Below the pieces are notes generated by a model. The model saw only the letters and a list, made by a program, of their open reading frames with translations, was not told the DNA's origin and did not search any database. 64,000 bases of DNA, taken from positions 62,001-126,000 of the forward strand of contig SSMU01000030.1 in NCBI GenBank assembly GCA_004799545.1, written 5' to 3'. Shown piece by piece: positions 1-64,000 of this stretch. This stretch comes from Phenylobacterium sp. (lineage in GTDB: Bacteria > Pseudomonadota > Alphaproteobacteria > Caulobacterales > Caulobacteraceae). A program made the translations under genes and the position numbers. How positions within the stretch are numbered: the stretch's first letter is position 1; every line of letters begins with the position of its first letter.

Positions 1-1035
1 CAGCCCGCGTTCCTGCGCATCCTCCATCGCCCGCCAGCCGGCCTCGTTCTCCGGCAGGTCGCGCTTGGTCACCACGCAGAGGTCGCCGGGCTGCAGCTCG
101 CGGGGAACCTCGATGATCTCGGGCTGCGAGCCGTCGACCACCCAAAGCCGCAGGTCCGCCCCGTCGGCCCAGGCGCGCGCCCGGCGCACGCCCTCCGCCT
201 CGATCTCGCTGTCGCTCTCGCGCAAGCCCGCGGTGTCGGCCAGCAGCAGCTTGTAACCGGCCAGCACCATGGGGACCTCGATCACGTCGCGCGTCGTGCC
301 AGGCGTCGCCGTGACGATCGCGGCGTCGCGGCCGGCGACCGCATTCAGCAGGGTGCTCTTACCGGCGTTCGGCGCGCCCAGCAGGGCGATGCGGTAGCCC
401 TCGCGCACCCGCTCGCCACGTGAAACATCCGCCGCAGCGGCCTCCAGCTCCTCGGCGAGCGCCTCCAGCACCGGCCGGGCGCGGGCCGCGACGTCGGCCG
501 GGACTTCCTCGTCGGGGAAGTCGACGGCGGCCTCGAACATCGCCAGGGCCTCGGTGAGCGCCGCGCGCCAGCGGGCCTGGACCTGGGAGAGCCGACCGCC
601 CAGCTGCGCCAGCGCCTGCCGGTGCTGCGCCTCGGTCTCGGCCTGGACCAGGTCGGCGACCCCCTCGGCCTGGGCGAGGTCGAGCTTGCCGTTCTCGAAG
701 GCCCGCCGGGTGAACTCGCCGGGCTCCGCCAGCCGCAGCCCGAGCGCCGTCAGCGCCGCGATCAGCGCCTCGACCACCGCCGGCCCGCCGTGCACATGAA
801 ACTCCGCCGCGTCCTCGCCGGTGTAGCTGGCCGGTCCCTCGAACCACAGCACCAGGGCGGTGTCGATCTCCTGCCCGTCGCCGCCGAACAGCCGCCGGAG
901 GGAGGCCTGCCGCGCCGCCGGCACATCGCCGGCCAGCGCCCCCACCGCCATGGCGGTTTTCGGCCCGGAGACCCGGACCACGGCCACGGCCGCGCGGCCC
1001 GCCGCGGTCGCCGGCGCGAAGATGGTGTCGCTCAT
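1..1035 (-). CDS. mnmE: tRNA modification GTPase MnmE, C-terminal part cut by window edge
   Basis: Reverse-strand reading from ATG at 1035: [27 protein letters not shown]...[13 protein letters not shown]...[36 protein letters not shown]...[10 protein letters not shown]. Open to the window edge, so missing from the ORF track. Confidence 0.96.
417..427. promoter_or_regulatory. degenerate parS-like half site (CACGTGAAACA) inside mnmE
   Basis: 11 contiguous bases of the parS palindrome TGTTTCACGTGAAACA; the other arm is not conserved. Confidence 0.35.
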
Positions 1036-1271
1036 CCCTTTCCGGCGGCGCTTAAGCCCACCTCCATGAGCTTGCGGAACTGCTCCTGGGCCCCGGCGCC
1101 GAAGGCCATCCAGTTCTTCATCAGCTCCTCAGGCGCGAGGGCGGCCATGTTGGCGGTCATCCGCGCCTGCATCTCCTTGACCAATGCTTCGTTCAGCGCG
1201 CTGACGTCCGGCAGGCCCAGGAACCGGCGGGCCTCTTCCGGGGTGCAGTCCACCTCGACGGTCATCTTCAT
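1032..1271 (-). CDS. small conserved protein, DUF6489-like
   Basis: ORF 79 aa [23 protein letters not shown]...; 4-nt overlap with mnmE start. Confidence 0.75.
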
Positions 1272-1366
1272 GGCTCGCGCCTCCTGGCCGCGCTTTCAGC
1301 TTTTCGATATGGCCCGCCCAGCCGCCCTCGCGCTAGTAGGCTTGCAACAGCCAGCTGGAGACGACC

Positions 1367-2062
1367 ATGGGCGAGCGGACCACCATCACCGTCAAGGACG
1401 GATCCTTCTCGGCCTATGTGGCGCGGCCCAAGGCGGCCTCGGCGCCGGCGGTCGTGGTCATCCAGGAGATCTTCGGCGTCAACCAGGTGATGCGCGACAT
1501 CACCGACGGCCTGGCCGAGCACGGCTTCCTGGCCATCTGCCCGGACCTGTTCTGGCGGATCGAGCCGGGGATCGACATCACCGACCACTCCGAAGCCGAG
1601 TGGAAACGGGCTTTCGAGCTGTTCAACGCCTTCGACGTCGACGCCGGCGTCAAGGACATCGCCGCCACCATCGCCGCGATCCGCAAGGACCCCGGCTGCA
1701 GCGGCAAGGTGGGCGCGGTTGGCTTCTGCCTGGGCGGCCTGCTGGCCTTCCTCACCGCCACCCGCACCGACGCCGACGCCGCGGTCGGCTACTACGGGGT
1801 GGGCATCGAGAGCCGCGTCGGCGAGGCGGAGAAACTGGTGAAGCCCCTGCTGCTGCACATCGCCGAGGAGGACCAGTTCGTCCCCAAGGAAGCCCAGGCC
1901 GTGATCCGCCTGGCGCTGAAAGATCATCCCAACGTCGAAATCCATACCTATCCGGGCCGCGACCACGCCTTCGCCCGCCAGGGCGGCGAGCATTACGACG
2001 AGGCGGACGCCAAGCTGGCCGGCGGCCGCACCCTCACCTTCTTCCAGAAAAACCTGGCCTAG
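1367..2062 (+). CDS. dienelactone hydrolase family protein
   Basis: VVVIQEIFGVN..., VGFCLGGLLAF, GRDHAF: DLH-fold motifs with Cys nucleophile. Confidence 0.92.
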   Translation: MGERTTITVKDGSFSAYVARPKAASAPAVVVIQEIFGVNQVMRDITDGLAEHGFLAICPDLFWRIEPGIDITDHSEAEWKRAFELFNAFDVDAGVKDIAATIAAIRKDPGCSGKVGAVGFCLGGLLAFLTATRTDADAAVGYYGVGIESRVGEAEKLVKPLLLHIAEEDQFVPKEAQAVIRLALKDHPNVEIHTYPGRDHAFARQGGEHYDEADAKLAGGRTLTFFQKNLA

Positions 2063-2075
2063 GCGGGGGCTGAAC

Positions 2076-3047
2076 ATGCGCGCCATCCGCTTTGACCAGA
2101 CCGGCGGCCCCGAGGTCCTGAAGCTCGTCGAGGTCGAGACCCCGGCGCCCAAGCCCGGCCAGGTGCTGGTCCGCCACACGGCGATCGGCGTCAACTTCAT
2201 CGACACCTACCATCGCACCGGCCTCTATCCGCTGAAGCTCCCCTCGGGGCTCGGCTCCGAGGCGGCGGGCGTGGTCGAGGCGGTGGGCGAGGGCGTCACC
2301 CGCTTCCAGGTCGGCGATCCGATCGCCTATGCCGGCGGTACGCTCGGCGCCTACGCCGACCACGGGGTCATCGCCGCGGAGCGGGCGGTGAAACCGCCGC
2401 CGGGGATCGACGCGCGCACCGCCGCCGCGGCCCTGCTGAAGGGCATGACGGTGGAGTTCCTGCTGCGCCGCTGCCACCACGTGAAACCGGGCGAGACCAT
2501 CCTGGTCCACGCCGCGGCCGGCGGCGTCGGCCAGATCATGGTCCAGTGGGCCAAGGCGATCGGCGCGGAGGTGATCGCCACCGTCGGCTCGGAGGACAAG
2601 GCGGCCCGCGCCCGCGAGCTCGGCGCCGACCACGTGGTCCTCTACCGCCACCAGGACGTGGCCGCCGAGGTGCGGCGGATCACCGGCGGCAAGGGCGTGC
2701 CCGTCGCCTATGACTCGGTGGGCAAGGACACCTTCGAGGGGACGCTGGCGAGCCTCGCCCGCCGCGGCTTGTTCGTCAGCTTCGGCAACGCCTCGGGGCC
2801 AGCCCCGGCCGTAGAGCCCGGCCGCCTGTCGCGGGCCGGCTCGCTCTACCTCACCCGCCCCACCCTGTTCGACTACATCGCCGCCACGGAGGAGCTGGAC
2901 GACAGCGCCGGCGCCCTCTTCGAAATGATCGGCTCGGGCAAGGTGAAGATCGACATCGGCCAGACCTTCCCCCTGGCCGAGGCCGCCAAGGCGCATCAAG
3001 CTCTGGAGGGCCGCGCCACCATCGGCGCGAGCTTGCTGATACCCTGA
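2076..3047 (+). CDS. NADPH:quinone oxidoreductase (zinc-less MDR family)
   Basis: MRAIRFDQTGGPEVLKLVEVETPAPKPGQVLVR...VHAAAGGVGQIMVQWAKAIGAEVIATVGS. Confidence 0.94.
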   Translation: MRAIRFDQTGGPEVLKLVEVETPAPKPGQVLVRHTAIGVNFIDTYHRTGLYPLKLPSGLGSEAAGVVEAVGEGVTRFQVGDPIAYAGGTLGAYADHGVIAAERAVKPPPGIDARTAAAALLKGMTVEFLLRRCHHVKPGETILVHAAAGGVGQIMVQWAKAIGAEVIATVGSEDKAARARELGADHVVLYRHQDVAAEVRRITGGKGVPVAYDSVGKDTFEGTLASLARRGLFVSFGNASGPAPAVEPGRLSRAGSLYLTRPTLFDYIAATEELDDSAGALFEMIGSGKVKIDIGQTFPLAEAAKAHQALEGRATIGASLLIP

Positions 3048-3049
3048 GA

Positions 3050-3065
3050 TGTTTCACGTGAAACA
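3050..3065. promoter_or_regulatory. parS site, perfect palindrome TGTTTCACGTGAAACA
   Basis: Exact 16-bp palindrome matching the ParB-binding parS consensus; directly after the quinone oxidoreductase stop. Confidence 0.93.
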
Positions 3066-3131
3066 CTTCGGGTTGTAGGGGGCGGCCGGCGCACGCAATT
3101 CTTGCGCGGTCTTTCAGCGGAGGCGGGAACC

Positions 3132-4550
3132 ATGGGTGTCGATCGGCGGGCGTTCAGCCTGGGCCTGCTGGCCGGGACGATGGCGACCGCGGCGCGCGCG
3201 CAGCCGGCCGCGGGCACGGCCTGGACCGTGCCGGGCGACGCGGCGATCCGCCAGATCCTGGCCGACCGGATCGACGTCCAGAAGGCCGGCGTCGGCATCG
3301 TGGTCGGCGTCATCGACGCCCATGGCCGGCGGATCGTCAGCTATGGCGCCCGCGACAAGGGCGACGCCCGGCCGCTCGACGGCCAGACGGTCTTCGAGAT
3401 CGGCTCGATGAGCAAGGTCTTCACCTCACTCCTCCTGGCCATCGCCGTCGAGAAGGGCGAGGTGACCCTCGACGAGCCGGTGCAGGCGCTGCTGCCTTCG
3501 ACCGTCCACGTGCCGCAGCGGGGCGGCCGGCAGATCACCCTGATCGACCTCGCCACCCATTCCTCCGGCCTGCCGAGGATGCCGAACAACTTCGCGCCCG
3601 AGGACCCGGCCAACCCCTACGCCGACTACGACGCCGCGCGGCTCTACGCCTTCCTGGATGGCTATTCCCTCACCCGCGACATCGGCTCCCGCTACGAATA
3701 TTCCAACCTCGGCGGCGGCCTGCTGGGCCATGCGCTGGCTCGGCGCGCCGGCGTCGACTACGAAACCCTGGTCCGCCGGCGCATCACCGGACCCTTGGGC
3801 ATGGCGAGCACGGCGATCGCCCTGACGCCGGCGCTGAAGGCCCGCCTGGCGCCTGGCCACAACGCCGCCCTCGCGCCGGTCGCCAACTGGGACCTCGACG
3901 TCCTGGCCGGGGCCGGCGGCCTGCGCTCCGACGCCGACGACGTCCTGACCTTCCTGGCGGCCGAGCTCGGCTTCAAGCCGACGCCGCTGAAGCGGGCGAT
4001 GGACTCCCAGCTGGCTCCCCGCCGACCGGGACCCGCGACCAACATCGAGGTCGCGCTGGCCTGGCACATCACCACGCCGCCCGGCCGCGACCCGATCGTC
4101 TGGCACAATGGGGGCACCGGCGGCTACCGCACCTTCATGGGCTTCGACCCCAAGACGCGCGTCGGGGTGGTGGTGCTGACCAACGTCGCCAACGAGCGGG
4201 GCGGCGACGACATCGGCTTCCATCTGCTCGCCGGGCTGCCGCTCGTGGCGCTGAAGGCGCCGCCGGTCGTGCGCCACGAGATCGCCCTGTCCGCCGAGGC
4301 CCTGGAAGCCTTCGTCGGCCGGTACGACTTCGCGCCGGGCGTCCTCTTCACCGTCACCCGCGACGGCGCCCAGCTCTACGGGCAGCTCACCGGCCAGCCG
4401 CGGGTCGCCCTCTATCCCGAGGGGCCCAATGACTTCTTCCTTAAGGTGGTCGACGCTCAGCTCACCTTCGAGCGCGGGCCGGACGGCAAGGTGACCGCGG
4501 TCGTGCTGCACCAGAACGGAGCCATCCCGAGGGCGACGCGGCTGCCTTGA
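3132..4550 (+). CDS. serine hydrolase, beta-lactamase/D-Ala-D-Ala carboxypeptidase (class C-like) family, exported
   Basis: DRRAFSLGLLAGTMATAARAQ (Tat-like leader), SMSK (SxxK), YSN, HNGGTGG motifs. Confidence 0.88.
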   Translation: MGVDRRAFSLGLLAGTMATAARAQPAAGTAWTVPGDAAIRQILADRIDVQKAGVGIVVGVIDAHGRRIVSYGARDKGDARPLDGQTVFEIGSMSKVFTSLLLAIAVEKGEVTLDEPVQALLPSTVHVPQRGGRQITLIDLATHSSGLPRMPNNFAPEDPANPYADYDAARLYAFLDGYSLTRDIGSRYEYSNLGGGLLGHALARRAGVDYETLVRRRITGPLGMASTAIALTPALKARLAPGHNAALAPVANWDLDVLAGAGGLRSDADDVLTFLAAELGFKPTPLKRAMDSQLAPRRPGPATNIEVALAWHITTPPGRDPIVWHNGGTGGYRTFMGFDPKTRVGVVVLTNVANERGGDDIGFHLLAGLPLVALKAPPVVRHEIALSAEALEAFVGRYDFAPGVLFTVTRDGAQLYGQLTGQPRVALYPEGPNDFFLKVVDAQLTFERGPDGKVTAVVLHQNGAIPRATRLP

Positions 4551-4569
4551 TCGACGCCGGTCAGCCCGG

Positions 4570-4585
4570 TGTTTCACGTGAAACA
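4570..4585. promoter_or_regulatory. parS site, perfect palindrome TGTTTCACGTGAAACA
   Basis: Exact 16-bp palindrome, symmetric to 18 bp (GTGTTTCACGTGAAACAC). Confidence 0.93.
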
Positions 4586-4596
4586 CCGGCCATACC

Positions 4597-4628
4597 AAAA
4601 GAGCGCCGCCCTGAAGGGGACGACGCTC
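4597..4628 (-). terminator. intrinsic terminator-like hairpin downstream of rho
   Basis: Minus strand GAGCGTCGTCCC-CTTCA-GGGCGGCGCTC followed by TTTT. Confidence 0.55.
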
Positions 4629-4658
4629 TCGTGGCAGGTCCGGCCGGACTGGCCGATC

Positions 4659-6101
4659 CTACGTGTTCATCGACTGGAAGAAGTCGTCGTTGTTCTTCGA
4701 CTGGCGCAGCTTGTCGAGCAGGAACTCGATGGCGTCCTGGGCGCCCATCGGGGCCAGGATGCGGCGCAGCACGTGGGTCTTGGCCAGCTGGTCCTTCGGC
4801 GTGATCAGCTCGTCCTTGCGGGTGCCGGACTTCAGGATGTCGATGGCCGGGTAGATGCGCTTGTCGGCCACCTTCCGGTCGAGGACGATTTCCGAGTTAC
4901 CGGTGCCCTTGAACTCTTCGAAGATCACCTCGTCCATCCGACTGCCGGTGTCGATCAGCGAGGTGGAGATGATGGTCAGGGACCCACCCTCCTCGATGTT
5001 CCGCGCGGCGCCGAAGAACCGCTTGGGGCGCTGCAGGGCGTTGGCGTCGACGCCGCCGGTCAACACCTTGCCGGAGGACGGCACCACGGTGTTGTAGGCC
5101 CGGCCCAGGCGGGTGATGTTGTCCAGCAGGATCACCACGTCGCGCTTGTGCTCGACCAGGCGCTTGGCTTTTTCGATAACCATTTCAGCCACTTGTACGT
5201 GCCGCGCAGCCGGCTCGTCGAAGGTCGAGGAGACCACCTCGCCCTTCACCGTGCGCTGCATGTCGGTGACTTCCTCGGGCCGCTCGTCGACCAGGAGGAC
5301 GATCAGGTAGCACTCGGGGTGGTTGGCCGCGATCGCCTTGGCGATGTTCTGCATCATGATCGTCTTGCCGACCCGCGGGGGCGCGACGATCAGGCAGCGC
5401 TGGCCCTTGCCCAGGGGCGCGACGATGTCGATCACCCGGCCGGAGCGGTCCTTCAGGGTCGGGTCGTCGAGCTCCATCTTCAGGCGCTCGTCGGGATAGA
5501 GCGGCGTCAGGTTGTCGAACAGCACCTTGTGGCGGACGTTCTCGGGATTCTCGAAGTTGATCTGGCTGACGTTGACCTGGGCGAAGTAGCGCTCGCCTTC
5601 GCGGGGCGCGCGGATGCCGCCCTCGACGGTGTCGCCGGTCCGGAGGCCGAACTTCCGGATCTGCGAGGGGCTGACGTAGATGTCGTCGGGGCCGGGCAGG
5701 TAGTTGGCCTCGGGCGAGCGCAGGAAGCCGAAGCCGTCCTGGACCACCTCGAGGGTGCCGGAGCCGAAGATCTCCACGCCTTCTTCGGCCAGGGTCTTCA
5801 GGATCGCGAACATCATGTCCTGCTTGCGCATGGAGTTGGCGTTCTCGATCTCCAGCTGCTCGGCGAAGCTGAGCAGGTCGGTGGGCGACTTGTCCTTCAG
5901 CTCCTGCAGGCTCATGCGCGTGAGGCCGAGCGCCTGGATGGCGCGGGCCGCCTCGGAGGGTTCGTCGGCGCCGCCCTCGTCGGTGTCGGCCGCGATCTCG
6001 GCGGCCGTGACCTCGGCGGTCTGGGATTCAGGGGTCTGGGGCTCGAGGGCTTCGATCTCGTCGGCCGGGGTGTTGGGATTGTCGTCTTGCATGGGTTTCA
6101 C
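4659..6101 (-). CDS. rho: transcription termination factor Rho
   Basis: [39 protein letters not shown]...[15 protein letters not shown]...[12 protein letters not shown]. Confidence 0.98.
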
Positions 6102-6331
6102 TCAGGGATTCACCTCCGCGCGGACACGCGTCCGGAGGCGGAGGTCTTGGAAGCTATGGGCGCGGGATCGCGCCGATTTGGGTTCGTCTCTGTGGGGACC
6201 GGCTGGGCTCGGGGCCTGGGCTTAGAGGCAGGCGTCGAGGGCCGGGAAAAGGCGGGGCGCGCCGCAAGGCGACGCGTGAGGCGATCGGAACCACGTTCGC
6301 GGGAGCCGGTCAAGCGCGGCGCTGACGCGCC

Positions 6332-6856
6332 CTAGCCGCCAAACTTGGTGGTTATGGCCAGGACCATGACGATCGCGGCCAGGAACGGCAGCTCGTTGGT
6401 CATCCGCCAGAACTTGCCGGAACGGGGCCGCTCGCCCGCCGCGATCTGCCTTCGCGACCGCGCCAGGAAGCCGTGCCAGCCGGACAGGAAGACAATGCCG
6501 GCCAGCTTGGTCAGCATCCAGGGCGTGGTGAGGAAACTCCACCCCAGCCGCTGGCTGCCATCGATATATATGAGCGTCAGGCCGAAAATGAAGGTCAGGA
6601 CCATCGCCGGGTTGATGATGATCCTGAGCAGCTTGGCTTCCCAGACCTTGAAATGGCCATCGAACTCGCTGCCCGGCGCCGCCGTCTCGGTGTGGTAGGC
6701 GAACAGCCGGGGCAAGAACATCATTCCGGCCATCCAGGCGATCACCGAGATGATGTGCAGCCCGCGGACCAGGTTGTAGTGGCCGACGATCCAGCTGGTC
6801 ATGCCGCCCTCCCCGCTCGACAGGCGCATTTCGCATGGCCGGCCGGGCAGAGCCAA
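6332..6856 (-). CDS. hemJ: protoporphyrinogen oxidase HemJ (UPF0093); true start may be the internal MTSWIVG methionine
   Basis: YNLVRGLHIISVIAWMAGMMFLPRLFAYH...WMLTKLAGI. Confidence 0.92.
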   Translation of the reverse strand: MALPGRPCEMRLSSGEGGMTSWIVGHYNLVRGLHIISVIAWMAGMMFLPRLFAYHTETAAPGSEFDGHFKVWEAKLLRIIINPAMVLTFIFGLTLIYIDGSQRLGWSFLTTPWMLTKLAGIVFLSGWHGFLARSRRQIAAGERPRSGKFWRMTNELPFLAAIVMVLAITTKFGG

Positions 6857-7833
6857 GGGCCGTAGGGTCGTGGCCCCCCGGGCCGCTCGAGCGCGTCCAG
6901 CGTCGCCTTGACCAGGCCGTCGATGAAGGCTGCGCGGACACCGGGCGTGCGGGCCCGCAGGTAGGGCGCGCAGCCGACCTCGCGGGCCAGCCTGGCGTAG
7001 TCGTGGTCCAGCTCGACCAGGGTCTCGACATGTTCGGAGACGAAGGCGATGGGCGCGATCAGCACCCCCTTGCCCTCCGCCCCGGCCCGGCGGATCTCAT
7101 CGTCGGTGGAGGGGGCGAGCCATTTGAGCGGCCCGACCCGGCTCTGGAAGCAGACCTGCCAGTCGGTGAGCTCCGGCAGCTGGGCGGCGATCGCCGCCGC
7201 CGTGGCCTCGACCTGGGCGCGGTAGGGGTCGCCGGCCTCGACGATCTTCTCCGGCAGGCCGTGGGCCGAGAACAATAGCCTGATATTGCTGGGCTTTCCG
7301 GCCGTGGTCCAGAGATCGCGGAGGGCCTCGGCGTGGGCCTCGATCAGCCCCGGTGCGGTCGGATAGCAGCAGACCTCGCGGCTGCGGCCCGGGCCCCGGT
7401 AGGCCGCCTTCCAGGCCTTCAGCGAGGAGGCGGTGGTGGTGGTCGAATACTGCGGATAGAGCGGCAGCAGGACGATCTCGTCGGGCGCGGAGTCGGCCAC
7501 CTGGCGGGCGACCTCGGCCGCGAACGGCGTCCAGTAGCGCATGGCGATGAACACCTGGGCGTCGATCTCCGGCGCGGCGAACTGCAGGCCCGAGGCCAGC
7601 TCTCGGGCCTGTGCCTCCGTCTCCGGCAACAGCGGCGAGGCGCCGCCCATCAGGTCGTAGTTGGCGCGGGCCAGCTTCTCCCGGCTGCGCGCGATCAGGG
7701 CCGCCAGCGGATAACGGACGATCGCCGGCGAGGTGATGATCGCCGGATCCCGGAACAGGTTGAACAGGAAGGGCCGCACGGCCGCAGGGCCATCCGGTCC
7801 GCCCAGGTTGAACAGAACGACGGCGAGCTTCAA
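6799..7833 (-). CDS. hemH: ferrochelatase, probable TTG start overlapping hemE stop
   Basis: LKLAVVLFNLGGPDGPAAVRPFLFNLFRDPAII...LFSAHGLPEKIVEAGDPY...CFQSRVGPLKWL. Confidence 0.95.
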   Translation of the reverse strand: MKLAVVLFNLGGPDGPAAVRPFLFNLFRDPAIITSPAIVRYPLAALIARSREKLARANYDLMGGASPLLPETEAQARELASGLQFAAPEIDAQVFIAMRYWTPFAAEVARQVADSAPDEIVLLPLYPQYSTTTTASSLKAWKAAYRGPGRSREVCCYPTAPGLIEAHAEALRDLWTTAGKPSNIRLLFSAHGLPEKIVEAGDPYRAQVEATAAAIAAQLPELTDWQVCFQSRVGPLKWLAPSTDDEIRRAGAEGKGVLIAPIAFVSEHVETLVELDHDYARLAREVGCAPYLRARTPGVRAAFIDGLVKATLDALERPGGPRPYGPWLCPAGHAKCACRAGRAA

Positions 7834-8873
7834 GCCGCCACCTTCACCCGCGTCCCGGTCACCCGCCCGACCACGCGCGCGATATGCTCGATCGGGGTGT
7901 CGGGCATGACGCCGTGGCCGAGGTTGAAGATGTAGGGGCCGTCGCCCCACTGGGCGAGGAGCTGATCGACGCGGGCGTCCAGGGCCGGGCCGCCGGCCCG
8001 CAGCAGCAGGTTGTCAAGCGCGCCCTGGATGGTCTTGCCCTGGGCCTGCAACCGTCGCCCGATGGCTGCGGAGGCCTGGGTGTCCAGCCCCACGCCTTCG
8101 GCGGGCACGCCCTTGGCATATTCCTCCACCAGCGCCCCCGCCCCGCGCGGGAAGCCGATGAAGGGCGCGGTGACGCCGGCGGCGCGGACCTTCTCGATGA
8201 TGGCGGCGTGCGGCCCGACCACGATCCGCTCGAAGACGTCCTCGGCCAGCTGCTCGGCCCAGCTTTCGAAGATCTGCAGCACCTGGGCGCCGGCCTTCGC
8301 CTGCATGATCAGGTAGCGGGCGGTGGCGTCGACCAGCACCTCCAGCAGGGCGTCGAGCTTCTCCGGATGCTGGTAGGCGAAGGTCCGGGCCGCTGAGCGG
8401 TCGGAGCTGCGGCCCTCGATCATGTAGGTGGCCACCGTCCACGGCCCGCCGGCGAAACCGATCAGGGCGCGCTCCGGCTCGAGCTCGGCCCGGACCCGCG
8501 ACAGGGTCTCGCCCACCGCGGCGAGCCGACCCGTCGAGGCTTCCACCTCACCCTTCAGGGCGGCGATCTCCGGCAGGGGGCCGAGCCTCGGCCCCTCGCC
8601 TGCTTCGAACCACACCTTCTGGCCGAGCGCGCCTGGGAGCAGGAGGATGTCGGCGAAAACGACGGCGGCATCCATCGGGAAGCGGCGCATGGGTTGCAGG
8701 GTGGCCTCGGCCGCCATCTCCGGGTTGAAGCAGAAGGCGATGAAGTCGCCCGCCTTGGCGCGGAGCTCGTGGTACTCCGGCAGCGAGCGGCCGGCCTGGC
8801 GCATGAACCACACCGGGGGCCGGTCCAGGGTCTCGCCGGAAAGGGCGCGTAGCAGACGGGGTCGATCGCTCAT
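7830..8873 (-). CDS. hemE: uroporphyrinogen decarboxylase
   Basis: RPPVWFMRQAGRSLPEYHELRAKAGDFIAFCFNPEMAAEATLQPMRRF. Confidence 0.97.
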   Translation of the reverse strand: MSDRPRLLRALSGETLDRPPVWFMRQAGRSLPEYHELRAKAGDFIAFCFNPEMAAEATLQPMRRFPMDAAVVFADILLLPGALGQKVWFEAGEGPRLGPLPEIAALKGEVEASTGRLAAVGETLSRVRAELEPERALIGFAGGPWTVATYMIEGRSSDRSAARTFAYQHPEKLDALLEVLVDATARYLIMQAKAGAQVLQIFESWAEQLAEDVFERIVVGPHAAIIEKVRAAGVTAPFIGFPRGAGALVEEYAKGVPAEGVGLDTQASAAIGRRLQAQGKTIQGALDNLLLRAGGPALDARVDQLLAQWGDGPYIFNLGHGVMPDTPIEHIARVVGRVTGTRVKVAA

Positions 8874-9088
8874 GGAAGGCCTTAAAGCCCCTGGGGCCGT
8901 TCGGCTCAAGCCCGCCGCTAGGCCCGGCTCACCGCCCTGCCCTTCTACCTATCTAAGAAATTGAATCTGAATTGCAGGAGTAGGCGGTAGGGCCTGTCGA
9001 GGATGGGGACGAAACCGGCCGCCCCTGCGACCTCGCGGACCTTGTCCCCAGTTTGTGCACCCCTCGGCGAACCCGCTTTTCCCGCCCC

Positions 9089-9097
9089 TGTGGAAAA
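9089..9097 (-). promoter_or_regulatory. DnaA box candidate TTTTCCACA
   Basis: TGTGGAAAA on plus strand; fits TTWTNCACA. Confidence 0.6.
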
Positions 9098-9128
9098 CGG
9101 GGAGGGCCGCCCTAAGCCGTGCCGGCGC

Positions 9129-9143
9129 TTAAGAATTGGTTAA
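9129..9143. promoter_or_regulatory. CtrA box, perfect TTAA-N7-TTAA
   Basis: TTAAGAATTGGTTAA. Confidence 0.75.
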
Positions 9144-9237
9144 CCTCTCGGCGGACGATCAAGGGTCGGATCCGCCCGGGTTCCGCCCCTGTCGACAACC
9201 CGACCCGATCCGGCGCCGGTCCGCACGGCCCTGGGGG

Positions 9238-9252
9238 TTAAGGAACTGTAAA
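9238..9252. promoter_or_regulatory. CtrA box candidate, TTAA-N7-TAAA
   Basis: TTAAGGAACTGTAAA, 7 of 8 consensus bases. Confidence 0.55.
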
Positions 9253-9261
9253 CGGCCCGTC

Positions 9262-9276
9262 TTATCCCTGTCTTAA
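9262..9276. promoter_or_regulatory. CtrA box candidate, TTAT-N7-TTAA
   Basis: TTATCCCTGTCTTAA, 7 of 8 consensus bases. Confidence 0.45.
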
Positions 9277-9344
9277 TTCGCAGGGCCCGATCGGCGCCCC
9301 GACCGTGCGATCTATCCCCATTCCCGCCGGGCTTCGCTAAGAGT

Positions 9345-9353
9345 GGGTCCACA
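9345..9353 (+). promoter_or_regulatory. weak DnaA G-box-like site GGGTCCACA
   Basis: 7 of 9 to the Caulobacter G-box TGATCCACA. Confidence 0.35.
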
Positions 9354-9385
9354 GGATTTGTCCCCAGCTAAATCGGGATTCCGCC

Positions 9386-10249
9386 TTGCCGACCGCCGCC
9401 GCCCAGCCGCCCACCCGGCTCGCCACCTACTTCCACGTCCACCTGGTCTCGGACTCGACCGGTGAGACGCTGAACGCCATGGCGCGCGCGGTCTGCGCCC
9501 GCTTCGACAACGTACTGCCCATCGAGCACATCTACGCCCTGGTCCGCTCGCAGCGGCAGCTGGACCGGGCTCTGGGCGACATCCAGGAGGCGCCGGGCGT
9601 GGTGATCCACACGATCGTCGACGACAAGCTGCGCCACGCTTTGGAGGAAGGCTGCCGGCAGATGGACATGCCCTGCATCCCGGCGCTGGATCCGCTGGTC
9701 GCAGCCCTGTCGCGCTACCTGGGCGCCTCGACCACCACGCGGGTGGGGGCGCACCTTCGGCTCGACAACGACTATTTCAACCGCATGGACGCGCTCAACT
9801 ACGCCATCGGCCACGACGACGGCCAGGGCGGCCAGGACCTCGACCGGGCCGACGTGGTGCTGGTGGGGGTCTCGCGGACCTCCAAGACGCCGACCTGCAT
9901 CTACCTGGCCCACCGCGGGGTGCGGGCGGCCAACGTGCCGCTGGTGCCGGGACGCTCGCCGCCGGAGCGGCTGTTCCAGCTCTCCAACGCCCTGGTGGTC
10001 GGGCTGACCGTCTCCCCCGACCGGCTGATCCAGATCCGCCGCAACCGCCTGCTCAGCCTGAAGGAGGAGCGGGAGAGCACCTACATCGACGTGGATTCGG
10101 TGCGCGACGAGATCGTCCAGGCCCGGCGGCTCTACGAGCGCCACAGCTGGCCGGTGATCGACGTCACCCGCCGCTCGGTCGAGGAGACGGCGGCGGCGAT
10201 CATGAACCTGCTGCACGGCGGCCACGGCCAGGTGGAGGTGCTCGGGTGA
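9386..10249 (+). CDS. ppsR: pyruvate, phosphate dikinase/PEP synthase regulatory protein (DUF299), TTG start
   Basis: FHVHLVSDSTGETLNAMARAVCARF...VLVGVSRTSKTPTCIYLAHRGVRAANVPLVPG. Confidence 0.93.
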   Translation: MPTAAAQPPTRLATYFHVHLVSDSTGETLNAMARAVCARFDNVLPIEHIYALVRSQRQLDRALGDIQEAPGVVIHTIVDDKLRHALEEGCRQMDMPCIPALDPLVAALSRYLGASTTTRVGAHLRLDNDYFNRMDALNYAIGHDDGQGGQDLDRADVVLVGVSRTSKTPTCIYLAHRGVRAANVPLVPGRSPPERLFQLSNALVVGLTVSPDRLIQIRRNRLLSLKEERESTYIDVDSVRDEIVQARRLYERHSWPVIDVTRRSVEETAAAIMNLLHGGHGQVEVLG

Positions 10250-10836
10250 CGGTCACGCTCGCCTCGAAGAGCGCGGCGCGACGGGCGGTCCTCGACGGGG
10301 CGGGGGTGGTGTTCGAGATCGCGGAGTCCGGCTTCGACGAGGACGCCGCCAAGGCGCGGCTGACCGGGCAGGGGGCCCCGCCGAGAGAGGTCGCCGAGGC
10401 GCTGGCCGAGGGCAAGGCGCTGAAGGTCTCGGCGGGAACGCCCGGCCTGGTGGTGGGCGCCGACCAGACGTTGGAGCTGGACGGCCGGGTCTACGACAAG
10501 GCCGATAGCCTTGAGGCGGCCCGCGCGCGGCTGAAGCTGCTGCGCGGCAAGCCGCACAGCCTGCACTCCGCGGTGGTGGTGGCCAGGGACGGGCAGGTCC
10601 TCTGGCGCGAGACGGCCAGTGCGACGCTGACCATGCGCGACTTCTCCGACCCCTTCCTCGAAACCTATCTCGCCTCGGAAGGCCCCGCCGCCCTCGGCTC
10701 GGTGGGCTGCTACCGCCTCGAAGGGCCGGGCGCGCAGCTGTTCTCCCATATCGAGGGCGACTATTTCGCCATCCTCGGCCTGCCCCTGCTGGGGCTCCTC
10801 GATTTCCTGCGCCACGAAGGAGCGCTCGCCTCATGA
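10246..10836 (+). CDS. maf: Maf family nucleotide pyrophosphatase
   Basis: [22 protein letters not shown]...[18 protein letters not shown]. Confidence 0.93.
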
Positions 10837-11705
10837 GCCGTCCGATTTCCGGCGCCACGGTGGTGGCGGGGGTGGCGGGCCAGCCGGTCCGCCAGTCGCT
10901 GAGCCCGCTGTTGCACAACGCCTGGCTGGCCAAGGCCGGGATCGACGGGGTCTACGTGACCTTCGCGCCCCCGGCCGACGCCTTCCAGCGGTTTGCCGAG
11001 GGCCTGCGGGGCGGCGCCGTGCGCGGGATCAACGTCACCCTGCCGTTCAAGGAGGCGGCGCTCTCAGTCTGCGACCGGGCGACGTCGCGCGCGGCGGAGG
11101 CGGAAGCCGCCAACCTGCTGGTCTTCGAGGCCGACGGCACGATCACCGCCGACAACACCGACGGCCTGGGCCTCCTGGCCGCTTTCGCCCTGCAGGCGCC
11201 CGGCTTCGATCCCAAGGCCGGGCCGATCGTCATCCTCGGGGCGGGCGGCGCGGCGCGCGGCGCGGCCGCGGCGTTCAAGGCGGCGGGCGCGCCGGAGGTG
11301 CGGGTCGTCAACCGCACCCTGGCCAAGGCGGAATTCGTGGCCGGCGGCCTGGGCGACGTGGGTCGCGCCTTTCCGATGGACCAGGCGGCGCAGGCGCTTG
11401 CCGGGGTCCAGGCGGTGGTCAACGCGACGTCGGCGGGCCTGACCAACGGCGGCCGGCTCGAGGTCCCGCTGGAGGCGACGCCGGAGGGGGCGGTGATCAT
11501 GGACATGATCTACACCCCGCTCGACACCGACTTCCTGACCGGGGCCAAGGCGCTCGGCCGGCGGACGGTGGATGGGTTGGCGATGCTGGTCGGCCAGGCG
11601 CGGCCCTCGTTCGAGGCCTTCTTCGGCCAGTCGCCGCCGGAGGGGGTGGACGTCCGCGCCCTGGCGATGGAAGCGCTCCGCCACGCGGCGGACCCCGCCA
11701 AATGA
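10833..11705 (+). CDS. aroE: shikimate dehydrogenase
   Basis: [18 protein letters not shown]...[13 protein letters not shown]...NTDGLGLL...GAGGAARG. Confidence 0.96.
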
Positions 11706-12322
11706 TCCTGATCGGCCTCACCGGCTCCATCGGCATGGGCAAGTCGACCACCGCGGCCATGTTCCGCGACGCCGGCGTGCCGGTCTATGACGCCGATGCG
11801 GCGGTGGCCGACCTCTATGTGCAGGGCGGGGCGGCGGTGGAGCCGGTGGGCGAGGCCTTCCCCGGCGTGGTCAAGGACGGCGCCATCGACCGTGAGGCGC
11901 TGCGCACCGCCGTGCTGGGCCAGCCCGAAGCGCTGCAGCGGCTGAACGCCATCGTCCACCCGCTGGTCGGCCGCGACCGCGTGCATTTCTTCAAGGCCGC
12001 CGAGGACGCCGGCGCCGAGATGGTGGTGCTCGACATCCCCCTGCTGTTCGAGACCGGCGGCCACGCCAACATGGACGCGGTGGTGGTGGTGACCGCGCCG
12101 CCGGAGATGCAGCGCGAGCGGGTGCTGGCCCGGCCCGGCATGAGCCCTGCACGGCTCGACGCCATCCTGGCCCAGCAGGTGGCCGATGCGGAGAAGCGGG
12201 CCCGCGCCCACTTCGTGGTCGACACCTCCAAGGGGCTGGAGCCGGCCCGCGCCCGGGTGGCCGAGATCATCGCCGCCATGCGCGACCCGGCGCGACGACC
12301 GGCCGCCGCCGCCAAGGATTGA
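11702..12322 (+). CDS. coaE: dephospho-CoA kinase
   Basis: [32 protein letters not shown]. Confidence 0.97.
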
Positions 12323-12353
12323 GCGCGGGCGCGAAGCGGGCCAAAACAGGATC

Positions 12354-13061
12354 ATGGCCCGCGAGATCGTCCTCGACACCGAAACCACCGGCTTCGAACC
12401 CTCCCAGGGTCACCGGCTGGTTGAGCTCGCCTGCCTGGAGATCGAGGACTTCGTCCCCACCGGCCGCACCTTCCACGCCTATATCGACCCCTGCCGCGAC
12501 ATGCCGATCGAGGCCGAGCGGGTGCACGGCCTGTCGGGCGCCTTCCTGAAGGGCAAGCCGCGGTTCGAGCATCCGGAGGTGGTCGAGGCCTTCCTGGAGT
12601 TCGTGGGCGACGCCCCGCTGGTGGCCCACAACGCCGGCTTCGACCGCAACTTCCTCAATTGGGAGCTGCGCACCTGCGGCCGGGTCGAGACCCACGACCA
12701 CCGCTGGGTCGACACCCTGGCCTTGGCCAAGCACCGCTTCCCGGGGATGCACAATTCCCTCGATGCGCTCTGCAAGCGGTTCAAGATCTCGCTGTCGGAG
12801 CGCGAGAAGCACGGCGCCCTGATCGACGCCAAGCTGCTGGCGGCGGTCTATCTGGAGCTGAAGGGCGGCCGCGAGCGGCGCCTGGAGCTGACCGCGACCG
12901 CCGCGGCGGTGAGCATGGTCCACGCCGCGACCCAGAACGCCTACGGCGTCCGGCCCCGGCCGCTGGAGCCGCGCTCGACCGAGGCTGAGCGCGCCCTGCA
13001 CGCCAGCTTCATCCGCGACGAGCTGAAGGTCGAGGACCTCTGGACGAGGTTCGGGCTCTAG
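12354..13061 (+). CDS. dnaQ: DNA polymerase III epsilon subunit
   Basis: MAREIVLDTETTGFEPSQGHRLVELACLEIEDFVPTG...VHGLSG...AHNAGFD. Confidence 0.97.
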   Translation: MAREIVLDTETTGFEPSQGHRLVELACLEIEDFVPTGRTFHAYIDPCRDMPIEAERVHGLSGAFLKGKPRFEHPEVVEAFLEFVGDAPLVAHNAGFDRNFLNWELRTCGRVETHDHRWVDTLALAKHRFPGMHNSLDALCKRFKISLSEREKHGALIDAKLLAAVYLELKGGRERRLELTATAAAVSMVHAATQNAYGVRPRPLEPRSTEAERALHASFIRDELKVEDLWTRFGL

Positions 13062-13063
13062 CC

Positions 13064-13564
13064 CTACGCGTTGCCCACCACCGGCTGGCCCATGGCCTCG
13101 GCCTTGCGCGCGGCGTAGACGCCGGCGAAGTCGATCGGGTCGAGCAAGAAGGGCGGGAAGCCGCCTTCCGAGGACAGGTCGGCGATGATCCGCCGCGCGA
13201 ACGGGAACAGGTAGCGCGGGCACTCGATCAGCAGCACCGGCTCGATGTCGTCCTGGCTGACGCCCTCGATCTGGAACAGGCCGCCGTAGAGGATCTCGAT
13301 CATGAACAGGGCGCCGTCGTCGCGCCCGGCTTTCGCGGAGAGCTTCAGGTCCACCTCGAACAGGCCGTCGTCGCGGCTGCGGGCGTTCATCTCGACGCCC
13401 AGGTCGATCTGCGGCTGCACCTGGCCGGCGGCGCGCAGGGATTCCGGCGCGCGGGGGTTCTCGAAGGAGAGGTCGCGGATGAATTGGGCGAGGATGCGGA
13501 TACCCGGCGCCTGCACGCCCTGGCCGTTCTGTTGCGCAACCGCGCCGGCGTCGATGTCGCTCAT
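13064..13564 (-). CDS. secB: protein-export chaperone SecB
   Basis: [15 protein letters not shown]...[13 protein letters not shown]...[40 protein letters not shown]. Confidence 0.97.
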
Positions 13565-13710
13565 GATAACCGCTTCAAATCCGTGGTCTGGCGCGATGAA
13601 AGCGCGCCATATGGGGCGGCCGGGCTAACATGGCGCCTGGGCCGATGCAACGCCGCCCCTGACGGGGGCGTTCCGAAGGCTTATATAGGCTGCGATACGC
13701 CCGTTCGTTC

Positions 13711-14343
13711 TTGGAAGGCCTGAGTTTGCAAGTCCTCGAACTGATCATCTTCGCGGGTCTGGCCGGCCTGATCCTGTACCAGCTCTATTCGGTGCTCGGC
13801 CGCCGCGTCGGCCGCCAGCCGGAGGATACCCCGGCCACCGAGGCGGCTTCCGGCGTGGTGCGTCCCGCCGAGCGGACGGCCGATCCCGTCGACGACGGTG
13901 TGGCGCTCTCCGGCCTCGCGGCCGTGAAGGCCAAGGACCCCGGCTTCGATGTCGGCCAGTTCCTGGGCGGCTCCAAGTCCGCCTACCAGATGATCGTCAA
14001 GGCGTTCGCCGAGGGCGACCGTCCGACGCTGAAGAACCTGCTCGCCACCCCGGTGATGGCCAGCTTCGACGCCGCCATCGCCCAGCGCGAGGCGGAGGGC
14101 CGCACCGAGACCGTGGAGTTCCTGCACACCCCGCGCGCCGACCTCGAGAAGGCGGAGATGACCGCCGGCGACCTGGCCCGCATGACCGTGCGCTTCCTGG
14201 CCGAGTTCCGTTCCCGCACCAAGGGTCCGGAGGGCGAGGGCGTCGACGACAAGCGCACCGCCGAGCTGTGGACCTTCGAACGCAATCTCAAGAGCCGCGA
14301 TCCCAACTGGATGCTTGTCCACGTGGACGCCGCGGAGGCTTAG
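13711..14343 (+). CDS. Tim44/TimA-like domain protein; likely TTG start a few codons into the ORF
   Basis: LELIIFAGLAGLILYQLYSVLGRRVGRQ...FLGGSKSAYQMIVKAFAEGDRPTLKNLLA. Confidence 0.9.
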   Translation: MEGLSLQVLELIIFAGLAGLILYQLYSVLGRRVGRQPEDTPATEAASGVVRPAERTADPVDDGVALSGLAAVKAKDPGFDVGQFLGGSKSAYQMIVKAFAEGDRPTLKNLLATPVMASFDAAIAQREAEGRTETVEFLHTPRADLEKAEMTAGDLARMTVRFLAEFRSRTKGPEGEGVDDKRTAELWTFERNLKSRDPNWMLVHVDAAEA

Positions 14344-14349
14344 GGGCTG

Positions 14350-15357
14350 TTGAAGACGCGAGCGGTCGGGGCGGCGCTCGCCGCGATGCTCTGGGCTGCC
14401 GGGACCGCCGCGGCGGCCGCGCCACCCATCGCCACCTTCCGGGACCTGCCCGGCTGGACCGCCGAGGACCACGCCGCCGCCTACGCCGCCTACCGCGAGA
14501 CTTGCGGGGCCTCCAGCGACCCGGCCATGGCGCGGATCTGCCGGCTGGCGCGCGCCACAGGACCGCTCGACGAGGCCGCCGCCCGTCAATTCTTCGAGAG
14601 CAACTTCACCCCCGACCCGGTCACCACCCAGGGCGTGCTGACCGCCTATTTCGCGCCCGAGTACCCGGCCCGGCGCCGGCCGGAGGCCGAGTTCACCGCC
14701 CCGGTGCGCCCCAAGCCTGCCGACCTCACCGCCGGTGGTGGCGCTTACGCCGACCGGGCGGCGATCGAGGGGCGGACCGCCGAGGACGCCCTGGCCTGGA
14801 TGCGGCCGGAGGACCTGTTCCTGCTGCAGGTGCAGGGCTCGGGGACCCTGCGCTTCGAGGACGGCCGCAAGATGAAGGCGCTCTACGCCGCCACCAACGG
14901 CCGGCCCTACCTGGCGATCGGCGGGCCGATGCACGCCCAAGGCCTGCTCTCCGGCGAGGTCTCGGCCGACGCGATCCACGCCTGGCTGGCCACCCACCGG
15001 GGACCCGAAGCCCAGGCGGTGATGCAGCTCAACCCACGCTATTCGTTCTTCCGCCTGAGCCGCGACGATGGCCGCCCTCCCTCCGGCTCGGCCCATGTGC
15101 CGCTGGTCGCCGGCCGGGCGCTGGCGATCGATCCCGCCTACCACGCCTATGGCGAGCTGCTGTGGATCGCCGCCGACCGGCCGGTGCTGCCGGGCGCCCG
15201 GCCGAGCTACCACCGCCTGGCGATGACCCTGGACACCGGCGGCGCGATCCGCGGCCCCGCCCGCGCCGACCTCTACCTCGGCGAAGGCGCCGCCGCCGGG
15301 ACCGAGGCCGGCCGCGTGCACCACCGGCTGACGCTCTGGCGGCTGGCCCCGCGATGA
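14350..15357 (+). CDS. mltA: membrane-bound lytic transglycosylase A (3D domain)
   Basis: FTPDPVTTQGVLTAYFAPEYPARRRP...FLLQVQGSGTLRFEDG...ALDTGGAIRGPARADLYLG-like 3D region. Confidence 0.92.
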   Translation: MKTRAVGAALAAMLWAAGTAAAAAPPIATFRDLPGWTAEDHAAAYAAYRETCGASSDPAMARICRLARATGPLDEAAARQFFESNFTPDPVTTQGVLTAYFAPEYPARRRPEAEFTAPVRPKPADLTAGGGAYADRAAIEGRTAEDALAWMRPEDLFLLQVQGSGTLRFEDGRKMKALYAATNGRPYLAIGGPMHAQGLLSGEVSADAIHAWLATHRGPEAQAVMQLNPRYSFFRLSRDDGRPPSGSAHVPLVAGRALAIDPAYHAYGELLWIAADRPVLPGARPSYHRLAMTLDTGGAIRGPARADLYLGEGAAAGTEAGRVHHRLTLWRLAPR

Positions 15358-15917
15358 AACGGCCGCTGAAACCCGACGAGCTGCGCGTCTGGGGCCTGGT
15401 CGCCGCGACGGTGCATCCGTTGCCGGGGCGCGAGACGCCGAGCGTCCCCTCCCCTCAAGGGGAGGGACAGACGGCGAAGCCGTCAGGGTGGGGCAGTAAG
15501 GTCCAGGCGCCGACCTCACAGTCCCGTCCCACACTTCCTCACCCGGACCGAGCTGCGCTCGGTCGTCCCTCCCCCCAAGGGGAGGGAAACCGATCGATCG
15601 AACCCCGCCGCAAGCACCGCATCGCCAAGGAGCGCGAGGAGATCGGCGGCCGGCTCGACCTGCACGGCCTCGACCAGGATCGGGCCCGCGCCGTGCTGGA
15701 GGCCTTCCTGCGCCGCGCCTGGGACGAGGGCTACCGCGCCGTCCTGGTGATCACCGGCAAGGGCGTGCAGGGCGACGGGGTCCTCAAGCGCCGGACCCCG
15801 GAATGGCTGGCCGCGCCGCACCTCAGCGCCATCGTCGCCGGCATCTCCGAGGCCCACCGCCGCCATGGCGGGGAGGGCGCGCTCTACGTGGCCCTGAAGC
15901 GCAAGCCGAAGAGCTGA
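15354..15917 (+). CDS. Smr/MutS2 domain protein with repeat-derived internal segment
   Basis: C-terminal GGRLDLHGLDQDRARAVLEAFLRRAWDEGYRAVLVITGKG; codons about 31-78 derive from a dispersed repeat. Confidence 0.88.
   Translation: MKRPLKPDELRVWGLVAATVHPLPGRETPSVPSPQGEGQTAKPSGWGSKVQAPTSQSRPTLPHPDRAALGRPSPQGEGNRSIEPRRKHRIAKEREEIGGRLDLHGLDQDRARAVLEAFLRRAWDEGYRAVLVITGKGVQGDGVLKRRTPEWLAAPHLSAIVAGISEAHRRHGGEGALYVALKRKPKS
15446..15588 (+). repeat. composite palindromic repeat, family 1 copy A (intragenic)
   Basis: CCCTCCCCTCAAGGGGAGGGACAGACGGCGAAGCCGTCAGGGTGGGG...ACTTCCTCACCCGGACCGAGCTGCGCTCGGTCGTCCCTCCCCCCAAGGGGAGGGAAA. Confidence 0.88.
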
Positions 15918-15927
15918 ACCGACGGCA

Positions 15928-16251
15928 CTAGGCGGGACGCCCGGCCTTCTCGTCCAACCCCGAGGTCCCCTCCCGGCCCTCCAGCTTGTCGGCGACGTCG
16001 TCGAGGGAGACGCCGGTGGCGGCGAGCAGCACCAGCCAGTGGTAGATCAGGTCGGCGCTCTCGCCGGCCAGGGCGTCCTTGTCGGCCTGGATGGCGGCGA
16101 TCGCGGTCTCGACGGCCTCTTCGCCCAGCTTCTTGGCGGCGCGGGCCGGATCGGCCAGCAGCTGGGCGGTGTAGGACGAATTGGGCTCGGCGCCGCGCCG
16201 GCGCTCGATGGTCGCGGTCAGGCGGGCGACGGCCTCGGCGAAGCGGCTCAT
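15928..16251 (-). CDS. hisE: phosphoribosyl-ATP pyrophosphatase
   Basis: [57 protein letters not shown]. Confidence 0.96.
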
Positions 16252-17018
16252 GCGGCGGCTTCCGTCCGGCGGACCGGGATGCCGTTCGCGGCCATGGCGG
16301 CCTTCACCTCGCCGATCGAGACCTCGCCGAAGTGGAAGATCGAGGCGGCAAGCACCGCGTCCGCCCCGCCGATCTTCACCGCATCGACCATGTGCTGCGC
16401 GTTCCCCGCCCCGCCCGAGGCGATCACCGGCACGCCGACCGCGGCGGTGACCTGTTTCAAGAGCTCGAGGTCGTAGCCGATCTTGGCGCCGTCGCGGTCC
16501 ATGGAGGTCAGCAGGATCTCGCCCGCCCCATGCGCCACGGCGTCCACGGCATAGTCGACCACGTTCAGCCCGGTGTCGTTGCGGCCGCCGTAGGTGAACA
16601 CATGCCACCCGTCGGCCGTCCGCTTGGCGTCGATCGCTACCACCGTCGCCTGGCTGCCGAAGGCGTCGGCGCAGCCGGTGATCAGGTCGCGGGTCTCCAC
16701 CGCGGCGGTGTTGATGGAGATCTTGTCGGCCCCGGCCAGCAGCAGGCGCCGGGCGTCCTCCACCGTGCGGATGCCGCCGCCCACCGACAGCGGCATGAAG
16801 CAGACGTCGGCGGTGCGGGCCACCACGTCGAGGATGGTCCCGCGATGCTCATGGCTGGCGGTGATGTCGAGGAACATCAGCTCGTCGGCGCCGGCCGCGT
16901 CATAGGCCCTGGCCTGTTCCACCGGATCGCCGGCGTCGCGCAGGGAAACGAACTGCACGCCCTTCACCACGCGGCCGTCCTTGACGTCCAGGCAGGGGAT
17001 GACCCGCACCCGCAGCAT
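16248..17018 (-). CDS. hisF: imidazole glycerol phosphate synthase subunit HisF
   Basis: [55 protein letters not shown]. Confidence 0.98.
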
Positions 17019-17749
17019 CAGGCCGCCGCCTTGAGCGCGTCCGACGGCACGATGGCGCCGTTGTAGAGCGCGCGGCCGAGCACGGCGCCGGCGATCGGCA
17101 CGCCCTTGCGCGCCTTCAGCCGCACGATGTCGTCGATCGAGGCGAGGCCGCCCGCGGCGATCACCGGGATGGTCACCGCATCGGCGATGGTCCCGAACGC
17201 CTCGACGTCGAAGCCCATGGTGGTGCCGTCGCGGTCGATGTCGGTGATGATCAGGGCCGAGACCCCGACGTCCTCGAACCGCTTGGCCACCGAGATGGCG
17301 TCGAGGTCGCTGTCCTCGGTCCAGCCCTGCACGGCCACCTTGCCGGCGCGCACATCGACGCTGACGGCGATCTGCTCGGGGAAGGCCTTGGCCGCTTCCC
17401 GCACCACCTGCGGTTCGCGCACCGCCACGGTGCCCAGGATCACCCGGCTGACCCCGGCTTCGATCCAGCGCTCCACGTCGGCCAGCGAGCGGATGCCGCC
17501 GCCCAGCTGGACCGGTAGGGAGACCGCCTCCAAGATCGCCTCGACCGCCGCGCCATTGACCGCCTGGCCCTGCACCGCGCCGTTCAGGTCGACCACGTGC
17601 AGCCAGTGGAAGCCGCCGTCCACCCAGGCGCGGGCCTGGTCGGCCGGGCTGGCGTTGAACACCGTGGCCTGGCCCAGGTCGCCGCGGATCACGCGCACGC
17701 ACTGGCCGTCCTTCAGGTCGATGGCGGGATAGAGGATCACGGACGCCAC
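17018..17749 (-). CDS. hisA: phosphoribosylformimino-AICAR isomerase HisA
   Basis: [38 protein letters not shown]...VQLGGGIRS. Confidence 0.97.
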
Positions 17750-18372
17750 TCCAGGAAGCGCTTCAGCAGCGCTAGGCCAGGCTCTTGCGACTTTTCGGGG
17801 TGGAACTGAACCCCCGCGACATTGCCCCGCGCGACCGCCGCGGGAAACCGGCCGCCGTGCTCCACATAGGCCGTCACGTCGGCGGAGTCCCTCGGGAAGA
17901 TGGCGAAGGAATGGGTGAAATAGACCGCCTCGCCGTCCGCCAGCGGCGCGAACAGCGGATGGTCGGCGACCTGGACCAGGGTGTTCCAGCCCATGTGCGG
18001 GACCTTGATGGCGGGACCTTCGGGCGAGAGCTTCCGCACCTCGCCCGCGATCCAGTCGAGACCCGGCGTCTCGCCGAACTCCAGCCCGCGCGAGGCCAGG
18101 AGCTGCATGCCGACGCAGATGCCCAGGAAGGGGGCGCCCTTGCCCTGCACCGCCTCGGTCATGGCCTCGATCACGCCGTCGCGCGCCGCCAGCGCCGCCA
18201 TGCAGGCCGCGAAGGCTCCGACGCCCGGCAGCACGATGCGGTCGGCGCCGGCGATGGTCTCGGGATCGCTGGTGACCACGATATTGGCCGCGCCCTCGGC
18301 GATCCTCGCCAGGGCCTTCTCGGCCGAGCGCAGGTTGCCCGACCCGTAGTCGATCAGGGCGACGGTATGCAT
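17737..18372 (-). CDS. hisH: imidazole glycerol phosphate synthase subunit HisH
   Basis: [18 protein letters not shown]...[13 protein letters not shown]...[13 protein letters not shown]. Confidence 0.97.
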
Positions 18373-18383
18373 GGAGGAGTTTC

Positions 18384-18974
18384 CTACAGGACGCCCTTGG
18401 TGGACGGCGCGTGGCCCAGGCTCTTGGGGTCGAGCTCGACGGCTTGGCGGAGCGCCCGGGCCAGCGCCTTGAACCCGCTCTCCGCCACGTGGTGGGAGTT
18501 GGTCCCGTAGAGGGTCTCCAGGTGCACGCAGGCGCCGGCGTGCATGGCGAAGGCGTGGTGGAATTCCTTGAACAGCTCGGTGTCCATCTCGCCGACCTTC
18601 GGCGTCCTGAACTCCACCTTCCAGATCAGGTAGGGCCGATTGGAGAGGTCGATGGCGCAGCGGGTCAGGGTCTCGTCCATCGGGATATAGGCGTGGCCGA
18701 ACCGGCGGACGCCCTTGAAGCCGTCCAGCGCCTTGTTCACCGCCTGGCCGATGACGATGCCGGTGTCTTCCACCGTGTGGTGCATGTCGATGTGCAGGTC
18801 GCCCTTTGTCTCGACCTTCAGGTCGATGCCGCCGTGGCGGGCGAAGCTGTCCAGCATGTGGTCGAAGAAGCCGATGCCGGTGGAGATCTCGGACACACCG
18901 GTCCCATCGAGATCCACGAGCACGCGGATCTTCGTCTCCTTGGTGTCGCGGGCGACTTCCGCCGTACGGCTCAT
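18384..18974 (-). CDS. hisB: imidazoleglycerol-phosphate dehydratase
   Basis: [39 protein letters not shown]...[16 protein letters not shown]. Confidence 0.98.
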
Positions 18975-18978
18975 CGGT

Positions 18979-19968
18979 TCAGTACCCCTTCGAGGCCGCC
19001 AGCTCTTTGAGGCTGACCTGCGGCCGCGGACCGTAGTGCGAGATCACCTCGGCGGCGGCGAGGGAGCCCAGCTTGCCGCAGAGCTGCAGCGGCCGCCCCC
19101 GCGCCAGGCCGAACATGAACCCGGCCGCGTATTGGTCGCCCGCGCCGGTCGTGTCCACGATTTTCTCCACCGGCTCGGCGGCGACGGTAAGGCGTTCGCC
19201 GGCGGTGAGGATCACCGAGCCGTGTTCGCTGCGGGTCACCGCGGCCAGCGTCACCCGCTGGCGCAGCTGCTCGACCGCGGCGTCGAAGTCGTCGGTCTCG
19301 AAGAGGGCGCAGACCTCGCTCTCGTTGGCGAACAGCAGGTCGACCTGGGTCTCGATGAAGCCCAGCAGGCCCGCGCGGTGGCGCTCCACCACGAAGCTGT
19401 CGGAGAGGGTGAGCGCGATCATCCGGCCCGCGCCGTGCGCCAGGGCGGCGGCCTTGGCGAAGGCGCGCCGGGCGGCCTCGGCGTCGAACAGATAGCCTTC
19501 CAGGTAGACGATCTTGGCCGCCTCGATCACGCCTGGGTCCACGTCGTCGTCGGTGAACTGCACCGAGGCGCCCAGGAAGGTGCACATGGTGCGCTGGGCG
19601 TCGGGCGTGACGTTGATCATCGAGACGGCGGTCGCGGGGCCGTTCTCAAGAGGCGCGTTTTCGAAGTGGGCGCCGATGGCGCGCATGTCGTGGGTGAAGA
19701 CCTGGCCCAGCTGGTCGTTGGCCACCTTGCCCAGGAAGGCGCCTCGCCCGCCGAAGCTCGCCAGGCCCGCCACCGTGTTGGCGGCCGAGCCGCCGGAAGC
19801 CTCCACGCCGGCGGCCATCTTGCCGTAGAGCGCCGCGCTCTGCTCGGCGTCCACCAGCATCATCGCGCCCTTGGTCAGGGCGTTGGCCGCCAGGAACGCG
19901 TCGGTCGCCGGGGCGCTCACGTCGACGATGGCGTTGCCGATCGCGGCCACGTCATAGAGGTCTGGCAT
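18979..19968 (-). CDS. PfkB family carbohydrate/adenosine kinase
   Basis: [18 protein letters not shown]...[24 protein letters not shown]...[13 protein letters not shown]. Confidence 0.93.
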
Positions 19969-20021
19969 TGCTGAGCTTTCGTGAGAAGGAGGCGGCGACT
20001 TAGCGGGAAAGGGCCCGCTTG

Positions 20022-20756
20022 TCAGCGCCCGATGAAAAGATGCCGCGAGGGGCAGAGGTCGGCGACCAGGCAGTCCTCGCACTTCGGCCGCCGCGCGACG
20101 CAGGTGTAGCGGCCGTGCAGGATCAGCCAGTGGTGGGCCCGCGTCAGGTAGGGCTCGGGCACGATGGCCATCAGGTCGGCCTCCACCGCGTCGGGCGTCT
20201 TGCCCTCGGACAGGCCCAGCCGGTGCGACACCCGGAAGACGTGGGTGTCGACGGCGATGGCGGGCTCGATGCGGAGCTCGTTCAGCACCACGGACGCCGT
20301 CTTGCGGCCAACGCCGGGCAAAGCCTGCAGCGCCTCGCGGGTCAGTGGCGCCTCACCGCCGTACTGCTCGACCAGGATGCGGCTGAGCGCGATCACGTTC
20401 TTGGCCTTCATGTTGTAGAGGCCGATCGAGGCGATGAACGGCTTCAGGCCGGCTTCGCCGAGCGCCAGCATCTTCTCCGGCGTGTCGGCGACCTTGAACA
20501 GCCTGTCGGTGGCCTTGTTCACCGAGACGTCGGTGGCCTGGGCCGAGAGCGCCACGGCGACCACCAGGGTGAACGGGCTCGCATAGTCCAGCTCGGTGCG
20601 GGGATCGCTCTCGGCCGCCTCGAAGCGCGCGAACAGCTCGGCGATCCGCGCAGTTTCCGCGGGCTTGAGCGCGCGGCGCTTGGGCTTGGCTTTAGGGGTC
20701 TTGGTCGGCTTGGCCATGGCGTGGCGAAAATGGCCTGTACGCACCCTCTTCGCCAA
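20022..20756 (-). CDS. nth: endonuclease III
   Basis: LPGVGRKTASVVLNE, VDTHVFRVSHRLGL, C-terminal Cys cluster CVARRPKCEDCLVADLC. Confidence 0.97.
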   Translation of the reverse strand: MAKRVRTGHFRHAMAKPTKTPKAKPKRRALKPAETARIAELFARFEAAESDPRTELDYASPFTLVVAVALSAQATDVSVNKATDRLFKVADTPEKMLALGEAGLKPFIASIGLYNMKAKNVIALSRILVEQYGGEAPLTREALQALPGVGRKTASVVLNELRIEPAIAVDTHVFRVSHRLGLSEGKTPDAVEADLMAIVPEPYLTRAHHWLILHGRYTCVARRPKCEDCLVADLCPSRHLFIGR

Positions 20757-20785
20757 GGTGGATTCCGGGCCTATCTTCCGCCCCC

Positions 20786-21259
20786 ATGGTCGAGCCGTTC
20801 TACATGGACGCCGAGATCCGGCCGAACCGGTCGCTGTCCGAGCGCGGGTTCATCGTGCTGATCGCGGTGGTGACGATCGCCAACTGCGCGAGCGCGGCGG
20901 TGTTCGTGGCCATGGGCGCGACCTTCGTGCCGATCTTCCTGGGGATAGACATGATCGCCGTGGTGGCGGCCTTCCTGGTCAGCTTCGCGGCCGCCAAGCG
21001 GGTCGAGCGGGTGCAGGTCACCTCGCGCGACGTGCGGGTGACCCAGGAGACGCCGCGCTGGAGCCGGGTGATCTGGGAAAGCCCCACCGCCTTCACCCGG
21101 GTTCAGGTGGAGCGGGAGGAGAACCGCACGGTGGGCCTGAAGCTGGCGCTCTCCGGCCGCGTGCTGCCGCTCGCCGTGGCGCTCAGCCCCCGCGAACGCG
21201 CCGAGTTCGCCACCGCGCTCGAGCGGGCCATTTGGCAGGCCAAGCGCGGGCAGGGGTGA
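20786..21259 (+). CDS. DUF2244-like membrane protein
   Basis: MVEPFYMDAEIRPNRSLSERGFIVLIAVVTIANC...LGIDMIAVVAAFLVSF. Confidence 0.8.
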   Translation: MVEPFYMDAEIRPNRSLSERGFIVLIAVVTIANCASAAVFVAMGATFVPIFLGIDMIAVVAAFLVSFAAAKRVERVQVTSRDVRVTQETPRWSRVIWESPTAFTRVQVEREENRTVGLKLALSGRVLPLAVALSPRERAEFATALERAIWQAKRGQG

Positions 21260-21260
21260 T

Positions 21261-21407
21261 TTCCCTCCCCTGGAGGGGAGGGACAGACCGCGTAGCGGTC
21301 AGGGCAGGGAAGTGTGGGCTAAGCGCCGAGCTCGGAGCTTGATCGTGACTTCCCCACCCGTCCGAGGCTGCGCCTCGTCCCCCCTCCCCGGAACGGGGAG
21401 GGAAGGG
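21261..21407. repeat. composite palindromic repeat, family 1 copy B
   Basis: TTCCCTCCCCTGGAGGGGAGGGACAGACCGCGTAGCGGTCAGGGCAGGGAAGT...ACTTCCCCACCCGTCC...GGGAGGGAAGG; fills DUF2244/hslU gap. Confidence 0.92.
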
Positions 21408-21408
21408 A

Positions 21409-22713
21409 TCACAGGATAAACCTCGACAAATCCGCGTCCTTCGCCAGGTCGCCGATGCGGCTGGCCACATAGTCCGCGTCGACGGTGACGGTCTCGCCCG
21501 AGCGATCGCCAGCGGTGAAGCTGATCTCCTCCAGCACCTTCTCCATCACGGTCTGCAGCCGCCGGGCGCCGATGTTCTCCACCGCGCCGTTGACGGTGAC
21601 CGCGGCGTCGGCCAGGGCGTCGATCGCCTCTTCGGTGAAGGCCAGCGTGACGCCCTCGGTGGCCAGCAGGGCCTGGTGCTGGCGCACGAGGTTCGCCTCC
21701 GGCTCGGTGAGGATGCGGCGCAGGTCGTCGCGGGTCAGGGCTTTCAGCTCCACGCGGATCGGCAGGCGGCCCTGCAGCTCGGGCAAGAGGTCCGAGGGCT
21801 TGGCCACGTGGAAGGCGCCGGAAGCGATGAACAGGATGTGGTCGGTCTTCACCGGCCCGTACTTGGTGGCGACGGTGGTCCCCTCGATCAGCGGCAGCAG
21901 GTCGCGCTGCACGCCCTCGCGGGAGACGTCGGCGCCGGCCCGCTCGCGGTTGGAGGCCACCTTGTCGATCTCGTCCAGGAAGACGATGCCCTGCTGCTCG
22001 GCCAGCTCCAGGGCTTCCTGGGTGAGGGCGTCCTGGTCCAAGAGCTTGTCGCTCTCCTCGGCGATCAGCGGCGCCCAGGCGCCGGAGACCGTGGTCTTGT
22101 GGGTCTTGGTGCGGCCGCCGAACGCCTTGCCGAACATGTCGCCGATGTTGAGCATGCCCATCGAGGCGCCGGGCTGGCCGGGGATATCCATCATCGGGAA
22201 GGCCGGGCCGCTGTCGGCGACGGTCAGCTCGACCTCTTTCTCGTCCAGCTCGCCGGCCCGCAGCTTCGTGCGGAACGAGCTGCGCGCGGCGACCGAGCCC
22301 GGCCCGGTCAGGGCGTCGAGGATGCGCTCCTCGGCGGCGGCCTCGGCCTTGGCGCGGACGCCCGCCCGGCGCTTCTCGCGGACCATGCCCAGCGCGCTCT
22401 CCACCAGGTCGCGGACGATCTGGTCGACGTCGCGGCCGACGTAGCCGACCTCGGTGAACTTGGTGGCCTCGACCTTCAGGAAGGGCGCCTGGGCGAGGCG
22501 GGCGAGCCGTCGCGCGATCTCGGTCTTGCCGACCCCGGTGGGGCCGATCATCAGGATGTTCTTCGGCGTCACCTCGTCGCGCAGGTCTTCCGGCACATGG
22601 CGGCGGCGCCAGCGGTTGCGCAGCGCCACGGCGACGGCGCGCTTGGCCTCCTGGTGGCCCACGATGTAGCGGTCGAGCTCGGAGACGATCTCGCGGGGGG
22701 AAAACTCGGTCAT
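21409..22713 (-). CDS. hslU: ATP-dependent protease ATPase subunit HslU
   Basis: [40 protein letters not shown]...[17 protein letters not shown]. Confidence 0.98.
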
Positions 22714-22726
22714 GGGCCTTAGATAG

Positions 22727-23572
22727 CTACGACTTGGGCGTCTCGGGAGCAGGCAGCAGCTCGTCGAACAACAGCCGCCAGCCCGCGGCGTCCTTCCGCC
22801 AGATGCGCACGTAGTGGCCGCGGCCCTCGGCCCATCGGGCCGCGCCATAGGTCCAGGCGAGATCGCCGGCGGCCGAGGCCTGGCCGCCGAGTGGGGAGAA
22901 GGCGACGGTGGTCGGTCGGGTGGCGAGCTCGGCCACCAGGTCGGCACGGCTCATCGGCGGCCTGGCCTTGGAGCCGACGACGCGGCCGTCCTCGGCGATC
23001 GCCGCGAGGTAGGCGGCCTTAAGGTCGGACTTGGCGCCGGTGGCCAACGCGGCTTCGGCGGCGGTGACTTCGGCCATGGCCTTGGCGGGCGAGCCGGCGG
23101 CGCGGGCGGCGGGGTGCGCATAGGCGACGGCCGAGCCCTGGGCGGCGGCGCCCTCCGGGCTGCTGGGCGGGCCGCCGTCGAACAGCCATTTCCAGCCGCC
23201 GTCCGCCTGCCGCGCCCAGACGGTGAAGTACCAGGCCCGCATGGTCCCGTTGACGCTGTAGGGGCCGGTGGTGAAGCCGAGGTCGCCGGACCGCGCGATC
23301 CCGGCCCACAGCGGCCACCAGGCCAGCTTGGCGGTCCCGCCGTCAGGGGCGGCGCCATAGACCGCCTGGGCCAGCATCGGCTCGGGGTCGAGGACGATGG
23401 CCTCGGGGGCGGAATGCTTCAGGAAGCTGCCCTTGATCCCCATGGCCAGGCCGTCCGCCGCAAACGCCCGCTCGGCGGCGACCACCTGGGCGGGATCGGC
23501 TTTCGGCGCGGCCTGGGCCGAGGTCGCCAGCAACAGGATCGCGGCGGCGGCGAGGAGGTCAGACCGTCTCAA
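22727..23572 (-). CDS. exported SnoaL/DUF4440-like protein (two NTF2-like repeats)
   Basis: Signal peptide [22 protein letters not shown]; two repeats each ending W-K/R-L-L/F-F-D ([16 protein letters not shown]). Confidence 0.65.
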
Positions 23573-24107
23573 CCACCAGCTCCCGGTTGGTGTAGACGCA
23601 GATGTCGGCGGCGATGCCCATGGCCTTGCGGGCCACCGCCTCGGCGTCGAGGCCGGAATCCATCAAGGCGCGGGCGGCGGCCAGGGCGAAGTTGCCCCCG
23701 GAGCCGATGGCGGCCACGCCGGTCTCCGGCTCCAGCACGTCGCCGGCCCCGGTGACGGTGTAGATCTGGTCCTTGTCGGCGACGATCAGCATGGCCTCCA
23801 GCTTGCGCAGGTAGCGGTCGGTCCGCCAGTCCTTGGCCAGGTCGACGCAGGCGCGGGCCAGCTGGTCGGGATATTGCTCCAGCTTGGCCTCCAGCCGCTC
23901 GATCAGGGTGAAGGCGTCGGCCGTGGCGCCGGCGAAGCCCGCCACCACCTTGCCGCCGGCCAGGCGGCGCACCTTCCTGGCGTTGCCTTTCACCACCGTC
24001 TGGCCCATCGAGACCTGGCCGTCGCCGGCCACCACCGTCGCGCCGTCTTTGCGGACGGCCAGGATGGTGGTCCCATGCCAATCGGGAAACGGGGCGGCCT
24101 GTGACAT
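23559..24107 (-). CDS. hslV: ATP-dependent protease peptidase subunit HslV
   Basis: [40 protein letters not shown]...[15 protein letters not shown]. Confidence 0.98.
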
Positions 24108-24147
24108 GGTCGCGATGTGGCCAGGGTGAGGGGCAAGGTCAAGCCGG

Positions 24148-24894
24148 ATGGTGTTCACCGACGTCGAGATCGAGCGCTACGCCCGCCACCTGGTGCTGCG
24201 CGAGGTGGGCGGGCCGGGCCAGCAGAAGCTGAAGGCCGGCAGCGCGTTGATCGTCGGGGCCGGCGGCCTGGGCTCCCCGGCCGCGCTCTACCTGGCCGCG
24301 GCCGGCCTCGGCACCATCATCCTTGCCGATCCCGATGAGGTCGACCTCTCCAACCTGCAGCGGCAGGTGATCTACACCGAGGACGACGTCGGACGGCCGA
24401 AGCCCGAGGCGGCCGCCGATCGGCTGGCGGCGCTCAACCCGCACATCTTCGTGGCCGGCTTCCACGGCGCCTTCGACGCCGAGACCGCCGACGAGCTGAT
24501 CAGCGACGTGGCCCTGGTGCTGGACGGCGCCGACAATTTCGAGACCCGGTTCGCGGTGAACGCGGCCTGTGTGCGCCACGGCAAGCCCCTGGTCACCGGC
24601 GCGATCGGCCGCTGGACCGGGCAGGTCGGGGTGTTCGCCGGCCAACCCTGCTACCAGTGCCTGGTCCCGGAGATCCCGCCGGACGCCGAGACCTGCCAGG
24701 CGGTGGGCGTGGTGGGCGCCCTGGCCGGGGTCATCGGCTCGATGATGGCGCTGGAGGCCATCAAGCTGATCACCGGGGCGGGGGAGCCCCTGGCCGGCCG
24801 GCTGATGATCTACGACGCCCTGGCCGCCGAGACGCGGACCGTGCGGGTGGCGGCCGACCCGGACTGCCCGGTGTGCGGCGGCGGGGCGCCATGA
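24148..24894 (+). CDS. ThiF/MoeB/HesA family adenylyltransferase
   Basis: [46 protein letters not shown]...CPVCGG. Confidence 0.94.
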
Positions 24895-25334
24895 CCGCGG
24901 CCCTGGTCCCCGAGCTTGATGTCGGCGACCTGGCGCGCTCGCTGAGGTTCTATGTCGAGGTGCTGGGCTTCTCGGTGGTCTACGAGCGGGCCGAGGAGCA
25001 GTTCGCCTATCTGAGGCGCGAGGAGGCGGAGCTGATGCTGGAGGCCGCCGACGGCCCCGGCCGCCGCTTCCGCACCGCGCCGCTTGAGCCGCCGTTCGGG
25101 CGGGGCATGAACCTGCAGATCCGCACCGGCGATGTCACCGCCCTGTTCGACCGGGTCGCCGCTCACGGCCTGGCGCCGCTCATTCCGCTTGAGGAGCGCT
25201 GGTACCGGGTGCGCCTGCGCGAACGCGGCCTCCGGCAATTCGTGGTCGCCGACCCGGACGGCTATCTGCTGCGCTTCTTCGAAGACCTCGGCGTGCGCCC
25301 GGCCGCCCAACAGGAGACGGAGGCCCACCCATGA
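24891..25334 (+). CDS. VOC (glyoxalase/bleomycin-resistance fold) protein
   Basis: LDVGDLARSLRFYVEVLGFSVVYERAEEQFAYL...VADPDGYLLRFFEDLG. Confidence 0.88.
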   Translation: MTAALVPELDVGDLARSLRFYVEVLGFSVVYERAEEQFAYLRREEAELMLEAADGPGRRFRTAPLEPPFGRGMNLQIRTGDVTALFDRVAAHGLAPLIPLEERWYRVRLRERGLRQFVVADPDGYLLRFFEDLGVRPAAQQETEAHP

Positions 25335-25984
25335 ACCAGGATGCCTACACGGCGGTCGACGCCTATCTGACCGAGGTCCTCCTCGCCCCGGATCCGGTGC
25401 TCGACCAGGCCCTGGCCGCGGCCCGCGCCGCCGGTCTGCCGGCCATCGACGTGGCGCCCAACCAGGGCAAGCTGCTGCACCTGATGGCGCAAATGGTCGG
25501 GGCGCGGCGGATCCTGGAGATCGGCACGCTGGGCGGCTATTCGACCATCTGGCTGGGCCGCGCCCTGCCGGCGGACGGGGAGCTGATCACCCTGGAGTAC
25601 GCGCCGAAGCACGCCGAGGTGGCGCGCCGCAACCTCGCCCTGGCCGGCCTGTCCGACCGCGTGGAAGTCAAGGTGGGCGCGGCGATCGACACCCTGCCGA
25701 CCCTGACCGGCCCCTTCGACTTCGTCTTCATCGACGCCGACAAGCCCTCGAACCCCGACTATTTCACCTGGGCCCTGAAGCTCTCGCGGCCGGGCTCGGT
25801 GATCGTGGTCGACAATGTGGTGCGCTCAGGCGCGGTCGCCGATCCGAAAGGCGACGCCGCCGTCCAGGGCATCCGCCGGATGAACGCCATGATCGCCGCC
25901 GAGCCCCGGGTGAGCGCCACCGCCGTGCAGACCGTCGGCTCCAAAGGCTGGGACGGGTTTTGTTTGGTGAGGGTGCTGGCGTGA
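25331..25984 (+). CDS. class I SAM O-methyltransferase (Methyltransf_3-like)
   Basis: VAPNQGKLLHLMAQMVGARRILEIGTLGGYSTIWLGRALP...DFVFIDADKPSNPDYF. Confidence 0.92.
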   Translation: MNQDAYTAVDAYLTEVLLAPDPVLDQALAAARAAGLPAIDVAPNQGKLLHLMAQMVGARRILEIGTLGGYSTIWLGRALPADGELITLEYAPKHAEVARRNLALAGLSDRVEVKVGAAIDTLPTLTGPFDFVFIDADKPSNPDYFTWALKLSRPGSVIVVDNVVRSGAVADPKGDAAVQGIRRMNAMIAAEPRVSATAVQTVGSKGWDGFCLVRVLA

Positions 25985-26128
25985 AGTTCCTCCCCCAGCG
26001 CGCAGCGCGAAGAGGGGGAGGTGGTCCGAAGGACCGGAGGGGGTTTCCTCAACCGGCTCGCTGCGGAACCTTCTGAGTGGAAACCCCCTCAGTCGCTCCG
26101 CGACAGCTCCCCCTATGGGGAGCAACTG
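25985..26128. repeat. composite palindromic repeat, related subfamily 2 copy C
   Basis: CCTCCCCCAGCGCGCAGCGCGAAGAGGGGGAGG-TGGTCCGAAGGACC-GGAGGGGGTTTCC...GGAAACCCCCTC-AGTCGCTCCGCGAC-AGCTCCCCCTATGGGGAGC. Confidence 0.75.
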
Positions 26129-26129
26129 A

Positions 26130-27116
26130 TCACAGCATCTGGGTCAGCACGCGGTCCGGGGGCTTGTGGCCGTCCATCCAGGTGCGGATGTTGATGATCA
26201 CCTTCTCACCCATGTCGATGCGGCCCTCGATGGTGGCCGAGCCCATGTGCGGCAGCAGGACGGCGTTGGGCAGCTTGAGGAGCTTCGGGTTGATCCGCGG
26301 CTCGAACTCGAAGACGTCGAGGCCGGCGCCGGCGATCTTGCCTTCCTCCAGCAGGGCCAGCAGCGCCGCCTCGTCGATGATCTCGCCGCGGGCGGTGTTG
26401 ATCAGGATGGCGTGCGGCTGCAGCAGCTTCAGCCGCCTTGCGGAGAGCAGGTGGTAGGTGGCCGGGGTGTGCGGCGAGTGGACGGTGACGATGTCCGTCC
26501 GGGCCAGCATCTGGTCGAGGCTCTCCCAGTAGGTGGCCTCCAGCTCCTCGGCGATGCGCGAGGAGACCGGCTTGCGGTTGTGGTAGTGGATCTGCAGGCC
26601 GAAGGCCCGCGCCCGGCGGGCCACCGCCTGGCCGATCCGGCCCATGCCGATGATCCCCAGCCGCTTGCCGGTGATCCTGCGGCCCATCATCCAGGTGGGG
26701 GTCCAGCCGGTGAACTCGCCGGCCTTCACCGCGTCGACGCCTTCGACGATCCGCCGGGCGACAGCCATGATCAGCGCCATGGTCAGGTCGGCGGTGTCCT
26801 CGGTGAGCACCCCCGGGGTGTTGGTGACGATCAGGCCCCTGGCGTTGGCCGCGGCCACGTCGATGTGGTCGACGCCGGCCCCGAAGTTGGCGATCAGCTT
26901 CAGCTTCGTCCCGGCCTTCTCGATCAGCCGGGCGTCGATCTTGTCGGTGATGGTGGGCGCCAGCACGTCGGCGCGGCCGACCGCATCCTCCAGTTGGGCG
27001 CGGGTCATCGGCTTGTCGTCGAGGTTCAGCTCCGCATCGAACAGCTCGCGCATACGGGTCTCCACCTGATCGGGGAGTTTGCGCGTGACGATGACTTTCG
27101 GCTTGCGGGCGGGCAT
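26130..27116 (-). CDS. D-2-hydroxyacid dehydrogenase (glyoxylate reductase-like)
   Basis: NTPGVLTEDTADLTMALIMAVARR...GKRLGIIGMGRIGQAVARRA...HSPHTPATYHL. Confidence 0.93.
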   Translation of the reverse strand: MPARKPKVIVTRKLPDQVETRMRELFDAELNLDDKPMTRAQLEDAVGRADVLAPTITDKIDARLIEKAGTKLKLIANFGAGVDHIDVAAANARGLIVTNTPGVLTEDTADLTMALIMAVARRIVEGVDAVKAGEFTGWTPTWMMGRRITGKRLGIIGMGRIGQAVARRARAFGLQIHYHNRKPVSSRIAEELEATYWESLDQMLARTDIVTVHSPHTPATYHLLSARRLKLLQPHAILINTARGEIIDEAALLALLEEGKIAGAGLDVFEFEPRINPKLLKLPNAVLLPHMGSATIEGRIDMGEKVIINIRTWMDGHKPPDRVLTQML

Positions 27117-27196
27117 TTCGATCTTGAAAAGGGGACGAGCTCTGGCGCGCCGCGTCGGCGCATTTGGGCTGGAATAGAACCTCTAGCAAAGGGTCC

Positions 27197-27742
27197 ATGG
27201 GCGGCCAAGGCGAGGCTCGAGCGTTGAGGAATGGGTTGAAGCGCCGGACCGCCGGTTTCGCGGGCGTCCTGGGGGCGGGATTGCTGCTGGCCGGCGCATC
27301 GGGCGCGGCCGAGCGGCAGACGCCCTCGGGCCTGCCCGTACCCCGCTACGTCTCCCTGAAGTTCGACCGGGTCAACGCCCGCGCCGGCCCCGGCGACGAC
27401 CACCGATTGATGTGGGTCTACCGGGTGAAGGGCCTGCCCGTGCAGGTGGTCGCCGAGACCTCGGAGTGGCGCAGGGTCTGCGATCCGGAGGGCAGCCTGG
27501 TCTGGGTGCACAAGCGCACCACCGATGGCCGGCGCATGGTGATGAACACGGGAGAGGCGCGCGTCACCCTGCTCAGGCGGCCCCGCCCGGACGCCCGCGC
27601 GGCGGCCTTCCTGAACCCTCGGGCGCTGGCGGCGTTGGATCGTTGCGAGAAGGGCTGGTGCCGCGTCCATGTGGACGGGGTGTCGGGCTGGGCCAAGGAG
27701 GGCGACCTCTGGGGCACGGCGCAGGCGCCGCAATGTCGTTGA
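27197..27742 (+). CDS. exported SH3-like domain protein
   Basis: Hydrophobic N-terminus then YVSLKFDRVNARAGPGDDHRLMWVYRVKGLPVQVVAETSEWRRVCDPEGSLVWVHK. Confidence 0.85.
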   Translation: MGGQGEARALRNGLKRRTAGFAGVLGAGLLLAGASGAAERQTPSGLPVPRYVSLKFDRVNARAGPGDDHRLMWVYRVKGLPVQVVAETSEWRRVCDPEGSLVWVHKRTTDGRRMVMNTGEARVTLLRRPRPDARAAAFLNPRALAALDRCEKGWCRVHVDGVSGWAKEGDLWGTAQAPQCR

Positions 27743-27802
27743 GCGCGCCGTCCGGCTCGTGGTACGGGCCTGTCGCCCCGCCAGAGAGGGTCTGAACCAC
27801 CG

Positions 27803-28330
27803 ATGAGCCAAGCGACCGCTCCTCCCCCGCGCCCGTCGAGTTTCAGCTTCGAGGAGCTGATGACCTGCGCGCGCGGCGAGATGTACGGCCCCGGCAACGC
27901 CCAGCTGCCGGCGCCGCCGATGCTGCTGTTCGACCGGATCACCGAGATCAACGACGACGGCGGCGAGCACGGCAAGGGCTATATCGAGGCGGAATTCGAC
28001 ATCAATCCGGACCTCTGGTTCTTCGCCTGCCACTTCCTGGGCGACCCCGTCATGCCCGGCAGCCTGGGCCTCGACGCCCTGTGGCAGCTGGTCGGCTTCT
28101 ACCTGGGCTGGATCGGCGGCAAGGGCCGGGGCCGGGCGCTGGGCTGCGGCGAGGTGAAGTTCGCTGGCGAGGTGACGCCCAACATCAAGACCGTCACCTA
28201 CAAGATCCAGATGAAGCGTGTGATAAATCGGCGTCTGGTGATGGGGATCGGCGACGGGGTGCTGGAAGCCGACGGAAACCCTATCTATTCGGCGCTGGAC
28301 CTGCGGGTCGGCCTCTACCAACGGCCCTGA
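27803..28330 (+). CDS. fabA: 3-hydroxydecanoyl-ACP dehydratase/isomerase
   Basis: [65 protein letters not shown]. Confidence 0.98.
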
Positions 28331-28354
28331 GAACCGCGGAACCGGGAAGGAAGC

Positions 28355-29563
28355 ATGCGTCGCGTCGTCGTCACCGGACTGGGTGTCGTCTCCTCGATCG
28401 GCGTCAACGCCAACGAGGTGACCGCCGCGCTTCGTGAGGCCAAGTCCGGGATCGTCGCCGCGCCGGACTATGCCGAGCTCGGCTTCCGCAGCCAGGTCTG
28501 CGCCCCGCCGCAGATCGACTGGGAGTCGATGATCGATCGCCGCGCCGCGCGGTTCCTGGCCCAGGGCACGGCCTTCGGCCACATCGCCATGGAACAGGCG
28601 ATCGCCGATTCGGGTCTTGAGGAGGCTGAAGTCTCCCACGAACGCACCGGCCTGATCGTCGGCGCCGGCGGGCCCTCCACCCGCACCATCGTGGAGGCGG
28701 CGGAGATCACCCGCACCAAGGGACCCAAGCGGGTCGGGCCGTTCGCGGTGCCCAAGGCGATGAGCTCGGGCCCCTCGGCGGTGCTCGCCACCTGGTTCAA
28801 GATCCGCGGCCTGAACTTCTCGATCTCCTCGGCCTGCGCCACCTCCACCCACTGCATCGGGGTCGGCTACGAGCAGATCGTCATGGGCAAGCAGGACATC
28901 GTGTTCGCCGGCGGCGTCGAGGAGCTGGACTGGACGCTCAGCGTGCTGTTCGACGCCATGGGCGCCATGTCCACCAACTTCAACGACCGGCCGGCCGTGG
29001 CGTCGCGCGCCTACGACAGGGATCGCGACGGCTTCGTGATCGCCGGCGGCGCCGGCGTGGTGGTGCTCGAGGAGTACGAGCACGCCAAGGCCCGCGGGGC
29101 CAAGATCTACGGCGAGATCGTGGGCTACGCCGCCAATTCCGACGGCTTCGACATGGTGGCCCCCTCCGGCGAGGGCGCGGCGCGCTGCATGAAGCTCGCC
29201 ATGCCCGCCGACGGGCGGAAGATCGACTACCTCAACACCCACGGCACCTCGACCCCGGTGGGCGACGCGAAGGAGATGGAGGCCGTGCGCGCGGTGTTCG
29301 GCGCCGCCCCGCCGATGATCTCCTCAACCAAGTCCCTGACCGGCCATAGCCTGGGCGCGGCCGGCGCCCAGGAGGCGATCTACTGCCTCTTGATGATGAA
29401 CAACGGCTTCGTCGCCGAGAGCGCCCACATCGACAACCTCGACCCTGCCTTCGAGGACCTGCCGATCCTGCGCAAGCGCGTCGACAAGCAGGTCGAGACC
29501 GCGATGTCCAACTCGTTCGGTTTCGGCGGCACCAATGGCTGCCTGGTGATCAGCCGGGTCTAG
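28355..29563 (+). CDS. fabB: beta-ketoacyl-ACP synthase I
   Basis: [33 protein letters not shown]...[18 protein letters not shown]...[14 protein letters not shown]...[10 protein letters not shown]. Confidence 0.98.
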
Positions 29564-29707
29564 CTTCCCTCCCTTAATGGGGAGGGGGCCGAGCGCAGCG
29601 AGGTCGGGTGGGGGAGTCGCGACGGGGCTCCGACTCTATCGCCCAGCCCACACTTCCCTACCCTGGCCGCTTCGCGGCCTGTCCCTCCCCACCAGGGGAG
29701 GGAAGTC
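29564..29707. repeat. composite palindromic repeat, family 1 copy D (opposite orientation to A/B/G)
   Basis: Reverse complement reads CTTCCCTCCCCTGGTGGGGAGGGACAGGCCGCGAAGCGGCCAGGGTAGGGAAGT...CTCCCCCACCCGACCTCGCTGCGCTCGG...; fills fabB/ClC gap. Confidence 0.92.
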
Positions 29708-31481
29708 ACGGCCTCGCTTCCCCGTACATGTCCATCTGCTGGCGCTCGAGCTCGGTGGCGTAGCGGCGGGTGGCATAGGCCTCGCCGACCAGTCCGAGGA
29801 CGCGGCCCTCCTCGTCGACCACCGCCAGGTCGTCGGCCTCGGCCACCTCGAAGGCCCGCAGCACCGCGGCGATGTCCTGGTCGGGGCTGAGGGTGGCGTC
29901 GCGGCTTATGGCGATGTCGGCGGCCTTGGCGTCCGGCGAGACGTCGTCGGCGAAGGCCGAGGCGGTCAACACCAGGCCCGCGTAGCGGCCGGTGTCGTCC
30001 ACCAGGATCACCCGCGTGGTCGAGCCCAGCGGGAAGTGCTGGCGGAACTCGGCCATCGTGCCGGCGGCGTCGAAGACGCCGGTGTCCTGCCGCATCATCC
30101 GCCCGGCGGTCAGAGTCCGCATCCAGCCCACGTCGCGGGCCGAGCGGATGGTCTCGCCGCGCAGGTGCAGCCGCCAGGTGGAGAAGGAATAGCCGAACCG
30201 CTCGCGCACCACGGTCGAGGCGATCAGGGCGGCGGCCAGGGTGGCGGCCGCCAGGCCGAAGTTCCGCGTCGCCTCCAGCACCAAGAAGCTCATGGTGAGC
30301 GGCCCGCCGACGATGGAGACCGCCAGCGCCCCCATGCCCACCAGGGCGGCGTTCTGCGCCGACAGGTCGAAGTGCAGCGGGATGTAGGCGATCAGCTTGG
30401 CGTAGATCTGGCCCAGCAGGGTGCCCAGGAACAGGGAGGCGAAGAACAGGCCGCCGCGGAAGCCGAAGCCCAGCGCCGTCACCGAGGCCGCGATCTTCAG
30501 GACGAAGACGGTGGCCAGGAAGGTCAGCGTCGCCCCGCCCAGCGCCAGGTCCAGGTGCAGGGCGCCGTGGCCCGCCGACATGGTCTGCGGCGTCCAGAGC
30601 GCATAGGCGGCCAAGAGCACGCCTCCCATCACCGGCCGCAGCAGCGGCGAGCCGGGCAGGGCGCGGGCGAACTGCTCGACGCGGGCGGTGAGATGCATGA
30701 TCCCAACCCCCACCAGGGCGCAGACCAGGCCGAGGCCGGCGTAGAGCAGGTAGCCGGAGATGTCCGGCGCGCGCTCGGCCTCCAGCTGGATCGAATAGGG
30801 GATGCCGCCCAGGGCCTGGGAGGCGAAGACGCTGGCCAGGCAGGCGGCGGCGACGGGGGCGATGGCCGAAGGGGTGTAGGAGCCGATGACGATCTCGAAG
30901 GCGTAGAAGGCGCCGGTGAGCGGCGCGCCGAACGCCGCCCCGATCGCCGCCCCGGCCCCGGCCCCCACCAGGATCCGCATGTCGTGGCGCCTGAGCTTCA
31001 GCCGCCGGCCCAGGAAGGAGGCCGCCGCCCCGCCCGCCTGGGCGTAGGCCGCTTCCAGCCCGACCGAGCCGCCGACGCCGTTGGAGAGCAGGGTCTGGCC
31101 GCAGACGATGGCGCTGTCGGACAGCGGCAGGACCCCGCCATGCAGGGCGTTGGCCTCGACCACGTCGACCAACGGGGCGCTGCGCCGGCGGCGCACCAGC
31201 CAGGAGAAGACCCCCAGCGCCAGGCCGCCGATCGGCAGCCAGATCGCCTGCAGCGGCGAGATGTGCGCCTCGGCGCTGAGGTGCTCCTCGAAGTCGATGT
31301 TGTAGAGCAGCATCTGCAGGCTGTGGGCGATGCGCACCTGCAGCACCGCCAGGGCGCCTGCCGCCGCGCCCACCCCCACCGACAGCACGATCAGCCACAG
31401 CTCGCTGGCCCTGAGGCGTCGGCGGACCTCGGCCAGCAGGCGCGCGGGCCTCGGACGCGGGAAGTAGGGAATCTCGGCCAT
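29706..31481 (-). CDS. ClC family chloride channel/transporter with C-terminal CBS domains
   Basis: SNGVGGSVGLEAAYAQAGG, GAGAGAAIGAAFGAPLTGAFYAFEIVIGSY, GFRGGLFFASLFLGTLLG; CBS-like tail. Confidence 0.92.
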   Translation of the reverse strand: MAEIPYFPRPRPARLLAEVRRRLRASELWLIVLSVGVGAAAGALAVLQVRIAHSLQMLLYNIDFEEHLSAEAHISPLQAIWLPIGGLALGVFSWLVRRRRSAPLVDVVEANALHGGVLPLSDSAIVCGQTLLSNGVGGSVGLEAAYAQAGGAAASFLGRRLKLRRHDMRILVGAGAGAAIGAAFGAPLTGAFYAFEIVIGSYTPSAIAPVAAACLASVFASQALGGIPYSIQLEAERAPDISGYLLYAGLGLVCALVGVGIMHLTARVEQFARALPGSPLLRPVMGGVLLAAYALWTPQTMSAGHGALHLDLALGGATLTFLATVFVLKIAASVTALGFGFRGGLFFASLFLGTLLGQIYAKLIAYIPLHFDLSAQNAALVGMGALAVSIVGGPLTMSFLVLEATRNFGLAAATLAAALIASTVVRERFGYSFSTWRLHLRGETIRSARDVGWMRTLTAGRMMRQDTGVFDAAGTMAEFRQHFPLGSTTRVILVDDTGRYAGLVLTASAFADDVSPDAKAADIAISRDATLSPDQDIAAVLRAFEVAEADDLAVVDEEGRVLGLVGEAYATRRYATELERQQMDMYGEARP

Positions 31482-31640
31482 TCGTCCTGCCGCCGCCGCT
31501 TTGGCGGCCGTGGTGAGCGTGGCCCATATCGCCCATGCGGCACAAGAAATGAAGGGCGCGGCGGGCTTGCCTAAGCCGCGGGGCCCGTCCACAAACCCGC
31601 CGACGTTGCGCGATTGTTTCAACCAAGCGGGAGACGCCAG

Positions 31641-32459
31641 GTGGCCGACGACTATCAGATGCCCAAGGGCGAGCTGATGAAGGGCAAGCGCGGCGTCGTG
31701 ACCGGCGTCGCCAACCACCAGTCGATCGCCTGGGGCATCGCCGCCCAGCTGGCCGCGCAGGGCGCGGAGATGGCCTTCCTGCACCTGCCGGGCATGGAGC
31801 GCCGCGTCGAGGCTCTGGCCCAGCAGGCCGGGGTGAAGCTCCTGGCCCCGGCCGACGTCACCGACGACGCCTCGATGGACGCCGCCTTCGCCGCCGTCGA
31901 GAAAGCGTTTGGGACCATCGACTTCTTCGTCCACGCCATCGCCTTCGCCAACAAGGACGAGCTGAAGGGCTCGTTCGTCGACAACACCACGCGGGACGGT
32001 TTCCTCAGGGCGCTGAACATCTCGGCCTTCAGCTTCGTAGACTGCGCCCGGCGCGCCTCGGCCCTGATGCCGAACGGCGGCTCGATCCTGACGCTGACCT
32101 ACATGGGCTCCGAGCGGGCGATCCCGAACTACAACACCATGGGCGTCGCCAAAGCGGCCCTGGAAGCCGCCGTCCGCTACGCCGCCCGCGACCTGGGGCC
32201 TAAGGGCATCCGGGTGAACGCGCTGTCGCCCGGCGCCATGCGGACCCTGTCCCTGGCCGGCATCTCCGGCGGCCGCGGCATGCTGTCCAAGGGCCGCTCG
32301 CTCTCGGCCATGAAGCAAGACACGGCCATGGAGGGCGTGGCCGGCGCGGCGCTCTGGCTGCTCTCCGACCTCGGCCTCTCGACCACCGGCGAGGTGATCC
32401 ACGTGGACGCCGGCTTCCACATCATGGGCTTCACGGAAGACGAAGGTGGCGAAGCCTAA
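31641..32459 (+). CDS. fabI: enoyl-ACP reductase FabI (probable GTG start)
   Basis: KGKRGVVTGVANHQSIAWGIAAQLAAQGAEMAF...YNTMGVAKAALEAAVRYAARDLGPKGIRVNALSPGAMRTLSLAGISGGR. Confidence 0.94.
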   Translation: MADDYQMPKGELMKGKRGVVTGVANHQSIAWGIAAQLAAQGAEMAFLHLPGMERRVEALAQQAGVKLLAPADVTDDASMDAAFAAVEKAFGTIDFFVHAIAFANKDELKGSFVDNTTRDGFLRALNISAFSFVDCARRASALMPNGGSILTLTYMGSERAIPNYNTMGVAKAALEAAVRYAARDLGPKGIRVNALSPGAMRTLSLAGISGGRGMLSKGRSLSAMKQDTAMEGVAGAALWLLSDLGLSTTGEVIHVDAGFHIMGFTEDEGGEA

Positions 32460-33738
32460 GGCCAAACCCTCGTCCGGATCGGCGCCCCCGTCGGGCTTCG
32501 ACGCCGACGTGATCATCGCCGGTGCGGGCATCGCCGGGGCCACCCTGGCCCTGGCGCTGGCCAAGGCCGGGCTGAAACCCGTCCTGATCGATCCGATCGT
32601 GTTCGACGCCCAGGTCGCGCCGAGCTTCGACGGCCGCGCCACGGCGATCGCCTACGCCGCGTTCCGCCAATGGCGGGCGCTGGACGTGGCGCCGGCCCTG
32701 GAGCCGAAGGCCGAGCGCATCGAACAGATCCTGGTCACCGACGGCCGCCGGCCCGGCGCGTCGGCCGGGGGGCCGGGCCCTTTCTTCCTGCGGTTCGACG
32801 CCGCCGAGATCGCCGACCGCTCGGAGGGCGAACCGCTCGGCTACATGCTGGAGAACCGCCACATCCGCGCGGCTCTCGCCGCGGCGGTGCAGGCGGCCGG
32901 CATCGAGGTGCTGGCGCCGGCCCGCGTCGCGCGCGCCGAGTTCGGACCCCGCGGGGCGACCGTCACGCTGGCCGACGGCCGGATGCTGACCGCCCCGCTG
33001 GTGGTGGGCGCCGAGGGCCGCGGCTCGGTGATCCGCGAGGCGGCCGGGATCGGCGCCATCGGCTGGGACTATCGCCAGACCGCGGTGGTGGCGACGGTCA
33101 GGCTGGAGCGGCCGCACGGCGGCGTGGCCCACGAATACTTCCTGCCCTCCGGCCCGTTCGCCATCCTGCCGCTCACCGAGGACCGCGCCAGTTTGGTCTG
33201 GACCGAAAGCGTCTCGCGCGGCGCGGCCCTGAAGACCGCCCGGCCGGAGGTGTTCCACGCCCACCTGCAGCGCCGGTTCGGCGAGTTCGTAGGCGCCGCC
33301 ACGCGCGAGGGCGCGGTCTTCACCTACCCCTTGAGCCTGCAGCTCGCCGAGCGTCTGGTTGGCCCGCGCACCGCCCTCTTGGGCGACGCGGCCCACGCCG
33401 TCCACCCGATCGCCGGCCAGGGGCTGAACCTCGGCCTCAAGTCCGCTGCAGCGCTGGCCGAGACCATCGTCGAGGCGGCCCGGCTGGGCGAGGACATCGG
33501 CGCCGAGGCGGTGCTGGAGCGCTACGCCGCCTGGCGCCGCTTCGACACCGCGACCCTGGCCGCCGGCATGGACCTGTTCGTCCACCTGTTCTCCAACGAC
33601 CACCCGCTGCTGCGCCTGGTCCGCGGCGCCGGCATGGCCGCCGTCAACCGCATCGGCCCGGCCCGGCGCTTCTTCATGCAGGAGGCCGGCGGGGCGGTGG
33701 GGGATCTGCCACGGCTGTTGAAGGGCGAGGCGCTGTAG
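32446..33738 (+). CDS. UbiH/UbiF/Coq6-type FAD monooxygenase
   Basis: DVIIAGAGIAGATLALALAKAGLKPVLIDP...LLGDAAHAVHPIAGQGLNLGLKSAAALAETI. Confidence 0.95.
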   Translation: MAKPKAKPSSGSAPPSGFDADVIIAGAGIAGATLALALAKAGLKPVLIDPIVFDAQVAPSFDGRATAIAYAAFRQWRALDVAPALEPKAERIEQILVTDGRRPGASAGGPGPFFLRFDAAEIADRSEGEPLGYMLENRHIRAALAAAVQAAGIEVLAPARVARAEFGPRGATVTLADGRMLTAPLVVGAEGRGSVIREAAGIGAIGWDYRQTAVVATVRLERPHGGVAHEYFLPSGPFAILPLTEDRASLVWTESVSRGAALKTARPEVFHAHLQRRFGEFVGAATREGAVFTYPLSLQLAERLVGPRTALLGDAAHAVHPIAGQGLNLGLKSAAALAETIVEAARLGEDIGAEAVLERYAAWRRFDTATLAAGMDLFVHLFSNDHPLLRLVRGAGMAAVNRIGPARRFFMQEAGGAVGDLPRLLKGEAL

Positions 33739-33760
33739 TCCCTCCCTCGATGGGGAGGGA
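33739..33760. terminator. solo repeat-arm hairpin between convergent genes
   Basis: TCCCTCCCTCGATGGGGAGGGA fills the gap between the two stop codons; resembles the terminal hairpin of family 1 repeats. Confidence 0.6.
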
Positions 33761-33761
33761 A

Positions 33762-33992
33762 CTATTCCCCTTCGCCCAGCTCCCGCGCCTCTTCCGGCAG
33801 CATGATCGGCACGCCGTCGCGGATCGGGTAGGCGAGGCGGGCGGCGCGGCTGACCAGTTCGCCCTTGGCGCGGTCGTAGGTCAGCGGCCCGTGGGTCGCC
33901 GGGCAGACCAGGATCTCCAGCAGGCGCGGATCGACCTCGGCGACGGGCGCGGGTGGGGTCTCCGGTACGGGCTCGGGAAGGTTCTCGCTCAT
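33762..33992 (-). CDS. Trm112/YcaR family small protein
   Basis: [52 protein letters not shown]. Confidence 0.92.
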
Positions 33993-34004
33993 GGCGCCCA
34001 GCCT

Positions 34005-34670
34005 CTACTGCATGGCGTGGGGTTCGTCATCGCCGTCGTCGAGGCAGTCGATCTCCAGCAGGGTGGTCAGCGCATCGAACCGGTCGGCCAGGGCCGGGGC
34101 CTCCAGCAGCGCCTGCTTCTCGGCCGGATCGAACGGCAGGCCCATGGCCAGGCTGTTGACCAGGGGCTCCAGCGGCGCGGTGGTGGCGGTCTCCCAGTCG
34201 ATGTCCAGGTCGCGGTGGTTCAGGTAGCGCTTCAGCGCCTTGGCGAACCGGTCGCGGATGGCGTCCGAGGCCTCCTCCGCGTCGTCCTCGTCGAGGTCGG
34301 CCTCGAAGCGGTCATACCGGGCGCGGAGCTGCCGGTAGGGCGTGGCGATCGAGATTTCCTCGCCGGCGTCGAACCGGCAGACTCCGGTCAGGGTGACCAG
34401 GTAGCGCCCGTCGGCGGTCTCGGCGTAGCTGGTGATCCGGCCGAGGCAGCCGACATTGGCCAGCTTCGGCCGCGCGCGGTCGCCGCCGCGGGTCTGGATC
34501 ATGCCGACCACCCGATCGCCGGCCATCACGTCGTCGACCATGTTCAGGTAGCGCGGCTCGAAAATCTGCAGCGGCAGCTCGCCGCCGGGCAGCAGCAGGG
34601 CGCCGTCCAGCGGGAACACCGGGATCACCTGCGGCAGGTCCGCCGCCCGTCGATAGCCCGGCATGGACAA
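34005..34670 (-). CDS. LON peptidase substrate-binding domain protein
   Basis: LPQVIPVFPLDGALLLPGGELPLQIFEPRYLNMVDDVMAGDRVVGMIQ. Confidence 0.92.
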   Translation of the reverse strand: MSMPGYRRAADLPQVIPVFPLDGALLLPGGELPLQIFEPRYLNMVDDVMAGDRVVGMIQTRGGDRARPKLANVGCLGRITSYAETADGRYLVTLTGVCRFDAGEEISIATPYRQLRARYDRFEADLDEDDAEEASDAIRDRFAKALKRYLNHRDLDIDWETATTAPLEPLVNSLAMGLPFDPAEKQALLEAPALADRFDALTTLLEIDCLDDGDDEPHAMQ

Positions 34671-34675
34671 CCTCC

Positions 34676-35590
34676 TCAGCTGAACAATATGGCCGAGAGC
34701 CGGCGGCGGCCCTGCTTGGCCACGTCCGACATCGGCCCGGCGGCCTCGAAGACCTTCAGCAGCTGCTTGCGGGCGGCTTCGTCGTTCCAGGCCCGGTCGC
34801 GCTCGATGATGGTCAGGAGGTGGTCGGCCGCCTGCTCCATCTCGCCCGCGCCGGCCAGGGCCGCGGCCAACTCGAAACGGGCCTCGTGGTCGTCCGGGTC
34901 CTTGGCCAGGCGCTGCTCGAATTCGGTGGTCTCGGCCGGCGCGGCCTCGGCCAGGGTCAGGGCGGCGCGGACGCCGTCGAGGTCCGGGTCCTTGGCGCCC
35001 TCGGGGGCCATGGCCAGCACCTCGCGGGCCCGCTCGGGATCACCGCCGTGCAGGTAGAGGCGGGCCAGGCCGCCCAGCGCCTTGAGGTTCTCGGCCTCGG
35101 CCTGCAGCACCTGGGCGTAGGCCTGGGCCGCGCCGCCGGGATCGTTCATCTCCACCGACTCGCGGGCCAGCTCGAGCAGCTCGTCGATCGCCGAGCCCCC
35201 CGCCGCGCCGGCCTTGGCCAGGCGGTCGACGAAGGCCTTCACCTGGCTCTCCGGCAGGGCGCCCATGAAGCCATCGACCGGCCGGCCGCCGTCGAAGGCG
35301 AACACCGCCGGGATCGACTGCACGCGCAGCTGGCCGGCGTAGGCGGGGTTCTTGTCGATATCGATCTTGACCAGTTTCACCGCGCCCTTGGCCGCGGCCA
35401 CCGCCTTCTCCAGGGCCGGGCCGAGCTGTTTGCAGGGGCCGCACCAGGGCGCCCAGAAGTCGACGATCACCGGCTGGGCCTTCGAGGCCTCGATCACGTC
35501 GGCGACGAAGCTGGCGTCGGAGCCGTCCTTGATCAGGTCGCCGATAGGGGCGCCGGGCGCCGCGCCGGTGGTTTCGCCGATCAGGCTCAT
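34676..35590 (-). CDS. thioredoxin-TPR co-chaperone (CnoX/YbbN-like)
   Basis: VIVDFWAPWCGPCKQLGPALEKAV...QSIPAVFAFDGGRPVDGFMG then TPR-like C-terminus. Confidence 0.93.
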   Translation of the reverse strand: MSLIGETTGAAPGAPIGDLIKDGSDASFVADVIEASKAQPVIVDFWAPWCGPCKQLGPALEKAVAAAKGAVKLVKIDIDKNPAYAGQLRVQSIPAVFAFDGGRPVDGFMGALPESQVKAFVDRLAKAGAAGGSAIDELLELARESVEMNDPGGAAQAYAQVLQAEAENLKALGGLARLYLHGGDPERAREVLAMAPEGAKDPDLDGVRAALTLAEAAPAETTEFEQRLAKDPDDHEARFELAAALAGAGEMEQAADHLLTIIERDRAWNDEAARKQLLKVFEAAGPMSDVAKQGRRRLSAILFS

Positions 35591-35654
35591 GGCCGTCTTC
35601 CCTCTCTCGATCTCAAACGCGTGCCCGCAAAGATGGTCGCAGGCGCCGCCGGGT

Positions 35655-36176
35655 TCAACGCGCGGCCGCCGGTTCAACCACCGTCATGGCCCGGAAGTCC
35701 ACCACCAGGGGCCTAACCCCGATCGATGACAGGAAGTTGGCGAACCCGGTCCGGGAGATGGTGGTGGTCGCGGTGTTGGTCAGCGGGTGGAAGGCCACCC
35801 GCTCGGCCTCCGCCAGGGTGCGGTCCAGCACGAAGCGGACGCGATGGGCCACATCGTTGACCAGGCCGAAGGCGGTCACCGAGCCCGGGGTGACCCCCAA
35901 CGTCTGCGCCATCAGCTCCGCATTGCCGAACGACAGGCGCGCCGAGCCGATCACCGTGTGCAGCCGCTTGAGGTCGATCACCGCGTGGTCCTCGGCCGAG
36001 ATCAACCACAGCTGGCCCTTCGCGTCCTTGAGGAACAGGTTCTTGGTGTGGGCCCCCGGGATCGCCTGCTTGACCGCCTCGCCCTCGCCCACCCGGAACA
36101 CCGCCTCGTGGTCGGTGGTGGCGTGGTCGGCCCCGATCGCGTCGAGGTGAGCCAGCAGATCGGCGCGGGTCATCAT
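35655..36176 (-). CDS. YbaK/ProXp-type prolyl-tRNA editing domain protein
   Basis: [66 protein letters not shown]. Confidence 0.93.
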
Positions 36177-36229
36177 GGCTCAAACAGATACCCGAACTGG
36201 ACGGAGAGGCGAGGGGGGCTTTAAGGGAC

Positions 36230-37006
36230 GTGACGCCTTTGGTCATACCGGTCGGACCCGCCATGGAACTGGAGTGCTACCCCACCACCGATCGGCCGCC
36301 GGAGATGGTGGCCGGCCGCCCGAACCGGGCGTGGATGGACCATTTCGCCGAGCGGCACCCCTACCGCTGCCTGCCCTTGACCATGGCCAACACCTCCGGC
36401 TGGGAGCTGCTCTGCCCGACCTCGTTCACCGCGGAGTGGACCGGCGGGACCCACCAGCAGGACATCAAGCTCACCCCGGACCATCCGCATCCGGACTTCC
36501 ACAAGCACGCCCAGAGCCATTTCAGCCACGGGGTGCTGACCTTCCACTCGGGCTACCTGTTCCGCACCCCGCCCGGCTGGTCGATGTGGGTGATGGGCCC
36601 GCCCAACCACGTCAAGGACGGCATCCAGCCGCTGTCGGGCGTGGTGGAGACCGACTGGCTGCCCTTCCCCTTCACCATGAACTGGGTGTTCACCCGGCCG
36701 GGCAAGGTGCGCTTCGAGAAGGGCGAGCCGTTCTGCTTCGTCACCCTCCTGGAGGACAAGACCCTGCACGAGATCCAACCGGTGATCCGGCGGATGGACA
36801 AGAACCCGGAGCTTCGCCACCAGTACGACGTCTGGGAGAAGCACCGCTCGGAGTTCAACCAGCGGATCTTCCGCCAGGATCCGGAGGCCACCAAACAGGC
36901 CTGGCAGCGCTACTATTTCAAGGGCGAGTTCCCCGAAGAGGTGGCCCCGGCCCGCCAGGACCACGTCAACAAGCGCCGCCTCAAGACGCCGAAATTTGGC
37001 GGGTGA
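36230..37006 (+). CDS. uncharacterised protein, DUF6065-like
   Basis: ELECYPTTDRPPEMVAGRPNRAWMDHFAERHPYRCLPLTMANTSGWELLCP...; good coding frame. Confidence 0.75.
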   Translation: MTPLVIPVGPAMELECYPTTDRPPEMVAGRPNRAWMDHFAERHPYRCLPLTMANTSGWELLCPTSFTAEWTGGTHQQDIKLTPDHPHPDFHKHAQSHFSHGVLTFHSGYLFRTPPGWSMWVMGPPNHVKDGIQPLSGVVETDWLPFPFTMNWVFTRPGKVRFEKGEPFCFVTLLEDKTLHEIQPVIRRMDKNPELRHQYDVWEKHRSEFNQRIFRQDPEATKQAWQRYYFKGEFPEEVAPARQDHVNKRRLKTPKFGG

Positions 37007-37048
37007 GCAGCGGCCCGGAAGCGCGGCGCCAAATCCCCTGGCGGCCGC

Positions 37049-37077
37049 TTGCAAACGTAAGGGGCGTCTGCCATAAG
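37049..37077 (+). promoter_or_regulatory. sigma-70-like promoter for tRNA-Gly
   Basis: TTGCAA-N17-CATAAG ending 42 bp upstream of the tRNA. Confidence 0.5.
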
Positions 37078-37119
37078 CCGCCTCTCGAATTTTCGGGGGC
37101 TAGGACGCCTTCGAGGAGC

Positions 37120-37194
37120 GCGGGCGTAGCTCAGTGGTAGAGCACAACCTTGCCAAGGTTGGGGTCGAGAGTTCGAATCTCTTCGCCCGCTCCA
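37120..37194 (+). tRNA. tRNA-Gly(GCC), CCA encoded
   Basis: GCGGGCG acceptor pairs with CGCCCGC; anticodon loop TTGCCAA; T-loop GTTCGAATC; TCCA 3' end. Confidence 0.97.
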
Positions 37195-37282
37195 AATTCA
37201 CTCTGCGAGATCAGAGACTTGACGCCGGCCGAAAGGGCCGGCGTTTTGCTGTGCGCTCCGCGGGAGAAAGGACGAGACGCCG

Positions 37283-38008
37283 TTGGAACCGGCCCCGGCG
37301 CTTCAGCCGCACCTCGTTCACACGCGCCATGGCGATCTGTCGTTCAAGGCGGCGCTCGCCGGGGATGCCGGCCGGCCGGTGCTGCTGGTGATCCGCGGAC
37401 TGTTCTCGCGCGCCGACCACATGGAGGAGTTGGCGGCGCCACTCTCGGCCGAGGCCGACATTGTCTTCGCACACCTGCCGGGCATGCATTCGCCGACCCT
37501 GCCGGGCAGTGACCTCACAACCATCACGAAGGCCTTTCGCGAGATGATGGCGGAGCGGTTCGCCGATCGCCGGGTGGTCCCGACGGGCGTCTCGGCCGGA
37601 TGCCTGGTCGCGCTCGGCCTCGCTTCTCTGCCGCAGGTGGACGCCATGGTGCTGGTCGAGCCGTTCCTGGACGTCAGCCAGTGCTGGCCGCTTCGGGAAT
37701 TCGCAGCGGCCAAGGCGGCGCCGGGCTCGACGCTGCTGCCCTGGCTGAAGGCCTTCTTCGGGCCGAACGTGGCGGACGATTTCTCACCGCTCGCGAACCA
37801 GGCGCCGGCGCGCACGGCGGTGCTCGTGGGCGCTGTCCCGCTCGAGCCGCCCCGCGCCATGACGCGCTTCCCGAGCCTGACGAGCGAGGCGGAGCGGGCG
37901 ATGTGGCGGGCGCGCGGCGCGAAGGTGACGGTCTGCCCGGACGCCGGCCACGATGTCCCGGCGCGCGCGCCGCAGGCGCTTCTCGCAGCCCTTCGCGAGG
38001 CGCTCTAG
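37283..38008 (+). CDS. alpha/beta-hydrolase fold protein
   Basis: GRPVLLVIRGLFSRADHMEELAAPLSAEADIVFAHLPGM...TGVSAGCLVALGLA...DAGHDVPARAP: GxSxG and late His. Confidence 0.8.
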   Translation: MEPAPALQPHLVHTRHGDLSFKAALAGDAGRPVLLVIRGLFSRADHMEELAAPLSAEADIVFAHLPGMHSPTLPGSDLTTITKAFREMMAERFADRRVVPTGVSAGCLVALGLASLPQVDAMVLVEPFLDVSQCWPLREFAAAKAAPGSTLLPWLKAFFGPNVADDFSPLANQAPARTAVLVGAVPLEPPRAMTRFPSLTSEAERAMWRARGAKVTVCPDAGHDVPARAPQALLAALREAL

Positions 38009-38016
38009 ACCCGGCG

Positions 38017-38703
38017 TCAGATCGGCTTCAGCCGCCCCTCGAGGAATTTCTGGAGCGCCAGCAGGTTCCGCTGATCCTCGGTCAGCGACTGCGGCCTGCG
38101 CCGGTCCGGCTCGCCGTGCACATAGCCGTTGGTGAAGGCCTGGATGCGGTCGAGAATCCGATTCGGATAGGCGCCGAGCTGGTCCGAGCCCTTCAGGAAC
38201 ACCGCGACGAAGTCGTTGAGATAGCCGCCCTCCTGCTCGCCGGTGTAGGATTCCAGCAGGGTGACCTCCTGGCCATTTCGGACCGCCCAGCGGGCGAGCG
38301 CCGGACCGGAGTCCGGATAGAAGCGCCAGCAGTCGACGGGATAGCCGTGCACCGGGCCGTTCGAAGGCGCGTTCAGGTAGATGAGCCCGCCGGGTCGGGT
38401 GATCCGCACGGCCTCAAGGAACGTCAGCCAGAAGAACTCCGAGTGTTCGAAGCAGGAACTCGTGACGACGGCGTCGATCTCGTCGTCGCCGAACGGGAAG
38501 CGGTAGGGGTCCTCCAGCACCACGTCGACGCCGCGGGCGTTCGCGAAGTCCACGCCGATGTAGCGGACCTTGTCGCCGAACACGGGTCGGATCGAGCCGT
38601 TCACGTCCTGCGAGCCGATCTCCACGATTGTGGCGGCGCCGGCGTCCGCCAGATAGACCTCGGCGAAGAGCCGGGCGTTTTCGACCGCCGTCCTGTGCAC
38701 CAT
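38017..38703 (-). CDS. SAM-dependent methyltransferase
   Basis: AATIVEIGSQDVNGSIRPVFGDKVRYIGVDFANARGVDVVLEDPYRFPFGDDEIDAVVTSSCFEHSEFFWLTFLEAVRITRPGGLIYLNAPS. Confidence 0.85.
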   Translation of the reverse strand: MVHRTAVENARLFAEVYLADAGAATIVEIGSQDVNGSIRPVFGDKVRYIGVDFANARGVDVVLEDPYRFPFGDDEIDAVVTSSCFEHSEFFWLTFLEAVRITRPGGLIYLNAPSNGPVHGYPVDCWRFYPDSGPALARWAVRNGQEVTLLESYTGEQEGGYLNDFVAVFLKGSDQLGAYPNRILDRIQAFTNGYVHGEPDRRRPQSLTEDQRNLLALQKFLEGRLKPI

Positions 38704-38705
38704 GC

Positions 38706-41672
38706 CTACCCCCTCCCGTCCGCAAGCCAGTCGTCGAAGCCACGCAGGAACTCCGCGGCGGGTTGCGGCGCGTTGACGTCCCAGTAGCGGTCGAAGCTCT
38801 CCGGCGTGAACGCCAATTCGCCGTAGCGCGCGAGAATCTCGTCGTAGTGGTCCGCGAGGACGGTCGAGGCCGGGTCGAGGCGGGTGATCGCGATGCTGCC
38901 GGTGGGTGTCACGGCCACCGGCGCGATCCTGAGGTCGGGCCGGTATTCGCGAAGCACCGAGAGCACCTTCCAGACGTCGCCCGTCCACCAGCCGGCGAGC
39001 TGGCGGTCCTGGCGGAGCTCCGGGCGGTGGTCGCGCTCGGTCATCTCCAGATTCACCGGCAGGCAGTCGTCCAGCATCACGACGGAGGTCCGCGCGCAGA
39101 CCTGTTCGGTGTGGATGAAGTCGCGCAGCAGATATTCGAAGAGGTGGAGTCCATCGAGGAAGGCCACGTCCACCGGCCCGCCAAGGATGGCGCGCGGGTC
39201 CTGGTCGCGGAAGAAGTCGTCGCTGGTCGTGCGGTAGAGGTGCAGGGCCGGCTTCTCGCCGACCGGGTCGCGGTCGAAGACGAAGTCGGGATCGACGCCT
39301 ATGGCCGCGCAACCGACACCGGCGATCGTGGAGCCATTGTGCACGCCGACTTCCAGGTAGCGCTCGGCGCCCTTCAGCTTGAGGACGTCCCACACGAGCT
39401 GGCGATAGGAGGGACCCTTCAGGCTTCTGCGAGATGGCCCCCGGTCGGCGGGCCCCGGTGGCGCGGCGCGGGCGCGGGCGGGCCGCGCCTCGCCGGGTTC
39501 GCTCCGCAGGTCCGGCGCGCGCGCCAGCAGCGCTTCGGTGAGCTCCGCGCGGCGGTCCCAGAGGCTGCGGTACCAGGCCAGCCGCGCGGGAATCTGGTCG
39601 ACGAACATGCGCTGCGTGCGCACATCGTCCCAGGCGGCCTTGGCCATCCGCCGCTGCCCGTCCGGATCCCGGAGCGCATGCCCGAGCTGCACGGCCCAGT
39701 CGGAAAGCTCCGCCGCAATCAGGCCGTTCTCGCCATGCCGGATGACATGCTGGTAGCAGGGGGATGAGGCGATGGTGAGCACGCCGGCCCGCGAGGCGTC
39801 GAGGAACTTGGCGTCGCTCTTGGTCTCGATCAGCGGCTTCGCCCCGATGGGGGTGAACGAGACGGCGCAGCGGCTCATCTCGGCGAGGTAGCCCTCGTAG
39901 CTGAGGAAGGGCCGGAAGACCTTGCGGTCGGTCGGCAGCGCCGCGAAAACCCCCTCGTCGCCCAGCACCACGAACTCCGCGTCCGGGAACTCCTCGATCA
40001 CCGGCCCGAGCGAGCGCGCCACCTGCAGCGCGAAATCGCCGCGTCGGACGGCGCCGTAAAACACCCGCGGCGGCCGCGGCCCCTCCGGGAAGGGGAGGAG
40101 TTCGAACACCGCGTTCGGGAAGACCGCCACCTCCGGGTTCTCCCGCCGGAAGGCCTCGGCGAGGCTTTCGGTCGAGGTCTGCACGGCGTGGACGGAGCGG
40201 AAGCGGGTCAGGGACGCCTCGCCGAACCGCCCGTGGAATTCGGCGATCAGCTGCGGATGGTCGTCGAGTTCGATCACCACGATCCATCCCGCGGCGAGCA
40301 GACTCTTGAGGAGCCGCCGCCCGCCCTCGTCCTGCAGGTCGCCGGCGCGTTCGAGCACCAGCACCCTCGGTTCGTCGGGGTCCGCGTCAGGGACCGCGAA
40401 GGCGCCGGTCTGGTGGCGGACCTCCAGCCCCGGGAGCGTGCGGAGCATCTCCACGGGCAGCCGGCCGCGGATGTCCATCAGCCGGGGCGCGAGAGAGATG
40501 TCGTAGAGCTTCAGCCTCGGGGTCTCCGCGGCGGCCCGACGCTGAAGCCGCACGATTCCCGGCGAGACAAGCTCCGCCGGCGCAAATCCGGCCGTGGCGA
40601 GCAAGGCGGAGTCGAGCGCGCCGGGATCGGCGCAGCGCATGACGGCCACGCCGCCCGGGCTAAGGCGATCGCCCAGGGCCGCCAGGGCCGCAGTCGTGGG
40701 CGCGACGGCGAAGACCGCCGCATCCGCCGGCGCGCCCTTCTCCGCCGCCGTCCAGGGCTCGACGCGCGCCTTCGGGTTGCGCGCCGCGACCGCGAGCCGG
40801 AAGGTCCCGGCCTCCTCACCCTCGTAGAGGAGATTGAGGGCGGTAGCCGGCGTCGCCTCGAACAACGCCTCGTCGAGCTTCGCCACATCGTAGGCCCGCG
40901 CCGCGGCCGCCCGGCGGCAGGCCTCCACGACTACGTCGGTGACCAGCAGGGGCGCCTGGCCCTGCACCGGGTGGCCGGCGCCCGGCGCGATATGCACCCG
41001 CACCCGTGGGCTGGCGGCGAGCTGAGCCCGATCGGCGTCGTCCAGCAGGCTTGGGAATACGTCGAGCGGCCGCGGCGGGTTGAGCGGGATGCTCCCGAGG
41101 ATCACGTCCACCGGCACGCGCAGACCCTCGATCAGGTGTCCGTAGCTGCGGGGCACGTCACCGCCGTCCGTCACGCCCAACAGGCCCGCCATTCGCTTTC
41201 GCCGCGGGTCGGAGGCGGGGAGCGGCGCAAGGCCCTCGCGAATGCGCCCCAGCACGGGCCACAGCCCCTCGGTCGTCAGCACAGGCTCGGCGGCGACGAC
41301 CCGCCTGATCGCCGGCGAGCGCATCGCCAGGCAGACCGTCGCGCCGATCGAGACGCCAAACATCACCACGGCGCGCTCCGGGAAGCGCGCGGCGACCGCC
41401 TCGTCGAGCGCCGCCGCCACCGCCTCGACCGACCAGTCGCCGACCATCTCGATCTCGTGCAGGCGCACGACGCAACCGTCGGCGGCGTAGCCCAGCGCGT
41501 CCCCCAGCTCGGCAAGGTCGCGTGGCCCCGCGAAAAGCCCGGTGACGCCAATGACCAGCGGCCGCCCCGTGTCGCCGGCGTCGGCGAGGTCATGCAGGGT
41601 CAGCGCCCCGAGGGTCGTGCTCACCTGAAGTGGCCGAAGGCCGTCACCGCTCAATTTCCGCACCCGTCCCAT
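38706..41672 (-). CDS. 988-aa multidomain protein: alpha/beta-hydrolase, GT-B-like glycosyltransferase, class I methyltransferase
   Basis: N-term GRPLVIGVTGLFAG...MFGVSIGATVCLA...PGAGHPVQGQAP; middle IELDDHPQLIAEFHGRFG...ETKSDAKFLDASRAGVLTIASSPCYQHVIRHGENGLIA; C-term ERYLEVGVHNGSTIAGVG...VDVAFLDGLHLFEYLLRDF. Confidence 0.82.
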   Translation of the reverse strand: MGRVRKLSGDGLRPLQVSTTLGALTLHDLADAGDTGRPLVIGVTGLFAGPRDLAELGDALGYAADGCVVRLHEIEMVGDWSVEAVAAALDEAVAARFPERAVVMFGVSIGATVCLAMRSPAIRRVVAAEPVLTTEGLWPVLGRIREGLAPLPASDPRRKRMAGLLGVTDGGDVPRSYGHLIEGLRVPVDVILGSIPLNPPRPLDVFPSLLDDADRAQLAASPRVRVHIAPGAGHPVQGQAPLLVTDVVVEACRRAAAARAYDVAKLDEALFEATPATALNLLYEGEEAGTFRLAVAARNPKARVEPWTAAEKGAPADAAVFAVAPTTAALAALGDRLSPGGVAVMRCADPGALDSALLATAGFAPAELVSPGIVRLQRRAAAETPRLKLYDISLAPRLMDIRGRLPVEMLRTLPGLEVRHQTGAFAVPDADPDEPRVLVLERAGDLQDEGGRRLLKSLLAAGWIVVIELDDHPQLIAEFHGRFGEASLTRFRSVHAVQTSTESLAEAFRRENPEVAVFPNAVFELLPFPEGPRPPRVFYGAVRRGDFALQVARSLGPVIEEFPDAEFVVLGDEGVFAALPTDRKVFRPFLSYEGYLAEMSRCAVSFTPIGAKPLIETKSDAKFLDASRAGVLTIASSPCYQHVIRHGENGLIAAELSDWAVQLGHALRDPDGQRRMAKAAWDDVRTQRMFVDQIPARLAWYRSLWDRRAELTEALLARAPDLRSEPGEARPARARAAPPGPADRGPSRRSLKGPSYRQLVWDVLKLKGAERYLEVGVHNGSTIAGVGCAAIGVDPDFVFDRDPVGEKPALHLYRTTSDDFFRDQDPRAILGGPVDVAFLDGLHLFEYLLRDFIHTEQVCARTSVVMLDDCLPVNLEMTERDHRPELRQDRQLAGWWTGDVWKVLSVLREYRPDLRIAPVAVTPTGSIAITRLDPASTVLADHYDEILARYGELAFTPESFDRYWDVNAPQPAAEFLRGFDDWLADGRG

Positions 41673-41768
41673 GGCCGCATGCGCCTAGATCGCTTGCCCG
41701 CCGGGTGCAGGCAAGGGCGCTGAGCTCCGGCCGCCGCCGCCGGAGGGCGCGCCTCTGGACGCCGTGAG

Positions 41769-41804
41769 CTCCGAGCGCCGCTTGCAAACGCGAGGCGCTC
41801 GGAG
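41769..41804. terminator. strong hairpin after TylF-like gene
   Basis: 11-bp perfect arms CTCCGAGCGCC...GGCGCTCGGAG just past the minus-strand stop; no obvious T-run. Confidence 0.5.
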
Positions 41805-41805
41805 T

Positions 41806-42549
41806 TCACCAGATCGCCAGGCCCTGGCTGGTCGGCAGCTCGAGGACGGGCACGCCGCGCCGCGCGAACCAGGCCCGCTCCTGCAGGTGTTGCTGGCGGT
41901 AGGGGATGGCCCCGAAGTCGTCGAGCACGATCACCGCCCCGGGAGCCAGGCGGGCCTCGATGGCGTCGAGGGCGCCGATCTCGGCGGCCGCATTGTTCAT
42001 GTCGATGTGGGCGAAGGCGATCTGCTCCGGCAGGCCTTGCGAGAAGCTCTCCGGCACCGCCCCGCGGAACACCCGGACGCGCGGGAAGGCCGCGAACCGC
42101 TGCACGACGGCGTCGAACAGGCCGGGGCCATGCTCCTGCATCGCATGGTGCGGCATCGCTGGGTCGTGGTCGAACAGGTCGTAGAGGAAGACGTCGCGGC
42201 CCTCGACGTTGACGCTGTCGAGCACGATCCGCGCGGTCGTGCCCTTGTAGCAGCCGCATTCGATGTAGGCCCCGGGCCGGCGCAGGGCCTGGCGCGCCGC
42301 CCAGACCACCGTCGCGGTCCGCCAGAGCAGGCCGCGCTCCACCCCGCCCGTCGCATGGGCCTGCCAGGCGGTCATCAGCGCCTTGTCGTCGAGGAAGCCC
42401 AGGTTCCGTCCGAAGGCGATCAGATTGTCGGCGGCGTACCAGCCGCGCTTCTCGCGGGCGGCGTCCACCAGGCCGTCGATGCCGGCGCTGAACCGGGCGG
42501 CGTCGTCCACCCCCCAGAAGAAGTCACTCCGGAAAAACGGATTCTCCAC
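41806..42549 (-). CDS. TylF/MycF-like (macrocin O-methyltransferase family) methyltransferase; start uncertain, ORF open to 42681
   Basis: GAYIECGCYKGTTARIVLDS...FLYDLFDHDP...IAFAHIDMNNAAAEIGALDAIEARLAPGAVIVLDDFGAIPYRQQ. Confidence 0.82.
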   Translation of the reverse strand: MENPFFRSDFFWGVDDAARFSAGIDGLVDAAREKRGWYAADNLIAFGRNLGFLDDKALMTAWQAHATGGVERGLLWRTATVVWAARQALRRPGAYIECGCYKGTTARIVLDSVNVEGRDVFLYDLFDHDPAMPHHAMQEHGPGLFDAVVQRFAAFPRVRVFRGAVPESFSQGLPEQIAFAHIDMNNAAAEIGALDAIEARLAPGAVIVLDDFGAIPYRQQHLQERAWFARRGVPVLELPTSQGLAIW

Positions 42550-42625
42550 CCACCGCTCCCATGTCGCGCCGACGCGAGGGTCACTAGCCCGCCGGGGGCG
42601 GGTGCGGTCAATCTTCCCGCTGGCG

Positions 42626-43816
42626 CTAGGCGGCCTGCGCCAGGGCGAACACCCGGCAATGTTCGAGATAGGCGCGCTCATGGATGCTGAGCAGGTCGAC
42701 CACGCTCGACCACAGCCAGCTCGGCGCGTCGAGCTGGGCGGTCCGCGCCCGGGAAAGCGCGGCCTGCCAGGCCGCCCGCTGCTCGGCGCTCATCTGCCGG
42801 CCGTGGGCCTTGCCGACCACGCCGGCCAGATAGGCGGCCAGCGCCATGGCCCGGCCGGGCGTCAGCTGTTCGATCTCCAGCTTGAGGTCCTGGGGCATCA
42901 GCTCGCGCAGCACCACGGGCTTGTAGAGCAGCCGGGCCGCCAGCATCCGCATGCCGAGGTTCGGCGACAGCGCCCGGGCGCCCGCCACCACCCGCTGGGC
43001 GTTGTCGCGGGGCATGGCGACCCCGGCGGCGCGCGGAGCCGCGGCGGTGACGGCTTCCTTGAGGTCGACCAGGCAGAAGGACGAGGTCTTGCCCTCGCCG
43101 ATCCGCAGCATGGCCGCGAAGCGCAGCCGGCCGAGCGAGCTGCAGCCCTTCATCCAGTAGGCGGCGTCGACCAGCGAGATCGGGTCCTGGTCGTCGCGGG
43201 ACTGCAGGGTGGTGAGCAGGGCGCGGACGCTGTCTTCCGCGAACAGCTCGCCCAGGGCGGCGCGCTCCTGGTCGGTGAGCGCCCAGAACCGCTTGCCCAG
43301 CGGGATCACCGGCTTGACCGTGTCCAGCCGTTCCTGCGCCAGGTGGCGCCAGCGGCGGCGCGCCGAGCGGTCGAGCAGGCCGCGGATGCTGGCTGGCCTG
43401 AGCTCCTTCTCGCCGGCGCTGTCGAAGTCGCCGGCCATGGCGGTCTCGTAGCCGGCCATCAGGTGCTCGAGGATGTGGGCGGTGGTCACGCCGGGCAGGT
43501 CCGAACCGCGCGCCGCCGAGGCCAGGGAGAGGCCGAGCCGGATCAGGTCGTGGGCCGGGTTGCCGATCACCGTCTGGTCGAGATCGCGGATCTGCACCGC
43601 CACCCGCCCCTTGCTGTCGGCCAGCGGCCCCAGGTTGCCCAGATGGCAGTCGCCGCAGATCCACACCGGCGGGCCCTCGGGCAGTTGGTGCGGTGTCGCC
43701 TCCAGCCATTCGTAGAACTTGACCGTGCTGCCCCTGACGTAGGCGTGCGCCGAGCGCGCCATCTTCAGGTTACGGGTCTCGCGAAGCCGGTCGGCGCGTT
43801 CTTCGGGGCTGGTCAT
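42626..43816 (-). CDS. DUF2252 family protein
   Basis: RSAHAYVRGSTVKFYEWLEATPHQLPEGPPVWICGDCHLGNLGPLADSKGRVAVQIRDLDQTVIGNPAHDLIRLGLSLA. Confidence 0.92.
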   Translation of the reverse strand: MTSPEERADRLRETRNLKMARSAHAYVRGSTVKFYEWLEATPHQLPEGPPVWICGDCHLGNLGPLADSKGRVAVQIRDLDQTVIGNPAHDLIRLGLSLASAARGSDLPGVTTAHILEHLMAGYETAMAGDFDSAGEKELRPASIRGLLDRSARRRWRHLAQERLDTVKPVIPLGKRFWALTDQERAALGELFAEDSVRALLTTLQSRDDQDPISLVDAAYWMKGCSSLGRLRFAAMLRIGEGKTSSFCLVDLKEAVTAAAPRAAGVAMPRDNAQRVVAGARALSPNLGMRMLAARLLYKPVVLRELMPQDLKLEIEQLTPGRAMALAAYLAGVVGKAHGRQMSAEQRAAWQAALSRARTAQLDAPSWLWSSVVDLLSIHERAYLEHCRVFALAQAA

Positions 43817-43933
43817 CGCTCGGCCAACGCGGGGGGAAGCTTGGCCGTTCCGAAATAGCGGCGATCCGCGAAGCCATGGCCAAGATTGCGCCGCCGCAAT
43901 CGGCCCGCCCCAAACGCAGGGGCGACTGGGCCG

Positions 43934-45535
43934 ATGAGGCCTGAGCCGTCAGCGTCCGAGGATCCCGCGCCCGCCCTGCGCCGGGCGATGGCCGACCACG
44001 CCCGGGGCCGGCTCGCAGAGGCCGAGGCGGCCTATCGCGGGATCCTGGCGCGGGACCCGGACGAGGTCCGGGCGCTGGGCCTGCTGGCGCTGATCCTCGC
44101 CGACGGCCCGGACGAGGCCGAGGCGGAGCGGATCCTGGCCCGCCATCTCGCGCTTAGGCCCGACGACGATGCGAGCCTCCTGGCGCTGGGCCGGCTCAGC
44201 GCCCGGCGGGGCGACGACGTGGCGGCCGTGGCCCTGTTCCGCCGGGCGGCGACGGCCCGGCCCGGCCTGGCGCCGATCCACAACGAGCTGGGCGTGTCGC
44301 TGCACCGGCTGGGCGATCACGCCCAGGCCCTGGCGGCCTTCGACCGGGCGCTGGCGATCGATCCCGCCTACGCCGTGGCGCACGGCAATCGCGGCCTGGT
44401 CCTGCAGGCGCGAGGCCGCCCGCGGCTCGCCGCCCGGGCGCTGCGCCGCGCCCTGCGGTCCGGGGCCGAGGACGCCGGCCTGTGGGAAGCCCTGGCCAGC
44501 GTGCTCGACCAGGATCGCCGCGCCCAGGCCGCCCGGGTGGTGCGCGACGACCTCGCCCGGCGCACGGGCGTCCAGCGCAGCGGGCGGACCGACGCCGCCG
44601 CGCCGCGGGTGCTGGTGTTGGGCGCGGTCGGAGCCGGCCACGTGCCGACCCGCTACCTGGTGGACCCCGACGCCTTCGCCATCGCCGCGCTCACCCTGCT
44701 TTCGCCGCAGGCGCGGGACGCGTCGCTCGGCCGCGTGGCCCTGGACGAGCTGCGCGACACCGACGTGGTGTTCTCCACCCTCGGCGACGTGGACCGCGAC
44801 GGCGGCCAGCTGTCCGCCGCGACCGCCTTTTGCCTGGCGCTGGACAAGCCGGTGCTGAATCCGCCGGCCGCCATCCGCCACACCGGCCGCGATGCGGCGG
44901 CCGCGCTGTTCGCGGGCATCCCCGGCCTGGTGACCCCGCCGGCCCGCCGCGCCAGCCCGGCGGAGCTGGCCGCGACGCCGATCGAGACGCCCCTGCTGGT
45001 GCGGCCGGCCGGCGACCATGGCGGGCAGAACCTGGTGCGGCTGCAAGACGCCGCCGAGCGCGACGCCTATCTGGCGACCCGGCCGGACGAGCGGCTGCTG
45101 CTGACCCCGTTCCACGACGTGCGCTCGGCCGACGGGCGCTGGCGAAAGTACCGCTTCGTCTTCGTCGACCGCCGGCCGTTTCCCTTCCACCTGGCGATCG
45201 CCGATCACTGGCTGGTGCACTACTGGCGGGCCGACATGGCGGGCTCCGCCGAAGCCCGGGCGGAGGAGGCGCGGTTCCTCGCCGACTGGCGCGGCGTCTT
45301 CGGGCCGCGCGCCGCGGCGGCCGTGGAGGCCGTGGCCCGGCGCCTCGACCTCGACTACGGCGGCCTCGACTGCGCGCTGACCGAGGCGGGCGAGGTGCTG
45401 CTGTTCGAGGCCAACGCCTGCATCCTGCTGCACCTCGACGATCCGGCCGACGTCTTCCCCTATAAGCACCGCGCCGTGCCGCCGATCCGCGAAGCCTTCA
45501 CCCGCCTCGTGCTGGACCGGGCCCGCGGCCGCTGA
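43934..45535 (+). CDS. TPR-ATP-grasp fusion protein
   Basis: N-term TPR units (HNELGVSLHRLGDHAQALAAFDRALAIDPAYAVAHGNRGLVLQ); C-term ATP-grasp-like LLVRPAGDHGGQNL...KYRFVFVDRRPFPFHLAI...YGGLDCALTEAGEVLLFEANACIL. Confidence 0.8.
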   Translation: MRPEPSASEDPAPALRRAMADHARGRLAEAEAAYRGILARDPDEVRALGLLALILADGPDEAEAERILARHLALRPDDDASLLALGRLSARRGDDVAAVALFRRAATARPGLAPIHNELGVSLHRLGDHAQALAAFDRALAIDPAYAVAHGNRGLVLQARGRPRLAARALRRALRSGAEDAGLWEALASVLDQDRRAQAARVVRDDLARRTGVQRSGRTDAAAPRVLVLGAVGAGHVPTRYLVDPDAFAIAALTLLSPQARDASLGRVALDELRDTDVVFSTLGDVDRDGGQLSAATAFCLALDKPVLNPPAAIRHTGRDAAAALFAGIPGLVTPPARRASPAELAATPIETPLLVRPAGDHGGQNLVRLQDAAERDAYLATRPDERLLLTPFHDVRSADGRWRKYRFVFVDRRPFPFHLAIADHWLVHYWRADMAGSAEARAEEARFLADWRGVFGPRAAAAVEAVARRLDLDYGGLDCALTEAGEVLLFEANACILLHLDDPADVFPYKHRAVPPIREAFTRLVLDRARGR

Positions 45536-45578
45536 TCCGCTTTCCGTCAAGCTGATGTAGGCTCGCGCCCGACGCCGC

Positions 45579-46286
45579 ATGACAGGGGGAACGCCGTTGG
45601 TCACGCCGATCGCCGAAGTCGCCTTCAACCTGGTCACCGCCTGGGGCATGGGCAGCGTGGTCGGCTGGGAGCGCACCTACAACGGCCGGCTGGCGGGCCT
45701 GCGCACCCACGGGCTGGTGGCCCTCGCCGCCGCGGCGGTGATGACCTTGGCCTATGCGCCGGCGCTGTCGCCCGGGATATTCGGCAAGGTGATTCAGCTG
45801 GAGGCCGCCCCTCTGGCGCAAGGTGTGATGACCGGCCTCGGCTTCCTTGGCGCAGGCGTGATCTTCAAGGAGGGCGTCAGCGTCCAGGGCCTGACCACCG
45901 CGGCGGCGCTGTGGACCTCCGCGGCGCTCGGCCTGCTTTGCGGCCTGGGCCTGCAGCTGCCGGCCGCGCTGGCGACCGTTATTGCGTTCTTCACCCTCAC
46001 CGTCCTGCGCTGGGTCGAGGCCTGGGCGCCGGCCCGGGTCCTGGGGATCGCGGTCTTCCGCTTCACCGCCAAGGCCGCGCCCGACGAGGCCGGGCTGCGG
46101 CGCCTGCTCGGCGATCATGCGGTGTCGCTGCAGGACGTCAGCTACGGCCGGATCCGCGACGGCAAGCTGGTCGAATACCGGGGCAGCATCGAATCCCGCA
46201 GCCACAAGGCCTTCGAGGCCCTGGCCGAACGGCTCAGGACCCTGTCGGAACTGGTCGAGTTCGACCTCAGCCGGATCAGCAAGTGA
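45579..46286 (+). CDS. MgtC/SapB family membrane protein
   Basis: GSVVGWERTYNGRLAGLRTHGLVALAAAAVM...VMTGLGFLGAGVIFKEGVSVQGLTTAAALWTSAALGLLCG. Confidence 0.95.
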   Translation: MTGGTPLVTPIAEVAFNLVTAWGMGSVVGWERTYNGRLAGLRTHGLVALAAAAVMTLAYAPALSPGIFGKVIQLEAAPLAQGVMTGLGFLGAGVIFKEGVSVQGLTTAAALWTSAALGLLCGLGLQLPAALATVIAFFTLTVLRWVEAWAPARVLGIAVFRFTAKAAPDEAGLRRLLGDHAVSLQDVSYGRIRDGKLVEYRGSIESRSHKAFEALAERLRTLSELVEFDLSRISK

Positions 46287-46287
46287 G

Positions 46288-46908
46288 CTAGCCGGTCGCG
46301 CTGGGGCCGCACCAGCCGGGCAGGTGCTGCGCTTCGGGCCTCTTGGAGAGGCTCAGGGCGCGGGCGAGCGCCGCGGCGAAGTCGTCATCGACCGCCTTGC
46401 GCTTGATCCGGCGCCGCAGGAAATCGGCCCAGATGAACTCGCTGAACGGGGTGGTCTCCTTGGAGAAGCCGCCCGCCCGCCGCAGCTCCCCCGCCAGGCT
46501 GCGGAACGGGTCGTCGGCCAGGTCCGCCACCGCCTTGGGGATGGCGTCGAAGTCGCGCCGCTTGCCCTCGGCGTCATAGGGGTGGCACCAGCCGCGGTTG
46601 TCGCAGAAGCTCCAGAACTCGGCCTTGGCCAGGTGGCTGAGGTCGGCCAGCACATTGACCGCGACCTCGGCCACGCCCTCGTCGTGCAGGGCGCGGGCCA
46701 GGTGGTGGTGGTCGAGGACGTAGGGCCGGCCCTTCAGCCCACGGATCACCGGGATCATGTGCCGGCCGAGGAAGGCCGGCCCGTCGCGCTCGGCCCGCTC
46801 ACGCCATTCGCGCCGCTTCTCGGCCACTTCGCGCAGGCCCACGGTGATCTGGGTCGGCCGCAGGTCGGCGACCGGGACGGGCTCGAGGATCGGCTCGCGG
46901 GAGGTCAT
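46288..46908 (-). CDS. ParB-like nuclease family (ParBc_2-type) protein, not the chromosomal ParB
   Basis: VADLRPTQITVGLREVAEKRREW...HMIPVIRGLKGRPYVLDHHHLARAL...LADLS. Confidence 0.8.
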   Translation of the reverse strand: MTSREPILEPVPVADLRPTQITVGLREVAEKRREWRERAERDGPAFLGRHMIPVIRGLKGRPYVLDHHHLARALHDEGVAEVAVNVLADLSHLAKAEFWSFCDNRGWCHPYDAEGKRRDFDAIPKAVADLADDPFRSLAGELRRAGGFSKETTPFSEFIWADFLRRRIKRKAVDDDFAAALARALSLSKRPEAQHLPGWCGPSATG

Positions 46909-47011
46909 GGCGCCAAGGTGGCCGCCAGCGGCCTCGCGTCAAGCCTGCGGAGCCTATGGACGCGCGCCCCGACGCTTGCCAGTCTCCGGCCCGAAACGCG
47001 AGGGGGCTCAG

Positions 47012-47578
47012 ATGACGCACGATCCGGCGCTGGAAGCGCACGAACACGCCGAGCACGCCGAACATGCGGCGCATGAGCACGACCCCTTCATCTCGCGGGT
47101 CTCGATCACCGTGGCGATCCTGGCGGTGCTGGCCGCCGGGATGGGCAGCCTGGAGACCATCGAGGCGGGCGGGGCGATCACCTCGGCCAGCGAGGCGGTG
47201 CTGTCGCAGGACAAGGCCACCGACGCCTGGAACGAGTACCAGGCCGACAGCCTGAAGAAGCACATCTACGGCCTGGCGGCCGACGCCGGCGGTCCGAAGG
47301 CCGGCAAGTACGGCGACACCGCCAAGGAGCAGACCGGGAGGCAGGCCGAGGTCAAGAAACAGGCCCAGGAGGACGAGGCTGACCGCGACAAGCTGATGGC
47401 CGCCAGCCGGGAACACGAACATCGCCACCACTGGCTAACGGCGGCGGCGACGCTCACCGAGATCGGCATCGCCATCTGCACCGTGGCGATCATCACCCGC
47501 CGGCGCAGCTTCTGGCTGGGCTCGATCCTGCTGGCGCTGGTCGGCCTCGGCCTGTTCGCGACGGCTTATTTGACCTGA
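47012..47578 (+). CDS. DUF4337-like membrane protein with His-rich N-terminus
   Basis: EAHEHAEHAEHAAHEHDPFISRVSITVAILAVLAAGMGSLETIEAG...two C-terminal TM helices. Confidence 0.8.
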   Translation: MTHDPALEAHEHAEHAEHAAHEHDPFISRVSITVAILAVLAAGMGSLETIEAGGAITSASEAVLSQDKATDAWNEYQADSLKKHIYGLAADAGGPKAGKYGDTAKEQTGRQAEVKKQAQEDEADRDKLMAASREHEHRHHWLTAAATLTEIGIAICTVAIITRRRSFWLGSILLALVGLGLFATAYLT

Positions 47579-47595
47579 GCCCGAGCGTCAGCCAG

Positions 47596-47616
47596 CAAAA
47601 GTGGAAACCACTTTTG
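47596..47616. terminator. bidirectional terminator-like hairpin CAAAAGTGG-AAA-CCACTTTTG
   Basis: Perfect 9-bp inverted repeat between convergent genes. Confidence 0.6.
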
Positions 47617-47641
47617 CGTCCGGCTGCGCGTCAGGAAACAG

Positions 47642-48223
47642 CTACTTCGGCGGTGCCGGGTACTGGATCCGCGGCTTGAGGTTGTCGATCACCGCCCGGG
47701 CGTCGAAGGCGCGCGGGTCGTCCGCGGGTTTGGCGCCGTGATGCATCTGGATCTCGGCGGTGGCCTCGAACTTCTGGATCGTCTGGACGTCATAGCGATC
47801 GCCCCAGAAGGGGTCGCCCCAGAACGGGTCCCAGGTGCTCCAGCCGAAGCCGCGCCGCTGGTAGCGCCAGGTCGGCCGCCAGAAGCCGTAGCCGTGCCAC
47901 GGCGAATAGAGCGGATCGGGCTGCACATAGGTGTGTGCGTCGCGGGAGGTCTGGCGGTCGGCGATCGAGAACCAGTCGTAGCCCTGCTGTACGGTCAGCT
48001 CCGCGGAGCGGAACAGCAAGTAAGCCTCCACGGTCTCGCGCGAGGTCAGGCTGTTGCCGGCGAAGGTGACGCGCCAGCGGTCCGGCTCGACGCGGACCTC
48101 CGAAAATCCGCCCGAGCTGGCCCGGCCGGGAACGCTCGGCTGGTAGGGCGTGGCGGTCTCGCAGGCCGCGAGGCCGGCCGTCAGCGCCAGGGCGACCGCG
48201 AAGCCGATGGATTTGCCGGGCAT
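47642..48223 (-). CDS. putative lipoprotein (CC0125/CC1285-like)
   Basis: MPGKSIGFAVALALTAGLAAC lipobox, then YQPSVPGRASSGGFSEVRVEPDRWRVTFAGNSLTSRETVEAYLLFRSAELT. Confidence 0.8.
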   Translation of the reverse strand: MPGKSIGFAVALALTAGLAACETATPYQPSVPGRASSGGFSEVRVEPDRWRVTFAGNSLTSRETVEAYLLFRSAELTVQQGYDWFSIADRQTSRDAHTYVQPDPLYSPWHGYGFWRPTWRYQRRGFGWSTWDPFWGDPFWGDRYDVQTIQKFEATAEIQMHHGAKPADDPRAFDARAVIDNLKPRIQYPAPPK

Positions 48224-48321
48224 TTGTCGAACTCGAATCTTCGCATGTCCCGCGATCGGGGCGTCTTCCGGAACAACACTCCGCGGCAATTGTGGTTGCC
48301 GCGAGGCTTTGCCGTTGCGGC

Positions 48322-48726
48322 TTAGGCGCCGACCGTCGCCAGCAGGTAGATGATCCGGCCGAGCGCGCCCACGAACAGGATCGCGGCGGCCACGAACTGC
48401 ACCAGGAACCCCGTGCTGCGCTTGGACGGGTCGGCGACATAGCCGGTGGCGTACATGATCCGGCCGATGATCCAGACCACGCCTAAGGCGGCGGCGATCA
48501 GCTGGTTCCAGTAGATGGCGAACAGCCACATGGAGACCAGGAAGATCGGCAGCCATTCCAGGGTGTTGTAGTGCGCCCGGAACGCGCGCTCGAGCAGCGG
48601 GTCGCCGGTCACCGCCGGGGCGGCGATCCCCGACTTGCCGCGGGCGCGGCCGACGTTCAGTCCCATCCAGAAATAGGTCGCCAGCGCCAGCAATGTGACC
48701 AGCGCGACCCAGCCAAGCGGTTTCAT
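48322..48726 (-). CDS. MAPEG family membrane protein
   Basis: ERAFRAHYNTLEWLPIFLVSMWLFAIYWNQLIAAALGVVWIIGRIMYATGY. Confidence 0.9.
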   Translation of the reverse strand: MKPLGWVALVTLLALATYFWMGLNVGRARGKSGIAAPAVTGDPLLERAFRAHYNTLEWLPIFLVSMWLFAIYWNQLIAAALGVVWIIGRIMYATGYVADPSKRSTGFLVQFVAAAILFVGALGRIIYLLATVGA

Positions 48727-48859
48727 TTGGTCGTTCCCCCGGAGCGGCGAACAAGCGTCGCCTTAGGCGGGAACCTTGCCATGGTTGCGGGGGCTGAGGG
48801 AACCGATCCCTATCCCCGGACCGTTTTATCATTCGAGGCAGATCGGGAGCGCCAGGGCG

Positions 48860-49066
48860 ATGGACGTAGACTCCGCGGCCATCAAGGAGATCGACTACGA
48901 CGCCGAGCGCGCCAAGCTGCTCGTGCGCTTCGTGTCGGGCGAGCGCTACGTCTATGTCGGCGTGCCCGGCGAGGTGCATCGCTCCTTCGTCGAGGCCGAT
49001 TCCAAGGGCGGCTTCTTCCAGGCCGAGATTCGCGACCGCTATCCGTTCAACAAGCTGGACAGCTAA
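48860..49066 (+). CDS. KTSC domain protein
   Basis: SAAIKEIDYDAERAKLLVRFVSGERYVYVGVPGEVHRSFVEADSKGGFFQAEIRDRYPF. Confidence 0.92.
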   Translation: MDVDSAAIKEIDYDAERAKLLVRFVSGERYVYVGVPGEVHRSFVEADSKGGFFQAEIRDRYPFNKLDS

Positions 49067-49075
49067 CCCCCCCGC

Positions 49076-50347
49076 CTAACCCTGGAAGTGCTCGCCCTTC
49101 GGCGGCGCGCCGGCCGGCGTCCCGTGGCGGCGGTCGCGGTTGGCCTTCACCCGCAGCCTGAGCGCATTGAGCTTGATGAAACCGGTGGCGTCGCGGTGGT
49201 CGTAGGCCACGGCGCCCTCCTCGAAGGTCACCAGCTCCTGGTCGTAGAGCGAATAGGGGCTGGAGCGGCCGATCACCGTGACGTTGCCCTTGTAGAGCTT
49301 CACCCGCACCTGGCCCGAGACCATGGCCTGCGAGCGGTCGATCGCCGCCTGCAGCATCTCCCGCTCGGGCGAGAACCAGAAGCCGTTGTAGATCAGGGTG
49401 GCGTACTTCGGCATCAGCTCGTCCTTCAGGTGCATGGAGCCCCGGTCGAGGGTGATGCTCTCGATGCCCCGGTGGGCGGCGAGCAGGATGGTGCCGCCGG
49501 GGGTCTCGTAGACGCCGCGCGACTTCATGCCGACGAAGCGGTTCTCCACCAGGTCGAGGCGGCCGACGCCATTGTCGTGGCCGAGCTGGTTCAGCCTGGT
49601 GAGCAGGGCGGCTGGCGACAGCGCCTGGCCGTCGATGGCGACGGGATCGCCGTTCTCGAAGTCCAGGGTGAAGACGGTCGGCGTGTCCGGGGCGTCCTGC
49701 GGGCTGATCGTGCGCATGTGCACGAACTCCGGCGGCTCGACGGCCGGGTCCTCCAGCACCTTCCCTTCGGAGGAGGAGTGCAGCAGGTTGGCGTCGACGC
49801 TGAACGGCGCCTCGCCGCGCTTGTCCTTGGTGATCGGGATCTGGTGCTTCTCGGCGAACTCCAGCAGGGCCTCGCGGCTCTTGAAGTCCCACTCCCGCCA
49901 GGGGGCGACCACCCGGATCTCGGGCTCCAGGGCGTAGTAGGCCACCTCGTAGCGGACCTGGTCGTTGCCCTTGCCGGTCGAGCCGTGGGAGACCGCGTCG
50001 GCGCCCACCTTGCGGGCGATCTCGATCTGCTTCTTGGCGATCAGCGGCCGGGCGATGGAGGTGCCCAGCAGGTACTGGCCCTCGTAGACGGTGTTGGCCC
50101 GGAACATCGGGAAGACGTAGTCGCGGACGAACTCCTCGCGCACGTCCTCGATGAATACGTTCTCCGGCTTCACGCCCAGCATCAGGGCCTTCTGGCGCGC
50201 CGGCTCCAGCTCCTCGCCCTGGCCGAGGTCGGCGGTGAAGGTCACCACCTCGGCGCCCAGCTCGACCTGCAGCCACTTGACGATGGTCGAGGAATCCAGC
50301 CCGCCGGAATAGGCGAGGACGACTTTCTTGACGGGCTTGTCGGCCAT
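49076..50347 (-). CDS. argG: argininosuccinate synthase
   Basis: [41 protein letters not shown]...[13 protein letters not shown]. Confidence 0.98.
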
Positions 50348-50418
50348 GGCGCGGGGTGGTCCTGAGGTCGGGAGGTGAGCAGAAGTCGCGCGCCTTAAAG
50401 GGCCAACCGCGCGTGGGT

Positions 50419-50727
50419 TCAAGGCCTAAGCACGCCCTTCAACAGCCAAAGCTGCAAGAGCGCCAGCAGCGGGGCGGTCGTCGCCCGCACCCCGAACACG
50501 ATCAGCGCCGCCTCGCCCTCTGCGTCGCGGGCCCTGAGCGCCAGCCACAGCGAGAAGGCGAAGGCCGCGAAGGGCAGGGCCCAGACGCCCAGGCCGCGGC
50601 CGATCTCGCCGATCGGCAGCCGCACCGGCTCGCCAGGCCGGGTGCGGCCCCAGGCCTGGCGCGCGGCGCCGAACATGGTCGCCAGCACCAGCACCCAGAG
50701 CGCGTCGCCGATGTAGGTCAGGATCAC
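50419..50727 (-). CDS. small membrane protein of unknown function
   Basis: 102 aa with hydrophobic segments, just downstream of kup on the same strand. Confidence 0.65.
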
Positions 50728-50729
50728 GG

Positions 50730-52649
50730 CTAGATGGTCACCTGGGCGCCCATCTCGACCACGCGGCCGGGCGGGATCTTGTAGAATTCGGTCGGGTTGG
50801 TGGCGTTCTTCATCAGGAAGATGAACAGCTTATCTTGCCAGAGGGGCATGCCCGACTGAGCCGAGGGCACGATCGAGCGACGGCCAAGGAAGAAGCTGGT
50901 CGCCATGATGTCGAACTTCAGCCCGAGCTTGCGGCAGGTGGCCAGGGCGCGGGGGATGTTGGGGCTCTCCATGAAGCCGTAGGAGACGATTAGCTTCTTG
51001 AAGTCGTCGTTCACCGGCTCGATGCGCACCCGCTGGTCCTCGGGCACCCGCGGGGTCTCGGCCACGTGGATGGTCAGGATGACGTTCTTCTCGTGCAGCA
51101 CCTTGTTGTGCTTGAGGTTATGCATCAGCGCCACCGGCGCCATGTCCGGATCCGAGGTCAGGAAGATCGCGGTGCCGGGCGCGCGGTAGGGCGCGCGGGC
51201 CTTGAGGATCTCGGAGAGCTCCAGCAGGGGCACGCTGTCGCGCCGGGTCTTGTCGGTGAGGATCTGCGCGCCGCGCGTCCAGGTGAGCATGATGGTCACC
51301 AGGCCCGCCCCCAGCACCAGCGGCAGCCAGGCCCCCTGCGGGATCTTCAACAGGTTCGAGGAGATGAAGGTGATGTCCAGGATGCCGAAGGCGCCTGAGG
51401 CCAGCGCCGCCACCCAGGTGGGCCGCTTCCACATCCAGCGGACGATCACGAAGAACAGCAGGGTGTCGACGAACATCGCCCCGGTCACCGCGATGCCGTA
51501 GGCCGCCGCCAGGTTGTGCGAGGTGCGGAACATCACCAGGAGCACTACCACCCCGATCATCAGGAAGGTGTTGACCTGCGGCACATAGATCTGGCCGGCC
51601 TGGGTCTCGGAGGTGCGGCGGATCTCGATGCGCGGGAGGAGGCCGAGCTGCACCGCCTGCTGGGTCATGGAGAAGGCGCCGGTGATCACCGCCTGCGAGG
51701 CGATGATGGTGGCGACGGTCATCAAGAGCAGGATCGGCCAGTAGATGACCTGCGGGATCATCCGGTAGAAGGGCTCGATCTTGTCCGCCGGATGGGCCAG
51801 CACCAGGGCGCCCTGGCCCAGGTAGTTGAGCAGCAGGGCCGGCAGCGCCAGGACCAGCCATGCGGCGCGGATCGGGTCGCGGCCGAAATGGCCCATGTCG
51901 GCGTAGAGCGCCTCGGCCCCGGTCACCGCCAGGAACACCGAGCCCAGGATGACGAAACCCAGGAAGCCGTTGTCGAGCAGGAAGATGATCCCGTAGTGCG
52001 GCGACAGCGCCCGGAAGATCGAGAGGTCGTCCTTGATGTGGAACAGGCCGAGCGCCGCCAGCACCAGGAACCAGACCGCCATCACCGGGCCGAACAGCTT
52101 GGCGACGCTGGCCGTGCCCTTCGACTGCACTAGGAACAGGCCGACCAGGATCACAGCCGAGATCGGCACCACCAGCTCGGCCACGCCGTGTGGGGCGCCC
52201 GGCGCGTCGCGCACGCCCTCCACCGCCGACAGCACCGAGACCGCTGGGGTGATGATCCCGTCGCCGTAGAACAGGGCCGCGCCCAGCATGCCCAGGAACA
52301 GCACCAGGCCCGAGCGCCGGGGCACGATCCGCTGGGCGAGCGCCATCAGCGCCAGCGTGCCGCCCTCGCCCTTGTTGTCCGCCCGCATCAGGAAGACGAC
52401 GTACTTCACCGTCACGATGAGGATCAGCGCCCAGGTGACCAGGCTCACCACCCCCAGCACGGCGAGCTGCGGGCTCACCGAGGCGCGGGTGGCGTGCAGC
52501 GCCTCACGCATGGCGTAGAGCGGACTGGTGCCGATATCCCCAAACACCACGCCCATCGACCCGAGGGCCAGGGCGAAGAAGCTCTCACTGACAGGCGAGT
52601 GACGCACCTCGTCCGGCGCCTCGATGACGCCGCCGGCCGGATCAGCCAT
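50730..52649 (-). CDS. kup: KUP family potassium transporter
   Basis: ALGSMGVVFGDIGTSPLYAMREALH...TVKYVVFLMRADNKGEGGTLALMAL...VSVLSAVEG. Confidence 0.97.
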   Translation of the reverse strand: MADPAGGVIEAPDEVRHSPVSESFFALALGSMGVVFGDIGTSPLYAMREALHATRASVSPQLAVLGVVSLVTWALILIVTVKYVVFLMRADNKGEGGTLALMALAQRIVPRRSGLVLFLGMLGAALFYGDGIITPAVSVLSAVEGVRDAPGAPHGVAELVVPISAVILVGLFLVQSKGTASVAKLFGPVMAVWFLVLAALGLFHIKDDLSIFRALSPHYGIIFLLDNGFLGFVILGSVFLAVTGAEALYADMGHFGRDPIRAAWLVLALPALLLNYLGQGALVLAHPADKIEPFYRMIPQVIYWPILLLMTVATIIASQAVITGAFSMTQQAVQLGLLPRIEIRRTSETQAGQIYVPQVNTFLMIGVVVLLVMFRTSHNLAAAYGIAVTGAMFVDTLLFFVIVRWMWKRPTWVAALASGAFGILDITFISSNLLKIPQGAWLPLVLGAGLVTIMLTWTRGAQILTDKTRRDSVPLLELSEILKARAPYRAPGTAIFLTSDPDMAPVALMHNLKHNKVLHEKNVILTIHVAETPRVPEDQRVRIEPVNDDFKKLIVSYGFMESPNIPRALATCRKLGLKFDIMATSFFLGRRSIVPSAQSGMPLWQDKLFIFLMKNATNPTEFYKIPPGRVVEMGAQVTI

Positions 52650-52841
52650 CCAATCTCTCCGGGAACGCACGCAAACGAGGTTCCCTTGGGCGGCCCGATG
52701 CCGTCAATCGGCGGGCGCGATACACCTTATGGCGTTCCTGTTCAATCGAATGAGGCCGGGCTTGCCGGCGCGGTCCGCGCCGGACCTTTGAATGCGCGAA
52801 GCGTGGCCCTAGTTTCGTGTGTCGGCAACGGGGAGGGGGCG

Positions 52842-53642
52842 ATGGACCGCAGACTGGCGCTGGTGACCGGCGCCTCGGCCGGGATCGGGGCGGCCTTCGT
52901 CCGGATGTTCGCCAGCCACGGCTACGACGTGGCGCTCACCGCCCGGCGGGCCGAGCGGCTGGAGACCCTCGCCGAGGAGATCCGTCTGCGCTGGGGCGTC
53001 GAGACCCTGACCGCGCCCGCCGACCTGGCCGAGACCGGTGCGCCGGCGCAGATCCTCGATCATCTCGCCGCCAACGGCCGGGTGGTCGACGCCCTGGTCA
53101 ACAACGCCGGCTACGGCCTGCCCGGCGGCTATGCCGCGACCCGCTGGGAGGACCAGGCCGCCTTCATCCAGGTGATGGTGACCGCACCCTGCGAGCTGGC
53201 CCACCGCGTCCTGCCGGGCATGGTCGAGCGCCGGTTCGGGCGGATCGTCAACGTGGCCTCCCTGGCCGGCCTCGCGCCCGCCGCCGCCGGCCACACCCTC
53301 TATGCGGCGTCCAAGGCCTTCCTGATCAAGTTCTCCCAGAGCCTGCACCTGGAAGCCCGGTCGGCGGACGTGCACGTCACCGCGCTCTGCCCCGGCTTCA
53401 CCTATTCGGAGTTCCACGACGTCAACGGCACGCGGGCGCAGACCAGCGCCTCGACGCCGCCCTGGCTATGGCTGGGCGCCGACGAGGTGGCGGCCACCGG
53501 TTACGAGGCGGTGGAGGCCAACCGCCCGGTCTGCGTGCCCGGCGCGCCCAGCAAGGCGCTGGCGGCGCTGGCCAAGATCATCCCCGACGACTGGGGCCTG
53601 GCCCTGATGGCCAGCCAGGGCTCGCGGTTCCGGAAGCTCTAG
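52842..53642 (+). CDS. short-chain dehydrogenase/reductase
   Basis: RRLALVTGASAGIGAAFVRMFASHGYDVALTARRAERL...NNAGYG...YAASKAFLIKFSQSL. Confidence 0.94.
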   Translation: MDRRLALVTGASAGIGAAFVRMFASHGYDVALTARRAERLETLAEEIRLRWGVETLTAPADLAETGAPAQILDHLAANGRVVDALVNNAGYGLPGGYAATRWEDQAAFIQVMVTAPCELAHRVLPGMVERRFGRIVNVASLAGLAPAAAGHTLYAASKAFLIKFSQSLHLEARSADVHVTALCPGFTYSEFHDVNGTRAQTSASTPPWLWLGADEVAATGYEAVEANRPVCVPGAPSKALAALAKIIPDDWGLALMASQGSRFRKL

Positions 53643-54340
53643 TCCTTCTGGTACGGCAGGGCGGTGTCGTGGCGGATGAAGCCGTGGGTGGCGTCGAAGA
53701 AGCCGGTCAGGATGAACTGCACCGCCATGGCGCAGAGGATCAGGCCCAGCACCCGCACCACGATGGAAAGCCCGATCCGCCCCAACAGCCGGGTGATCAG
53801 CGGCGTCGCCAGGAAGGCGATCAGCGTGGTCGTCGCCACCGCTGCGATCACGCCGACCCCGATCGCCGCCCCCGGCAGGCCGAGCGGCTTGGCCTGGCTG
53901 GCGTAGATGATCACCGTCGAGATCGCACCGGGCCCGATCAGGAGCGGCATGGCGAACGGCACGATCATCCGCTCGAAGCGGCGCGAGACCGTCTCGTTGC
54001 GGGTCTTGGGCGAGACCTTCGGCGTCCCCTCCATGGCGTCGGTCGATTTCGAGGAGGGGTCGTCGCGCACCATGTCGAGGCCGAGCACGAACAGGATCAC
54101 CCCGCCGGCGATGCGGAAGGCCGGCAGCGAGATGCCGAAGAAGGCCAGCAGGCTCAGGCCGGTGAAATAGAAGAAGGTCAGGAAGCCCAGGACGAACAGC
54201 GAGATGTAGAGGGCGATCTGCGCGCGGTCGCGGCCGCTGACGCCCACGGTGCCCGCCGCGAAGAACGGCACGATGCCGATCGGGTCGATCAGCGCGAACA
54301 GCGCCACGAAGAAGTTGACCGCGAACTCTGTCTGCCCCAT
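53639..54340 (-). CDS. MarC family membrane protein
   Basis: FVALFALIDPIGIVPFFAAGTVG...FRIAGGVILFVLGLDMV...PFAMPLLIGPGAISTVIIYASQA. Confidence 0.94.
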   Translation of the reverse strand: MGQTEFAVNFFVALFALIDPIGIVPFFAAGTVGVSGRDRAQIALYISLFVLGFLTFFYFTGLSLLAFFGISLPAFRIAGGVILFVLGLDMVRDDPSSKSTDAMEGTPKVSPKTRNETVSRRFERMIVPFAMPLLIGPGAISTVIIYASQAKPLGLPGAAIGVGVIAAVATTTLIAFLATPLITRLLGRIGLSIVVRVLGLILCAMAVQFILTGFFDATHGFIRHDTALPYQKD

Positions 54341-54415
54341 GCACGGCTCTTAGCCCAATTCGCTGCGTCGCCGGAACCCGCGTTCCCTGCGCGCCTGCCT
54401 GACCGGAGCTAAGCC

Positions 54416-55153
54416 ATGGCCGCCGCCGCCCTCGCCGACACCCCCACCCGCACCGATCCCCGGCTGATCGTGCCGCTGGACTTCCCCACCGTCGACGAGG
54501 CGCGCGAGGCCATCGCCCGGCTGGGCGATGCGGTGAGCTTCTACAAGGTGGGCCTCGAGCTGCTGGCCACCGACGGCATGGCGCTCGCCCGCGAGCTGAA
54601 GCGCTCCGGCAAGCAGGTGTTCCTCGACTGGAAGCTGCACGACATCCCCACCACCGTGCAGAAGGCCGCCGCCGCCCTCACCGGCGCGGGCTGCGATTTC
54701 CTCACCGTGCATGGCGAACCTCAGGTGATGGCCGCCGCGGTGCGCGGCCGCGGCGCCTCGTCCCTGAAGATCCTGGCGGTCACCGTGCTGACCAGCCTGG
54801 CCGACGCCGACCTCGAGGAGATGGGCTACGCCGAAACCGCCCGCGCCCTGGTCGAGCGCCGCATCCACCAGGCGATCGCCGCCGGCTGCGACGGGGTGGT
54901 GGCGAGCCCGCACGAGGCGGCCCTGGCCCGCGCCCTGGGCGGCAGGGACTTCCTGGTGGTGACGCCGGGCGTCCGCCCCGACTGGTCGGCGAAGAACGAC
55001 CAGGCCCGCGCCGCGACTCCGCTGGACGCGCTGAAGGCCGGCGCCTCGCACATCGTCTGCGGCCGCCCGATCACCGCCGCCAACGACCCCCACGCCGCCG
55101 CCCTGCGCATCGTCGCGGAGATGAAGCAGGCGGGGACTTCCTTTCCCGCGTAG
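54416..55153 (+). CDS. pyrF: orotidine 5'-phosphate decarboxylase
   Basis: LIVPLDFPTVDEAREAIARLGDAVSFYKVGLELLA...VFLDWKLHDIPTTVQKAAAAL. Confidence 0.97.
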   Translation: MAAAALADTPTRTDPRLIVPLDFPTVDEAREAIARLGDAVSFYKVGLELLATDGMALARELKRSGKQVFLDWKLHDIPTTVQKAAAALTGAGCDFLTVHGEPQVMAAAVRGRGASSLKILAVTVLTSLADADLEEMGYAETARALVERRIHQAIAAGCDGVVASPHEAALARALGGRDFLVVTPGVRPDWSAKNDQARAATPLDALKAGASHIVCGRPITAANDPHAAALRIVAEMKQAGTSFPA

Positions 55154-55305
55154 CGGGAGAGGGGGACCACGCGCCGAAGAGCGCGTGGTGGAGAGGGCGG
55201 GCGGCGCGCACAGCCCGGCGGCCCTCCCTTTCCACCATTGGCTCTTCCGCCCGCTTGCGCGGACGTCGGCCAACGGTCCCCCCTTCCCATGAATGGGAAG
55301 GGAAG
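55140..55305. repeat. composite palindromic repeat, related subfamily 3 copy F
   Basis: TTTCCCGCGTAGCGGGAGA - CCACGCGCCGAAGAGCGCGTGG - core - CCGCCCGCTTGCGCGG - CTTCCCATGAATGGGAAG; fills pyrF/DUF1674 gap. Confidence 0.65.
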
Positions 55306-55306
55306 A

Positions 55307-55501
55307 TCAGAAGTCGACAGCGATGCCCTTGCGCTCCCAGTCGCCGAACCGGGTGGGCTCGAGGCCCTTGGGGCCGCCCTGCTCATGGGGAAGTTTCGTC
55401 GCCGCCTCGGCGGCCTGACGCGCGGCGGCTTCCTCCAGCGCGCGGCGGGCCTCGGGGCTTAGCGCCTTGCCCGGCGCGGCGTTGGGCGGGGTCTCGTCCA
55501 T
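55307..55501 (-). CDS. DUF1674 (SDHAF4-like) small protein
   Basis: EQGGPKGLEPTRFGDWERKGIAVDF C-terminal signature. Confidence 0.88.
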   Translation of the reverse strand: MDETPPNAAPGKALSPEARRALEEAAARQAAEAATKLPHEQGGPKGLEPTRFGDWERKGIAVDF

Positions 55502-55594
55502 GGCCTCCAATCTAGGCCTGAGCGCCGACGCTCGCCAGTCCTGCGGACCGATCGCCCCTTGCGCCGGCGGCCCTGAGGGGGCACGCCGGCGCCG

Positions 55595-56881
55595 GTGAGC
55601 CAGATCGAAACGTCCCAGCCCTCCGGCGACGCCGCGGGCCTGCCCGCCCGCGCCGCCGCGCTCGATATCCTGGGCGCCGCCCTCTCCGGCCGCTCGGGCC
55701 TGGACGCCGGCCTGGCGCATCCCGCCGTCAAGGCCCTGGAGCCGCGCGACCGGGCCTTCGCCCGCGCCCTGGCCATGGCCACCCTGCGCCACCTCGGCCC
55801 CATCGACGCCGCCCTGCAGGCGCGCGTGAAGAAGCCGCCGCCGGAGCGGGTGGTGAACCTGCTGCGCATCGGGGCGGCGCAGCTCTTCCTGCTGAAGACC
55901 CCGCCGCACGCCGCCGTGGACTCGACCGTCGGCCTGACGCCCCCGGCCTTCAAGGGCCTGGTCAACGCCGTGCTGCGCGGCCTGACCCGCGAGCCGCCAA
56001 ATCTCGCCGACCCCGACATCATGGCCCCGCCCTGGCTCTACGCCCGCTGGCGCGCGGTCTTTGGCGAAGCCGAGGCGCGCAACCTCGCCGCCCTGATCGC
56101 CCAGGAGCCGGCCACCGACCTGTCGCTGAAGGACGCCGGCCAGGCCGAGGTCCTGGCCGCGGCGCTGGAGGCCGAGGTGCTGCCCGGCGGCACGCTCAGG
56201 ACCGAACGCGGCGGCGACGTCACCGGCTGGCCGGGGTTCGACGAGGGCGCGTGGTGGATCCAGGACGCCTCCGCCGCCGTGCCGGTCCGCCTGCTGGACG
56301 CCAAGCCGGGCGAGACCGCGCTGGACATGTGCGCCGCGCCGGGCGGCAAGACCCTGCAGCTGGCCGCCGCCGGCGCGTCCGTCACCGCCCTCGACCGCTC
56401 CGGCCCGCGACTGCAGCGGGTCGCCGAGAACCTCGCCCGCACCGGCCTTTCCGCCGAGGTCGTCGAGGCCGACGCCGCCACCTGGGCGGACGGCCGCGCC
56501 TTCGACGCCGTGCTGCTGGACGCCCCCTGCTCGGCCACCGGAACCTTCCGCCGTCACCCCGACGTGCTGTGGGTCGCCCGGCCCTCCGACGTGGTCAGCC
56601 TGGCCGCCGTGCAGTCGCGCCTGCTGGACGCCGCCGCCCGGCGGGTGAAGCCCGGCGGCCGGCTGGTCTATTGCGTCTGCTCGCTCGAGCCGGAGGAGGG
56701 GGAGGCGCAGGTCGCGGGCTTCCTTGGCCGCATGTCCGGCTTCACCCTCGACCCCATCGCGCCGGGCGAGGCCGGCGCGCCCGAGGCCAGCCTGCGCCCC
56801 GACGGGACCTTGCGCATCCTGCCGCACCACCGGCCCGGCGGGACCGACGGCTTCTACATCGCCCGCTTCCGGCACGCCTGA
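55595..56881 (+). CDS. rsmB: 16S rRNA m5C methyltransferase RsmB/NusB family
   Basis: ALDMCAAPGGKTLQLAAAGASVTALDRSGPRLQRVAENLARTGL...DAVLLDAPCSATGTFRRHPDVLW. Confidence 0.93.
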   Translation: MSQIETSQPSGDAAGLPARAAALDILGAALSGRSGLDAGLAHPAVKALEPRDRAFARALAMATLRHLGPIDAALQARVKKPPPERVVNLLRIGAAQLFLLKTPPHAAVDSTVGLTPPAFKGLVNAVLRGLTREPPNLADPDIMAPPWLYARWRAVFGEAEARNLAALIAQEPATDLSLKDAGQAEVLAAALEAEVLPGGTLRTERGGDVTGWPGFDEGAWWIQDASAAVPVRLLDAKPGETALDMCAAPGGKTLQLAAAGASVTALDRSGPRLQRVAENLARTGLSAEVVEADAATWADGRAFDAVLLDAPCSATGTFRRHPDVLWVARPSDVVSLAAVQSRLLDAAARRVKPGGRLVYCVCSLEPEEGEAQVAGFLGRMSGFTLDPIAPGEAGAPEASLRPDGTLRILPHHRPGGTDGFYIARFRHA

Positions 56882-56928
56882 CACGGGGGGTTCTGGTCCG
56901 GCGCCCCGGATCACGGTAAAGCCCGCCC

Positions 56929-57588
<660 letters not shown>

Positions 57589-57629
57589 GTCCCGTTGACG
57601 CTGGGGGCCGCGCGGCCTATCCCCCGGCC

Positions 57630-57706
57630 ATCCTGCGTGACTGGCGAATGAGGTGGGCGACCACCGGGGAGCGCGGGACCATACGACCGCCGCTCGCCTG
57701 GGCATT
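57630..57706 (+). ncRNA. ZTP riboswitch (pfl motif) candidate in purH leader
   Basis: GCGTGACTGGCGAATGAGGTGGGCGACCACCGGGGAGCG...CCGCTCGCCTGGGCA: conserved CGTGACTGGCG, CCACCGGGGAGCG and GCCTGGGCA blocks. Confidence 0.85.
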
Positions 57707-57732
57707 TCCTTCGAACCTCCGAGGAGAATGCC

Positions 57733-59325
57733 GTGCCCGCCGCCCCTGATTTCCCCGCCGCCCCCGACCGCGCGCCCGTCAAACGCGCGCTGATCTCCGT
57801 CTCCGACAAGACCGGGCTGATCGAGGCCGCCCGCGCGCTCGCCGCCATGGGCGTCGAGCTGGTCTCCACCGGCGGCACCCGCAAGGCGATCGCCGAGGCG
57901 GGCCTGGCGGTGAAGGACATCGCCGACCTCACCGGCTTCCCGGAGATGATGGACGGCCGGGTGAAGACCCTGCACCCCATGGTCCACGGCGGCCTGCTGG
58001 GCGTCCGCGACGCGCCGGCCCACAAGCAGGCGATGGACGCGCACGGGATCGGCGGGATCGACCTGGTCTACGTCAACCTCTACCCCTTCGAGCAGACGGT
58101 GGCCGGCGGCGCCGACTATGCGACGGCGGTGGAGAACATCGACATCGGCGGCCCGGCGATGATCCGCTCGGCGGCCAAGAACCACGGCTATGTCGCGGTC
58201 TGCACCGAGATCGCCGACCTCCAGGAGGTGCTGGCCGAGCTGACCGCCTCGGGGACCACCGGCCTCGACCTGCGCAAGCGGCTCGCGGCCCGCGCCTATG
58301 CGCGCACGGCGGCCTATGACGCGGCGATCTCCACCTGGTTCGCCGCCGCGCTCGGCGAGGACTGGCCGCGGCGCAAGGCCTTCGCCGGCCAGCTCGCGCA
58401 GACCATGCGCTACGGCGAGAACCCCCACCAGGCAGCCGCCTTCTACCGCTTCGAGAACCCACGGGTCGGCGTCGCCACGGCGACCCAGTTGCAGGGCAAG
58501 GAGCTTAGCTACAACAACATCAACGACACCGACGCCGCCTTCGAGCTGATCGCCGAGTTCGATCCGGCCGCGGCGCCGGCCTGCGCGATCATCAAGCACG
58601 CCAACCCCTGCGGCGTGGCGACCGGCGGCTCGATGCTCGAGGCCTACGAGCGGGCGCTGGCCTGCGACCCGGTGAGCGCGTTCGGCGGCATCATCGCCCT
58701 CAACCAGGCGTTGGACGTGGCCACCGCCACAAAGATCCTCGACCTGCTCACCGAGGTGGTGATCGCCCCGGCCATCGACGCCGAGGCCGCAGCCCTGTTC
58801 CGCAAGAAGAAGAACGTCCGCCTGTTGGTCACCGGCGGCCTGCCCGACCCGCTGGCGCCGGGCCTGACCTTCAAGTCGGTGTCCGGCGGCTTCCTGGTTC
58901 AGGGCCGCGACGACGCCCGCCTGACGCCGGCCGACCTCAAGGTGGTGACCAAGCGCGCGCCCACCGAGGCCGAGGTGCGCGACATGCTGTTCGCCTTCAC
59001 CATCGCCAAGCACGTGAAGTCGAACGCCATCGTCTACGCCCGCGACGGCCAGACGCTGGGCGTCGGCGCGGGCCAGATGAACCGCAAGGATTCAGCCCGC
59101 ATCGCCGCCCTCCGCGCCGCCGACTTCGGCCTCGACCTCAAGGGCTCGGCCTGCGCCTCGGAAGCCTTCTTCCCCTTCCCCGACGGCCTGATCCAGGCCG
59201 CCGACGCCGGCTGCACCGCGGTGATCCAGCCCGGCGGCTCGATCGGCGACCAGAAGGTCATCGACGCCGCCGACGAGCGTGGCCTGGCCATGGTGTTCAC
59301 CGGCGTGCGGGTGTTCCGGCACTGA
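57733..59325 (+). CDS. purH: bifunctional AICAR formyltransferase/IMP cyclohydrolase, GTG start
   Basis: [43 protein letters not shown]...[18 protein letters not shown]. Confidence 0.98.
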
Positions 59326-59469
59326 TTTCCCTCCCCCAGAGGGGAGGGACAGATCGCGCAGCGGTCAGGGTAGGGAAGTCACGATCAGGCTCCGACTCAG
59401 AGCCCGGCCTACGCTTCCCCACCCGACCTCGCTGCGCTCGGCCACCCTCCCATCGAGGGGAGGGAGACA
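59326..59469. repeat. composite palindromic repeat, family 1 copy G
   Basis: TTCCCTCCCCCAGAGGGGAGGGACAGATCGCGCAGCGGTCAGGGTAGGGAAGT...CTTCCCCACCCGACCTCGCTGCGCTCGGCCACCCTCCCATCGAGGGGAGGGAG; fills purH/GDH gap. Confidence 0.92.
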
Positions 59470-59477
59470 GCGCGGAG

Positions 59478-62400
59478 CTACTTCCGCCGCTTCCCCGCCG
59501 GCGGCTCCGTCAGCTCGCGCAGCGCCGCATTGGCGATGGTCAGCTTGGCGAAGGTCCAGGGGCCGCCGGCCTGGTCGATCTCCTCGACCGTGCGGCGGGC
59601 GGCGTCGGCCTTGTCGCTGCGCAGGGCGGCCCAGGCGGCCACCGCCTTGGCCGCATGCTCGGCGTCCTCGCCGGCCTGGGCCGAGCCGGAGAACTGCATG
59701 ATCGTCCGGGTGAGCGCGGCCTGTTCGGAGAGCAGGTCCTCCAGCAAGCGGCGCAGCGCCGTCCGCTCGAAGCTGTCGCCTACCGCGTAGCCCGCGGCGG
59801 CTGCGCGCATCCGGTCGAAGGCGAAGGCCGCGCCGGCCTGGTGGTAGAGCCGCGTGACATTGGCCAGCGGCCAGCTCGAGGCCTCGGCGAGGTCGACCAT
59901 GTCGGCCGCCGTGGTCACCGACTGCAGGACGGCGGCCGCCTGGGCCAGGCCCTCCGGCGCGCCGGCCTCGACGAGCTGCCGGGTGCGGGTGGCGACGGCC
60001 GCCTGCTCGACGCCTGAGGCGACCCCCGGCATCAGGCCCTTGAGCCGCTTGAAGCCGGCGCCATAGCGCTGGACCAGGGCGGCGACGTCCAGGGCCTCGC
60101 GACCGGCCCGCCGGGACAGCCAGAAGGTGGCGCCGCGCAGGGCCGCGGCCAGCCGGCGATAGAGCGCCATCTGGCCCGCCGCCGGGATCTCGCCGTCGAG
60201 GGCGTCAACCTTGGCCCACAGGGCCTCGAAGTCGAGCACCGCCTTGGCCGCCTCGTAGCCGGCCGCAAAGGCGCGGACGTCGCAGTTGGCCGCCGCCATC
60301 AGCCGACCGGGGAAGCTCGGCCCGCAGCGGTTGATGATGTCGTTGGCGACCACGGTGGCGATGATCTCGCGCCGCAGCCGGTGGCGGCGCATGGGCTCGC
60401 GGTACTTGCGCAGCGGCTTCGGGAAATAGGCCTCCAGCACGCCCTCGTAGAAGGGGTCGTCCGGCAGGCTGGATCCCACCAACTCGCGCTTCAGCTCCAG
60501 CTTGCCGTAGGCCAGCAGCACCGAGAGCTCCGGCCGCGTCAGGCCCTGGCCGGCCTGGGCCCGCTCGGCGATGACGGTTGCATCCGGCAGGCCTTCCACC
60601 GCCCGGTCCAGCCGGCCGGCCGCTTCCAGGTTGGCCATGAACTGGGCGTGCGGCTCCAGTTCGCCGGGCGCGTCCATCTGCATGAGCGAGAGCGCCAGGG
60701 TCTGCTCGTAGTTGTGCGCCAGGACGTGCGCGCCGACCTCGTCGGTCATCGACTGCAGCAGGGTGTCGCGTTTCTTGCGGTCCAGCGTGCCGGTGCGCTC
60801 CAGGGCGCCGGTGAGGATCTTGATGTTCACCTCGTGGTCGGAGGTGTCGACGCCGGCCGAGTTGTCGATGGCGTCGGTGTCGATGTGGCCGCCGGCCCCC
60901 CCCGCGCCTATCTGGGCGAACTCGATCCGGCCCGCCTGGGTGACGCCCAGGTTGGCGCCTTCGCCGACCACCTTGACCCGCAGCTCCGCGCCGTTGACCC
61001 GCAGGGAGTCGTTGGTCTTGTCGCCGACGTCGACGTTGGCCTCGGACCTGGCCTTCACATAGGTGCCGATGCCGCCCAGGTAGAGCAGCTCGACGGGGGC
61101 CTTGAGGATGGCGTTGATCAGGTCGGCGGGCGCCAGTTCGTCGGCGTCGACCGCCAGCAGCTTCTTCACGTCCGCGGTGAGCCGGATCGACTTCAAGGTG
61201 CGCGGGAAGACCCCGCCGCCCTTGGAGATCACCTTGCGGTCATAGTCGTCCCAGGACGAGCGCGGCAGGTCGAAGATCCGCTTGCGCTCCTTCCACGACT
61301 TCGCCGGATCGGGGTCGGGATCGAGGAAGACGTGGCGGTGGTCGAAGGCGGCGACCAGCCGGGTCTCCTTCGACAGCAGCATGCCGTTGCCGAACACGTC
61401 GCCGGACATGTCACCGACGCCCACCACGGTGAAGGCCTCGGTCTGGATGTCCTTGCCGAGCTCGCGGAAGTGGCGCTTCACCGCCTCCCACGCGCCCTTG
61501 GCGGTGATGCCCATGACTTTGTGGTCGTAGCCGGCCGAGCCGCCCGACGCGAAGGCGTCGCCCAGCCAGAAGCCGTAGCTTTCGGCCACCTCGTTGGCGA
61601 TGTCGGAGAAGGTGGCCGTGCCCTTGTCGGCCGCCACCACCAGGTAGGGGTCGTCGCCGTCGTAGTCGATCACGCCCTTCGGATGGGTGACCTTGCCGTC
61701 GGGCGTCAGGTTGTCGGTGATGTCCAGGAGGCCGGCCAGGAAGATCTTGTAGGCGCGCACGCCCTCGGCGCGGATGGCGTCCGGCGCGCCGCCCTTGGGC
61801 AGCATCTTCGGGAAGAAGCCGCCCTTGGACCCCACCGGCACGATCACCGCATTCTTCACCTGCTGGGCCTTCACCAGGCCCAGCACCTCGGTGCGGAAGT
61901 CGTCGCGCCGGTCGCTCCAGCGCAGGCCGCCGCGCGCCACCGGGCCGAAGCGCAGGTGCACCCCCTCGACGCCGACGCTCCAGACGAAGATCTCGCGGAA
62001 CGGCTTGGGCGCCGGCAGGTCGGCCAGGGTGTCGCTGGCGATCTTGTAGGAGATGTAGGGCTTGGGCCGCCCGTCGGCGCCCGGTTGGTAGAAGTTGGTC
62101 CGCTGGGTCGCGGCGACCAGGGCCGCGATCCTGCGCAGCACGCGGTCGTGGTCGAGGCTCTCGACCGCCTGCAGGGCCTCGGTGATCTTGGCCATCGTGG
62201 CCTCGGTGCGGACCTGGCGCCGGTCCAGGTCGCCGCCGGCCTCGGGATCGAAGCGGACGCGGAACAGCTCGAGGATCAGCTGGGTGACGTCGGGGTTGGC
62301 GGCCAGCGCCTCCTCCTGCACCCGCTGGCTGGGATCGAGACCGGTCTGCTGGCGGAACCGGGCCAGGGCGCGCACCAGGGCGGCGTCGCGCCAGGGCATG

Positions 62401-64000
62401 GAGAGCTCCAGCACCAGGCGGTTGAAGCCGTCGTTCTCGGTGTCGCCGCACCAGACCGCGACCACAGCGTCCTCGAAGCAGCGTTTCACCTTGGCGAACA
62501 CCAGCTTCTCGCCGCGCGGGTCCTCGATCTCGAAGTCGTGCACCCAGATCGGCGCGCCGCCGCCCGGGCTGACCGGGAAGCCGGCCTCGGCCAGGGCCTT
62601 CAGGCCCATGTTGTCGAGGATCGGCAGGACGTCGGCGAGCGCCGCCGGCTGGCCGGCGCTGTAGAGCTTGAAGCGGAACTGCAGGGGCGAATCCGTCGCC
62701 GCGCGATAGGCGCGCACCCGGATGGTCTCGACCGCGCCCATCTCCTCGATCACCGCCAGGTCGGCCATGGCCTCGGCCGCGTCGAAGCGGTCGCGGTAGC
62801 CGGCCGGGAAGGCGGCGCGGTAGCGCAGCAGGGTCTGGGCCAGGGCTTCCGGGTCGCGGTCGGTGGCGCGCACCGCCTCCTCGAAGCGGTCCTCCCAGGT
62901 GCGGGCGGCCTCGGCGATCTCCGCCTCGATGACCTTCAGGTCCGGCCAGGCGTGATGGCCCGGCGCGAAGCCCACGATGTAATGGATCCGCGCCAGAGGG
63001 GCGTCGGAGAAGGTGGGGTAGGAGGCCGAGACGTGGCCGCCGTAGGCGCCCGCCAGGATGCGGCCGGCGCGCGCGCTGAGGTCGGAACTGTAGCGGTCGC
63101 GGGGCAGGAACAGCAGCACCGAGGCGAAGCGGTCGAAGGGGTCGCGGCGCTCGAACAGGCCGACGCGGGGCCGGTCGTAGAGGTGCAGGATGCCGAGGCT
63201 CAGCTCGAGCAGCTCGTCCTCGGAGGTCTGGAAGAGCTCGTCCCGGGGATGGTTCTCCAGGATGTTCTTGAGGCGCTTCTCGTTGTGGCTGCCGTGCGCC
63301 ACGTGGGCGCGGGCCAGCACATTGTTGAGCTTCTCGCGGACCAGCGGCACGGCGAAGGCCGGCTCGTCATAGGCCTCGGCGGTGAACAGGCCGACGAAGC
63401 GCACCTCGCCGAGCGGGCGGCCCTTGTCGTCGTAGCGTTTGACGCCGACGTAATCCATGTAGGCGCGGCGGTGGACGCGGCTTCGCGCATTGGCCTTGGC
63501 GACGGTGACGGCGGGATCCTCGATGATCCGCTCCTTGACGTCGCCCATCCTGAGCGCCGGCTCGTGCGCGCGGCGCAGCACAGTGCGCTCCGGGTCGCGC
63601 AGCACCCCCTTGCCGTCCTTGGCCTGGTAGACCGGCTCCTCCGGCGCGTAGTCGCCGTTGGCCAGCCGCGGGTATTCGTAGACCCGGGCCCCCAGGAACA
63701 CGAACTGCTCGGCCTCGAGCCAGCCGAGGAACTCGCTCTCCTCGCGGGTGAATTTGTCCGGATGCGCGCGGCTCTCGTCGAGCATGTTGCGCGCCAGCTC
63801 CAGCATGGCCGGGAAGTCGTCCACGGCGGCGCGGACGTCGTCGAGCGTGGCCTTCAGGCCGGCGATCAGATGGGCCTCGCGGTCGGCGCCCACGGGCTCC
63901 AGGATCACCTGGACGAAGGACTCGCGCCGCGCGCGCCCGCTCTCGCCGCGGACGCCGGCGCGGTCGCGCTGCACCTCGACGACGGGGTGGAACATGGCGC
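59478..64000 (-). CDS. large NAD-specific glutamate dehydrogenase, 5' end probably beyond window
   Basis: VHLRFGPVARGGLRWSDRRDDFRTEVLGLVKAQQVKNAVIVPVGSKGGFF...VVGVGDMSGDVFGNGMLLS...GEGANLGVTQAGRIEFA. Confidence 0.95.
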   Translation of the reverse strand, partial: AMFHPVVEVQRDRAGVRGESGRARRESFVQVILEPVGADREAHLIAGLKATLDDVRAAVDDFPAMLELARNMLDESRAHPDKFTREESEFLGWLEAEQFVFLGARVYEYPRLANGDYAPEEPVYQAKDGKGVLRDPERTVLRRAHEPALRMGDVKERIIEDPAVTVAKANARSRVHRRAYMDYVGVKRYDDKGRPLGEVRFVGLFTAEAYDEPAFAVPLVREKLNNVLARAHVAHGSHNEKRLKNILENHPRDELFQTSEDELLELSLGILHLYDRPRVGLFERRDPFDRFASVLLFLPRDRYSSDLSARAGRILAGAYGGHVSASYPTFSDAPLARIHYIVGFAPGHHAWPDLKVIEAEIAEAARTWEDRFEEAVRATDRDPEALAQTLLRYRAAFPAGYRDRFDAAEAMADLAVIEEMGAVETIRVRAYRAATDSPLQFRFKLYSAGQPAALADVLPILDNMGLKALAEAGFPVSPGGGAPIWVHDFEIEDPRGEKLVFAKVKRCFEDAVVAVWCGDTENDGFNRLVLELSMPWRDAALVRALARFRQQTGLDPSQRVQEEALAANPDVTQLILELFRVRFDPEAGGDLDRRQVRTEATMAKITEALQAVESLDHDRVLRRIAALVAATQRTNFYQPGADGRPKPYISYKIASDTLADLPAPKPFREIFVWSVGVEGVHLRFGPVARGGLRWSDRRDDFRTEVLGLVKAQQVKNAVIVPVGSKGGFFPKMLPKGGAPDAIRAEGVRAYKIFLAGLLDITDNLTPDGKVTHPKGVIDYDGDDPYLVVAADKGTATFSDIANEVAESYGFWLGDAFASGGSAGYDHKVMGITAKGAWEAVKRHFRELGKDIQTEAFTVVGVGDMSGDVFGNGMLLSKETRLVAAFDHRHVFLDPDPDPAKSWKERKRIFDLPRSSWDDYDRKVISKGGGVFPRTLKSIRLTADVKKLLAVDADELAPADLINAILKAPVELLYLGGIGTYVKARSEANVDVGDKTNDSLRVNGAELRVKVVGEGANLGVTQAGRIEFAQIGAGGAGGHIDTDAIDNSAGVDTSDHEVNIKILTGALERTGTLDRKKRDTLLQSMTDEVGAHVLAHNYEQTLALSLMQMDAPGELEPHAQFMANLEAAGRLDRAVEGLPDATVIAERAQAGQGLTRPELSVLLAYGKLELKRELVGSSLPDDPFYEGVLEAYFPKPLRKYREPMRRHRLRREIIATVVANDIINRCGPSFPGRLMAAANCDVRAFAAGYEAAKAVLDFEALWAKVDALDGEIPAAGQMALYRRLAAALRGATFWLSRRAGREALDVAALVQRYGAGFKRLKGLMPGVASGVEQAAVATRTRQLVEAGAPEGLAQAAAVLQSVTTAADMVDLAEASSWPLANVTRLYHQAGAAFAFDRMRAAAAGYAVGDSFERTALRRLLEDLLSEQAALTRTIMQFSGSAQAGEDAEHAAKAVAAWAALRSDKADAARRTVEEIDQAGGPWTFAKLTIANAALRELTEPPAGKRRK

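Follow-up and report, generated by a model that had tools for sequence, protein, structure and literature searches.

The window analysed here, a stretch of 64,000 nucleotides (C24:62001-126000), belongs to a Phenylobacterium genome (G000) of 4.03 Mb that is 92% complete. It contains a gene for an Smr-domain protein (15354..15917, + strand; 187 aa, Pfam Smr match), orthologues of which were found in 100 of the 101 genomes of the genus. The gene opens with a segment that is kept in orthologues (MKRPLKPDELRVWGLVAATVHPLPGR; 15354..15431, +) and ends with an intact Smr domain (15654..15899, +; Pfam Smr, residues 101-182, 4.8e-22). Between these two parts lies a complete palindromic repeat of family A in frame 0 (15447..15586, +), which is read as PSPQGEGQ...RPSPQGEG over about residues 32-78. 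Sequence and family alignment place a left terminal hairpin at its start (CCCTCCCC-TCAA-GGGGAGGG; 15447..15466, +), which is followed by an internal hairpin (GACGGC-GAA-GCCGTC; 15470..15484, +). A right terminal hairpin closes the repeat (CCCTCCCC-CCAA-GGGGAGGG; 15567..15586, +), and after it come AAA, 7 nt, and ATCGAAC (IEP). The sequence and translation of this open reading frame given in a first-pass annotation were confirmed as written, and the span it assigned to the repeat (15446-15588) was correct within 1-3 nt (core 15447-15586, then AAA). Its claim that the repeat stands in frame, with an N-terminal segment ahead of it and the intact Smr domain after it, was borne out by the sequence, Pfam, and a profile HMM.

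This HMM (145 columns) was trained on 23 intergenic copies of the same genome, leaving out the Smr and asparagine synthase copies. It scored the Smr copy at 99 bits (E 2.6e-29), and found nothing in shuffled controls and nothing significant in the uninterrupted Smr genes of the genus. Linkers are Pro/Ala-rich and GC-rich across the genus, and a Pro/Gly linker of such composition could in principle resemble the repeat by chance; a match over the entire model, not seen in uninterrupted genes or shuffled sequences, makes this hardly conceivable. A second objection is that the true start lies downstream and the repeat is untranslated. The codon-usage gene finder did begin the gene at 15693, and the codon usage of the repeat is poor, but we attribute that call to the foreign composition of the repeat and do not read it as evidence of a downstream start. 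Neither the repeat nor the stretch from its end to the GTG at about 15693 offers an ATG, GTG, or TTG in frame; this GTG lies inside the Smr fold, past LDLHG, so that a start there would cost the domain its first strand and the LDLHG motif. A full Smr domain thus needs translation through the repeat. In addition, the N-terminus (MKRPLKP..W..V..TVHP) is conserved genus-wide, and the frame is kept through every inserted copy. An annotation artefact is consequently very improbable; as judged from its sequence, the Smr copy of the repeat is coding, and a repeat-containing product is presumably made.

The repeat-derived segment had been described as a disordered linker whose mRNA carries strong hairpins in the middle of the coding sequence, and structure predictions agreed with both statements. 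For residues 31-80, an AlphaFold model (42 sequences in the alignment) gave pLDDT values near 44-56 without any secondary structure, a low-confidence coil beside a confident Smr domain in which most blocks reached 82-98. The RNA of the Smr copy was predicted to fold at -91.6 kcal/mol (z -6.4). The architecture of the repeat consists of two CCCTCCCC/GGGGAGGG hairpin ends and two inner hairpins within an overall fold, and for 13 of the 43 predicted pairs at least one copy has both sides changed with pairing kept. One such change, from C-G to G-C in the internal hairpin at 15470..15484, is private to the Smr copy (alignment A1, columns 31/40).

BLAST searches of the same genome gave 38 matches at E<=1e-3, corresponding to about 33 places. 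The unit is about 140 nt long, its ends are GC-rich hairpins with terminal inverted repeats (TTTCCCTCCCC...GGGGAGGGAAA), and full-length copies are about 69-79% identical. Gene ends were called with a simple codon-usage gene finder for which the window served as training set, and calls outside the window rest on this finder. By these calls, a gene 3' end is no more than 13 nt away from 24 of the 29 other non-coding copies, the usual distance past the stop codon being 2-7 nt, and 12 of the 29 occupy the space that separates two convergent genes. Three intergenic copies of the latter kind are present in the window, at the following distances from the two stop codons: 21263..21402 (+), 3 and 6 nt; 29567..29702 (-), 3 nt on each side; and 59329..59464 (+), 3 and 13 nt. 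Copies in the genome (loci L113-L139) and in the window often make up the entire gap between convergent genes, and in several of them the stop codon falls inside the first hairpin. At locus L135 (G000:C30:48168-51229), a membrane-like predicted ORF without Pfam match (784-1545) ends in a partial repeat that supplies its last residues and its stop codon. Locus L134 (G000:C24:283109-286674) carries two left half-elements (1501-1566 and 1999-2062), inverted and separated by about 430 nt, which may represent a longer, composite version of the repeat. The window also holds a ZMP/ZTP riboswitch aptamer (57627-57710, 59.7 bits) directly upstream of a long ORF at about 57733-59325.

The comparison of Smr orthologues yielded the uninterrupted form in near relatives. 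Among 83 distinct Smr linkers of the genus, 75 are 28-60 aa long (median 42) and hold no repeat, while the remaining eight (49-74 aa) are repeat-derived. The HMM of intergenic copies identified family A in six genes, those of the studied genome (OWN) and of L004, L006, L007, L008, and L013; in L005 and L021, this linker is occupied by other repeats, which have partial or low-copy counterparts at other places of the respective genome. Sister species with ordinary linkers exist for three of these genes (OWN/L009, L004/L010, and L006/L142). In all eight, the repeat begins 5-10 residues past HPLPGR (or its equivalent) and stops 2-3 residues before IEP, which indicates that the old linker was largely replaced. 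The first-pass description of a repeat inserted in frame was therefore right as to the frame and not as to a simple insertion, since the 28-60 aa linker of the relatives is mostly gone. A frameshift in smr of G011/J367 was set aside, as its linker holds no repeat and the assembly is apparently a long-read (canu) one.

A survey of the genome for further in-frame copies, suggested by the same annotation and limited to copies detected by BLAST, so that weak ones may be missed, found one more. It is located in an asparagine synthase gene (TIGR01536, 2.8e-110; L120/L196, G000:C25:124295-126106), between the glutaminase and synthetase domains. This linker measures 20-27 aa in the 51 genomes in which both halves were measurable, and is clearly longer, with in-frame repeats of several families, in about 27 of 101 genomes; all of the longer linkers that were read are in frame. 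Family A was detected there by the HMM in eight genomes and in both orientations, and uninterrupted linkers gave no hit. Two other families, assigned by eye as were all labels except A, occupy the same linker: family B in eleven genomes (multi-copy in G013, G051, G060, and G030) and family C (of the ATCCCGGCGAAAGCCGGGACC type) in three. A few further repeats are decayed or carry no family label. Every inserted copy read leaves the gene open. Across the genus, this linker (L196, L197-L220, L225) thus serves again and again as a landing site, and for repeats of several families.

The number of insertion events was evaluated on phylogenetic trees, with the caution that many genomes of the genus are metagenome assemblies, in which binning may affect some tree positions. 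One tree was built from the conserved parts of MltA and Smr (46 taxa) and a second from Smr alone. On the MltA+Smr tree, the distribution of the repeat needs five changes, at least four of them forced by well-supported branches. The identical right-junction offsets hinted at a single ancestral insertion, which was rejected by AU tests: holding the six element-bearing smr genes as one clade cost 238 log units (p 8e-88) on MltA+Smr, and one clade was also rejected on Smr alone (p 3e-46). The tested set was defined by the trait and not by the tree, as the AU test requires. Rejection on Smr alone also argues against one insertion carried by transfer of smr. For the asparagine synthase linker, 16 state changes are needed on the tree, and at least eight are forced for presence versus absence (SH-aLRT support only). 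The repeat was found in 50 of the 101 genomes, and all 12 genomes with a family-A insertion in either gene are among these (hypergeometric P 1e-4).

These results bear on whether, in place of many independent insertions, a small number passed from one species to another through homologous recombination of the smr and asnB regions and later underwent gene conversion with local intergenic copies. The right junctions of four Smr copies have the same 7 nt between GGGAGGGAAA and ATCGA, and such alike offsets could reflect recombinational spread of fewer insertions; the left flanks of L004 and L013 are also similar (KAPAE(S/A)F). Furthermore, the Smr-only tree joins OWN with L004 (94/83), and these two may share one event. 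Against recombination as the general explanation stand the rejection of a single origin on both data sets, the presence of other repeat families in the same linkers, and the occurrence of family A in both orientations in asparagine synthase, and we regard it as unlikely.

The element was compared with known repeat systems. Rickettsia palindromic elements (RPEs) are palindromic repeats of roughly 100-150 nt that occur in frame in unrelated conserved genes as well as between genes (PMC2229807, PMC10969869). As the first-pass annotation proposed, and as these reports support, they are a precedent for the mode of action, and the likeness is one of mode of action alone, since the Phenylobacterium repeat was set beside them by description: it stands in frame in smr and asparagine synthase, for which uninterrupted orthologues exist. 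The Phenylobacterium case differs in that the host is of another order than Rickettsia, several repeat families reuse one linker across species, and most copies are intergenic. Phenylobacterium is, moreover, mainly free-living and GC-rich. The terminal inverted repeats recall MITEs. GTAG/CGTC REPs, which are mobilised by RAYTs, form hairpin pairs whose usual places are downstream of coding regions and in the gaps of convergent gene pairs. Some supply stop codons, and copies inside genes are also reported, for which flexible linkers were suggested to be neutral sites (PMC3733652). The Phenylobacterium repeat resembles them in lying downstream of coding regions, at a gene 3' end in 24 of 29 non-coding copies, whereas it is a longer composite of 140 nt and its own genome contains no RAYT (Y1_Tnp). 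Half-units of the repeat were found in many copies in Caulobacter sp. UNC358MFTsu5.1 and Root655 (G102 and G103; loci L226-L228), often as close inverted pairs, so that the 140-nt doublet may derive from a REP-like half-unit. Of six Caulobacter genomes, these two were the only ones with matches, all half-units, and the C. vibrioides OR37 genome gave no match.

Caulobacter CcrM-associated intergenic repeats (CIRs) are reported to be strictly intergenic and to have stops in all six frames (PMC2229807, PMC10969869). The Phenylobacterium repeat is likewise multi-copy, longer than 100 nt, and found in Caulobacteraceae, and many copies have GANTC near the centre (16 of 23 copies, often central), but the 19 sites observed, against 17.6 expected, are not above expectation from the repeat's own composition. 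It also has open frames (3 to 12 of the 23 intergenic copies per frame) and coding copies. By frames and location, and with CIRs compared by description, we rejected membership in this family. The RNA family Whalefall-1 (RF01762) was rejected as well: half of the element (15535-15588, minus strand) scored 34.6 bits (E 3e-7), below the gathering threshold of 37 bits, and none of 20 other copies reached that threshold. Whalefall-1 has been reported only from environmental sequence, and might itself be a repeat of similar type. The Phenylobacterium family thus resembles RPEs in its way of working, and is not a CIR by the criteria of frame and location.

As to mobilisation, Y1_Tnp/RAYT transposases are present in 21 of 101 congeners, and the repeat was not found beside the transposase in six loci examined. 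Being absent from the studied genome, at its 92% completeness, and not adjoining the repeat at those loci, RAYT/Y1 was rejected as mobiliser. No consistent target-site duplication was seen by eye in the flanks of the copies, and no strain-level empty site was found. Given that none of these three marks of transposition was found, we infer only that the element is or was mobile.

The reading we favour, with a probability of roughly 80%, is that of a REP/MITE-like palindromic element acting in an RPE-like mode and tolerated where a disordered linker takes an open frame. According to this proposal, a genus-level palindromic repeat of about 140 nt would spread as a mobile element, and would settle mostly directly past stop codons. 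Copies striking genes would mostly die, those at gene ends or in disordered linkers surviving. A copy that is open in frame in a flexible linker would be tolerated and translated as a low-complexity Pro/Gly/Ser/Arg linker, and it would persist as the old linker disappears, either through local replacement at insertion or through quick decay once redundant. In this view, the Smr and asparagine synthase linkers are tolerant sites that have received repeats of more than one family, repeatedly and independently in several lineages, and the insertions would be neutral. A more tentative idea, possible although doubtful, is that the two linkers are landing pads where unrelated palindromic repeat families are captured time after time as protein sequence across the genus. 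As the old linker is replaced and not just made longer, some mechanism of targeting or replacement would then act in addition to passive tolerance.

The repeat had also been called exapted. Reuse and tolerance are indeed seen; a single event is not, the origins being several and independent, and selection for a function is not indicated. An adaptive role of the linker or of the hairpin in the mRNA, such as slower translation between the segments or a Pro/Gly-rich nucleic-acid-binding tail of Smr, might account for recurrence at the same two linkers, for the strong RNA structure (z -6.4), and for the hairpin pairing that the Smr copy keeps through its private compensatory double change. That change may nevertheless predate the insertion, and the insertions share no conserved linker sequence: different families place different peptides at the same site, some copies, L004, L198, and L219 among them, have a decayed appearance, and most species have no repeat in the linker. 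We consider adaptation quite unlikely; the data point to tolerance and reuse.

Repeats inserted in frame, RPEs for example, have been described since 2000, and those of REPs are also on record; the recurrence of several families at one linker appears to be new. No paper on this repeat family was found in the literature searched, which was largely that accessible without journal subscription. It has been difficult to test whether such in-frame insertions are neutral or of use, as the majority are single and of old date. In Phenylobacterium, two linkers have been struck many times, by several families, and with uninterrupted sister species for comparison, which amounts to a natural replicated experiment, and such replicated sites bear on how mobile repeats turn into protein sequence.
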